A DNA stretch of 54,123 nucleotides from an uncultured Candidatus Altimarinota bacterium. Its GTDB lineage: Bacteria; Patescibacteriota; Gracilibacteria; BD1-5; UBA6164. Of this stretch, positions 1 through 54,123 are shown in pieces. The position numbers and the translations under genes were made by a program. The DNA lies in NCBI GenBank assembly GCA_937944145.1, contig CALDZK010000003.1, forward strand, positions 1-54,123, written 5' to 3'. The notes beneath the pieces are model-generated. The model was not told where the DNA came from, made no database searches, and saw only the letters and a program-made list of their open reading frames with translations. The number at the start of each line of letters is the position of its first letter. The stretch's first letter is position 1.

Positions 1-2
1 TA

Positions 3-1112
3 ACCTCAGAATCCGTTACCTGTGGTCATCCTGACAAGATGTGTGACCAGATAAGTGATGCTATACTAGATGCATGTCTGAAAGATGATCCAAATTCCCG
101 TGTAGCATGTGAATGTATGACGACAACAGGAACCGTTATAGTCAGTGGAGAGATAACCACAAGTGCCTGGGTAAACTTCCAAGACATAGCAAGAAAAGTA
201 GTGAGAGACATAGGATATGATAGTCTCGAAGCATGATTTAGTGCTGATGATATCAGTGTACAAATACTCATAAATTCCCAGTCTCCAGATATAGCCCAAG
301 GAGTAGATACAGGATGAGCTGGTGACCAGGGAATCATGTACTGATATGCGAGCAATGAAAACGATGCCTATATGCCAAGTCCTATTTACTACGCTCATAA
401 ACTCGCAAAGAAACTCGAACAAGTCAGAAAAGACGGAACACTTCCCTACCTCCTACCAGATGGAAAAACACAAGTTACACTCGAGTATGAAAACAGTAAA
501 ATCAAGCGTATAGATACAATAGTAATCTCTAATCAACATACATCTGATATATCTCTATCAGACCTCCAAGCAGGAATCAAAAAAGAAGTCATACAAGCAG
601 AACTCGGAGACATGATAGATGAAAATACTACCTACCATATAAATCCCACAGGAAAGTTTGAAATAGGAGGACCAAAATGAGACTGTGGACTCACCGGGAG
701 AAAAATAATTATAGATACTTACGGATGAATCGGAAGACACTGATGAGGGGCTTTTTCTGGAAAAGATCCAAGTAAAGTTGATAGAAGTGGAGCCTATATA
801 GCGAGATATCTAGCAAAAAATATCGTTGCTTCTGGTGTTTGTGATAAGTGTGAAGTACAGCTCTGATATGCTATCGGTGTCGTTGAGCCTGTAAGTATTT
901 ACATAGATTGTTTTGGAACTGAAAAAGTACCCGAGCATACTATATCTCAAGCAATAAAAAACAATTTCGACCTTTCACAAAAGTGAATTATTGCAAAACT
1001 AGACCTCAAAAAACCTATCTATCAAAAAACTGCGACATACGGTCATTTTGGAAGAGATGATGTCAGCTGGGAACAACTCGATAGTGTGGATGTCTTTAAA
1101 AAACTTACATAA
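3..1112 (+). CDS. metK: S-adenosylmethionine synthetase (5' end outside window)
   Basis: Makes S-adenosylmethionine from methionine and ATP in the cytosol. The visible 369 residues start inside the ATP-binding motif ([12 protein letters not shown]) and run to the natural end, so only about 10 N-terminal residues are missing. The family signatures [13 protein letters not shown] and [19 protein letters not shown] are present, but only when TGA is read as Gly; six or more in-frame TGA codons fall at invariant glycines. This is the clearest proof of code 25 in the window. It ends in TAA, and a promoter for the next gene follows. Identity is certain. Confidence 0.97.
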
Positions 1113-1126
1113 ATTGACAAATATAC

Positions 1127-1154
1127 TTGATATACTTGTAAGTATTTATATAGT
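1127..1154 (+). promoter_or_regulatory. Putative sigma-70 promoter of the 1188 gene
   Basis: TTGATA and TATAGT are separated by 16 bases, in the 75-base gap after metK and about 34 bases before the next ATG. The match is by eye only. Confidence 0.4.
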
Positions 1155-1187
1155 AATGAAATACTCTTTTTCATCATAGCTTTACAT

Positions 1188-3221
1188 ATGAATATAAACA
1201 TCTCTCCAGAGGAAGTCAATTCAAATGATCTCACATCTCAGATACAATCACTAGAATCCATTTTTAGCTCATGAGTGTTAGAGCATATTGCTCTGACTTC
1301 TGAGGTTATACAAACAATACAACACACAGTAAAAGACGTAAAAGTATCTGAGAATATTTTGCAGCAAATACAATCTTTATCTGAGAGTTTTCATCGTATT
1401 ATCCAAGATGAGATAGATATAGAAACTCGTTCTATGAGTCTGGAAGGAAAATATGGTTTCACCGAAGTATTTCCTATAGAGAAAAACTGTATCATATATG
1501 CGTGAAATAAGGCTTATAGTTATCCCCTCTCAGAAAATGAGTCTATGGTGCTAAATACTATCTTGGATAGATGAGGTTCAGTAGAAGCTCCAAAAGAAAA
1601 GCAAGCTATACTTCTGCCAATTATAAAAGAAATTAACCAAAAAATTATATCAGCAGGTATATCTATTTATATAGACGAATCGATGATGTGTAGTTTATGA
1701 AACTCTGATGATACTATTACAAAGAAAGAAGTCCTCTCAGAACAAAAACCTCAAATAGAAATAGACAAAAGTACTATATATGAAACAAAACTCATATTTG
1801 GATCTATACAGGTGCCTTTGGAGATACTAACACCAATAAAACAATGAAACTCTACTAAAATTCCCTGTATCATAAACCAAAAAGAATATGTTTTTACTGC
1901 TGCTACATTCAAGATCTTTATAGAGCTCCTCAAAAATCCAGAAAATCCTATCAGTATAAACTATACCTCCTCACAAGGACTATATAACATACTGAACTCC
2001 TCACCTCTACTCCTAAAAAAATCTGATAAAAAGTACGTACTGATCCATGGTAGTACCAATATAGAACTACAATGAAATAAGAATAGGGAGTTGAGTATAT
2101 CATCTATACTAGAACACACTCAAAAAGTAAAAACTACTCCCTCTAGAGCAACTAGTCCAAGAAAGTATAAACGTACAGCAGGAAGAAAAGAGGCTTCAGA
2201 TATTCCAACAGAAGAACGTATAGACGTCACTATATGAGATACTATCATAAGGGCAACACAGAAACTATGAGCAAGATATATAGTATCGATTACAAAATCT
2301 GGAGAAGAAAAAATCCACTATATATGAAAAAAGTCACTTAAGATACTGTATGATATAACTAAAGAGATAGGAATTCCCGTAAAAGTTGAGAGACATAGTA
2401 TTATGCCTCTCAAAAAAATACTATGAGAAGATTTCATAAAAATCCAACGTGGAAAATGATACTATATAGGAGAACCTCTTCCTCAAGAAAAAAAGACTCG
2501 TTCTAGAAAAAACACTAAGAAGATATCATGACATCTAGATAAGCCACCTGCAACAAAAGTTCCTCGTTCTGTCTCTATTCACAGGGCGAATCAGATAGAA
2601 AGAATAAAGCTGTGAAAAGCAACAGGAGAGATGTTGCATAAATGGTTTCACAGTATTACCGAAGATGCCGATGTGCAAAATGCTATTATCCAAATCCTCG
2701 AAAAAGAACCCGGTAAAGCCTATACTATGGAAGTATTAGGAGATATATTTAAAGATATATCTGCAGAAGCAATCAAAAAAAACTTTCTCCTTGCAAAAGC
2801 CAATTTTAATAACAACAGTAACTCCCAAATTATACAAAATACTGAAGGAGCGTGGCTACTGCTGGATGTAAATACAGTAATGAAAGACCCTTGACTCAAG
2901 GTAACATCTCATAATTTTATACATAAAACTGATACTGTAGAATTCTATTATTCCGATACATATAACTGTATAGTATATAATAACCAAATAGTTATAGATC
3001 CTATATGATTTGAAAATGCGTTTACAATACACAGAAATGCTCTCACTATAAAAAACATAAACTACGCAACAACTACCTTTTCAAAAACAGATTTAGATCC
3101 ATATATATCTATCTCTAGGTGAGGAAAAGTTGGTGCAGGTATGTCTATATGACGGAAAAGAGAGCCAAATGATGGATCTACGATAGAGTCTCAAAAAATC
3201 AAATTCAAGAAGTTTCACTAA
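1188..3221 (+). CDS. Large protein of unknown function, 677 aa
   Basis: I do not recognise this family. The ATG at 1188 opens a 677-residue frame with about 15 TGA-encoded glycines and no signal peptide or membrane segment. Residues 1-270 are mixed helical. A basic Ser/Thr/Lys/Arg linker follows (about 310-330). Two compact stretches (about 345-425 and 485-560) each look like small winged-helix or similar alpha/beta units; the first ends in RGKGYY, which recalls the wing of OmpR-type regulators. The C-terminal quarter is beta-rich and ends in a basic tail. It stands alone between metK and the two-component operon. A nucleic-acid-binding role is only a guess from the basic linkers. Confidence 0.75.
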
Positions 3222-3249
3222 AGAAACAGGAGTTTTAAAAAGCTAATAA

Positions 3250-3281
3250 TTGTAGAATCTCAAAAACTGATTATAATCAGT
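3250..3281 (+). promoter_or_regulatory. Promoter and overlapping palindrome of the two-component operon
   Basis: TTGTAG (3250-3255) and TATAAT (3272-3277) are 16 bases apart. A perfect 16-bp palindrome, ACTGATTATAATCAGT (3266-3281), covers the -10 box. A protein bound there would block RNA polymerase, so it may be an operator. The regulator is unknown. Confidence 0.45.
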
Positions 3282-3304
3282 CAAAATACTCATATCTCCC
3301 CTCC

Positions 3305-3976
3305 ATGAAAAAAATACTTATAGTCGAAGATGATATAGGAATATCTCAGTCACTCAAACTCTATCTCGAAAACTCAGACTTTTCAGTACTGGTACATGAA
3401 ACCTGAGAATGAGCCGTAGAAGCTATCACAAAACAATCCCCTGATCTAGTAGTTCTTGATATCAATCTCCCAAAGAAAAATGGTCTCGAGATATGTAGTG
3501 AACTCAGGTCTATCTCCTCAGTCCCTGTTATCATGCTCACAGCCCAGACAGGAGAAACAGACAAAGTCGCAGGACTCGAAGTGGGAGCTGATGATTATAT
3601 AGCAAAACCATTTTCTCCTAGAGAACTCCTCGCGAGGATACAATCAGTAACCAGGAGATATGAAAACATCGAACAGGCAGAAGATACCAACATCCTCAGA
3701 TACAAAAATATAGAAGTACAACTCGATAAAAATACCGTATTTGTAGATGGAAATCAGGTAAATCTTACAAAAAATGAATTTGATATACTCAAAAAAGTAT
3801 TTGAACAAGACGGAAAACTCGTCCTCAGAGAAACTCTTATGAAGGAAGTAATCTGATATGATCAGTATGTGTATGATAGGACCATAGACACACATATAAA
3901 AAACCTCAGAAAAAAAATAGGTGACAAACAAGCCATTTTAACGATTCGCGGAAAATGATATAGACTCAATAAATAA
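3305..3976 (+). CDS. OmpR/PhoB-family response regulator
   Basis: A 223-residue transcription factor. The receiver domain (1-115) has the acidic pair D9/D10, phospho-acceptor D52 in VVLDINLP, T79 and K101 in the AKPF motif. The C-terminal winged helix (about 130-220) carries the usual NEFDILKKV, DTHIKNLRKKIG and GKGYRL signatures, with Gly in GKGYR encoded by TGA. It lies 31 bases before the histidine kinase and shares its promoter. Possible targets: the palindrome over its own -10 box, or the direct repeat at 5321-5338. The signal sensed is unknown. Confidence 0.93.
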
Positions 3977-4007
3977 CCTTCTTACTCTCTAACTATCAGA
4001 CTACAAA

Positions 4008-5312
4008 TTGTCTCTCTCTCGTAAATTTATCCTTGCCTTTGTATGAGCTGTGCTGTTTATAGCATTTGCAAATATAGTAGTTCTCTATTTTTCCTATACA
4101 GCCTATCTCAGAGAATATCTAGCCGAAAAAATACAACTCAGAAATGAAGTAACAATAGAATATGTAAATGATATCATAGAACAACAAACTCTCGATGATA
4201 TAGACAATATATTCAACGACGTAGAGTTAGAGTTCTTTGAACTACTCGAGAACAACGATGGAACCATATCTCTCAAGGAAGATAGAAATGTAGGTATAGT
4301 AGTTGATTATCTCATCCAGAGTGGAGTTACTCCAAAATACATAGAAGAGATCATTCCTGCAAATAATTTCGAAAAAATCCTCGATAACATCAGGGATACA
4401 TCCTCCCCTGAGTATGTATTTATCCAAAAGCTCTTTTGAACGGTTATAATATCAAATCTCATTTTTATACTACTGGTTGCCTTTTTAATGCTGATATTTA
4501 CCCAAAAGACTATACTTCCTATAAAAAAAGCAACCAGTAGTATAAAGAAACTCAAACCTGGAAAATCTAGTAGTATAATACAATACAAAAAACAAGACGA
4601 AGTAGGTCTTCTTATCGGTTCGATAAATGATCTGAACCAACGACTCAATGTCCAAGAATCTATCCGTAATCGTCTCCTAGCAGATATCAGTCACGAGCTC
4701 AAAACCCCTATAACATCGATACAGTGTTACCTCGAATGAATCGCTGATGGAGTTATAGAAATGAACGAAAAAAACCTCAACTCGATAACTGACGAGATGT
4801 CGAGACTTATAGAACTCGTAAATACCATCATGGAATACGAAAAATTTGAAAACAAGAAACTCGAACTCAATACCTCTGTAGAAGACGTAGCAGAGGTGCT
4901 CGAACAAGTTATAGAAACACATAACTCCAGACTCACCGAAAGCAAACAAAGTATCCAAATAGACAACTCCCAGTCGCTTTTCCTAGATATAGATACCAGC
5001 CTCTTTAAACAACTCACCCATAACATCATGTGAAACTTTCTAAAGTATGCAGGAGAGTGAACCACACTCAGTATATATATCACAAAATCCTCTATCATTT
5101 TTCATGATAATGGAAAAGGTATAGAAAAACAAAAAGTCCCCTTTCTCACAGAAAAATTTTATCAAGGAAAAGAAGAAAAGACAGGTCAAATCACCCAAAG
5201 AGGTATAGGTGTAGGGCTCAGTATAGTCCAAAAAATAGCAGAGGCTCACAACTGGAAAACAACTATCAAATCAGATGTATGAAGGGGTTTTTACTTTCGT
5301 ATTAACTTCTAA
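4008..5312 (+). CDS. Sensor histidine kinase, TTG start
   Basis: A 434-residue membrane kinase, partner of the regulator just upstream. The frame is closed by TAA at 3990 and has no ATG or GTG before the first membrane helix, so TTG at 4008 is the likely start. TM1 lies near residues 8-27, followed by an acidic extracytoplasmic region (28-140), TM2 (about 147-165), a HAMP-like linker, the H-box ADISHELKTP with H229, the N-box HNIMGNFLKYAGEG, and DNGKGIE and GIGVGLSIV ATP-binding motifs. The sensor region is rich in Asp/Glu. The HK ends 188 bases before the next gene. Confidence 0.92.
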
Positions 5313-5320
5313 AAACACCC

Positions 5321-5373
5321 TTCACATAACTTTCACATTAAAATCTAGATATTATTTTCTTGCTCACTATAAT
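5321..5373 (+). promoter_or_regulatory. Direct repeat (OmpR/PhoB-type box) upstream of a TATAAT
   Basis: TTCACAT occurs twice (5321-5327 and 5332-5338) with an 11-base period, the spacing used by OmpR/PhoB-family dimers. A TATAAT follows at 5368-5373 without a good -35 box, as at activated promoters. The gene served is the secreted protein at 5501. Confidence 0.4.
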
Positions 5374-5500
5374 GTGGTTATTAGAGAGTCTCCAAATATT
5401 TTTTATCAGAGTTCTTATAAAAGCCTTGTAAAACTCCTACATAAGACATATTTTCCAAAAGAGGCTCTTTAATTAATTTATATTTGTTAGCAAGGGTAGC

Positions 5501-6334
5501 GTGCTCCACTATATTCGTGTTTGTATATTTACAGTAGTTATACTTACTTGCTCAGCAAGTATGGCTTTTGCAAATGCGCAAACAGAATCTAGTACAGGAT
5601 CTGGTACCAGCAAGAGTCTCTCGGAACTCTGAACAAACATAAAAAACCTACAACAAGAAACTAACTCTCTGGACAACAAGTGGGAGTTTTTTCGTAGACT
5701 CCATGGCTCAGTAGAAGAAATGATTAAGTCTGATCTCTCAACGCAGGAGTCAGAAGAGCTCGAACAGACACTCTACATATACAACTCAAAGAGAAAGTGA
5801 CTCGAACTCCTTCTCGTAGAATCAATCAGACAATCTGAGGATACCGAGCAAGTAAAACAGGATCTAATAGATCTAAAACGAGTATTTTATAAAGATGTAG
5901 CTGTATATATCGATCCTCAAAAAACTGGAGAATTCCTCCAGTACATAAAAGGAGACATAGAACTCAATGAAAAAAATAAAGATATAAAAGAGGAGCTCTA
6001 TAAGGAAAAGGTTGAATTTAACCAAAAAGTCAGCTCACTCAAGGAAAAGATAGAAGACCATAAAGAAGAAATACAAAAAGCAACCCAGAGACTCATAAGC
6101 CAAAAACTTACAGAGAAACTCCTACAAGTAAAACAAAATCCAAAATACCTAGAACTCTCCCTCAATAAAAAAATATCTTTTTTTGAAAGAGCCCTCGAAA
6201 AGACAAAAACTCGAAAACAACAGTTTATAAACAACACCACACAAACAGGTATCAGTCAGAAAAAAATAGAACTCTATACCATGGTCGAGCAATCAATACT
6301 CAAAGAGATACAAACCCTCAACTTAAAAAAGTAA
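5501..6334 (+). CDS. Secreted coiled-coil protein, GTG start
   Basis: A 277-residue protein with a clear signal peptide: a hydrophobic core (IRVCIFTVVILTC) and likely cleavage after AFA-NA, near residue 25. GTG at 5501 is chosen because it is the only start that keeps the whole signal peptide; AAGGG sits just upstream. The mature part is very rich in Lys, Glu and Gln and is predicted to be mostly coiled coil (about 35-260). There is no enzyme motif. It follows the two-component operon and a candidate regulator box, so it may be an envelope-stress target, which is inference. Confidence 0.8.
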
Positions 6335-6355
6335 CCACCAAAGGTTACTTTTTTA
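6324..6355. terminator. Bidirectional terminator holding both stop codons
   Basis: A perfect inverted repeat, TAAAAAAGTAACC / GGTTACTTTTTTA with a 6-base loop, gives a U-run on either strand. The TAA of the 5501 gene (6332-6334) and the TAA of the convergent gene (6345-6347) both lie inside it. Confidence 0.85.
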
Positions 6356-6953
6356 GTATATCAAGTATGTCTTGTACTATCTTATCTAGGTTGTGACAGG
6401 CTTTTACTATCCTGTCTCCAGCAAATTCACGATAGATAGATCCCCTATCTCTTTGCATTTTCATAAAAAAATCTGCTGTTTTCTCATCAGTAATAGCATC
6501 CCTAAGAGCTGGTCTATGCTCTAAATCCTCTTGAGTCAGATTCTTAGCTCTTTGTATCTGGTGTTTTGATTGTAGTTCAAGATATATAGGCACTAGTTCA
6601 GATATAGAAGATATGAGTTCTCTATTTGATTCTGGTAGTAGAGTCCTTCCCTCAAAAGAGATTACTTTCTTATCTTGTCAGGATGCTGTGAGTTCCTGTA
6701 TACACTCTCGCTCCACTCCTGCGAAGTTATCCCAAGCTTTTTCACTCCCATGTTTTTGCGTCTCACTATCAATAAACTCAGATATACTCTTCTGGGGAAT
6801 CCTAGATACAACATACTCATCTGTATCAACTGAAGGCATATCCAGTACCTTAGCGAGTTTTTGACTTACAGTTGTCTTTCCTGCAAGCATCATACCATAT
6901 ATACCAACATGGTTATCATAGTTTCGAAGAGTATTACTCATAACAGTTATCAT
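6345..6953 (-). CDS. Shikimate-kinase-like P-loop kinase
   Basis: A 202-residue nucleotide-binding protein. Its N-terminus has Walker A GMMLAGKT (residues 20-27) followed by VSQKLAKVLDMPSVDTDEYV, the layout of shikimate kinase (P-loop, then the DTD substrate motif). The remainder, including the charged C-terminal half, matches no shikimate pathway signature I can name, and no other aro gene is nearby. It may therefore act on another small substrate. ATG at 6953 or 6941 could be the start. It shares a terminator with the convergent 5501 gene. One Gly is encoded by TGA. Confidence 0.7.
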
Positions 6954-6970
6954 AAAAAAATATGGTAATA

Positions 6971-6998
6971 TTTATATGGATATTATTATATTTGTCAA
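6971..6998 (-). promoter_or_regulatory. Putative promoter of the P-loop kinase gene
   Basis: On the minus strand TTGACA (6998-6993) and TATAAA (6976-6971) are 16 bases apart, about 18 bases before the ATG at 6953. This predicts a very short 5' leader. Confidence 0.55.
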
Positions 6999-7001
6999 AT
7001 A

Positions 7002-8408
7002 TTATTTTAGTTTCCCTGTAAGATACGAATTGAGTTGCTCTATTGGGACTATTTCTTGCTCCATAGAATCCCTATGTCTAACGGTTATATTTCCAGCATC
7101 ATAGTTATCAGAGTCGATTACGACACAAAAGGGAGTTCCTATCTCATCCATACGCGCATACCTCTTCCCTACTGATCCTACTTCATCATATTCACATACG
7201 AAGTCTTCTGAGAGTTGTGCGTATACTTTCTTTGCCTCTTCTCAGAGCTTTTTTACGATAGGGAGAACTCATACTTTTACGGGAGCGATTTTTGGATCGA
7301 GTTTCAGATATGTTCTTACCTCTTCTACCGTATATGCGTTACATATAGTTGCCAGAAAGAGTCTCGTGAGACCTACAGAAGGCTCAATAACATAGGGAAC
7401 GTACTTCTTGTTATTCACAGGATCAAAATAACTGAGATCTTCTTTTGACTGGGCCATATGAGCCTTGAGATCAAAATCAGTTCTCGATGCTATACCCCAG
7501 AGTTCACCCCAGCCAAATGGAAATCTAAACTCGATATCAGTCGTAGCATTTGAGTAATGAGACAGCTCATCATCATCATGATCTCTGAGCTTGAGATTGT
7601 CTTCACTGATAGAGAGTGTTTGAGTAAGAAACTTCATACAGTCATTCTTCCAAGTCTTGTGTATCTCCATATCTGTTCCTGGTTCACAGAAATACTCTAT
7701 CTCCATCTGTTCAAACTCGCGAGTACGAAATATGAAATTCCCAGGAGTAATTTCGTTACGGAAAGCCTTCCCGACTTGAGCCACTCCAAATGGAATCTTT
7801 TTACGGCTCGTGCGAGCAATATTTGCAAAGTTTACAAATATCCCCTGCGCTGTTTCTGGTCTCATATAGATAACCGAACTCGAATCAGCTGTAACTCACT
7901 GTGATGTCTGAAACATAAGGTTAAATTTCTTTGCGTCCGTCCAATCACCAGGTTTACCTGTTTCTGGATTCTTTACTTGTTCCCCTCTCATCACCTCTGT
8001 TTGTTTTGCGAGCTCCCAAGCCTCTGGTATGAGTGAATTTACTCCATACTTTTCTTTGAGGTATTCTCCAGCATCATCAGAACTATCTATCAGATCTTCA
8101 AGGAGCTTATCAGCTCTAAATCTCTCTCCCGTATTTTTGTCATCGATCAGTGGATCAGAGAATCCTCCCACATGACCAGATGCTACCCAGACCTGAGGAT
8201 TCATGAGTATCCCTGCATCGAGTGTCACCATATCAGTTCTTTTTTGTACGAATTCTTTGAGCCAGAGGTTCCTAATATTTTCCTTGAGTTGACTCCCATA
8301 TGGTCCATAATCCCAAGTATTTGCCAGTCATCCATATATCTCAGAACCAGCATATACAAATCATCTGTTCTGACAGAGGTTTACGATGTCTTTCATATTG
8401 TTTTCCAT
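7002..8408 (-). CDS. glyS: Glycyl-tRNA synthetase, single-chain (alpha2) type
   Basis: Charges tRNA-Gly; in this organism that should include the tRNA-Gly(UCA) that reads UGA. The 468-residue protein is the eukaryote/archaea-like alpha2 form: GHVGGFSDP at 78-86, motif 2 region with RPETAQGIF at 183-191 and [21 protein letters not shown], motif 3 [14 protein letters not shown], then an anticodon-binding domain. It starts 17 bases after the stop of the DUF5655 gene, so the two form an operon behind the T-box leader at 9371-9482. That link of enzyme and regulator fits glycine control. Confidence 0.96.
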
Positions 8409-8425
8409 GGTTCTATATTATATAT

Positions 8426-9352
8426 TTAAAAAAATCTTTTTAATATCTGCTTAGCAAGCATTATTCAATAATCTATGTCATCCGAATTATTAATATTATA
8501 GGTAGCAACATTCTTATTCCACATCCTCATAGCTCATTGAACATCAGTAGTCTTATTTTCAGGGTCATTTAGTTCATTACTAGTAACTCTTAATAATTCT
8601 AAAATTATTTTAGACTTTTGTATTTTTATAGAAATTGAAACTTTATTTCAAATCTTATACCCTATATATGGTGAGACTGATTTTTCCTCTATTCTTGAAT
8701 CAAGTCACATTATTTTATCTCTAAGTTCTTGATATAATTCTCTAGACTTATCCCATCATTCCTTAAAGTGATCATCAATAGTATATGTTCTAATCTCTTT
8801 GTTCACTTCTTTTAATTCTTTTGTATCAAACTTAGTAACAGTTTTTATACTTTCAGTAGTATTACTAGCTTTAATGGGATTAAATACTATAGTTCAATCA
8901 TTAAACTTCTTGAGTTCCCAAAGATCTATAGCTAGGTCCTTAAAATTAATAGACTCTTTTTGATACCTATTGAAACTATCAGCAATTATCATTATACGAC
9001 TTTGAGACCAATCAATAGATTTTATATCTATAAATTTATCTCTATGTTTTCAAAGAAGTTGTACAAAGTCTGCTTTATTATTAAGCATAAGAGCTAGATA
9101 ACTCATTCATTGATCAATCACTGAGTAACTATTTCACCTCTTATATTCTATAATCACAAATGAATTGCTTTCATTATCATATGCTAGACTATCAATTCTA
9201 AGATTATTTAATTGAAACTCAGTTTTAATAAACTCAAGGCCAAAGACATTTTCTATGTTATCTTCGATCAGCTTTTGCATATCTTTTTCTAGTTTAAATC
9301 AAATTTCTTTTATTGATTCCAGTTTTCATAGTTTATTGTTGTATACTTGCAT
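8426..9352 (-). CDS. PD-(D/E)XK nuclease-like protein with DUF5655 domain
   Basis: A 308-residue protein. The N-terminal part has a restriction-like core: D54 in LRIDSLAY and E69-x-K71 in FVIIEYKRG, followed by a predicted helix with a Q in SVIDQGMSYL. The C-terminal part (about 195-305) resembles DUF5655, seen in predicted transport or DNA-repair proteins (KSRELYQELRDKI, VSPYIGYKIGNKV). It is the first gene after the T-box and lies 17 bases ahead of glyS. Why a nuclease-like protein is coupled to glycine supply is not known. It keeps the genome's TGA-as-Gly use. Confidence 0.75.
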
Positions 9353-9370
9353 ATTTTTCCCTAAAAATAA

Positions 9371-9482
9371 AAAGACCCCAAAGATATCATGATATCTTTG
9401 GGGTCTTTAAGACGGTTCCACCCAAATATTTTACTTTTATCTTTTTATATATTTTCTCCTCACGTGTTCCCATAACGGACTC
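9371..9482 (-). promoter_or_regulatory. T-box leader, glycine type, ahead of DUF5655-glyS
   Basis: Read on the minus strand, GGGTGGAACCG matches the T-box consensus GGGUGGNACCG. It sits in an exact antiterminator: helix A1 TTTGGG/CCCAAA (9426-9421 with 9402-9397), a 7-base bulge UGGAACC (9420-9414), helix A2 GTCT/AGAC with a UAA loop. The competing terminator has 18-bp arms (9371-9408) and a U-run. UGGA in the bulge would pair with a tRNA ending UCCA, the discriminator of tRNA-Gly. A short candidate Stem I lies at 9456-9482; the specifier codon is not certain (GGA at 9459-9457 or UGA at 9462-9460 are possible). Confidence 0.75.
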
Positions 9483-9493
9483 AAGCAAAAACA

Positions 9494-9536
9494 TAAAAAA
9501 AAGAACTATCCATATAGTATAGATAGCCTTTTTTTT
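9494..9536 (-). terminator. Terminator of the SLH-thioredoxin gene
   Basis: On the minus strand a short hairpin, CTATC/GATAG, is followed by TTCTTTTTTTT. A TTGACA at 9541-9536 on the same strand could also be the -35 box of the T-box transcript, so terminator and promoter may overlap. Confidence 0.5.
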
Positions 9537-9548
9537 GTCAAAAGAGAT

Positions 9549-10487
9549 TTATTTGAGTTTTGAGGTTATACCACTGAGGTTATTTGAACCACCCCATTTT
9601 GCGATGAGTTCTCCACTTGCATCTACTTGTACAAAAGTGTGCTGAGAAGTAACTCCGTATTTTTTTCTGAGATCTGTAGAACTATCAAAATCTACTTTGA
9701 GTATAGAGAGATCTGTTTTTGAGAAATCATCTTTTTGGAAGTTTGCTTCTGCTGCTCTACAGCTCGGACACCACGAAGCGTGAAAAAACAGTACTGTTGC
9801 TTCGTTTTTTCCAACGAGACTTGGGCTATAGTCTGCGAACTGACCAGCCAAAACTGTTGGAGTTTCTACTACTTTTTCTTCTACTTCTGGAACTGGTGTG
9901 CTAGATTCTTCTGGAGCTGGTGTTGGAGCTGGAGCTGGTGTACTTGTAGCTACTGCTCATGAAGTAACAGGTTTTGCTCCTACTCAAAATATCCATCCAC
10001 GAACAGCTGTTGAGTTATGATCTGTAAACTTTGCAGTCAAAAGACCATTATCAAATGCTGTATTCATCCAATCTCCTTGCCAGTCACTGGTATTATACGC
10101 TTTTTCAATACCACGTGCTCCAAGAAGAAGTTTAAGACTCTCTGCTTTTGTAATAGTATCATCTGGCCTAAAACTTGCATTTTTCGCGATAAAACCATTT
10201 GAAAGAGCTGCTTCTATATATTTACATCCCCAGTCATCTACTACGTCTCCAAATTTTCCTGTACAGGTATTTGGAACATTTTTTCCAGAGAGATTCATAA
10301 CTATTTTGAGCATTTCTTTTCTCGTAATAGTATCATTCAGACGAAAATCTGCAGCAGATGATCCTGACTTTATTACTCATTTTGCAGCAAGAGACTGAGC
10401 AGAAGAAAGATCTGCTGAAGCTATCGGGCTCAAAAGTCCTATAACTATAGATCAAACAAGAAGTGATCCTGAGAGTTTTTGTAACAT
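9549..10487 (-). CDS. SLH-like secreted protein fused to a thioredoxin domain
   Basis: A 312-residue exported protein. A signal peptide (about 1-25, ending IASA) is followed by an SLH-like region (about 45-175) with the repeated patterns ITRKEMLKIVMNLSG, DDWGCKYIEAAL and FRPDDTITKAESLKLL. A Pro/Thr/Glu-rich linker with Ala-Pro repeats follows. The C-terminal thioredoxin domain (about 212-312) has the active site HASWCPSCRAAE. It likely acts outside the membrane on disulfides while held at the cell surface. The SLH part has two Cys shared with the genes at 12934 and 13664, which are paralogues without thioredoxin. Confidence 0.88.
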
Positions 10488-10552
10488 ACCTAAATAAAGA
10501 TAAAAAATAAGTAAGCCCTATTATAAAATACCTTCTTAAAAAAAACTTAAAA

Positions 10553-11281
10553 CTACGTCTTAGTCCGGTCCTGATGAGAGCATCACAAGTATTTAATCGC
10601 AAGTTTTTGTTGCTGTTGATATATATTTTTTCCTCTTACTGAGCCACTTCATATATTTATAACTTCCGCTCCTGAAAAACAAAAATTTACTCCTCCTTTT
10701 CACACCGATTTTTCTGACACCTCTACTCCAGTATTTTGAGAGATATGAAGTATTTTTCTTTGAAAATCTCTAAAAGATATTGGCCTCAATCTGCAATGAT
10801 TTTTTTCTATATCAGACTGCAGGATATCTTTGGAGACTATGTAATCAGACATAATACTGATATCTCCCTGTGAAATACACCACATAACACAATCTATAAA
10901 TTGAGTATGATTATCTCACAAGGAAAAACAATCTATCGATTCTAAATACCTAAGTGATAGTTCATCTATACTTGATATATCTACGAGTTTTTCTATAAGT
11001 CCTCTCGATACTCATTGTGATAAAAAAACTTTTACAATCCTACTCCATGGGTTCAATATATCTTCACTAATAGATCGTTCTATAGCTATGATGAAAAGTA
11101 CTTTTTCCTCATATTCTATACCTGATGACAAAATACTGTAAATATATTTCTTCTGAGCCTCTGAGTAGTTATCTGACTTCATCACGTCCAGGACCTGGTT
11201 TTGGAAATCTGTTCTTGGTTTGTGTGTTTCAGTATTTATATCTATCTCTCACTGAAATGAGAGCCTATCATGTACTCACAT
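10553..11281 (-). CDS. Protein of unknown function, 242 aa
   Basis: I do not recognise it. The second codon is TGA (Gly). The chain is mixed helical, with several TGA glycines and eight Cys spread without a clear metal motif. The C-terminal third has a possible small beta unit (GKGGVNFCFSGAEVINIGSG). No signal peptide or membrane helix is visible. It starts 4 bases after the stop of the 68-residue gene at 11286, so the two are one operon. The start at 11281 is the only ATG that covers the whole open frame. Confidence 0.7.
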
Positions 11282-11285
11282 AAAA

Positions 11286-11492
11286 TTATAAATAAGAAGA
11301 TAAACTCGATATGTCATCTACTACTACTCTCACACCATCTATAATAATCTCAAAACTAGATGTTGTACCTGCTCACACATGTAGATTCGTATCTAGATTT
11401 GTAATCTTATCACAGATACTATCTACTATCTGAGCTATATTGGATCACTCAGGACATCGTACCTCTATACTTTTGTGTTGTTCTATTCCCAT
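11286..11492 (-). CDS. Small protein of unknown function, 68 aa
   Basis: A short frame (MGIEQHKSIEVRCPEG...) with TGA-Gly codons and a beta-alpha-beta look: a strand, a long helix (SNIAQIVDSICDKITN), then two strands (SSFEIIIDGVRVVVDD). The fold recalls small substrate-carrier or Ubl-like proteins, but I cannot name it. It precedes the 242-aa gene by 4 bases and starts 19 bases after a terminator-like hairpin. Confidence 0.6.
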
Positions 11493-11700
11493 AATCATTA
11501 TTATTTAAAAATATAAAAAAACTCCCTTCATTCCTGAAGAGAGTTTGTAAAAATGTATCTTGTATATATCTACGCAACAAAAACTGTCCTCAGGGATGTC
11601 CTTAGGATCAGCAGAAGAGTATTTGTAGATTGGTAGTTCATAGTTGTTGTAAGAAATAACTACTTAGGATAAGTAATATTTATTTTGCAAAATAAGTCAA
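11493..11700 (-). promoter_or_regulatory. Structured leader with terminator before the 11492 gene
   Basis: On the minus strand TTGACT (11700-11695) with TATTAC 16 bases on is followed by about 160 bases holding two hairpins (GTAGTT/AACTAC and CTG-A-TCCT/AGGACAG) and then a terminator hairpin (11515-11547, AAACTCTCTTCA / TGAAGGGAGTTT plus U-run). It ends just before the ATG at 11492. A 16-bp palindrome, TTATTTTGCAAAATAA (11680-11695), overlaps the promoter. This is either an attenuator or the distant terminator of the 11703 gene. Confidence 0.4.
11515..11547 (-). terminator. Rho-independent terminator
   Basis: The minus strand folds AAACTCTCTTCA with TGAAGGGAGTTT around a short loop, followed by TTTTTTATA. 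It could end the 11703 gene or act as an attenuator for the 11492 operon. Confidence 0.7.
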
Positions 11701-11702
11701 AT

Positions 11703-12743
11703 TTATTTTTTCTCCTGATCATGTTCTTGGTCTCTTTTTCACTTATAAAATTTTCCTTTTTTCAGGGTAAAAATACGGTCTCAAAATGCATAGTAACTAC
11801 ATAGCTCTCTTCCACTTGCCTCATGTTTTTCTTGGCACGTATGTTCTAGTATCGATCAAGAGACAAGAGAGACATACATAAATCCTGCACTCGTAGGGTA
11901 TATAACTCCATCATCTCACTCTATAGTGAAAAAGTCTCTATTTACTGACAAAAGAGGTATGTCGTTATCATAAGAGTGGATAGTAGCTTGCCTATTATTT
12001 CTTGGGAAAATAATCATGTTTTCTGACATGTGTATTTTTGCATGTTTATCTATGTCATCATATAAGAGCTTTCATGAGTCTAGAGAAAAAACATACTTCC
12101 CTTCTCTTCATAAAAATGAGACATATTTGGACCCGAGTTTTTGCATATATCAGAGAACATACCTCTCTCCCTGAGAAGAGACTATATACTCCCCTCAGAT
12201 TTGATGAATACCTAGGACTCCTACACTTTCTTGATAGACTTGGTTTTCTTCGTATTCCAATACACTGCTTGCAACCGACTTCGTTGCCTGCTCTAAAAAG
12301 TATCTTCCTATAGTATCAGGGTTATATTGTTCAAATTGTTTCTGAGTTCATACAATCCTATCAGAAAAATACTCTTCACATACCTGCAGAAACCCCCTAC
12401 TCAGTATGAACTCAGAAAGAAGTTTATACTCATTTATAGATATTCAAGAATTTGTATATATCTTTTTAAATACTTCTTGAGCCATAAGAGGTTTATTAGT
12501 AAAATTATCACTAAATTCTTTCTTGTCTTGTTGGTATTTTTCTAAATATGACTTGTACTTTTCTGGATTTTTTTGCCATTTTTCTAAATCTTTTTCTGTA
12601 TAACTCCATCATTTCCATGCAGTCTCTGTTTCCTGATCAGCGATAGTAAACTTGCTAAAGATCTCGTTTACACAGTGAAAAAACACCTTAGATCCAACTA
12701 TCATTTCCATATCCCTACATTTCAAGAGAACCTCTGTACTCAT
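11703..12743 (-). CDS. Protein of unknown function, 346 aa
   Basis: A cytosolic-looking protein with no known motif that I can see. The N-terminal half is helical and rich in Lys/Glu/Gln (MAQEVFKKIYTN, KLLSEFILSR). The C-terminal half is made of beta-strand pairs with a repeating pattern (GERYVLGYMQKLGSKYVSFLGREGKYVFSLD), which may be WG-type beta repeats. At least ten glycines use TGA. Expression seems to depend on a leader with mutually exclusive hairpins (12744-12931). Confidence 0.7.
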
Positions 12744-12931
12744 ACTTCTAATACTTTTATTGTAATAAAAAATCTCCTAAGTTTCCTTAAGAGATTTTGA
12801 GAAAGTTATGTCTACAAAATACTCTTAAGCATAGCTCAAGAGAATAATAATTTGTATAAAAAAAACGTTTTCTCTCATAAATATATTTACATATCTTTTA
12901 TATTTATATCTTTCACTGGGATTATGTCAAT
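12744..12931 (-). promoter_or_regulatory. Leader with promoter, antiterminator and terminator
   Basis: On the minus strand TTGACA (12930-12925) and TATAAA (12908-12903) are 16 bases apart, right after the stop of the upstream gene. The leader holds a hairpin (12842-12822, CTCTTGAGC/GCTTAAGAG) and a terminator (12798-12767, AAAATCTCTTAAG / CTTAGGAGATTTT plus U-run). The 3' arm of the first, CTTAAGAG, is a perfect complement of CTCTTAAG in the terminator. The two structures exclude each other, as in attenuators and riboswitches. The ligand or signal is unknown. Confidence 0.5.
12767..12798 (-). terminator. Rho-independent terminator or attenuator
   Basis: A 13-bp stem with one mismatch and a 4-base loop is followed by TTTTTTATTA on the minus strand. 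It is either the terminator of the 12934 gene or the off-state of the leader above. Confidence 0.65.
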
Positions 12932-12933
12932 TT

Positions 12934-13563
12934 TTAATTAACCAGATCCTCAAAGAAATCATCCAGCTGGTCATCTCCCTCTGGTATAGCTCACTCATCA
13001 CTGACGATACCACCTTTTTCTATAATATCTTCTTCTTGATCAAGAGTTGCTGTCGCTATTTGAAATATCCACCCACGAGTTGCCTGCGTATTATAATCTG
13101 TGTATTTCTCGTCTATAATACCATGTTCAAATGCTGTCAGCATATAGTCCTCCTGCCAAGCTGAAGTATCCTGTATTTTTTGAATTCATTTTGATCTGAG
13201 TACGAGCTTCATGGCTTCTGTCTTTGTGATGTTGTCATCTGGACGAAAAGTATCGTTTGCAGCGACAAATCATTCATCAAACGCTGTTTCTATATACTTA
13301 CATCCCCAGTCAGCAGTGACGTCACTATATACTCCACGACACTCATCAATAACTGAGAGTCATGAGAGTTTCATAACGACCTTCATCACTTCTTTTCTTG
13401 TTATAGTTTCTCCGAGCCTATAGGCAGTTATCTCGTCTCACTGATCTGATATAATTCCCTCCTTTGCAAGTGATTTTGCTGCCTCTGATTCTGTCTTTAT
13501 AGCTGCAAACACTCCAGAGAAAGAGAGAGAAAGTAAAGCTATTATAGCAAGTATTTTTTTCAT
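12934..13563 (-). CDS. SLH-like secreted protein
   Basis: A 209-residue exported protein. The signal peptide (MKKILAIIALLSLSFSGVFA) is followed by the same module as the 9549 and 13664 genes: ITRKEVMKVVMKLSG, DWGCKYIETAF, FRPDDNITKTEAMKLVL and TRGWIF. The final 30 residues are acidic (EEDIIEKGG, EGDDQLDDFFEDL). SLH modules normally bind cell-wall polymers; here only one or two repeats are visible, so the anchoring mode is open. ATG at 13563 gives the best signal peptide. Confidence 0.82.
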
Positions 13564-13626
13564 AATTTCATAAATAAAGATATATATTACTTCCCTATTA
13601 TATAGGAAATATAAAAAACACATAAA

Positions 13627-13658
13627 AAAACTCTCTTAAAAAAGACAGAGAGAGTTTT
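13627..13658 (-). terminator. Terminator of the 13664 gene
   Basis: AAAACTCTCT/AGAGAGTTTT arms with a run of T on the minus strand, 6 bases after the TAA at 13664-13666. Confidence 0.8.
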
Positions 13659-13663
13659 ATGAT

Positions 13664-14305
13664 TTATATATTCAAAAAATGTTCTAAGAGTTCCTCGTCT
13701 TCTGGGCTCAAGAAGTCCTCTTCTAGAGTTTGTGGTTCTGTATTATCTTTTGGCTCTGAAGTACTCTGATCCCCATAGGTATTTGTCGCTGTAACAAATA
13801 TCCATCCTCGAAAAGAAGCACTATCATAATCATCAAAAGAGTCACTGAGAATATCCTCACTCAGAGCTCTCGATACATATCCAGCTCTCCAGTCGTCGTT
13901 TGTATCTCTCGGGATATCTTTTGCCTGCATGATAAATTTGAGAGCTTCTACCTTACTGACATTATCATCTGGACGAAACTCTGAGTTTGCAGCTATATAT
14001 CCATTTTTTAGAGCAACTTCTGCGTATTTACATCCCCAGTCATCCTCTGACATATCCTCAAATACTCCCTCACATACCTCTGGAACGTCTTTCCCAGAGA
14101 TATTGATCATAACTTTGAGCATCTCTCTACGGGTGATACTCGACTGTATGTTATACTCATCATCAGAGTCCTGCTCTTGGATCACTCACTCTCATGCTAG
14201 GAACTTTGCAGCAGAGAACATCTCTAGGAATGTATTTGCAGAACTATAAGACGATAGTCAAAACGAGAACACAAAAACAGAAAGAAAGAAGAATTTAATA
14301 TTCAT
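13664..14305 (-). CDS. SLH-like secreted protein, acidic tail
   Basis: A 213-residue paralogue of the two other SLH-like genes. It has a signal peptide (IKFFFLSVFVFSFGLSSYSSA), the module ITRREMLKVMINISGKD, DDWGCKYAEVAL, FRPDDNVSKVEALKFIM and SFRGWIF, then an acidic tail (EEDFLSPEDEELLEHF). The pair of Cys around residues 80 and 94 is kept, which suggests a disulfide. The three genes probably arose by duplication of one surface protein. Confidence 0.82.
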
Positions 14306-14362
14306 CTAAAAATACATAAAGGTATATAAACAATAACGTAAAAGCCAAACAAACGTGACGCA

Positions 14363-15268
14363 TTACATACGAAAATTTTCGAGATTACGTATTCTCTTAC
14401 CCAGAGGTGGATGAGAAGCAAAAAGAAGCTTCCATCCAGATGGCTCACGAGTAGATATTTTCATAGTAGCAAGTTGGTTATCATTTGCAGGAGCGAGATC
14501 TTTCATCTTTCTAAGCGCTTCGAGTGATGCGATCATCTTTTCTTTTCCGACATACATAGAGCTTCCTTCATCTGCTCTAAACTCTCTATAGCGGCTAAAC
14601 CACATAACTACAATAGATGCCAAGAGTCCAAAAACGAGATCCAAAACTATAGATACTGCGTAATATATAAAACTCGGACCGTTGCTTTCTCCTTTACTAA
14701 AATAGCTATCAGCAATCCCTGCAATAACTCTTGAGATAAATATGACAAATGTGTTTACCACTCATTGCATCAGTGTCATCGTCACCATATCCCCATTGAG
14801 AATATGTGCCATTTCATGAGCTACAACTCACTCTATTTCTCTTTCATTCATCATATCCAAAAGCCCTGTAGATACAGCGACAAGGGAACTATTTTTTGTA
14901 GCACCTGTCGCAAAAGCATTTGGGTCTTTTGCTTGATATATCCCTACTTCTGGAGTAGTGATCCCATGTCTATTTGCGATATCGAGCACTGTATCATAGA
15001 CGAGTTTTTCTTTTTTTGAGAGACTGTGGAGCTGTTCTATCGATATAGGAGTGATACGATAGGATTTTTTTGCTGACCATTTAGACATAAACAGACTGAT
15101 AATCGCTCCTGAAAAACCAACTACAGCTGAAAATATTAAAATACCAATATAACTCCCTCCATGACCACTGAGGTTCACTCCAAAAAACTTAGCAAGAACA
15201 ATCAGTACAATATTTATAAGCACTATCACTGCTAGATTTGTTAGCAGGAAGAGTGATATTCTTTTCAT
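14363..15268 (-). CDS. htpX: Membrane zinc metalloprotease HtpX
   Basis: A 301-residue M48 protease that degrades misfolded membrane proteins. Two N-terminal membrane helices (about 5-28 and 38-60), the zinc motif H151-E-M-A-H155 in GVVAHEMAHILNGD, two more helices (about 170-190 and 205-230), and the third-ligand region REFRADEG are all present. HEMAH replaces the usual HELSH. Two glycines near the active site use TGA. The C-terminus (ASHPPLGKRIRNLE) fits the family. It stands alone on the minus strand. Confidence 0.95.
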
Positions 15269-15360
15269 TATTCACATATATAATAGAGAGCTAAAAAATA
15301 AGCAGATAAAAGTATACTTTGGAATTATTTTTTTTCAAGTGAGAGAAAAATAGATTTTTT

Positions 15361-16653
15361 CTAAAATAAACTCGACTGTTTTTGTTTCGGGATAACTGTT
15401 TTTTCTGCGTGATCTCCAAGAAATAAATAGAGTACTTCGAGATCATACTTGAGATTGTGTCCTATGATTTTTATATCACTCTCTAGTAGCTCTATGAGAA
15501 ATCTCTTCAATCTCTCGTCTGATACCTGAGGTCACTGATGTAGACGGTTTATGTAGTGAATATCATCTTCTCAGATAAGAATACTGACTCCTACGAGTTC
15601 TGCACTATGAACTGAGATACTTGTTGTTTCTGTATCGAGGACTAGTTCATGTTTTTCTCAGATACTTAACTGCAATTCATCGAGTCAACTATCATCTCAT
15701 ACGATCTTTACCGTTCTCCCCACATCCTGCCGTTTTTCTTTTTTGATATCTCTCGGAACCAGTGAGTGAAACTCGAGTTCTTGAAAGAAGTCAGTAGATG
15801 CTTCGTTTATAATACTCTCTGGAGAAAAACTATAGTTATCAAGTCGAAAGTCTGATACATCGACATTGCACTCGAGTGTTGCAAGTCTCTTGGACAAAAA
15901 TGCCATTTCTCTCCCATCTATAATTTTCTCAAAAGTTTTTCCCTTGAAGATTTTTTGTGCTTCGGGAGATACCTCATCGGGAGAGAGTTCTCCAGAGACT
16001 ATACGATCAACGGTCTCATATATCTTCTCTACTCCTCCAAACTCATTGACCAACACTTCTACTTTTTTTGGACCTATCCCAGAGACTCCAGGAATATTAT
16101 CAGAACTATCTCCACATATTGCAAGGTAGTCTGTGACATACTTTGGATCTACTCAGAACTTTTCTCTGGTTTCTTTTGGTCCTGATATTTTCTTTTTTTG
16201 TGTATCATATATCTTCACCTGTTCACTCGTCAGCGCATAGAGGTCCTTATCTCCAGAAAGTATATATATTTCATCATTACTCTCTGATTCGAGTTTTTTT
16301 GCCAGTGTTGCTATCACATCATCTGCTTCGTATCACGATATCTCTATGATATCCATCTCCATAGTTTCTACCATCTTTTCTATATCTGCTATCTGAGATC
16401 TGAGGTTATCTGGCATACGTTCACGGGTTGCCTTGTATTCCTTATAGATTTCATGACGAAAATTATCTCATTTTGCATCTTTTATAAACACGACATAGTC
16501 TGGCTTTTCTTTCACCATCTGTCCCGTAAAAAACTTGGCCATACCAAAAGTTGCATTTACCACTCTCCCATCAGTTGTCGAGAACTCAGGGAGAGCAAAA
16601 AACATACGGTAAATAAACGAATTGGCATCGATGAGATAGATCTTTTTTGACAT
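15361..16653 (-). CDS. Pol I-like 5'-3' exonuclease with partial 3'-5' exonuclease domain, no polymerase
   Basis: Residues 1-290 form the flap endonuclease part of DNA polymerase I: LIDANSFIYRMFFALP, GYEADDVIATLA, ILSGDKDLYAL and GDSSDNIPGVSGIGPKKV. Then a DEDD exonuclease begins with motif I (LVLDTETTS, about 335) and motif II (IIGHNLKYDLEVL, about 400), but motif III and the whole polymerase domain are missing. The chain ends KQKQSSLF then TAG. QSSLF is close to the QLSLF clamp-binding motif, so the end looks natural and not truncated. It may remove RNA primers at the clamp. A polA polymerase gene could lie elsewhere. Confidence 0.88.
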
Positions 16654-16730
16654 AGCAATAGAAGTATAAAAATTATACTCTTAGTATAAGAGTTTAGAGA
16701 GATACGCAATTATTTTTTTGACTAAGAAAA

Positions 16731-17687
16731 CTATCCCCTCCCTCTATATAGATCAACCTCAACTCAAAATTTTTGTTTCATATCTTCCATCACTACTCAG
16801 AGATTAAAAAAATGATTTTGAGATCCGTGATGCTGAACACAGTAAGAAGCAAGTATAGTTCCTATTTGCATACTAGTTTTCCAGTCATATTTGAGAGAAA
16901 GTCATTTTATGAGTCACGCGCGATAGGCATCTCCTGCTCAGGTAGTATCTACGATATCATCAGTAAGTATAGCCGGGACATGAAGGGTCTTCTCAGTATC
17001 AATAACTTGCGATCCTTCTGCCCCGTATGTCACAATAATTTTTTCAAACTTGAGTTTGAGTTCCTGTTCATCGAGTTCTACTTTTTGCATGAGTTCACGA
17101 TACTCGTACTGATTTACGATAAGGTAATTGGCTCTATCAAAGAGAGGAGAAAGCTCATCTTTTTCAAATCTCGTTATCTGCTGTCCAGGGTCTAAAAATA
17201 CACGTGCAGATCTATCTCAGAGTTCATAAATATGTTGTATCATCGCTTGTTTATTATTTGGAGAGACTATAGCATATCCTATATCTTCTTTTACGTATTC
17301 TATGGTAGACTTTTGTCACTCTTGCATCGCTCCAGGGTAGAAAAAAGACATCTGGTTTCACTCTGCATCAGATACAATATATCCACTCGAAGAGAGCATC
17401 ATGTTGTCCCTATGAACATAACTCAAATTTACTTTTTCTTCGATGATTCCATCAAAAATCATATCTCCCCCAATAGCAGATATCAAGATAGGGTCTTCTG
17501 ATAAAAGAGCAAGGTTATAACATATATTGAGTCCTGTCCCTCAAAAAGTCTTTTCTAGTTCAGGAGTCAAAAGAGACATATTGATCCCCTGAGAGATATC
17601 CCCTGAAGGAAACTGTTCTCTAAAAACCCCGTCGTATTTGAGATTGTAGTCAAAAGCGCTCGATCCACTGACAAGTATTTTTTTCAT
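16731..17687 (-). CDS. PfkB-family sugar/nucleoside kinase
   Basis: A 318-residue ribokinase-fold protein. It has the N-terminal GGTGLNICYNLALLS motif and the C-terminal anion-hole motif DTTGAGDAY (from residue 247), whose first Gly codon is TGA. D253 is the catalytic base. Length and order fit adenosine kinase or ribokinase, and the lack of a sugar-specific neighbour leaves the substrate open. Adenosine is plausible since the window also has metK and a nucleoside phosphorylase. The start (MKKILVSGSSAFDYN) is firm. Confidence 0.9.
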
Positions 17688-17737
17688 AGTGCTTGAGTTT
17701 GAGAAATATATTTTTTCGATTATACTTTGTTCACCAG

Positions 17738-17753
17738 CGAGATAAAAATCTCG
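17738..17753. other. Hairpin CGAGAT/ATCTCG in the divergent gap
   Basis: A perfect 6-bp stem with an AAAA loop lies between the divergent PfkB and reductase genes. It could be an operator or a leader hairpin of the reductase gene at 17800. Confidence 0.3.
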
Positions 17754-17799
17754 GTATGAATTTTTATTTGTTATTTTCTATTTTTTATTTCTTATACTC

Positions 17800-18495
17800 A
17801 TGGCACTTACTGAAATACAACTCACCAAAAAAATATCTCTGACAAAAGACGTATTTGAACTCCATTACGATATGGGGAAACAGGTACAAATGCTCCCAGG
17901 ACAATTTATCACTTTTATACTTCCAGAGATAGGTGGGAGATCCTATTCGATACTCGAGATACTCGACAATGGGACTATTATTCTCATCATAAAAAGATGG
18001 GATACTCAAAATAATGGAAGAGGTGGAAGTATAGCTCTATGTGATGCTGAGGTCTGAGATAACTTCAAGTGTGTTGGTCCAGCTGGACATTTCCTCCTAA
18101 AGGATACACCCTACAACAAAGCGTTCCTCGGAACAGGGACTGGACTCGTGCCACTCTATAATCATATCATCCATGGTCTGGCTAAAAAAACATGAGAAAA
18201 GTATCAACTCGTATTTGGAGTCAGATATATGCAAGACCTCTTCTACCTAGAACAGTTTCAGAAACTCAAAGAACAATACCCTGATACGTTTTATTATCAT
18301 CTCGTAGTGAGTAGAGATGAGGCTCAGGGAATGATCCAAAAGTGATATGTTACTGATTTTCTCACAGAAAACACGGTAAAACAATACCAAGAATACTATC
18401 TCTGTGGAGCCCCAGCAATGATAGAAGGATGCCAAGAAAAACTCAAGTCTCTCTGAGTTTCTGAAGAGCAAGTATTTTTTGAAAAATACACATAG
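17800..18495 (+). CDS. Ferredoxin-NADP reductase-type flavoprotein
   Basis: A 231-residue FAD/NAD(P)H oxidoreductase. The N-terminal beta-barrel carries GGRSYSI (flavin binding, near residues 46-52). The nucleotide-binding half has FLGTGTGLVPLYNHI (about 108-122) and ends with YYLCGAPAMIEGC and EKYT. No iron-sulfur domain is attached, so it needs a partner such as ferredoxin, a flavodoxin or an oxygenase. It is monocistronic between a divergent kinase and a strong terminator. The exact electron partner is unknown. Confidence 0.88.
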
Positions 18496-18506
18496 TCTAT
18501 AATTAC

Positions 18507-18547
18507 AAAAAAAATACTTTCTAAAATTTTAGAAAGTATTTTTTTTT
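18507..18547. terminator. Strong bidirectional terminator
   Basis: A 32-bp perfect palindrome (AAAATACTTTCTAAAA and its complement) flanked by A and T runs. It serves the reductase gene (+) and the secreted protein gene (-). Confidence 0.85.
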
Positions 18548-18562
18548 GTATCTGGAAAATAT

Positions 18563-19231
18563 CTAGAACCTCACAGCGTCCCTGATAATATCAAGAAAAT
18601 ATAAAACTTGTATCTTATAGTCATTGTCACGAGCTGAATTGATAACTTTTTGACGGATAGGAAGGAGTTTCTTTTGGATAGAAAGCTTTGTCTTATTTGG
18701 GATGTTTCCAAGTCTCTTTTTCACGAGATCAATAATAGGTTGTCTTTCTGCTTGCTCATTTTCTTGTAATTCTGTAATATACTCTAGTGTCGTATCAAGT
18801 ATGTCTCATTCATACACGTGAACTCCCTTGGAAGCATCTCCATCATTTGCCTCGAGAGTTATAATCAGATAGTTAAAACCTGTTATATCATCTGTCCCTC
18901 TTCTGAGTTCTCCCTCAAATGCGTTATCTCTTGTTTTTTCCATAGGACCGAGATCTATGAACTCTCATGTGGCTTTGTTTTGTACCCAAGCATTATAAAA
19001 AGATCTATTTTCTCCTTGTGGTTCTCTTGCGTTTGTTAGTTGTATGAGCATTCTATCAACGAGTCATTCTTTATAACGAAAGACTCTCCCTTCAGTATAC
19101 TCGAGCATGATATTTCCAGCTACAAGCTGTCCGTTATGTACAGGAAACAACTCTCCTTTTTCAGCTGCATATACCGAAAATACTCAAAACATAGATATAA
19201 GTGCTATCAAAGCAAGTAGGTATTTTTTCAT
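18563..19231 (-). CDS. Secreted protein of unknown function, 222 aa
   Basis: The N-terminus is a signal peptide (MKKYLLALIALISMFGVFSV, then YAAEKGE). Residues 40-150 are beta-rich (YNAWVQNKATGEFIDLG, NYLIITLEANDGDASKG), a layout also seen in extracytoplasmic anti-sigma-K-like domains, but without the membrane part of such a protein. The C-terminal 60 residues are helical and basic. Function unknown; it probably acts in the envelope. It shares the terminator with the reductase gene. Confidence 0.75.
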
Positions 19232-19241
19232 AATATATTTT

Positions 19242-19931
19242 CTATAGAGTAAAATCTAAAATCGCAATCGCGTTTTCCATAGCAAATGACAAGTTATCCT
19301 TATGGTCCTTTGCAGCTTCACTATCAGCTCCATCAGATACTGATTTTATCGTAACACATTTATCGAGTATATCGTAGTTTTTTGCGACACTCAAAATTGC
19401 GTAGGCTTCCATATCTACTATATCTGCTCCATAGTCTTGTGCAAGTTTTTCTATAGTTTCAGGATCATCGATAAACTGATCTCCCGTAACACATATACCA
19501 CTGAGTCTCAGAGAAAACTTCTTCAGGTCATAGTTTTCTCAGATAGCGTATTCCAAAAAAATAGGATCCCTCAGATAACTCAACTCATCAAGAAAGTCAG
19601 GGATGTATACATCGTGTTGCAAAAAAGTATTTGGAATAATAACATCCCCCACCTGCATCGCGTCTCACAGGAGGTTTCCCACAACTCAGATATTGACTAC
19701 TTTTTCGAGTTGATAGTTCTCGCACAGATAAGTCATTGCCATTGTGGCATATATCTTTCCTACACCACAGAGACAGAGTATAATAGTCTCTTTTTCTCCA
19801 TCATCTGATTGCCTCTCTCCAGTATATATTGTCATAAATCATTTCGTGATCTCTTGCTTAAGTTTGTATTTCTCTACTATGAGATCGGCTTCTTCTGGAA
19901 GAGCTGTGATAATAGCCTTGGTAAGTTTCAT
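19242..19931 (-). CDS. 5'-methylthioadenosine/S-adenosylhomocysteine nucleosidase-like phosphorylase
   Basis: A 229-residue nucleoside phosphorylase-fold protein. It has the N-terminal ALPEEADLIVEKYKL, the GVGKIYATMA and VVNIGVVGNLL motifs of the family, DIVDMEAYAILSVA (purine/ribose binding, with the conserved ME) and TIKSVSDGADSEAA with the catalytic Asp. This matches MTA/SAH nucleosidase, which clears SAH left by methyltransferases and would fit with MetK. Purine nucleoside phosphorylase activity is the alternative. Confidence 0.85.
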
Positions 19932-20069
19932 ATTTTTAGATATTTAGTCTATAGTTTACTCTATAGGATATACAAAACCAAAAAAAATAAAAACTCTTTT
20001 ACCTTGTTTTTTCTTTACAAAGAATTATATGTTTATAGACTAAGAGTATTATTCTCTTGAAGTATTTTT

Positions 20070-21110
20070 GTGGACAGCAATCTCGTACAGATATTTGGTT
20101 TTTGACTCGCAACATTTCTCGTTTGATTTCTCATAACCCCCAGCTATATCCGTTTGCTGCAGTACGCAAAAATGGGGAAACAGATCCGTGAAAATGCAAC
20201 TATCGGAAAAGCATTTGAGTTTTTTAAACTCCACTCAGCAAAAGCAGGAACTCCAACTATGGGATGAGCTGTTATACTTGGTACGGTATTTTTCATGGTA
20301 TTTATGAGTATCATACTCCAAAAAATAGGCCTCACCAACAACTCACTCTTCAACCAACAAGAGACATACCTCTCACTCTTTACCCTCTTTACCGTAGGAC
20401 TCCTAGGAGGGATAGATGACTGGATGAATATAAAGGGGATCTGAAAAACAAAAGGAATATCTGCCAGGTTTAAGATGATATGGTTACTCCTCTTCTCAGG
20501 ACTCGGAGCATGGTGGTTCTACGACAAACTCTGATGGTCAGAAGTACTCCTGCAACTTCCCTACATTCCAGGAATAGAACTCTGAATACTCTTCATACCC
20601 CTATTTATGTTCATCATCATCGGAGCAGCAAATAGTGTCAATATCACTGACGGACTCGATGGACTCGCTGGAGGACTCCTATTATTCTCCTATGCTGTAT
20701 ACGGGTTTATCACTTATGATCAGGGACTCTTTCTCCTCTCTACTCTTTGTGTGAGTATATGTGGAGCACTCATTGCGTTTTTGTGGTTCAATATTAAACC
20801 CGCAAAATTCTTCATGGGAGACGTCGGTTCACTGGCTCTGTGAGCAAATCTCGGGCTTATGGCACTCCTGACAAATACTGTAGCGATACTTATCATAGTA
20901 GGAATTATTTTCATACTCGAAACGCTTTCTGTTATCATACAGCTCACCAGCAAGAAACTTCGTAAAGGAAAAAAAGTATTTAAAATAGCTCCATTTCACC
21001 ATCATCTCGAAGCAGTAGGATGGTCAGAAGAAACCGTAGTTTTTCGTCTCTGGCTCGTTGGAATGATTCTCTCAGTTGTGGGAGTTATCTTTTATATTAT
21101 TGCTTCGTAG
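20070..21110 (+). CDS. mraY: Phospho-MurNAc-pentapeptide transferase, GTG start
   Basis: Makes lipid I for peptidoglycan at the inner membrane. The 346-residue protein has about ten membrane helices. Visible signatures: AGTPTMGGAVI, GGIDDWMN (catalytic DD), GAANSVNITDGLDGLAGG, FNIKPAKFFMGDVGSLALG and FKIAPFHHHLEAVGWSE. No ATG occurs before the first helix, so GTG at 20070 is taken as the start, with GAAG about 8 bases upstream. A 5-bp hairpin (20043-20059) lies ahead. It overlaps nothing and is 1 base from the pterin dehydratase gene. Confidence 0.95.
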
Positions 21111-21111
21111 T

Positions 21112-21357
21112 ATGAAATACTTTTTGGAGCAAGAAAATATTCTGTCAGCGACTTTTGAGTTCCAGAATTTTCAAAAAGCTCTCGATTTCGTAAACCAAGT
21201 AGCAAACATAGCTGAGATAAGCAATCATCATCCAGATATCAAATTACATGATTATAAATATGTTACAATCGAGACAACCACACATGACGTGTGAAACACT
21301 CTCACAAAAAAAGACTACGCAATTGCAAAACTTATAGAAGCTTCATATAAAAAATAG
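21112..21357 (+). CDS. phhB: Pterin-4a-carbinolamine dehydratase family protein
   Basis: An 81-residue protein with the family core NHHPDIKLHDYKYVTIETTTHDVGNTLTKKDYAIA (shown here as NHHPDIKL and TTHDVGN...TKKDYAIAK). The two His of HHP are the active-site residues. It normally recycles the pterin cofactor of aromatic amino acid hydroxylases; none is visible here. In other bacteria members act in pterin or molybdopterin metabolism. It begins 1 base after the MraY stop, so it is co-transcribed. The first 20 residues look shortened. Confidence 0.85.
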
Positions 21358-21360
21358 GTT

Positions 21361-21657
21361 ATGGGATTTATCATGAAAAATGAAACATTTCTCTGCGAAA
21401 ACTGTAAGCAACAAGTCTCTAAACATCCCAGCTGAAGTGCGAGAAACCATTGTCCTTTCTGCTTGTATTCCAAACACCTAGATAGAGATTTCCCAGGAGA
21501 CAGAGCGAGTGAGTGTCATGGGGTCATGAAACCAGTAGGAAAAGATCACAAAAAAAATAAATGACGGATGATACAGCACGAGTGCCAATCGTGTCATAAA
21601 AAAATCCTCAACAAGCTTGCTGAGGATGATAGTGTGGAAGTGTTTGGGGAGTTATAG
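21361..21657 (+). CDS. RNHCP-domain zinc-binding protein
   Basis: A 98-residue protein with eight Cys and several His: CENC (residues 13-16), then [12 protein letters not shown], which is the RNHCP signature, then CHG and CQSCHKK. Such a set would hold two zinc ions. The family is found in many CPR genomes, and its role is unknown, possibly nucleic-acid binding. It starts 3 bases after the previous stop. Its TAG (21655-21657) directly abuts the TAA of the convergent gene. Confidence 0.8.
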
Positions 21658-22776
21658 GCTTAATTCTCCTTTTCGTTTCTGATAATCTTCAGAATGGTAA
21701 AATTTTACTAAATTTACAATCTGACTCTTAGAGGTTCTTCCATGTCCATGTGCACACTGATGAAGAATTCACTGTAATAAATTCTTACAATCTTCTGGGT
21801 AAAAAACTATATCTACGCTTTTTGTATGTGCGTTGTATATATGTAACTCTTTATTATTTCAAATTCTGAACTCATAGTATGTACTACCATCTTCATTTCT
21901 AAATCAGGGAGCAAAAGTATGTGTATGTACATTTTTTATCTCACTATTTCATCAAATAGGAATACTTGTACGAAATAAAAACTCTGAGTTATCCATATAG
22001 TTGTCTCAGTGACCAGCATCTGCATAGTTTCATAAAGCAGATGGGAGTTCTTTTTCCCATTGATAAAAGTTTTTTCCATCTTTTCACATTATCTCATCTA
22101 GAACTCATAGTTCCATTGCATATCTAAAAAACGTTGAAAAGAATCAGAGCTCATGAGAGTGATATACCTGAGACATTATTCCAACGAGTTGTCGTGGAGA
22201 GAATCATACCAAAATCTGATATGGGCTATATACATCTCACTCTACTACCTCTTTATATTGATAAAACTTAGGGTCTCCATGAATACAAGCAGTAAAGATA
22301 TTTTTTATCCCTTGAGAGTTCACCCAAGAATACTCCTCTCTTTTCATTTCAGAAACCTCTCTATACCTGTAAGCAGATAAAGAAAGAATCATTTCAATGA
22401 TAGAGGAAAAACCATATTCGGAAAATTTTTGTAATTCAAGGCTATCGAATTCTTCATCGACAGGAAGTAAGAATCAACTACCGATAGCAATATCTGTTTG
22501 CTCAGTTGGAATTATTTTTTGTATATTTCAAAATAAATCCCCTCCCTTGTCTACTTTTTCCTCTATAATCCAGTTGTGTGGATTACTGATTGTCTTAGAT
22601 ATGACAGTCCTCACATAATCTGGTAGATTTAGAAAATTTTCTCCCAACTCACCATATAAATCGTCGTTTGAAAAGTATCCAGGGAAAGGCTTATTATTCA
22701 ATTCAGGAAATTTTTCTAATAATCAAGTCTTTCGTATTTTTTCTCCTAAATCTGGAAAAACAGTGTAACTACGCAT
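21652..22776 (-). CDS. Protein of unknown function, 374 aa
   Basis: I do not recognise it. The middle part has many aromatic and His residues (IFTACIHGDPKFYQY, YHSHELGFFSTFFRYAMELG, NVHTHTFAPGF), which could bind metal or substrate. There is no signal peptide or membrane helix. Reading TGA as Gly gives about 18 glycines. The gene converges on the RNHCP gene with a 6-base overlap. Its ATG sits at the foot of a 15-bp hairpin (22776-22814). Confidence 0.65.
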
Positions 22777-22814
22777 TATAAATAACTCTAAAAAAATATT
22801 AGAGTTATTTATAA
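22776..22814. terminator. Hairpin between the PsiE-like gene and the 22776 start
   Basis: A 15-bp inverted repeat (TTATAAATAACTCTA and complement, A/T-rich loop) whose 3' arm on the minus strand runs to the first base of the ATG at 22776. It may end the PsiE-like transcript or mask the start of the next gene. It lacks a long U-run. Confidence 0.45.
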
Positions 22815-22837
22815 TTATTTTAAAAAAAAAGCAATAT

Positions 22838-23311
22838 CTATTTCTTGTGATTCTCTCTCCTAAAATACGGAAACATCGCATATACGATCAGAAGCCCTAT
22901 CCCAAAAACAGCAAAGAGCCAGTTAATAGCCAGTGAATGAACTCAGAAATTAAATACAACCTCCATAATCAGTGCAATAATCGCTATCTCCACCAGGTCT
23001 TTTATAGCGATATGATGATGTTTTGAGTACCATACCAATATCTTAAATGATTTTACGAGTACCAGTATGATCGTTACAACACTGAGTATTTCTTCTGTCA
23101 AAGTAATACTCATTTTCCCTACCGTAGCAAGCCCTGCTTGTGTCGTATCCCCGAGCTGAGACATATGTATAAAAATAGAAAAGACAACCTTGTAACACAA
23201 AAACAGTGTCATATAGGATATATACAAAGCAACTATTCACATAAGTATATAAATAGAACTCGAAACAAGGAGTCTCATCAGTTCACGGAAAAAATCTTTT
23301 TCTTTGGACAT
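22838..23311 (-). CDS. PsiE-like membrane protein
   Basis: A 157-residue protein with four membrane helices (about 15-35, 60-80, 100-120, 125-145). The segment KILVWYSKHHHIAIKDLVEIAIIALIMEVVF matches the phosphate-starvation-inducible PsiE pattern in which three His precede a helix. PsiE proteins have no established activity. The gene is divergent from tilS. A histidine kinase/response regulator of PhoR/PhoB type exists in the window, so phosphate control is possible but unproven. Confidence 0.7.
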
Positions 23312-23382
23312 GTTGTAGTATTTAGCTTGAGTTTATACTAACATACTTTATAGTAGTACTCAAATATATAATACTTTTCCAC

Positions 23383-24315
23383 ATGGACATCAATTTAGAA
23401 ATATTTCTGAAACAGTACCTATCTCCAGACGACAAGATCATACTTGCCTGTTCTACCTGACCAGACAGTATGTTTTTGCTGTACAAACTCCTAGAAACCA
23501 GTTACAGAAATGATATTGTAGTCTGTTATTTCAACCACAAAACTCGCCCAGAAACAGATAGAGAAGAACAGTTTCTCGTTGATCTGGGGGAAAAGGAATG
23601 ATTCCAGGTAGAGGTCGCTGAGTGTGATTTTGAGAAGATTCAAAAACTCTATCCGAGCAAGAGTTTTGAAGAACTCGCTCGCGAAAAGAGATACCAGTTC
23701 TTTGAAGCTGTGGCAAATATCTACGATTCTCAATACATACTGACAGCCCATCATCTCGATGATAAGATAGAAACATTTTTCTTTAATCTGGTCAGAGGCA
23801 GCAAACTCACAGGACTGATTAATATGACTGAGTCTTCGGGAAATATTCTCAGACCACTTCTACATCTAGAAAAAAAAGATATCATAAAATACCTCGACGA
23901 AAATAATCTCAAGTATTTTATTGACTCGAGTAATAGTAATACTGATATCACTCGTAACAAACTCAGACTCCATATACTCCCACAGTTTGGTGAAATAAAT
24001 ACAAATTACAAGGGAAATCTTTCAAACATATTTTCATATTTTGAAGATATAAAAAAGCATATAGACCATGAAGTTTCGGAGTTTCTGTGAGATAAAAAGT
24101 ACTTTGTTATCTCAGAGTTCAACACGCTCTCTCCCCTACTCCAGAAAGAAGTCATTCGCTATATCTACTACATTTCAAACAACCACTCAACTATTGGTCT
24201 GTCTGAGTGAAATATAGCAGAGATCATCAGGTTTATAAATGGAAAGAATAATAAAACCACGAAAGAAATCCGTGGCTTGAAAATGAAAAAAGAGAATACA
24301 AGAATAGAATACTAA
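23383..24315 (+). CDS. tilS: tRNA(Ile)-lysidine synthetase
   Basis: Modifies the CAU anticodon of tRNA-Ile2 to lysidine so that it reads AUA. This matters here because AUA is a very frequent Ile codon in the window. The 310-residue protein has the PP-loop as STGPDS (24-29, Gly from TGA), then YFNHKTRPETDREEQFL, LTAHHLDDKIETFFFNLVRGS and ITRNKLRLHILPQF. It lacks the usual long C-terminal domain, as short forms do. Its TAA overlaps the TAG of the convergent gene at 24312-24315. Confidence 0.93.
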
Positions 24316-25049
24316 GAAACGAGTTTGTATATCTGTTCTCCTGTGAGTTTTGGGATATGTTTCGCAGCAGCTCTAGCAGCTGATTTCTGTCATTGTCATA
24401 TATTTTCTGTAGGATATGTAATGATATCCTGCTCATTCTCAAAAGTATCTATAGGACACTTTGAGTGATTGTGTAGCACAGCATTATAGAAATCAAATAA
24501 TAAATGCTCTTCTCCAAGAAACTGAGGATATTTCTGATGGATATAATCGGTATGTTCACGTAGATCTGCTTGGAATTTCTTAGCATCTCATTTCCAGTGT
24601 CTTATCAAATTCTCAAATTTACCTTGAGGGTCTCATTCTATAAAATATTCCTTATTACGAGGCTTTCATTCTCCCTGACGAAAAACCCAATCCATCATAG
24701 TAACAGAGTATAGAGGATCCTTGACTGGATGAAGAAATAAAACCTTCTCTACTCTATCACGAAGTTCTTCAGCGTACAATAAAAGAGTTTTGTGTGTAGG
24801 AAACGCTGAGAAAGAATATGAGACTATTTTACAAGTATCTCTCTGAGATGAAAGAACATCATTTACTCTATCCTCAACTCAAGACATCGTAAAAAGAGAG
24901 TCATCACCAGAGTCTACATCTCCAGGCAATATCACTCTTTCAAATCCTACTCCTTCTGACTTACAATACTCTTCCAGTTTGTTTCCTGGGCTTCTCTTAT
25001 CCCTTATTTCTCGAAATCACGGAATATACAATACTTTGTTTGAGGACAT
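24312..25049 (-). CDS. Alpha/beta-hydrolase-like protein
   Basis: A 245-residue protein. The start (SSNKVLYIPGFREI), the acidic loop after the first strand and the motif KIVSYSFSAFPTH, with Ser in a nucleophile-elbow position, resemble RBBP9/YdeN-type or lipase-fold hydrolases. The usual GxSxG is degenerate (S-Y-S-F-S), so catalysis is uncertain. VLFLHPVKDP fits the next strand. A conserved Asp/His pair is not clear by eye. It is convergent with tilS and shares its stop region. Confidence 0.5.
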
Positions 25050-25070
25050 AGTTATTTTATCAAAAATTTA

Positions 25071-25102
25071 ATTATATATAATTATAATAATAAAGAAGTC
25101 AA
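25071..25102 (-). promoter_or_regulatory. Putative promoter of the hydrolase-like gene
   Basis: On the minus strand TTGACT (25102-25097) is followed by an A/T stretch holding TATATA at 16 bases and TATAAT at 20 bases. The start codon is about 22 bases on. Confidence 0.4.
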
Positions 25103-25203
25103 ATATGATCCCCCATGTGAATTATATGTGAATACAAAAGAGATAAACTTGTATTATACAACTATTATGTATAATTGTCGGGTTTTACACGTAAAAATAC
25201 ATT

Positions 25204-26535
25204 ATGTGGTACATGCTGAAATGCATTATCTTGACTCTGAGTTTTTTATTATTTCTTGGGCAAAGTGCCTGAGTAGCAGCTCAAAACGAACAATCATTTA
25301 TCGTTACTGCTTACTATTCTCCCCTCCCAGGGCAGAGTAGTTATTTCAACGGGAGCTATGCTCGTGAGATACGAGTCAATGGAAAAGGAACACATGGAGC
25401 TTCTGGAAAAGCTGTTTTTGAGTGAATGCTCGCAGCCCCCTCTAACTACCCGTTTGGAACAAAGATATACTTCGAAGGATTCGGTATCGCAGAGGTCCAA
25501 GACAGAGGTGGAGCCATACGACAGGCAGGATGATGAGGAAAATGTATACATGACTGTATAGACATCCGGATGGGGCATGGAGAAGAATGACTCCAAAGAG
25601 CAAGAGCCTGGGGAGTCAGAACTATAACAGGAAAAATAGTTCCCTCAGAAAGTGAAAATACTATCCAATTTGGAGAATCTCAAATAGGAAATATCGTCAA
25701 TCTCAAAGTAAATCCAGAGTCAGGTCCCAAGGAAGTAACAAGACTCCAAGAAATATTTACAAAAGCAGAACTCTATAGTGGTCCAGTAGATGGAGAATAC
25801 GACTCTATCAAAGAGTCACTCATAGACTTCCAAGTATCATCTGGAATTATTCCCAGTAGAGATCATATTGAGGCTGGATACTTCGGGAACAAAACCACCA
25901 GAGCACTTGCAAATATTTACAAGATCCCTTCTCCTCTGGTAGAAGAGGAAAAAGAGGATTTTTGAAAATTTCAGTGACCTTCTCACTCAAACGAGCAACA
26001 AATCATACTCGACTATGGAACCCTCGAAGTCTCTCCAGAATCAGATTCTACAGATATACGTGAGCTGCAACAACTCATGCAAAAACTCTGAGAATACAGC
26101 TGAAAGATAGATGGTAAATACAGCTCTATAGAAACCCCACTGATAGAATTACAAAAAAAGATAGGGGTAATACAAGATAGAGATGACTGGTGAGCTGGAC
26201 ATTTTGGGAACAAAACAAAATCCGCTCTCTTCGAGTACTATAGCCCTACACTAGATACATCAGATCAAATAAAAATAGAAGCAGAACCAGAAACCACTAC
26301 TCCTGTATTTTCTACTCCAGATACAACTCTAGTAGCGCTCAGTTGAGAACAGAGAAAGAAACTCAACTCAACGATACTCGGTCTCAGAGCAGCTATAGAG
26401 AAAATAGCCCTCAAACAAAACAAAAACTCAAACTCTCTCGAAGAAAAGCTCGCTCAAGATATAAATAAAATACTTCCAAGTATAGAAAACTCTCTACTGC
26501 AACTCAAACTGGAGTATATAGCGCAAAATCTCTAA
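25204..26535 (+). CDS. Secreted 3D-domain cell-wall protein with peptidoglycan-binding repeats
   Basis: A 443-residue exported protein. After a signal peptide (MLKCIILTLSFLLFLGQSAG) comes a 3D/RlpA-like domain (about 30-145) with GIAEVQDRGGAI and IDIRMGHGEEG, the acidic residues of lytic-transglycosylase beta-barrels. Two peptidoglycan-binding-type repeats follow (about 165-245 and 270-345; RLQEIFTKAELY..GPVDGEY, GYFGNKTTRA, ELQQLMQKLGEYSGKIDG). The C-terminus is helical. ATG at 25204 or 25213 may be the start. It is followed by a close paralogue. Confidence 0.85.
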
Positions 26536-26663
26536 ACATATATTCCACTCCTCCAAAGAGAAGAAAGTCAATATAAATTCTTCTCTTTTTTTGTAGCAAA
26601 ACCCTGATATTTCTACCTATCTATGATAGGATAAGTATGTTACAAAAATAAAAACAAAAAAAC

Positions 26664-28193
26664 ATGCTACGTAAAATATCATCTTTTATAGTTGTTATAA
26701 GTATTCTCTGTGGAAGTATCCCATCATCAGTATTTGCTTCTGATACTGGGTACTTTGTCGTGACAGCCTACTACTCCCCTCTTCCAAATCAACAGTACTA
26801 TATCACGTGAGATTATGAAAAAGAAAAAATCCTCAACGGTCAATGAATTGCTGGGGCTTCAGGAAGAAAAGTCTTCTCAGGAATGCTCGCTGCACCAGGA
26901 AAATATAGTTTTGGAACCAAGATATATCTCGAAGGCCTCGGAGTAGGTGAAGTAACCGATAGGGGTGGTGCGATCGTACCTGCAGGAAAAAGATGATATG
27001 AACATGACCGTATAGATGTTTGGATGGGGCACGGAGAAGAAGGACTTAGAAGAGCTATGTATTGGGGAAAAAGAAAGATAAAATGATCCGTTATCGCTCC
27101 AAGTAGAGGAGTCACTCTGAACTACCATACTATTCCCTCACCTCTTTGGGCTACAAACAGTCTCAAGAAAAATACCTGAGTTTTCTATACTCCTCTGGGG
27201 AAATGATCAGCACAAAGCTGAGTAAAAAAACTCCAAGAACTCTTTTTGGAAACAGGTCACTACAGCTGAGCTATTGATGGAGTATATAATTCTGAGATTA
27301 TAGATATCGTCTACAATTTTCAGATAGAAAATGGACTCATGCAAAACGAAAATAGTTACGGAGCTGGATACTGGGGAGCGAGAACCAGAAGTGCATTCTC
27401 AAAAAAATACAAAAATTGAGAGTTTGTCCGCGAACTCACTGTAGAAGAAAAGATGAAACAAAATCTGAGAGTATTTAACCAAGCGTTGGGTGGAGAAAAA
27501 GACATACAAACACTCCAAGAAATACTCATAGAACTCTCCCTCTATGACGGAAAAATAACACAAGATTATAATAGTATTGAAGGGAGTATACTAGAATACC
27601 AAGTAGAGAATGATATAGTTTCAGGAGTAGATGATCTAGGAGCTGGAGTATTTGGACCAAAAACCAGAAAATCACTCAAAGAAACCTACCAAGCATACAT
27701 AGAAGCAGAAGTAGAAAAACAAGAACTCACTGCACTTCTAGAGGAATTCACTCAAGAGTCAGAACTCCAAGCACAAGAAAAACTCTTAGAAATAGGAGAA
27801 TCCTCATATGGAGAGATATCTCCAAGAGTCAGAGAACTCCAGGTAACTCTTAGAGAGCTCGGATACTTTGATCACAAAGATACAGCCATATTTGGAGTAA
27901 AAACAAAAAATAGTATTATAGCTCTGCAAATAGATACAGGACTACTCCAAACAACTTCTGATATCTGAGCTGGGATACTCGGACCAAAAACAAGACAAGC
28001 TTTTGAAGAAAAACTGGCTGATAGTATACTCACTCAGAAACTCAAAGAAGCAGAAGTATTTGAAAAGATACAAGAACTCAATATCTGAGTAGAAGAGAAG
28101 CAAGAAGAAGAAAAAGATAACGATGATGAAACTCGTGACAAAGAAACAGAGCAATCTATATCTATAAGCAGCCCAAACATACTACGTGCCTAA
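26664..28193 (+). CDS. Secreted 3D-domain cell-wall protein, longer paralogue
   Basis: A 509-residue paralogue of the preceding gene. Signal peptide (IVVISILCGSIPSSVFA), 3D domain with GEVTDRGGAIVPAG and HDRIDVWMGHGEEGLRRA, then three peptidoglycan-binding-type repeats, each with a pattern VKKLQELFLETGHYS..., GYWGARTRSAF or GVFGPKTRKSL. The last 40 residues are highly acidic and Lys/Glu rich. It probably trims or remodels the wall, as in spore-like or division-linked 3D proteins; the partner is unknown. Confidence 0.85.
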
Positions 28194-28208
28194 ATACATA
28201 TATATAGC

Positions 28209-28910
28209 ATGGAGAAACTCCTCAAAATAATACAAGATACCTACGATATATCCCAGATAGAAAGTCTAGAGCAAAATGACCCTATGTTCAAAGCTCTCAA
28301 AGACCTCTATCTCCACCTCTCAAATAAACAAATATTTATTCCTCTCGTACTGAGTAATAGCCTCATATGCTATCAACTCTCTAGTAAATGAGAGGATTAT
28401 TGGCAAGAATTTTCTCTCGAAGCTGGAAAAGTCCCGTTCAAACAAACAAGTGATATCCACGAGTTCTTTCTCGATTTCCTCCCAAGATCAACAGGAAACA
28501 AACGACTCTTTGCTACAAAAATCAAACGACTCCTGAGGGCAGAGAATTTCCTCCCTCAGGTATTTTCCAAACAGATGATGTATTATAGGGATATGTCCCT
28601 CCTCAGGGATGATCTCTCTACGAGTATGAAACAGTCAAAAAATGCAAAAACAATCGTTTTTACTGTAAAGATGTTTGGATATGCAGCCAGAATTCACTTC
28701 GGAGAATTCATCTCTTTTCCATCAGAAATCCCTATTCCCATAGACTCGAGACTCGAGCGAATATACAGAGAACTCAACTCTGACCCCAACCAAACTATAG
28801 AGAGTTTTTATGCTCAGATATCAGACCAACTAGGACTGGCACCACTACATCTAGACGTTATACTCTGGCTCGATAGTGATCTACTCATACAACAAGCTCA
28901 AGAGATATAA
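28209..28910 (+). CDS. Archaeal-type 8-oxoguanine DNA glycosylase/AP lyase (AGOG)
   Basis: Removes 8-oxoguanine from DNA. The 233-residue protein matches the AGOG family, which is mostly archaeal: VLSNSLICYQLSSKGEDYWQEFS near residues 50-72, then TIVFTVKMFGYAARI with the candidate catalytic Lys K154, and LHLDVILWLDSDLL with the Asp near residue 217. The helix-hairpin-helix core is present. It starts 15 bases after the cell-wall gene. A bacterial AGOG is unusual. Confidence 0.8.
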
Positions 28911-28911
28911 G

Positions 28912-28940
28912 AAAAAAAGAAGGATAATTCTTCTTTTTTT
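28912..28940. terminator. Bidirectional terminator
   Basis: AAAAAAAGAAG and CTTCTTTTTTT arms with a 7-base loop between the AGOG gene (+) and grpE (-). The grpE stop codon overlaps the last T. Confidence 0.8.
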
Positions 28941-29493
28941 ATTGACCATTTCCAACAACAACTTTTGCAACTCTGAGGACCCTGTCACCGAGCATATATC
29001 ACCTCTCAAATTCATCTACGATAATTCCCTCTTCCCCAGGAACCTGAGTCATTACCTCATGATGATCTGGGTTTACCTCTGTGCCAATAGAATCAAAAGA
29101 CGTAACTCAGAGTGACTTCAAGTCTTTTAGAAGAGATTTTTGGAGAGATACGACTCACTCATAGAGAGCTCCTGATTGCATATCCTCAGGAGTATTTTTT
29201 AGAATTCTCTCGAGATCATCGACTCTTGGGAGGATTTTTTGAAATATATCTGATTTGAGAAAGAACACCATGTCCCCTTTGTCTCTTTCAGTTCTTTTTT
29301 TAAAGTTTTCAAAATCTGCCTGACTTCTGGCTAGAGCATCTTTGAGTTTCGCTATTTGTCCTTCGTCTTTTTTTATCTCTTCTTGCTGCTGCTCTATGAT
29401 CTCTTCTTGCTCTTCAAATACATCTGCTTCGTGCTCTGCTTCCTCAGTCAGTTCTTCTTCGAGTATTTCTTCTTTATCATGTTGTTTCGACAT
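28939..29493 (-). CDS. grpE: Nucleotide exchange factor GrpE
   Basis: Helps DnaK release ADP. The 184-residue protein has a long acidic N-terminal stretch (about 1-45), a coiled coil (LKDALARSQADFENFKKRTERDK), a linker and the C-terminal beta-domain with IDEFERGYMLGDRVLRVAKVVVG (here VDEFERGYMLGDRVLRVAKV). dnaK is not in the window. A Gly after residue 112 is encoded by TGA. The gene stands on its own, with a short divergent gap upstream. Confidence 0.93.
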
Positions 29494-29560
29494 AGGTATA
29501 TCTATATTTACTAAGTAATTTTACGAGTAAATATTATAGAGAAAACTAGGAGAAATCAAG

Positions 29561-30424
29561 CTACTTTTCATTCATCCTCTTGAGCTCTATTATCAGGGAC
29601 TGCATCCCGAGGTCCCCTTCTCACTTATCCATCATACGTGTGTAGAGTTCATGTACGAGCTCAAGACCTGGAAGCGTGATATTCATACGTTCACATTCTC
29701 AGAGGGCTATTCCCATGTCTTTTACATAGTGTTTGATAAAAAAATAGGTTTCAAAATCTTCTTCCAGTATTCTCGGAGCAAGGTTCTGATACCCCCAGCT
29801 ACAGGCACCTCCAGCACAGAGGATATTCATAGTAGCTTCGAGATCCAGACCAGCTCTCTCTGCGTAGAGCAGACTCTCAGTCATACCGATAGTATTTCCT
29901 GCTATGGCTATCTGGTTTGCCATCTTGGTATCCTGCCCTGTTCCAGCTCATCCTATATAGGCAATAGTCCCTCACATTAACTCAAAAAGTGGATATATCT
30001 CATCATATACTTCTCTGTCACCTCAAACCATGATAGAAAGTGTTCCATTTATAGCTCCAGTGTCTCCTCCAGATACTGGTGCATCCAGAGAGTTTTTATG
30101 AGCTTCATATATTTCTTTGCTCAGAGATGGCTCGGTTGTAGTCATATCTACGATTATTTTTTCACTAGAGATATTCTCGAGCACTCATCCACTTCAAAAA
30201 TACGTATCACGAACATTTTTCGGATCCCCAATAATACTAAAAATTATATCTGCTTTTTGCACGGCTTCTGCTATAGAGTCTAGGTATGTAGCTCACATTG
30301 CTACGAGATTATCTGTCTTTGACTGGGTTCTATTATACACATAGACTTCATATCATGCTTTTATGATATGCTGTACCATAGCATTTCCCATCACTCATGT
30401 CCCTATCCAAGCTATTTTTTTCAT
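29561..30424 (-). CDS. Beta-hydroxyacid dehydrogenase (3-hydroxyisobutyrate type)
   Basis: A 287-residue NAD(P)-dependent enzyme. N-terminal [17 protein letters not shown] is the dinucleotide fold; [16 protein letters not shown] is the family substrate motif and [13 protein letters not shown] carries the catalytic Lys. It could act on 3-hydroxyisobutyrate, tartronate semialdehyde, succinic semialdehyde or 6-phosphogluconate-like acids; the sequence does not decide. It is divergent from exonuclease III. Confidence 0.88.
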
Positions 30425-30543
30425 AAAAATTTTGTTTTAAAAATAATACATAAAATGTATTGAAAAAAGCTTACTTGTAAATCTTTACTTTTGCCTCTTT
30501 GCTCTTAGAATAAGAACTACATTATAACAAACATAAAACACCT

Positions 30544-31362
30544 ATGAAAGCTATATCTTGGAACGTAAATGGAATCAGAGCCTGTATAAAAAAATGATTT
30601 CTCGAGTATCTGGCAGAAGAATCTCCAGATCTGATAGGAATACAAGAAACCAAAGGAAGACCAGATCAACTCACAAAAAAAGACCAAGAGACTCTAGAGT
30701 CAACTGAGTATTTTCAGTATTGGAACCCAGCCCAGAGACCAGGATACTCGGGTACAGCTGTACTCTCAAAACAAGAGGCTCTCTCAGTAAGTTACGGGAT
30801 ACCCTCTGATAGTTTCGATCATGAGTCTGTAGATTTCGTAGATGAAACACTCCTAGAAAATCATGAAGGAAGAGTCATAACACTCGAGTTTGAGGAGTAT
30901 TTTTTTGTAACTGTTTATACTCCTAATTCAAAAGACGATCTCGCAAGACTTTCCTACAGACACACGGTTTGGGATAAGGCATTTTTACAATACCTCAAAT
31001 GGCTCGAAGCAAAAAAACCAGTTATTGCCTGCTGAGACCTCAACGTCGCACATAAAGAAATAGACCTCGCAAGACCAAAACAAAACACCAGAAGTGCAGG
31101 TTTTACAGATGAAGAACGTGAATGAATGGATAACTATGTAGATGCAGGGTTTGTAGATACGTTTCGACAGGTATCTCCAAACTTAGAGGACCAATATACG
31201 TGGTGGAGTTACAGAGCAGGAGCCAGGGCTCGTAACGTAGGCTGGAGGATAGATTATTTCTTGATTTCTGGGAGTTTAGAAAACAAACTTAGAGACGGAT
31301 TTATCCGTAGTCAGGTACTCTGAAGCGATCATTGCCCAGTAGGAATAGATATAAAATTATAA
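30544..31362 (+). CDS. xth: Exodeoxyribonuclease III-type AP endonuclease
   Basis: Cuts at abasic sites. The 272-residue protein has KAISWNVNGIRA, LIGIQETKGR (metal-binding Glu), RPGYSGTAVLSK, GDLNVAHKEIDLARPK and SDHCPVGIDI with the catalytic Asp-His. It works downstream of the AGOG glycosylase and UvrC, so this stretch gathers repair genes. The next gene follows after 5 bases. Confidence 0.95.
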
Positions 31363-31367
31363 TCTTT

Positions 31368-32030
31368 ATGGGACACAAAAACTCATTTTTCAAAAAATAT
31401 ATTCCTGAATGACAACAAATACAGGCAATAGTTCATGAACATGTTTTTGTGATCTTGGGAAAACTTATTCTTTGGATGAGTTTTTGAGTATTTATTCCTG
31501 TATTTTTATACTATCATTCTTTTGCGATTCAGTGAGCGATACCATTTTATATACTTGAAATACTCTTGATATTTGTATTTATAAAAGTGATCTATGACAT
31601 ATTTAATTGGTACAATGATGCTTGGATCATCACCGATGACGGGATATACGACCTCGAATGGTCACTCCTCAAGACTAATCTCGAGAGTGTGAGATATGAT
31701 AGTATCGAAGGAATAGAAATAGATAAACATCGTATCTGGGATACTATTTTTAACAAGTGAGATATACTGATTCATAAGTTTGGAGAAGAAACACTTGTTA
31801 TAGAAAATGCTTTTTCTCCCTACAAAGCTGTTGATCAGATAGAACCCTTTCTCTTCCCAAAACCCGAAGAAAAAGAAGATCGTTTTGAACTGCTCATGCA
31901 CACACTCGGGGATGTCGTAGAGGATTATCTCGACAAAAAATGAGTCAAAGACCCATATAAAGAATGAAAACATATCCACAAACCAGAACCTCTTGAAGAT
32001 GAGTATACTATAGATCTGAGACAAGAATAA
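31368..32030 (+). CDS. Membrane protein with PH-like cytosolic domain
   Basis: A 220-residue protein. Two membrane helices (about 30-52 and 58-82), then a segment DAWIITDDGIYDLEWSLLKTNLESVRYDSIEGIEID that resembles bacterial PH (bPH2, YdbS-like) domains, then an acidic, charged C-terminus. No catalytic motif. It is co-transcribed with exonuclease III (gap of 5 bases), but no functional link is evident. Confidence 0.7.
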
Positions 32031-32056
32031 AGCCCCCCTTAATAGAGATGCTTCTT

Positions 32057-32205
32057 ATTTTATCGATAGATTTACGCAGAGACTCCTGCTAAAATGAAAC
32101 CTATCGAAAGACTTGAAATGATCAAGTCGTCTATGCTTCTCGGTAGAAAGTACATCTTTCCTCCTAATAACAAAGGATCTTTAACTCATTTAAAGATTTT
32201 CAACC
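32057..32205 (+). ncRNA. Candidate structured RNA or uvrC leader
   Basis: Four hairpins follow each other in the 238-base gap: TCGATAG/CTATCGA (32063-32107) with an inner GCAG/CTGC; GACTTGA/TCAAGTC (32110-32128); GAAAG/CTTTC (32146-32160); ATCTTTAA/TTAAAGAT (32177-32197) followed by TTTT, which is terminator-like. The weak open frame across it (32094-32255) uses ATC/ATT for Ile, unlike real genes here. It may be a small RNA with its own terminator or an attenuator of uvrC. No known RNA family was recognised. Confidence 0.4.
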
Positions 32206-32268
32206 TTGTTAGAAAGTATACTATGTTTTCTGATTACATTTGCAAACTCTATTAACTTCGATACATAC

Positions 32269-34128
32269 ATGCTCAAAGCTCATAACATAAAAACCATCCT
32301 CAAAAACCTCCCAAACTCCCCTGGTATCTACCAGTTTTTTAACGAATCTGGAGAGATCATCTACATAGGAAAATCTGTAAATCTCAAAAGTAGGGTCAAT
32401 AGTTACTTTAGTGGAAAATCAAAACTCAACTTTGCAAAAAAACTGATGGTAGAGCAGATAGTAGATATAAAAACTATCATGACCAATACCGAAACAGAGA
32501 GTCTCATACTCGAACATACGCTCGTTGGACAAAAAAAGCCCAAGTTCAACGTCCTCCTCAAAGACGACAAAAACTATCTCTACATAAAAATCACAGCAGA
32601 AAAGTTTCCAAAGATCCTGAGAACCCGTATCAAATCAAAAACAGGAACCTACTACGGTCCCTATACCAACTGACCATATGTATTCAACATACTCAGGCTC
32701 GCAAAAAAAATATTCTGATATGGATGTCATGGGATACATTTTTTCCGTACAGGAAAACAATACAACCTGGATAAATACATATTCAAAAACCATACTCACG
32801 AATGAAAGGTAGTCACTGAAGAGGAAGTAGAGCAACTATATAAAGAGAAAATACAAGATATTAAGAAATTCCTCAAATGAGATATCTCAGAAGTCATAAC
32901 CAAACTCGAATCAGATATGAAATCCCTGGCATCTGAGCTCAAATTCGAACAAGCAGCAAAGACAAAATACGATATCGATTCACTCAGATCTCTCCAAGAA
33001 CATCAGATCGTTCGTGACTTTGTTTCTGGGGATTTCGATGTAGTAAATATACTCCAAAAATATGAAAAAAATTACGTAGGGTGTATAGAAATACGCGATA
33101 GCAAAATTATGTGATTTTTCAATCATGAAATACAAAGTCCACTAGAAGAAGATAAGGAAGAAATACTCGCAACATTCGTAGAACAGAGGTTTGCACAGAA
33201 TTACGAAAAAAGGAAACCCATATTTGTAATTCCTTTCCCTTTAAAAAACCTCTCTCCAGAAATAAAAACTGAAATCCCAAAGATATGAGGAAAACTCGAT
33301 ATCCTCAAACTCTGTTACAAAAATACCTACGAATACGCACACAAAAAACATCTTGCCTCCCTCTCTACCAAGTGATTCACAAAAAAAACCATGCTAGATC
33401 TCCTCGACATACTCGGGTATCAAGCAAGCTGAAAAAATATAATTTTTGAATGTAATGATATATCTCATCTCTCAGGAACCCATACAGTTGCAAGCCGTAG
33501 TGTGATAGAAAATGGAAAAACAAATAGTTCCAAGTACAGAAAGTTCAATATCAAAACTCTCAGCGAATGAAAGATAGATGACTTTTGATCCATGAAGGAG
33601 ATCATGGAACGTCGTCTGAGAGAAGTTATAAAACTACAAAACATTCCCGATCTCATCATCATAGATGGAGGAAAATGACAACTGAGTTCAGTAGTAAAGG
33701 TACTAGAAGAATTCAAAAAATCACTCAATACTACACAAAGAAAATACCTAGAAAAACTCCAGCTCGTGAGTATAGCAAAACGTGAAGAAGAACTCTTTCT
33801 TCCTCAATCCCTCTCCTCACAGGAGAGGGATTGAGGGTGAGGTTTTAAAAAAATCATTCTATCAAAAGACTCTGACCACCTCAGACTCATTCAGTCTCTT
33901 CGTGATGAAGCTCATAGATTTGCCATTACTTTCAATAGAGACAAACGTCTCTCCAGTATGAAAAAAAGTATCCTTGACTCTATTCCTGGTATCGGACCTG
34001 TTACCAAGAAAAAGATTATAAAAAATTTCTGAAGTATTGATGGACTCAAAGAACAAAAAAGAGAAGATCTAAAAAACCTTCTCTGAGAAAAAATACTGGA
34101 TACACTCGATGATCATGGACTGATCTAG
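32269..34128 (+). CDS. uvrC: Excinuclease subunit C
   Basis: Makes both cuts in nucleotide excision repair. The 619-residue chain has the GIY-YIG domain (SPGIYQFF, IIYIGKSVNLKSRVNSYF), a UVR motif (LKFEQAAKTKYDIDSLRSLQ), the RNase H-like domain (ECNDISHLSGTHTVASRSV, LIIIDGGKGQLSS) and helix-hairpin-helix DSIPGIGPVTKKKIIKNFGS. About residue 512 a 33-base perfect inverted repeat is inserted in frame, adding QSLSSQERDGGGG between LFLP and the conserved LSKDS. The TAG overlaps the stop of the convergent gene within CTAG. Confidence 0.95.
33803..33840 (+). repeat. Palindromic repeat inside uvrC
   Basis: A perfect inverted repeat with 15-bp arms (CTCAATCCCTCTCCT and complement) and a CAC loop, followed by GGTGAGG. 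It is read through in frame and interrupts a conserved block. A related element lies at 34786-34826. Confidence 0.8.
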
Positions 34129-34709
34129 TACTCGTACTTCTTGTACTCCGTAACGATTTCTTTGAGCGCCGAGCCATTAATATTTTTGTATCTCATACTC
34201 TCGATAGCTGCATCGAGATTGCCTTTTTGTCCTGTGAGGATTCTATACATAGCTACAACCATTCCAGTTCTTACAGATCACTTATTTCAATGAAGTAATA
34301 TGTTACGTGTTGGATTTTTCTTGATATCAATAATACTTTCTACTATAGTCATACATCTTTCAGCAGTAAGTTCTCTCCTCTCATGAAATGGAAACTCATG
34401 AAACCGTACATCCTGAAAATTATATTCCTCTGCTTTTTCTTGAAAAGCCGTAGTAGGTACAAGAGAAACCACATCAGTAATACTATGCTCCGACTGAAGC
34501 AAAGGAATCTGTGCCGGAAGAGGATATCCCGATCTATAGAGTCTTCCTCTTTGAATTATAGTTCCACTCAGTCTCTCTACTGGTTCTTTCACCAAGTGAA
34601 AATTGCGAGGATATCCATCACATACATCGTCTAGTTCTTCCCAGTTATCTGGGTATGGATCCTGCCTATTTTCATAGTCCCCGTAGGGCTCGTGATATCT
34701 ATGAAACAT
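34125..34709 (-). CDS. Dual-specificity phosphatase-like protein, catalytic Cys codon is UGA
   Basis: A 194-residue protein of the SIW14/DSP-type phosphatase fold. The phosphate loop reads H140-UGA-N-K-UGA-S-V-R147-T-G. It matches HCx5R, HC(NKG..)R, except that the Cys position (residue 141, 34289-34287) is TGA. The second TGA is the normal Gly. In code 25 the first would be Gly, giving a dead phosphatase. Upstream RLYRSGYP, VVSLVPT and FHEFPFHERREL are family-like. Either it is a pseudo-phosphatase, the UGA is read as Cys or Sec, or the base is an error. Confidence 0.75.
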
Positions 34710-34785
34710 ATATCTAAGATAATAAACTATAATATATATAGTAAAGCTATTGTATCACATGTCAAATAATATTTTTATCAGGGCC

Positions 34786-34826
34786 TCTCTCTCTATCTCT
34801 CCTGCAAAGAGAGGGGTTAGGGGTGA
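34786..34826. repeat. Intergenic copy of the uvrC palindromic repeat
   Basis: CTCTCCTGCAAAGAGAGGGG, then TTAGGGGTGAG, aligns with the uvrC element CTCTCCTCACAGGAGAGGGATTGAGGGTGAG. It shows that the sequence in uvrC is a mobile or dispersed repeat and not random. It lies between the phosphatase-like gene and the small basic gene. Confidence 0.65.
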
Positions 34827-34837
34827 GTTTTGTTTAC

Positions 34838-34868
34838 AAAAAAAAGAAGACCGGTAAAACCGGCCTTC
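34838..34868 (-). terminator. Terminator of the small basic gene
   Basis: The stem GAAGGCCGGT/ACCGGTCTTC with one mismatch and a TTT loop is followed by eight T on the minus strand, a strong intrinsic terminator. Confidence 0.88.
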
Positions 34869-34924
34869 AATACAGCGATTCCTCATCTCGCTCCTAATAG
34901 GAGCAAGGAGGAATCAAATAAGAG

Positions 34925-35080
34925 TTAATGTCGTATTCGCTTTGAATTACGAAGACGTTTACCTCCCTCACGAAACTTGCTTTCACCTTTTTTCCGACTT
35001 TTTTCGAGTCGGGCTTGTATTGCCATTTGATTGGCAAAAGCTTTCTTATTTCTTGGTGAAGCACAAACTTGTTTCGTCAT
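34925..35080 (-). CDS. Small very basic protein, 51 aa
   Basis: MTKQVCASPRNKKAFANQ... has about 17 Lys/Arg in 51 residues and no TGA. It has one of the few strong Shine-Dalgarno sites in the window, AAGGGG at 35094-35089, with an 8-base gap to the ATG, plus a promoter, a structured leader and a strong terminator. That profile suggests a highly expressed gene such as a ribosome- or nucleic-acid-associated protein. I do not recognise the family. Confidence 0.65.
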   Translation of the reverse strand: MTKQVCASPRNKKAFANQMAIQARLEKSRKKGESKFREGGKRLRNSKRIRH

Positions 35081-35203
35081 ATTTAAATCCCCTTAAAATT
35101 GGGTTTTTACCTCCCCCATACTTCCTCGTGAAGTAGGTTCGGGCTAGTCAATCTATATAAGACTAACTCGTATTATACTATCCTTATTTACAAACTTTGT
35201 CAA
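35081..35203 (-). promoter_or_regulatory. Promoter and structured leader of the small basic gene
   Basis: On the minus strand TTGACA (35203-35198) precedes TAGTAT at 17 bases and TATAAT (35177-35172) at 20 bases; either could be the -10. The leader of about 85 bases has a stable hairpin, TACTTC/GAAGTA (35135-35119), flanked by CCC and GGGGG, then AAGGGG and the ATG. It could allow autogenous control, as in ribosomal protein leaders. Confidence 0.5.
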
Positions 35204-35324
35204 ATAAAATATCTCAAAACATATATCTTTCACCTCCAAATTACAATATTCCCACTCTTTGCAGTTGCATTTCTCTGTCTTTTATTTACTATACAGCTAT
35301 AGTTATATCAAAAAAGACAATACT

Positions 35325-35855
35325 ATGAAAGACATCATAGCAAAATACAAAAAACATACTTTTTTCCAGAACTCTGCTATTATCGTGACCAGCCTCGCTA
35401 TAGCACTAGGAATCAACATGTATGTACTCGATGGAAATATAGGAAAATATCTAAAATCAAGTGTCGTAGATATACATGGAGTAGAACAAACAGCAGATAT
35501 ATATGGACGTGTTTCTGAGGATCGATCGAGAATAATTCTCTGAGTCCAGAGACCGACATACGCTACCAAGAGTCTATCACTCTCACTCGTATATGATACT
35601 GAAAATGTTTCTATTGATTCTATGGCCTCAGTCTCTCCGGGTACCACACTCTCATCTATATCAAACGAGCCAGGTATCACTACACTCCTGCTAGAGTTTA
35701 GCTCTCCGACTGATATCTCTGGAGAAACAGATCTCGTAGAGCTCACCGTCTCAAAAGACCCATCCATAACAGGAAATCTCAATATCATAAATGCAAACTT
35801 TACAGATCAGTCAGGAGAAACCTATCTCTTTTCTACTTCTGGAATACTCTTTTAG
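35325..35855 (+). CDS. Membrane-anchored surface protein of unknown function, 176 aa
   Basis: An N-terminal membrane helix (SAIIVTSLAIALGINMYVL, residues 19-37) after a short basic cytoplasmic tail, then an extracytoplasmic beta-rich domain (LVYDTENVSIDSM, ITTLLLEFSSPTDISGETDLVELTV) that resembles cohesin-like or pilin-like folds. The single TGA (Gly) lies mid-way. It precedes tatD by 62 bases. It might be part of a surface or pilus structure, which cannot be tested here. Confidence 0.65.
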
Positions 35856-35917
35856 TATAGTTTCGTAGAAACGACTCTCTCATCCTTTCTCATAAAATAC
35901 CTAAGTTTCCTGTCTAT

Positions 35918-36724
35918 ATGTACGATACTCACTGTCATCCTTATCTCGCTCGTGAAAAGAACTCTGAGACTATAACACAAGATTTTTTTGATGGATGAGG
36001 AACAGATCTGAACTCTATTGCAGTAGATCTACCATCGAGCCAGACCTGTGTCGATCTCGCAAAAAAATACTCCTGAGTACACGCAACTATCGGGATACAT
36101 CCGACCTATTGTCAGAACTATAAACACGACTTACCTGCGACAATACAAAAACTTAGGTCACTCTATCAAGATAATTCTAACTACATAGTCGCTATCTGAG
36201 AGTGTGGACTGGATTATTATTGGCTCGAAGATATATCTACCAAAACAGGTATGCCCCCAGCAGATATACGATCCCTCCAGAAAGATTTTTTTATAGCGCA
36301 GATACAACTCGCACGAGAACTAAGTCTTCCTATAGTCATACACAACCGTGAATCAGGAGCAGACATATTTGAGGTACTGAGGCAACAGGATTTCAAAAAC
36401 TTTGTATTTCACTGTTTCTCAGAAAACCTGGAATTTGCACAAGCACTCCTAGAGTTTGCTCCTGAGTGTAAACTCGGTTTTTGAGGAATAACAACCTTCA
36501 AAAATGCTCATAGCATCCAAAAAGTTGCATCAGAGATCCCCCTAAAAAATATCCTTATAGAAACCGATAGCCCCTATCTAACACCAAGTCCCTACAGAGG
36601 TAAGCAAGAAAATGAACCACTCTACGTCAAATATGTCCTAGAAAAAATTATCGATTTACGATCAGAATCTCCGACAGAAGTAGAGGAAAGTATTATGAGA
36701 AATAGTAAGGAATTTTTTGTATAA
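35918..36724 (+). CDS. tatD: TatD-family metal-dependent deoxyribonuclease
   Basis: A 268-residue TIM-barrel hydrolase. Metal-binding motifs: DTHCHPYL at the start, AIGECGLDYYW (about 88-99), IHNRES, FHCFSE and ETDSPYLTPSPYRG. It acts as a 3'-5' exonuclease in DNA repair or turnover. The start ATG at 35918 is firm because the catalytic DTHCH follows directly. It ends 55 bases before the RNase gene. Confidence 0.95.
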
Positions 36725-36779
36725 TATATATTGACTTTTTATTAAAATATGTATTATATAAAAAATATACCCTCTATTA

Positions 36780-38342
36780 TTGATTCTTTTGAAATCGAGA
36801 CTCATAGAACATATCACACCAGAAGCATTCAACGATACATATATAAAGACTGACTACAGTCCATATGCTAAAAACCAAGTATCGAGAATACTAAAAAACG
36901 GAATCGATGACCAAGCTGTTTCTCGTGAGAAAGTAGAAGCTATAACGATAGACTGAGCAACTTCTCTAGATCTAGATGATGCTATATGGGTAGAGCGTAC
37001 TCGAGCATGATACTGTGTATGGGTACATATATCAGATGTATCAGAGGCTATACCAGCATTTTCTCCACTCGATATAGAAGCTCTTCACAGGACAACAAGC
37101 ATCTATAGAAAAGAACATATACTTGATATGATTCCCCCAGAGCTTTCAAACAACATACTTTCCCTCGATCCTCATGGTATTAAAAACAAAAATCAACTCA
37201 CACTGTCTGTAAAGATAGAACTTGATGAAGAAGCTCGCTTAAAAAATTATGATTTCTTTGAGTCAGATTTCACAAATCTCAAAAGATATGATTATGAAAG
37301 CTTCTCAGATGACTATACTACTCAAGAAAGTCAACATCACGATAGATTACATCTGATGAAAGAAGTCTCTGATAGACTACGTATAAATAGAGTAAGTGTG
37401 TGAGGGGACTTGGATTATAGAGATACTGGCAGAAGAGTTACCCTATGAAAAAAAACTCTAAGGCACAATGAACAAGAACAGAGTAAGCAAATCCCTCATA
37501 ACATCATAGAATCTTTTATGGTTCTTGCTAACAATATTGCAGGGATACATCTATCCAAGTATGCTGCAAACACTTCTCTCTATAAAAGACATGATAAGCT
37601 CAACGAAAGAAGCTTCTATAACCATCTCCCAGATACTCTACATATAGGCCTAGGAGTAAGGAACTATACACACTTTACATCTCCTATACGAAGATATATA
37701 GATCTCGTAATACATCGTATAATAAAATCTCTGATACGTGGTTCGGGGGTAATATACGCAACAGAAGACCTAAAGTTTATCGCAAAACACGTCAATAATA
37801 CAAGATGGAAAATAGAAACACTGTGAGCACAAATGGATCTCAATACACGAGGACAACACTTTGTAGAAAAAGCTATAAAAGAACTATGAAGACCACTAGA
37901 AGTATATGATATGAAAGAGTATATACGAAACGCTACTCATAGATCTCTAAATCTTCCAGAGATTATGAGAGATTCTATCATAACAAAAATAGAGTCTTGA
38001 CATATATCCAGTCGGATATGGTGTATCGGTGTCATACTCCTAGGAAAAGACAAACAACTCAAAGAAACACTCAAAAAGAGACTCATAGAGAAAAGACCTA
38101 CCTGACCTACAAAGATATTTCATGTACTAGAAGATACTCGTATTCTCCGCGGATGAGAAAGAATATTTACCATAGAAGAAAAGGACTCCGAAAAAAACTT
38201 TAGCATCAAAATACTCTGTCACGGAGTTGTAGTAGCAAAGAGTAAGTGAGCACTCAAAAACTATGAGACAAGCTCATGGATGAGGTATCATTGCCGCAGG
38301 AAAGCAATAGAAAATATGTGTGATTATTTCATAAATTTATAA
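36780..38342 (+). CDS. RNase II/R family exoribonuclease, catalytic core only
   Basis: A protein of about 520 residues. It has the RNB motifs ITIDGATSLDLDDAIWV (metal Asp) and YTHFTSPIRRYIDLVIHRI. The two N-terminal cold-shock domains of RNase II/R are missing and the S1 domain is not obvious (about 60 residues at the end could be a degenerate OB fold). There is no ATG before conserved sequence; TTG at 36780 or 36789 must be the start. A TTGACT at 36731-36736 suggests a promoter 50 bases upstream and a very short leader. Confidence 0.85.
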
Positions 38343-38344
38343 AT

Positions 38345-39139
38345 ATGTTAGAAGGATATACATGAGAAAATACGTGTATCGTAACTGATTACGATAGAAC
38401 TATAACCACAGGAGAACCATGAGCCACGACTGCATTCAGTGTGTTTTCTAATTGTTCAAGTATCCCTAAAATTATTACACAAGAAAGAAAAGAATTATTC
38501 AGTTTCTATAGGCCAATAGAAGTAGATGAAACTATGGAAAAAGAAATATGGGACAAACATATGAGTGACTGGCATCACAAAGCAATAAAAGTATTTACAG
38601 ACCATCTTACTCAAGAGATGATGACAGATGTTACAGAGCATGCAATACAAGAAACTCAGCTACGTCAAAATTTTCCTAATTTCTTAAAAAAGGCAAATCA
38701 AAGGAATATCCCAAGTGTTATTTTCTCTGCGGGAATAAGCAATATTATAGAGTGAGTACTAGAGCATCACAGCGTACCATTTAGTGGGATTTACGGTAAT
38801 AAACTAGTATTTAATGATAGTGGAAAATGTATATGATTAGATAGTGAAGGAGTATTTATATGAAAGAAGAACTGGAAAAGTATACCTTCAGAGACACAAA
38901 AGATTACCTCTTGAAAAAGTCATGAGATCCTACTATGAGATTCTCTATGAGACGTTCTTATGTCTGATAAAGATAAGGTTAGTACCCGTATAGGCTTCTT
39001 ACTATCTGAATACCAGGAACCAAGCATAAGGAATCAGTATAATACTGACTTCGATCACGTCGTAGAATCAGATGATTCAGACAACGGTATCTTAGAAGAA
39101 GTCGTACACCACCTCACCCAAAACTCAAAAAATTCCTAA
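38345..39139 (+). CDS. HAD-family phosphatase, pyrimidine 5'-nucleotidase-like
   Basis: A 264-residue protein with HAD motif I VTDYDRTIT, motif II ending VIFSAGISN, and motif III/IV LLGDSLGDVLMSDK. The helical cap (about 60-135; KHMSDWHHKAIKVFTDHL) resembles UMPH-1, which removes phosphate from CMP/UMP. It starts 2 bases after the RNase stop, so nucleotides freed by that RNase could be processed further. Substrate is inference. Confidence 0.78.
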
Positions 39140-39143
39140 ACTC

Positions 39144-39179
39144 AAAAAAATACATACAATAAAAACTATGTATTTTTTT
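39144..39179 (+). terminator. Terminator after the HAD phosphatase gene
   Basis: AAAAAAATACATA and TATGTATTTTTTT arms around a 10-base loop. The run of T leads into the next gene's leader. Confidence 0.8.
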
Positions 39180-39191
39180 TATATATCGTAT

Positions 39192-41039
39192 ATGAAAAAT
39201 TTTCCCCGTTTTCTCTCACTTGAAAACATAAAGACAAAGCTCACTGAGTGTTTCAAGAGATTCCCTATCCCTGTGATCATCAGTCTGATACTAGCAGGTG
39301 TATTGTACACTCTTGTTCACTCAGATCTAGATAACGATATGAGTTCTTATCTCGTGCGTGGTGTGTTTACTCTGATAATTACATTCTTTTTGAGTGTCGC
39401 ATCAGCCCTGATCGTAGAGTCACGAGATGAAGTCGCTTACAAAAAGGCTTCTATACTTGTATTCCCTCTGATATTTTGAGTATTTTTTTATACAACGTTT
39501 CAGATCGATACAGATAACCTCAAAAGTATAATTTTTTTCTTGATTACATTTATATGAATCCTCGCTACTGTATTTGTCGCTCCCTACCTCAAAAAAACTA
39601 CTCATAAAAAAACAACTGGTCCTATATATTATTCCTATTTTTATCAAACTAGTAGGGTGTTTTTGATGTCGTGGATCGTAGGAGTAATACTCTTTAGCCT
39701 TGGTTCTATAGGTATTACTGCTGTGTTTACTCTCTTTGATATAGGATTTCCACGAGGAGATATCTATGGTGACTGGGCTATATTTGCTCTGAGTATATTT
39801 GCTCCACTTTTTGGGCTGAGTAATTTTCCCCAGAAGCAGAGCTACGAAAAAAACACATTTGTAGAAAACACTTTTTTCTCCTTTATTATCAAGTACATAG
39901 CTACCCCATGTATTTGTGTGTACTTTGTCATACTCTATGCCTATACTGTAAAAGTCCTCCTAAATTTTTCACAATGGCCTACAGGAGAAGTAAGCTGGCT
40001 TGTTATCTGATTCTCAGTTTTTGGGTATATTGTATATATGTTTTCTGAGGTATTTAGTAGCTCATTTCGACTCGTAGAAGTATTTAGAAAATACTTCCCC
40101 ATCGTCGTGATACCCCAAATTGCAATGCTCTTTTATGCTATATCTCTCAGGATCTATCAGTATGATATCACGATAAACAGATATTTTGTAGTTGTTTTTG
40201 GTCTGTGGCTTCTTGGGGTGTCGCTGTATTTTGTACTGAGTAAATACAAATACATAGCCCAGATACCTGCCAGTATTGCTCTGTGTAGTATAGTCATCTC
40301 TGTTGGTCCATGGTCTGTGTATACTCTCCCAGAAAACCGTCAGACAGAGAGGCTCAAGACACTCCTCACAGAGACAAATATACTCCAGAATGGAAAGATA
40401 ATTGCTTCTGAATCTGAGAATCTAGATCCAAAAACTGGATGAGAAATATATGATAGTATCAGATATATCTGTGATCTCTGAGATTGTAGCCCTATAAAAG
40501 AAATATTTTCAGAGCAATATGCAAAATTAGAGCAAGATCAAAAAAACTCTCCCTCAGAGAAAGATATACCCCCGACTAAATGGATAATAACAAATCGCAT
40601 CACCAAAAGTATAGGAGTAAAACCATACAACTCTATATCTCAAAACAATAATTCTCCGTATAATTATTATTATAGTGTAGATCAAAACGATATCTTTCCT
40701 CTGGAAACTACATGATACACTCAAATACTCAAGGTATACGATCTAAAGTGATATCAAAACCCTACAAATACACGTATAGAAATCGATACTATATCCCAAA
40801 CTCTCTCTCTACTAGAGTCTAGTGAACAAAAAGTATCTACAAGTATATCCAGTATACTTGTAACAATAGAATCTGAACGTCCAGGGGAAACATCACCAGA
40901 AAAACTTATATTTGATATAAGATCTGAAACAATAAACGGGAAACTCATACTCACGAGTATAGATATCCCAAATCCCAACTACACAGGAACACCAATCGAG
41001 TATAGAGGAAATGTAGGTGGGTATTTTCTCCTGAGATAG
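39192..41039 (+). CDS. Large membrane protein, DUF4153-like
   Basis: A 615-residue protein. About 12 membrane helices fill residues 25-385 in a pattern like DUF4153 (for example VFLMSWIVGVILFSLGSIGI and GEVSWLVIGFSVFGYIVYM). The C-terminal 220 residues are soluble, beta-rich and probably outside the membrane, with a Cys pair (CDLGDC). No catalytic motif. The start at 39192 is chosen over 39168 because the latter lies in the terminator. It is monocistronic. Confidence 0.72.
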
Positions 41040-41043
41040 AAAC

Positions 41044-41078
41044 AAAAAAAAGAGTTCTTATCCAAGAACTCTTTTTTT
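41044..41078. terminator. Strong bidirectional terminator
   Basis: AAAAAAAAGAGTTCTT and AAGAACTCTTTTTTT with an ATCC loop between the DUF4153-like gene (+) and the SSB-tip gene (-). Confidence 0.88.
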
Positions 41079-41088
41079 GGAATATTAT

Positions 41089-41391
41089 TTAGAACGGAAG
41101 ATCCTCTACAGATATCTCATCGTTAGAAGCAGTTGGAGTATTTCCTGATGCTGGTGTAGGGTTGTTTGTTGTAGGTGCAGAACCACCTTCTGGTTTCCAG
41201 TCATTGAGCGTAAAATAGTGTGTATCTCCATACTGCCCTACTTCCCTTCTCTTACTCATCGTCATGTTTATGTATCCTTTTTCATTTGCATACTGCATGA
41301 GTCTCTCAGCATTGAAACTGATGTTATAAAATTCTCCATATTGCCCTGTTATAGCTTTGCAGCTCGCTCCTTCGATATATGTTTTTGACAT
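41089..41391 (-). CDS. Small protein with SSB-like acidic C-terminal tip
   Basis: A 100-residue protein. Residues 1-65 form a compact, probably beta-rich domain (GQYGEFYNISFNAERLM, GYINMTMSKRREVGQYGDTHYFTL), followed by a Pro/Thr/Asn-rich linker and a tail ISVEDLPF. An acidic tail ending in LPF is the hallmark of bacterial SSB, where it recruits repair and replication proteins. The N-terminal part does not clearly match the SSB OB fold, so it may be a divergent SSB or an SSB-mimic accessory. No TGA occurs. Confidence 0.6.
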   Translation of the reverse strand: MSKTYIEGASCKAITGQYGEFYNISFNAERLMQYANEKGYINMTMSKRREVGQYGDTHYFTLNDWKPEGGSAPTTNNPTPASGNTPTASNDEISVEDLPF

Positions 41392-41466
41392 AGTTTCTCA
41401 ACCTATAAAAAATTAAAATAGATGAGATTGAGTATGGAGATAATTTCAAAAAAATCAAACCAAAAA

Positions 41467-42882
41467 CTATATATCTATTTCATTTTTTGCTTCTATCACA
41501 TTTTGAAAAAATTGGTCTATATCTGTAGTCGTTATGTCTTCGTTGCAGATCAAGAGTCGCAAAAAATACCTTCCCTGAATCGTAGCAGATCATACGAGAC
41601 TCTTACTCTCTCTATAGAGTTTTTCACGAATAGCCTCGTTGAGAATATTTTGTTTTTTGAGATTGTCATGCTGATAGACAAAACACAAGTTAAAAGACAC
41701 ACGTGGAAACATCATCTGCAACTCTGGTGATTTTTTGATATAATTCTCAGCATACTCACAGAGCTGGTAGTAGTGTTCTATTTTTTTTGCAAATCACGCA
41801 GCTCAGTAGTATTTCCAGTCTAGAAATAACTTGAGACTCTCGACACGACGTCCACACTGCAAAGACATAACTCCGAGGTCTCCATCGTCTTCTGAGTGTA
41901 TCTCATCTCCATGATCTTTAAATATATAATCAGTGTTTCCTACTCCACAGGTACTGGAGAGCATTCACTTTTTATTATTGATAAGCAGCATATTACAAAT
42001 CAGTGCTGTTCCTGGCATCTTGTGAAAGTCAAAACAAAAACTCTCTGCCTCTTCTATTCCTGAGAGAAACCTCTCTCTGAGAACCGGACTGAGAAATACT
42101 GGCCCTCACCAGGCCCCATCGACATGGAGCCAAAACCCATACTTGTTTCTCAGTTTTATTATCTCAGATATAGGATCATAGGCTCCCCTCACGGTTGTTC
42201 CAGCAGTTGCAGCAACAAAAAATACTTCTCATTTCTGAGAATATTCTTCTAAAAGCTCTCCTAGTATTCGTATATCCATAGCCCCAAACCTATCTGTTGG
42301 TACTTTTATTAGGTTATCAGTTCCTATTCCTAGTATATTTGCAGCTTTATCGAGTGAGTAGTGGGACTCTTGGTTTACAAATGCAAAGAGTGCCCTACAT
42401 CCAAATACTCCTTGTTGTTTAATACTTTTTTGACGCGAGTTACGAGCAGCCATCATAGCAATCATATTTGCATTGCTCGAACCTGTAGTCATCTGTCATT
42501 CTCCATTTTCAAATCATACTATTTTGAGCATTTCAGATACCATGTATTTTTCCATCAGCGTAGAAACAGGAGCAGATTCATAAGTACAGGCAGATACATT
42601 TGTCAGAACTGTTGCCATCTCTCAGAGCACTGAGGGAGTATTTGCTCCCGTCCACATCCTGTTCAAAAACTGCGGGTGATCAGTCTTGGCACAGTATTGA
42701 AAATACTTCTGCAGATATCAAAACACATCTTCCCAGTCCTGGTTTCACTCTCTGGAAGTATCTCATAGATCTAAGATCTCTTTGAGTTCCTGCTCATTTT
42801 TGTATGCTAAAAAATCTTTTTTTGCTCCATCGTACTCAAAAAAAGTATCTATCAGTTTCTGGTATAGTTCTTGTTTATTCAT
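41467..42882 (-). CDS. PLP-dependent decarboxylase, cysteine sulfinate/glutamate type
   Basis: A 471-residue group II decarboxylase. Motifs: [18 protein letters not shown] (PLP phosphate), [30 protein letters not shown] and [11 protein letters not shown] with Schiff-base K288. Length and order match animal-type GAD/CSAD. It starts 7 bases after the stop of a cysteine dioxygenase gene, so the likely substrate is cysteine sulfinate, giving hypotaurine. Aspartate or glutamate are alternatives. About 12 glycines use TGA. Confidence 0.88.
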
Positions 42883-42889
42883 AAGATTT

Positions 42890-43336
42890 TTATAAAAGAC
42901 AGGGCTTGTAGTTTCCCGGGGAATAAATATGCAGAGAAACAGTATCTCTATTACTCGCATTTTCGAGAATATGATATCCGATCGAGTCATGATTATACAT
43001 GGTTTCTCACTCTCTCATAACACTGGTACGTAGTGGTTTTTTATCTGCGTTATAGAGTGTTTCTGTGATTTCTCACTGGAGAATTTTGACGAAACAACCG
43101 TCTTTTGGATGCCCGTGGAGCATAGTTTTTTGTCCTGGTCTCCAGCAGAGAATCAGTACATCAAACAACTCTGTGTTTATGACATAGTTACGAGCGTATT
43201 TTTCCTCATCGAATTGTAAGTATTTTTTGTAGTCATCCCCATGATACTCAGAGAGTATTTGTTTTCATTGCTCGGGGCTTATAGTTTTGTTTTGGAAAAG
43301 TTCTTGAAATACTTTTCACAGAGCATCTAGATCCAT
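42890..43336 (-). CDS. Cysteine dioxygenase
   Basis: Oxidises cysteine to cysteine sulfinate with O2. The 148-residue cupin aligns well with animal-type CDO: LILCWRPGQKTMLHGHPKDGCF with iron ligands H74 and H76 and C81 (the Cys of the Cys-Tyr pair), LQGEITETLY, and SIGYHILENAS with H122, then VSLHIYSP. The length is typical of short bacterial forms. The downstream decarboxylase (7-base gap) would use its product. CDO is rare in CPR genomes. Confidence 0.9.
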
Positions 43337-43368
43337 AATAAAAATCTCATTTAAAAAATAATATTTGT

Positions 43369-44565
43369 TTAGTAAAACTCTATTCTCTTTCTAAGTAGAA
43401 ACACCATACCAGATATAGTATCTCTATGCTTGAGTTTTTGAGTTGCTACTTTTTGTAATGCTATGATCGTATCAGATAGAAATTTTCTTCTATCTTCTAC
43501 CTTCTCATATTTCTGATCAACTCTAGCTATATACGCATTTATAAGCTGGAGAGTTTTTTGTTCTATAGCAAATCATTCGTCTGTTTTGATTCCACTATCG
43601 TTTTGTAGTGCTGGTGTATCTTGTGTTTTGCTAGGAGACTCTATAGTCTGATAAAAACCCGATCTTGTTCCCTGGTTTTCGTCTATATATATGAGATCCT
43701 CAGCTCCATCGAGAAAGAATTCTAGATCCTCATCCACACGTGATTTGACTCTTGCTGCTATCGTAAAAGTCTCTCGTTTTCATTCTTGGAGAAAGAGTGG
43801 CTCTCTCAATAAAAACGTTATGTACTCATCGTTTCTGATACCACGAGATATGAGTTTATTATCGATCGCGAGGACAATATTTTCAAAATCACTATCCAAA
43901 TCATCATAAGTAGATCTCAGTCTAATAGCCTCAAGAGTGATATCAGAATCCCTCGGAGCCTCTATATCAAACTCAAATATCCTATTGTTTCTCGAGAGAC
44001 TAATACGACCAAAAGGATCATCAGGGATAAACTCTGGTCTCCCGACATCTACTCCTCCGACGCGAAACGTAGTTCCTGTTATTCCATTGACCCTCTGAGC
44101 TCACTCTGGAGTATCGATAAGTAGCAGATCAAAAGTAAACTCACTGTTTGAGACGTCTGACACATCATCAGTACTCGCGACGTTTGCAACAATAGAGATA
44201 GTTCTCGCTTCTCCTGATGGTACGATAAAACGATCAGCGATATCGAGCTCTACTTCATCATCATTTCCATTATTCTCATCCTCAGTATCTGTGATTTTGA
44301 TCCCATTTGAAAACGCAGAAACCCCCGTAATTGTATCCTCGTTTGAGAGACCTCTCCTCTTGAGATACAAAGAGTATATCTCTACATCTCTTGGTCAAGC
44401 TATGATATCAAAGTTTAGTACTTCTACTCATCCAGCTCACGGAGGAACAGTTCCTGAACGGAGTACATCATTGTTTTGAGTTTTTACTCATCAGAGAGCA
44501 TATCAGCTAGGAAGAAAAAATACAAAACAAAGTAGCAAAAACACTCCTCTTATATAGAGACTCAT
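43369..44565 (-). CDS. Secreted surface protein of unknown function, 398 aa
   Basis: An exported protein with a signal peptide (IRGVFLLLCFVFFLPSGYA, about 1-24). Two beta-sandwich-like repeats follow (about 30-135 and 140-270; EVLNFDIIAGPRDVEIYSLYL, RIFEFDIEAPRDSDITLEAIRL), each similar to the other and to cell-surface Ig-like units. The C-terminal 100 residues are helical (QLINAYIARVDQKYEKV, DTIIALQKVATQK). No anchor motif. Function unknown; a surface adhesin or pilus part is possible. The name of the fold is a guess. Confidence 0.7.
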
Positions 44566-44631
44566 CAAAAAATAAGATTATCATATAATACGATTTTCTA
44601 CCAGATAATACTACCTATACTAAAACCTACC

Positions 44632-45477
44632 TTAAGAATATACATCTCCATACTCTGATCAGAGAAAACCATGATGATGTTCCTCTTCATGATGATGTTC
44701 ATCCTCGTGACCATGCGCGTCATGACTATGCTCTCATACGAGGGTTTGGGTTAGAAAAAACAAAGATATTCCTATCATCATGATCATCAGATAGGTCACT
44801 TTTTCCTTAGTAGCTGATTTCTTTGTAAAGCTCGGAAGTATATCGCTCATCGCTGTATAGAGGAGTCATCCAGCAATAATAGCAAGTATATGAAAAGTAT
44901 AGTGCGTCAAAAAATCTTGAAAAGGATATATCAGTAATGCTCATAGTATTCCTCCCGTTGCTGCGATATAGACATACTGTGTATCCTTATGATTCATCAG
45001 GAGATTTGCGACGTTTTGTGGAATAGTATGAGTCAAAACAGCAAAAGTCGTCACAATACCAAAAGCTATATCAACAGAAAAAGCTGAATACAAAACTACA
45101 CCATGAATAAAGTTGTCAAAAAATGTTCCAAAAGCAATCAGAGGTGAGTTCTCGTGTTCATGATCATGGTGGCTATGTCCATCTTCTGATAGGTCCTTGC
45201 AATGATGCCAGTGCATAAATAACTCAAGCACATAAAACAGGAGTATACCTCCAAGCAGTAGCATACCTATAGTATGAGGTTCTATATCTGAGTGAGAAAA
45301 TACTTCAGGAATAAATCCTAAAAATACAATCGAAAGTATCAATCATACACTCAAAGCTACGAGTTTATCAACCTTTCATAGCACACGTTTTTTGACCATG
45401 CTGATAAGCCACACAAAAGAAACAATCACAAGTGATATAACAAAATTTCAAATAAGTCCAAGAAGAAAAGGAGACAT
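44632..45477 (-). CDS. ZIP-family metal transporter
   Basis: A 281-residue membrane protein with eight helices, imports zinc (or another divalent metal). It has HWHHCKDL and a His-rich loop (HSHHDHEHE) at about 85-110, the ZIP helix IV-V motifs FIHGVVLYSAF and TIPQNVANLL, and a His-rich C-terminus (HSHDAHGHEDEHHH). It lies 12 bases after the Fur-family gene, in the same operon, so the two are probably linked in zinc uptake control. Confidence 0.9.
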
Positions 45478-45489
45478 AATCTCTAAAAG

Positions 45490-45888
45490 TTATAAAATAC
45501 AGTTTTTACAAGTTCCAAATATATTTACCGAGTGCTCAGAAACCTGAAAGCCTTGTTTTTTTGCTATATCAAATAGCACTGAGCAGATATTTCCAGAGTC
45601 AAAACTCGTAACCTCACCACAACTCTGACATTTCATGTGTTCATGATGATGTCCCTGATGCTCGAGTTCATAGGACTCCGAGCCTGTTCCGAGGTACACA
45701 CGACGCAATATCCCTATATCTACAAAGAGTTTTAGATTACGAAATACACTTGCTCGAGATATCTCTGTAAAATCTGTTTGTATATCTCTCGCTTCAAACA
45801 CATGCCTACTGGACATCCAATCATAAAGCATAACTCTCTCTGGAGTAACGCTCTTGTTATGATGTTTCAGTATTTGTTGTATATTCAT
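45490..45888 (-). CDS. Fur-family metal regulator, probably Zur
   Basis: A 132-residue repressor with a winged helix (about 10-75; SRASVFRNLKLFVDIGIL) and a metal domain with HHHEHMKCQSCGEV and CKNC, two CxxC pairs for structural zinc. It precedes the ZIP transporter gene, which argues for zinc over iron. A 21-bp palindrome covers its start region (45889-45909). The protein probably represses its own operon. Confidence 0.88.
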   Translation of the reverse strand: MNIQQILKHHNKSVTPERVMLYDWMSSRHVFEARDIQTDFTEISRASVFRNLKLFVDIGILRRVYLGTGSESYELEHQGHHHEHMKCQSCGEVTSFDSGNICSVLFDIAKKQGFQVSEHSVNIFGTCKNCIL

Positions 45889-45948
45889 AATTGAGACTTA
45901 GTATCAATTAAACAAAAGACAATATATAATTTTCTCTTCTCTAGTCAA
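45889..45948 (-). promoter_or_regulatory. Promoter and Fur/Zur-type operator
   Basis: AATTGAGACT-T-AGTATCAATT (45889-45909) is a 21-bp palindrome with one mismatched pair, abutting the regulator's ATG. On the minus strand TTGACT (45948-45943) and TATATT (45926-45921) are 16 bases apart, so the palindrome falls just after the start of transcription. This is a typical autorepression site. Confidence 0.65.
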
Positions 45949-46020
45949 TTATTTTTTTACTTTTTCTTAAGTTTGTATGTTATAATGAAATTTAAAAGTA
46001 CTTTTAGATATAAAAAAACC

Positions 46021-46521
46021 ATGAAAACAAACGACTACAAAAAGATCTATCTCGCAGGAGGATGTTTCTGGGGAATGGAGGAACTATTTCGTAAACAGGT
46101 CGGTGTCATAGATACAGAGGTAGGATATATGGGAGGACATATCCCCGATCCAAGTTATAGAAATCATGGATGACACGCAGAGGCTGTAGAGATCAGCTAT
46201 GATCAAAACCTTACTTCGTTCCAGAAGATATTAGATTTTTTCTTTTGTATACATGATCCTACCACAAAAAACAGGCAGTGAAACGATGTAGGAGACTCTT
46301 ATAGATCTGCTATCTTTTATCAGGATGAGTCTGAAAAAGCTCAAGCACAAGCATTTATCCAAATAGTAAACAACTCCGGGAGGTGGCCAAACCCAGTAGT
46401 CACCACTCTAGAAAAGTTTCAACAGTTTTATCCAGCTGAGGGCTATCATCAGGACTATCTCCAGCAAAACACCAATGGTTACAGTTGTCACTATAGGAGA
46501 TTTGAGAGTTATCTTTCGTAG
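46021..46521 (+). CDS. msrA: Peptide methionine sulfoxide reductase A
   Basis: Reduces the S form of methionine sulfoxide. The 166-residue protein has catalytic C15 in [12 protein letters not shown], then [24 protein letters not shown] and [14 protein letters not shown]. Recycling Cys lies at the C-terminus (GYSCHYRRF). The upstream ATGs in frame (45973 and 45985) look less likely. It is divergent from the Zur operon and shares its terminator with the convergent defence operon. Confidence 0.93.
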
Positions 46522-46595
46522 GGGGAAATTAGGTTTTGAAAAATTCAGAAAAACACGAGAATATATATAGTTGAAACACTGTCTTTTTTCATATT

Positions 46596-46626
46596 AAAAA
46601 AAATCCCAAGTTGGGATTTTTTTCTT
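46596..46626. terminator. Bidirectional terminator
   Basis: AAAATCCC/GGGATTTT stem with A and T runs on both sides. It ends msrA (+) and the defence operon (-). Confidence 0.75.
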
Positions 46627-46651
46627 AGTATTTTGCTAAACTCTGAGCTTT

Positions 46652-46765
46652 TTAAAATAGTTTTCTATTTTTCGCTGTAGCTTGAAATATTACATCTTGT
46701 TTTTCAAGTGATCCTTTTATTCAGGTCTTTACTAGTTTCAATAAGTTTCTATCTATTTTTTCCAT
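46652..46765 (-). CDS. Very small ORF, 37 aa
   Basis: MEKIDRNLLKLVKTGIKGSL... ends in TAA, and one or more Gly use TGA. It is basic and lies 52 bases after the KTSC-like gene and before the terminator. It has no known family. It may be a last small gene of the operon or chance. Confidence 0.35.
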
Positions 46766-46816
46766 AATCGTTTATTATTTATGTGTATACTCATAGTTTT
46801 CTCAACAAAAACAAAG

Positions 46817-47044
46817 CTATATCTTATCACTATGTTCAGGATTATTCTTTCAAATATAACTATGTAATCCCTCTCAGCATTCAGCTAACTGTTTCATAGT
46901 TTCTATAGCAGAGCTTCAAGCGCTTCAACAAGTATAAGTATAAAGAGTACATTTTCATCCTTTAAACTCCACTTTTATATAATCTTCTCATAGTTCATAA
47001 GCGAGAACTCAAGAATCCCTTCAAAGGTTTTTGTATGGTATCAT
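46817..47044 (-). CDS. KTSC-like small protein, 75 aa
   Basis: MIPYKNLGRDSGVLAYELGEDYIKVEFKGG (shown as YELGEDYIKVEFKGG) with a beta-hairpin, then YTYTCGSAGSSAIETM and LAECGEGLHSYIGKN. It resembles KTSC-type or phage-like small proteins with a C-terminal helical motif. Eight of its glycines use TGA. It starts 7 bases after the RloC-like stop, so it is likely in the defence operon. The role is unknown. Confidence 0.55.
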
Positions 47045-47050
47045 AGTTAT

Positions 47051-49528
47051 TTATGAGGTTATTTTTATAAAATCATTTATCTTTTCTTTTAGTTGTTCTA
47101 ATCCATGTTCATCACCAACATCAACATGTGAAGTAGTCCAATTACAAAATGAATAAATTTCTTTAATCTTTTTCAACTCTTCAACTGTAATATCCTTATT
47201 ATTTTCTTTATCTTCTACTAAACTATCAATGATATTTCAAAAATTTGGCTTATTTACATGAAGTAGATCATTTTTTATGTAGTTTTCAATTTCATACCTT
47301 AAGTATTGTCAATATTCAATTACTAGCAGATTTTCTTCAATACCTCCATTTTGTGCATTGTATAAGATAGTCTTTTCAAAATTCTTTAATTTTTGATTTA
47401 AATTATCAACTTTTCTTGGGCAAATAAAGCTTCCACCAAAGTCTTTATTATTTCTAAAGATATAATACTCATGTCCTTTTTTTTCAGGTTTTTTAACTAA
47501 ATTATATTTTAGTCTTAAAAATTTAAAGAATGTTCTATGATGAGTGAAAATGAAAGTCTGAGAAAATTGTGTATGTTTTTCTGATATTAGATCAACTAAG
47601 TGACTTAAGTTATTATTATCGAGGCTTGTTATGGGGTCATCAAATACTAATATCTTATTTTCAGGATTTGTTTGTATATCAAGGAAGGCAAAGAAAAAAC
47701 ACAAGGATAAAACTTGTAATTCTCATTCTGATAATCCTTCTTTAAAATCTCTTTCATTTCCTCAATTGTCTAAAACTTGAAAAGCAAAAGGGAATTCTGT
47801 TTTGTTTCATGTTTTTTCGGTTTTTAACTTTAATTTAAAACTAAATTTAAACTTATCAAAATAACCTTCAATTTTCTTTAATGTTTTTTTAAAAACTTCT
47901 TCAGAGCAATATTCTTGATAATCTTCCTTAACATTATTATAATCTATTTTTATTTCATCAAATTCTTTTTGAATAACAGCATAAGCTTCATTTTTAATTT
48001 CTTTCTCTTTTTGCTTATTAATTCTTCCTTCATTAAAAAAAGTTATCTTTGATTTTATATCTTTTATCTTTTGAGTATTCTCGGCAATTCTATTATTTAT
48101 CTTATCGTTTGTATTATTAATTTTAAAGTTTTGAATAAGTGTGTTTTTCTCATCAATATAATTATAAATGTTATTAAAAAAAGTTTGTAATCATTCAACT
48201 TGAACCTGCATATTTATGTAAGTCTTTTCGATATCGTCATTATTTGGTTTTTTAAGATGTTTAATTTTTTCTTTTAGGTCATTAATCTTATCTGTTGCTC
48301 ATTTTTTGTATTTTTTTTGTTCTTCTACTGAATAAATATTCTTGATTTTGTATTTCTCATTAAGCTCACTCAGAGAAATAAAAACAGACTCTAAGTCATA
48401 ATTTTTAGCAGTATTAATAATATCTTCTAATTCTTCAATGAGAATCTTTTGATTATTTTCAAAGGTTTGGAATTGTTTTTTGTATGTATCATCAAAAATG
48501 GAATTATAGGCTCAGATTATTTTTCCTATATTACCCTCTTGGTTTTTTGACTGGCAAAATGGGCATTCACTTTCATGTTCTTTCCTTATTGCAATACCGG
48601 TTTCAAAGAAATTTTTATGTTGTTTAATTTTAGTAATTAATTTTTCCTCTGCTTTTATCTTTACTTGTTCTTTTAAATCAAAGCTAAAAAGGTCTTGATA
48701 AATAGATTGTTCAGATACTGATAATTTTATTTTTTTATTACTAATTTCTAAAACTAAATTTTGAATATCATCAACTTTCTTTTGACTTTCTTTGTCAGCA
48801 TCAACCTTTTGTTGTATGTCTTTTTCTTCTTTTGAGAATTCTTTTGTTAGCTTGGTAATTTCTTCTTTAGATTTCTCTTTGTAAATATTAAATAATAGTT
48901 CTTCTTCTTGTGAAAGCGAAAAATTTAAGGTATCTTTATTATCTTCTTTAAATTTTTCTAACCTATCAAAACATGTATTACCATCATCACTTTTTGAGAT
49001 TTGTCTTTTAAGTTTATCTCTCAATTTACGTTTTTCTATTGCTACCGAATCAAATTGAATTATCAATGTACCTGAATTTTGTTCATGTCCATCCTTATTA
49101 GTTTTTCTTCATTCAATATCTGCATGAATGTGATTTGCAATAAAATCACGGTCAAAAAACAATATACTATTATTATTCTCTAATTTTTTATCCCAAGAAA
49201 TTCAAACTATTTCATTAATAGTACTATATTTTTGAGATCAATCATAATTATATTCTCATATATCGAATTCCAGACTTACTTTTTCGGGTATATGTTTTCC
49301 AAAAGATTTATAACCAAAATTTTTTTCAAACATTGGAAAATTTGTTGTTATATCACTTCATTGCAAAACATTTTTTAAAATGTTTACAATCGAGCTTTTA
49401 CCAGCACCATTTTCACCATAGAAAATATTGGCTGTGTCGTGAAATTCTTGAGTATTCAAAAAGTTATCCCATGAGAAGTTATGATAAGATTTATATCATT
49501 TTATAATTTTTATTGATTTTAATTTCAT
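47051..49528 (-). CDS. RloC-like ATPase with zinc hook, probable anticodon nuclease
   Basis: An 825-residue ABC/Rad50-like protein of the AAA_13 group. Walker A GENGAGKS at 38-45, long coiled coils, a zinc hook ECPFCQ (C322, C325), a second coiled coil, signature LSEGELQ near 600, Walker B ILVFDDPITSLD near 625, and a C-terminal segment YGQYLRYEIENYI with RxxxE and a later TTSH, which resembles the R/E/H set of the PrrC/RloC nucleases. It would cut tRNA when DNA damage or restriction failure is sensed. It starts 9 bases after the restriction enzyme stop. Confidence 0.78.
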
Positions 49529-49537
49529 TTTTCAAAA

Positions 49538-52500
49538 CTAACTATTAATAACAACCTCTCTCTCTTCCTCACTCAATCCATATAGGTCAAACACCATCTC
49601 ATCTATCTCTCTATCACACTGATCAATCTTGGTCTTGAGTTCTACTATCCCAGACTTATAGCTATCAAAGTATTCTTCCCACTCATCTTGATCTTTGAGG
49701 CTCAGTTTAACCTTTGTTCAACAAGGGGTTGAAACCCCTTGCTCCGTACGAGCAGGACTAGTAGAAGAACAGGTCTTCATTTTTCATAATTCTCTCACAA
49801 ATTCTTCAAAGCTGAGTTCATAGAATGCTTGGAGTTTTTTACTCAGCTTTTCCAGCTGAAAAGTCCCTTGCACTCGTTTCAGGAACTTTTGTACTTTTTC
49901 TCACATAATCTTGTTGTTCTCCAGCATAAAGTCTGCCTTTTCGATGAAAGGAGTTTGCTCTGAAGGAGGTATGTTTTTGATTGGGAGTTGGTTATATAGA
50001 TATGTTTGTATTTCTGGAAATAAATCTCATTTTTTAGTAGAGAATTTAGCTTTATAATAAAAACTTAAAATAGAAGAGTTTAATAATGTAGCTATATATT
50101 TGATGTTATAGTTACCGTTTGAAATTTTAATTCAGTATATATTTTTATTATATGCAAAATCATTTCAAATATAGCAAATTAAATCTTTTGCTACTCGTCT
50201 TAGATAAATCTTTTCTCATTCGAAAAAGTCTTTTAGCCTAAGATATTCCTTATGATCTTTTGGAACAAAAGTGTCTTCAAAAATAAACGAATATTTTCAA
50301 GTATCTTGTCATATCATTGTGGATGCTCATTGTAATGTTTCTCTTAAAAAAGGTTTTCATAGTTCCATTCATCTTTTAGATATTGATAATTCTCATATCT
50401 GAAGGGTATTTTTTAGTATTTTTTCAATTATGAAATTTTTCTCTGTTGTGAGAGACGTGTTTATTAGAGAGTCGTTATTCTTTTTACATACTTCTTTTAG
50501 GATATGGCTTTTAATTTCAATCAGGCTATTTCTATCTTCGAATACTTTTATTTTTTCAGATAAATCTTTTTTATTAAAAATAGATATAACACATTCAGTT
50601 TGTGCATCCTCAAATGGTGATGTTTCAACTAATTGATATAAATTAATATCATTTAATATATATTCTCTAAATTTTTGATTTCACTTGTTTACTAAAAAAA
50701 ATCTTGGTGTAATAAATCATAAAATTCATTCTTTTTCTAAGAGAAACTTCATTGTTTTTTCAAAAAACATCAAATACAAATCATCATTCCAATTATAGAA
50801 TCTAGTAATAGGATTATCTTTTTTCACAACTACATAAGGAGGATTCCCAACAATCACATCAAAACCTCAGGTATATTGAGACTGAAAGGCTGCTTCGTAT
50901 GTACAACACATCTTTTTAACAAGGGGGTGAACCCCCTTGTTGACAGGAAGTTCATGTTTCTCTCTGTTATTTTCTATATACTCAATCGTATTAGCCAATT
51001 GTTCATCTGAAATGATTTCCTCGCTATGATACTTTTGTGCCCAGAGATGATACTTGGTCCCATCACTATAGTTAGGGTCTTCGTCCTCAACAAGGGGGTT
51101 TACCCCCTTGTTATACATATATGCACTTTTTCATTTCAGTCTTCTTACAATATCAGGAATTTCTTCTTGTGCACAAACCAAGAGTATATGCACGTGATCT
51201 GCACATATATTATACGCGAGCACAGGTATGTTGTCAGCTTGCACGATATCAGCTATATATCAGGTTATCAGGAGTTCAGCCTCTGAGTCTAGGTACACTC
51301 ACTCTCCCTTTTCTACTTTATACTGCTTCATTCTCTCACTAGTTCTACTGTTATGTGTTACCCAAGTGATATGATGAGCTTGCAGTTGTTTCTTTTTAAA
51401 TATCTGGGGAAACTCAGACTCCCAAGAGAAGGCTTTGTCTCAGGCAATCTGTTTATCATCTATCAGAGAGTTTCAGCACTTGATATTGCTATCAAGATTT
51501 GCGAGTTTCTTTCACTTTATAGCTGTTTTGAGCCAGAGAGAAAGCTTAGTTATTTCCACTGATTCTTCGTTGAGGTCGACTCAGTAGATATTGTTTTGCA
51601 GGATAGATTTGAAATGAGATTCTGTTGAAAAAAATCCTTGATTGACTCAGAGATCTTCGAGAGTTTTTGAAATTTCCTGATTCTTTGCAAGCAGAAAATC
51701 AAATACATTTACAAGGAAGGCTCCAGATCCACAGGCAGGGTCGAGAACGGTGATATTTTGAAGTTTTTCTTGGAGTTCACTATATACTGATATAGCACGT
51801 TTGGTATAGTTTTTATCAGTGATATCTTCTTTGAGTTTGTGTTTTTCTCTGAGTTCTTGCTCCCAATCCTCTATCTTTTTTCCGACACTATTTTTTACTA
51901 TATAGTCTACGATATATTCAGGAGTATAGAAAACTCAGTCTTTTTTACGTTTTGAGAGAGCGACTTCTTCATTCTTTTGTATCTTATCTTTGAGTTCCTC
52001 TATATCAGAAATAGATTGTTCAAAGATATGTCCAAGAATATTTACAGAAAGATCATCCTCGAAATCATAATCTCATAGGTCTACAAATTTTTTACATATC
52101 TCATCTCATATCTCGAGAGATTCTAATACTTCATCTTTATGAAAAAGTCCTCCGTTATACCCATCTGGGATACCCAGTCTTTCACTTCAAGAGTTTACAA
52201 ATTCAAAGAATTTCTTGAGCATTTCCCAAGGAGAAAACCCTATTTCTTCAGCTCTGAGAAGATTTTCTTTGAGTTTTCACTGAGGAAGTAGGTCTAAATC
52301 TTCACAAAAGTGTATAAATATAATCCTGTCTATAATTTTTTGAGTTTTCGAGAGAATCATATCAAGCTCTGACTGCTTATATGGTTTTCCTACTTTTTTC
52401 GCTTGGACTATAATATCTTTAAATAACTCTTTACGAAGAAGAGAGTACTCTTTATAAAAGCCTTTCGTGATTTCTTTTTGCTGTGTTTGGATGAGAGAAA

Positions 52501-53101
52501 TAAGACTTTTAGTATTACTCTCTCATCTCTTGGCTATAAGGTTTCACTCAGAAAGAAGAAAAATAAATTTTCTCAGCTGAAAATAATCATTTTTTGGATC
52601 TACCAGCGTATCGAGTGTCCACATCTCATAATCAAGATAGTTATCATAGTAGAGACGAGTCTCAAAGAAGTTTGATACTATTACAAAGCTACTATCTCTG
52701 AGGTTTCCTTTGTATTTAAATGCTTGTTGTACAGGAGTTATACTTCATTCTCTCTTTTGTGGAGCATCGAGAGAAGTCTTTGCATCTTTGAGTTCTCAGA
52801 TGACATATCATTTTTGTGTGCTTCAAAAGTGAGCCAAAACAAAATCAGGTCTCTGCCCTGCAACTGAGTATTCAGTATCGTAGGTATGATTTTCACTTGG
52901 CTTACGTGCATATCCAAGCACTTCTCCGAGGAAATCTTGTGTCCAGCCTGGAGCTCTAGATATTTCTTTATCTTGTTTGAGACTTCCTGTATGATAGTCT
53001 GTATGCCACTTTTTTACTATTTCTAGCTTCTCTTGAAAGTCTTCAATCTGAAACGTTTCAAGTTTTTGCCCTATGATTTTGTTTTTGAAAAGTTGTGCCA
53101 T
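49538..53101 (-). CDS. Single-chain restriction-modification enzyme with an inserted REP-type transposase domain
   Basis: A 1187-residue Eco57I/type IIG-like enzyme. A PD-(D/E)XK nuclease (D87, E103-x-K105) precedes a helical region, then the N6-adenine methylase with SAM motif I DPACGSGAF (about 450) and NPPY at 753-756, and a C-terminal target-recognition region. Between them (residues about 572-722) lies a complete Y1 transposase domain: HHITWVTHNSR, HVH at 636-638, LKGKSAYMY, YHLWAQKYHS with Y691 and IEYIENNREKH. It is in frame with the methylase on both sides (EFPQIFKKK, GGFDVIVGNPPY). REP-like palindromes encode NKGVNPLV, NKGVHPLV and EQGVSTPC. Confidence 0.88.
49722..49741. repeat. REP-like palindrome in the restriction enzyme C-terminus
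   Basis: CAAGGGGTTGAAACCCCTTG, an inverted repeat read in frame as part of the C-terminal region. It is a diverged member of the same family as 50918 and 51089. Confidence 0.6.
50918..50941. repeat. REP-like palindrome at the end of the transposase domain
   Basis: AACAAGGGGGTGAACCCCCTTGTT has 11-bp arms (shown in part: AACAAGGGGG and CCCCCTTGTT). It encodes residues 721-728 and marks the C-terminal edge of the inserted domain. Confidence 0.75.
51089..51112. repeat. REP-like palindrome inside the transposase domain
   Basis: A near-identical copy of the element at 50918, with AACAAGGGGG and CCCCCTTGTT arms and a TTTA centre. It encodes residues 664-671 between the HUH motif and the candidate tyrosine. 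Confidence 0.75.
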
Positions 53102-53433
53102 AAAAAAGAAACTAGATAAATACTTCTCCCCAATATATCCAAAAAAACCAACAGCTCAAACAAAAGCTCTCTTTTATAGTAGATTTATTTACAAAGAGCT
53201 AAAGCTCTCTGTTGAAAATTACTTCAACAAGGGACTTTAGTCCCTTGAGACAGGATATAGCCTATTTACAAAGAACCAAAGCTCTCTGTTGAAAATCACT
53301 CTAACAGGGGACTTTAGTCCCCTGAGACAGGATATATGTAGGTTTAACATAATACCAAATTAATACAAAAATATATTTTTCTTTAAGATACAATCCCTAT
53401 ACTCATCTGTATTATTTATGTAAAAAAATAATC
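53102..53433. repeat. Gap with two tandem REP-like units
   Basis: This 332-base gap holds two copies of a 74-base unit (53186-53259 and 53263-53335, 77-base period). Each has two small hairpins: GAGCTAAAGCTC (degenerate in copy 2) and AAGGGACTTTAGTCCCTT (copy 2 has GGGGAC/GTCCCC). The second hairpin with its CAACAAGGG start resembles the palindromes in the restriction enzyme. On the minus strand CTATAAAAG (53180-53170) could be the -10 of the restriction gene. No gene is seen. Confidence 0.7.
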
Positions 53434-53802
53434 ATGACAGGCTACAATCCCCTAAACGAAGAAGAAACAAGAGTCATCATCAACAAAGGAACTGAGTATC
53501 CAGGAACGGGAGAATACATAGACCACACAGAAACTGGAACCTATATCTGTAGGCAGTGTGACGCTCCCCTGTACAAATCCGAAGACAAGTTCTCTGCAGG
53601 ATGTGGATGGCCGAGTTTCGATGATGAGATATTTTGAGCCGTAGAGAGACATGAGGATGCTGATGGGAGAAGATTCGAGATAGTCTGCGCGAACTGTCAG
53701 GGACATCTGGGGCATGTATTCCAGGGAGAGCGTCTGACTGAAAAAAATACTCGTCACTGCGTGAACTCTATCTCTCTCAAGTTTGTGCCCGATGAAAACT
53801 AA
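53434..53802 (+). CDS. msrB: Peptide methionine sulfoxide reductase B
   Basis: Reduces the R form of methionine sulfoxide. The 122-residue protein has zinc CxxC pairs CRQC and [23 protein letters not shown] and catalytic C109 in TRHCVNS. Its end overlaps the next msrA start by 11 bases, so the two are translationally coupled. One Gly uses TGA. Confidence 0.96.
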
Positions 53803-54123
53803 ACAAGCGCTCTTTTGACTTGGGTGTTTTTGGGGAGTACAAAAGTATTTTGATCAGATTCCTGGAGTCATGGGGACAGAAGTCTGATATGCAGGAGGGT
53901 CGACACAAAACGCGACTTACAGAGAGATAGGAGATCATAGCGAAGTCATACTCATAGACTATGATCCACGACTCATATCATACAGGCAACTACTCGAGAG
54001 TTTCATACAAAAACGTGATCCTGGATTTCCCAGTTACAAAACGCAATACGATAGCCTCATCCTCTACGAAAATGATGAGGAAAAGAAAATAGCTCAAGAT
54101 TTTTTTCAAGAGCAAGCGCAAAA
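53792..54123 (+). CDS. msrA: Second MsrA, 3' end outside window
   Basis: ATG at 53792 overlaps msrB. Visible residues 1-110: C12 in [43 protein letters not shown] and [15 protein letters not shown]. It is divergent from the msrA at 46021 and belongs to a shorter subgroup usually linked to msrB. The gene runs off the end of the window. Confidence 0.9.

Follow-up and report, generated by a model that had tools for sequence, protein, structure and literature searches.

A probable miniature T-box riboswitch ahead of the glyS operon in a Patescibacteria bacterium that reads UGA as glycine

A miniature T-box riboswitch most probably controls transcription of the glyS operon in this bacterium by sensing uncharged tRNA-Gly(UCC), a reading to which we assign a probability of about 0.88. 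The element lies within the window, which is the whole 54,123-nucleotide stretch of DNA that was analysed, and its parts are listed in Table 1. Conservation of the element, covariation of its helices, competing folds, a matching specifier and discriminator, and linkage to glyS support this reading.

Table 1. Features of the leader and of the glyS operon, in window coordinates
Feature	Position	Strand	Details
T-box-type transcription attenuator	9366-9502	minus	ahead of the glyS operon
Likely promoter	9514-9541	minus	TTGACA, 16-nt spacer, TACTAT; 10/12 matches in a consensus scan, shuffles give 1.2 such sites
Stem I, single hairpin	about 9441-9502	minus	lower stem 9502-9488/9455-9441 interrupted by a single U-U mismatch; asymmetric internal loop, rich in purines; upper stem CGU 9477-9475/ACG 9465-9463
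Specifier codon GGG	9469-9471	minus	in apical loop UAUGGGAAC (9474-9466)
Purine string AAAAG-U-AAAA	9429-9438	minus	in place of RRRNG-Stem III-AA; conserved in alignment A4
Antiterminator	9397-9426	minus	A1 UUUGGG 9426-9421/CCCAAA 9402-9397; bulge UGGAACC 9420-9414; A2 GUCU 9413-9410/AGAC 9406-9403
Intrinsic terminator	9371-9408	minus	helix of 17 bp with a 4-nt loop; U-rich tail ends near 9363
First operon gene, DUF5655 protein, 308 aa (code 25)	8426-9352	minus	Pfam PF18899, E 1.6e-6
glyS, glycyl-tRNA synthetase, 468 aa	7002-8408	minus	E 2.3e-189 to NCBIfam glycine--tRNA ligase; contains five in-frame TGA codons for Gly

The leader contains two structures that compete for the same nucleotides. 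The preliminary description gave the letters of A1, the bulge and A2, which match the sequence exactly, and sequence and covariation agree on two helices, A1 and A2, separated by a UGGNACC bulge of 7 nt. The competing terminator that it reported is also present, although its helix is 17 bp and not 18, and the true start of the element is about 20 nt upstream of the range described, at the Stem I hairpin (~9502-9441). Terminator and antiterminator overlap and are mutually exclusive. Shuffled sequence gives a mean of 0.1 terminator-like sites. The full leader folds with z = -4.0, and none of 200 shuffles folded as well. A nascent transcript that ends at the 3′ end of A1 forms Stem I and the antiterminator (-19.4 kcal/mol), while by folding energies of the complete transcript the terminator (-24.4 kcal/mol) displaces the antiterminator (-6.2 kcal/mol). 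Because the terminator is far stronger, the default state of the leader would be OFF and a ligand would be needed to turn it ON, as in transcriptional T-boxes.

The operon that follows has glyS as its second gene, as had been described, behind the gene for the DUF5655 protein, and genome G008 carries a close homologue of the DUF5655 gene in the equivalent place. A TATAAT-like block is kept in relatives at a similar distance as the -10 block of the likely promoter, in near-invariant columns of alignment A1. At window 9495-9541, the likely promoter overlaps a hairpin with a T-run behind it, which might serve as well to terminate the gene upstream (9549-10487), the product of which joins S-layer homology and thioredoxin-like domains in one protein. 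In the window and in relatives, the gap between the T-box and glyS is repeatedly filled by unrelated genes (L020, L021, L023-L025, L028, L061, L067, L069-L071, L170, L172-L174). These encode DUF5655 (twice), DUF262-like, MazF/PemK-like, NYN-like, dCMP-deaminase-like, NUDIX-like, RidA-like, aldo/keto reductase-like, EamA-like and M20 peptidase-like proteins, all names other than DUF5655 being assigned by eye. The gap resembles a glycine-controlled site of insertion.

We compared glyS loci taken from the 48 genomes of the family to which the source belongs. Nearly every locus has, upstream of glyS, the core GGGTGGAACCG or a form that differs from it by one base, and behind this core a hairpin that overlaps the antiterminator; the remaining elements were recovered farther upstream with model R1. 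A search with R1 places the element in 44 of the 48 genomes. Each of the 43 family genomes in which glyS was found has the element upstream of this gene, on the same strand of one contig; the two lie within 300 nt in 27 of these, and a longer gap holding one or more genes separates them in the other 16. From a pattern scan of named genomes, in which chance matches in unrelated taxa were numerous, we used those leaders that showed the full layout.

The helices vary in a manner that preserves pairing. A lack of A1/A2 covariation in relatives had been named as grounds for dropping the T-box reading, and strong covariation is seen: alignment A2, with 30 leaders, scores 0.457 against a shuffled mean of 0.226, a value reached by none of 500 shuffles, and 83 cells carry two-sided changes compared to 34 in shuffles. 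Within this alignment, pairs of A1 vary in step (UA/CG/UG and GC/GU/AU) and the outer pair of A2 is CG in 16 leaders and UA in 14. Even within the GGG/CCC run, the central G-C pair is replaced by A-U in L171. Alignment A4, an own-like subset that excludes the source genome and is the basis of model R2, has 94.8% of its cells paired and two-sided changes in 9 of 13 pairs. Since the source window is not in A4, the match of this leave-one-out covariance model is an independent test of the element. R2 matches 9396-9480 with 84.4 bits (E 5.6e-16), the only match in the whole source genome, while the next-best site in the window reaches 18.3 bits; this also speaks against the other stated ground for doubt, a covariance score no better than that of shuffled sequence. 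The Rfam T-box model RF00230 gives the window 9.5 bits (E 5.5) against a cut-off of 93 and has no match in a search of the source genome. Several sRNA and miRNA families score higher at a relaxed Rfam threshold and were ruled out, since what they match is for the most part the terminator hairpin and A+U-rich sequence, at scores far short of the cut-off of each family.

Upstream of the antiterminator, Stem I is a plain hairpin, a reduced form that fits the unusually short Stem I first described. The hairpin appears in the minimum free energy structure of the nascent leader, where the inner pairing details differ from the assigned structure. In the source genome the upper stem has just 3 contiguous pairs; across the own-like subset A4, these 3 inner pairs are 97.8% paired, with two-sided changes in 2 of the 3. 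For the lower stem, strands from the same genome pair at a mean of -9.8 kcal/mol, compared to -6.0 kcal/mol for strands from mismatched genomes (p 8e-17). Instead of an internal specifier loop, which is lacking, the apical loop carries the specifier. It holds UGGNA in 44 of 44 family leaders checked, against a chance level of about 20% of shuffled windows for a 5-mer of this type. The U before and the A after GGN are invariant in the same 44 leaders, and the codons are GGA in 34, GGU in 6, GGG in 3 and GGC in 1; the third codon base is therefore free and the specifier is GGN. Codon and downstream gene thus agree in amino acid, GGN with glyS in 44 of 44 leaders and ACC with ThrRS elsewhere, and with the glyS linkage this bears out the assignment of a glycine T-box to this operon. 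A UGA at 9462-9460, in the 3′ strand of the upper stem, was ruled out as specifier, being outside the loop and not conserved.

Which glycine tRNA the leader would bind is a question raised by the genetic code of this organism. Its description as a UGA-Gly bacterium agrees with the five in-frame TGA codons of glyS and with a gene for tRNA-Gly(UCA), which is 79 nt long, has U73 and an encoded CCA (G000:C10:20780 region, locus L347 1501-1579, minus strand). ARAGORN names this gene tRNA-SeC(tca) under the bacterial code and tRNA-Gly(tca) under code 25, and an RF00005 search at E 0.1 misses it. Among our pattern searches, the first demanded a T-loop letter that the gene does not have, the second listed it, as L110, among many chance matches, and the third, anchored on CGCTCCA, singled the gene out. 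The only GGN-reading tRNA found in the source genome is tRNA-Gly(UCC), also with U73, in a tRNA list that is incomplete, so that a GCC isoacceptor may exist as well. The UGGA of the bulge is complementary to U73 of tRNA-Gly(UCC), and both glycine tRNAs end in UCCA. The preliminary description took this bulge to predict tRNA-Gly, and it does fit; the fit is not exclusive, as U73 is also found on tRNA-Thr, tRNA-Ser(GGA) and tRNA-Cys of the source genome. The bulge cannot pick out a glycine tRNA, and specificity must therefore come from the specifier.

The specifier speaks for the ordinary glycine tRNA. GGN pairs with anticodon UCC, while anticodon UCA would meet a G at codon position 1, and we infer that the T-box is specific for tRNA-Gly(UCC). 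By superwobble, a tRNA with an unmodified U34 could decode the whole GGN codon box (PMC13092985), and tRNA-Gly(UCC) may do so in the source organism. It had also been suggested that the T-box might sense charging of the recoding tRNA, and one can construct such a reading, in which the UGG of the loop pairs with anticodon UCA through a U34-G wobble and tRNA-Gly(UCA) is sensed alone or additionally. This UGG is invariant in 44 of 44 leaders, such a tRNA is encoded, and its UCCA end means that the bulge would accept it. Yet UGA, the better partner, occurs at the site in 0 of 44 leaders, while GGN explains a full codon with a free third base followed by an invariant A. The U also precedes ACC in short Thr leaders elsewhere in the phylum (L213, L215, L219, L220, L222) and is found in Gly leaders outside the order, ahead of glyS genes without in-frame TGA (L155, L199, L205). 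The same U in both kinds of leader marks it as a part of the loop architecture, and we regard sensing of the recoding tRNA as very improbable.

Between Stem I and the antiterminator, neither the sequence nor the fold of the leader contains a Stem II. Published T-boxes have the arrangement RRRNG-Stem III-AA (PMC7778990; PMC7583486), and in the published discriminator Stem III is indispensable, and the main sensor of the 3′-aminoacyl group is the basal G-U pair of A2 (PMC7583486). In the source genome the Stem III hairpin is absent, and among the relatives it is present in 15 of 44 and missing in 29. The base of A2 is G9413-C9403, and of 43 scored leaders 41 have G-C here and 2 have G-U. In another family of the same order some members retain the G-U pair (L151, L153, L160-L163), and the G-C state may therefore be derived. 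These two losses, of Stem III and of the G-U steric sieve, would suit a degenerate T-box that binds tRNA-Gly with no readout of charging and so senses total tRNA-Gly. We consider this hardly probable, as the purine string, which rejects 2′-aminoacyl groups, is retained, and linkage to an aminoacyl-tRNA synthetase favours sensing of charging.

The same absence of two features held necessary for charging sensing could be read more radically: the leader may be a plain attenuator or a protein-binding leader with a trigger other than tRNA, its T-box letters being coincidental and the tRNA response a prediction. Such a coincidence would hardly explain the 7-nt bulge UGGNACC, however, nor the matches found with it. 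The N of the bulge fits N73 of the tRNA that belongs to the synthetase encoded downstream, with A for Gly and Thr, U for Ile and C for Asp, and in the Gly and Thr leaders the loop codon agrees with that amino acid too. A leader of this kind is thus extremely unlikely.

Under the charging-sensing T-box that we prefer, the leader would fold during its synthesis into one hairpin, whose apical-loop GGG (GGN in relatives), along with the A that follows, would be offered to anticodon UCC. The free UCCA end of an uncharged tRNA would then pair with the UGGA of the bulge and stabilize the antiterminator against the much stronger terminator. With the antiterminator held, RNA polymerase would go on to transcribe the DUF5655 gene and glyS. 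On a tRNA loaded with glycine, the 3′ end presumably cannot fit, so that the terminator would form and transcription would end. Binding of the tRNA, sensing of its charging and the choice of isoacceptor are the predicted steps of this scheme.

Other T-boxes occur in the class and phylum. Searches with R1 and RF00230 found them before genes for ThrRS, IleRS, AspRS or AspRS/AsnRS-type, TrpRS and GlyRS, and also before threonine synthase, argininosuccinate synthase and ornithine carbamoyltransferase-like genes. NCBIfam named one locus each of argG, ileS, AspRS/AsnRS-type, trpS, thrC, thrS and glyS, and the other genes were named by eye from their N-termini. RF00230 has matches in 36 of 353 class genomes at E <= 0.01, with 0 of 353 over the cut-off, which was reached in two control genomes. 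The T-box counts in the class and phylum are lower bounds, since weak matches are lost, and the weakest matches may include chance ones. Full-length canonical T-boxes, all under the Rfam cut-off, stand before argininosuccinate synthase and ornithine carbamoyltransferase-like genes (L175-L181 and L187, in G243, G240, G283, G285, G265, G286, G241 and G311). Short Thr T-boxes (L213, L215, L217, L219, L220, L222, L253) have ACC in the apical loop, as C-ACC-A or, in hairpins built like that of the glyS leader, as U-ACC-A, and lie mostly before thrS; ThrRS is confirmed downstream of L213, and the nearest ORF to L219 is not thrS. Three family genomes contain a second T-box (L167, L168, L169), whose bulge is UGGU ahead of IleRS and UGGC ahead of AspRS, and these bulges fit A73 of tRNA-Ile and G73 of tRNA-Asp in the source genome, respectively.

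The mapping of T-boxes has centred on Firmicutes, Actinobacteria and a small number of other phyla (PMC2494555), and within the open-access papers that we searched, we found none that links T-boxes with CPR or Patescibacteria. Reduced, host-dependent bacteria with few known regulators appear to use T-boxes that fall below detection by the standard model. We lean towards the broader view that tRNA charging is sensed by a minimal T-box of ~110 nt, in which ten single-stranded, purine-rich bases join an apical-codon hairpin to an antiterminator and which has no need of Stem II, Stem III or the G-U sieve, and that together with fuller kinds it forms an overlooked, phylum-wide regulatory layer in Patescibacteria. 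The miniature form, conserved yet without Stem III and the G-U pair, directly probes which parts of a T-box are needed. It also suggests that, in an organism in which UGA means glycine, glyS is tuned to the ordinary glycine tRNA, not the recoding one.

The closest known system is the canonical glycine T-box of glyQS in Bacillus and its relatives (RF00230). Both have an antiterminator with a UGGAACC bulge, an overlapping terminator, a GGN specifier, no Stem II, and control of glycyl-tRNA synthetase, and 15 of the 44 relatives share a Stem III with RRRNG...AA flanks. Unlike the canonical form, the source element has no internal specifier loop, no long Stem I and no Stem III, its specifier is apical, G-C takes the place of G-U at the base of A2, and its score lies below the Rfam cut-off. 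The full-length T-boxes before argG/argF-like genes belong to the same phylum class and also have the T-box bulge and a terminator, but they match RF00230 positions 1-219, with a long Stem I and all stems, while the source element consists of a hairpin and an antiterminator. A short Stem I with the specifier in its apical loop is shared with the ultrashort translational T-boxes of ileS in Actinobacteria (Sherwood 2015, as cited in PMC7583486). Apical-loop specifiers are already known from these ultrashort Stem I T-boxes (PMC7583486), so this single trait is not new. The ultrashort T-boxes work at the level of translation and rely on Stem II, which goes with a sequestrator of the ribosome binding site, whereas the source element has a terminator with a U-tail, no Stem II and no such sequestrator. 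By its core features the glyS leader element is a T-box, and by its architecture it is a new miniature variant.
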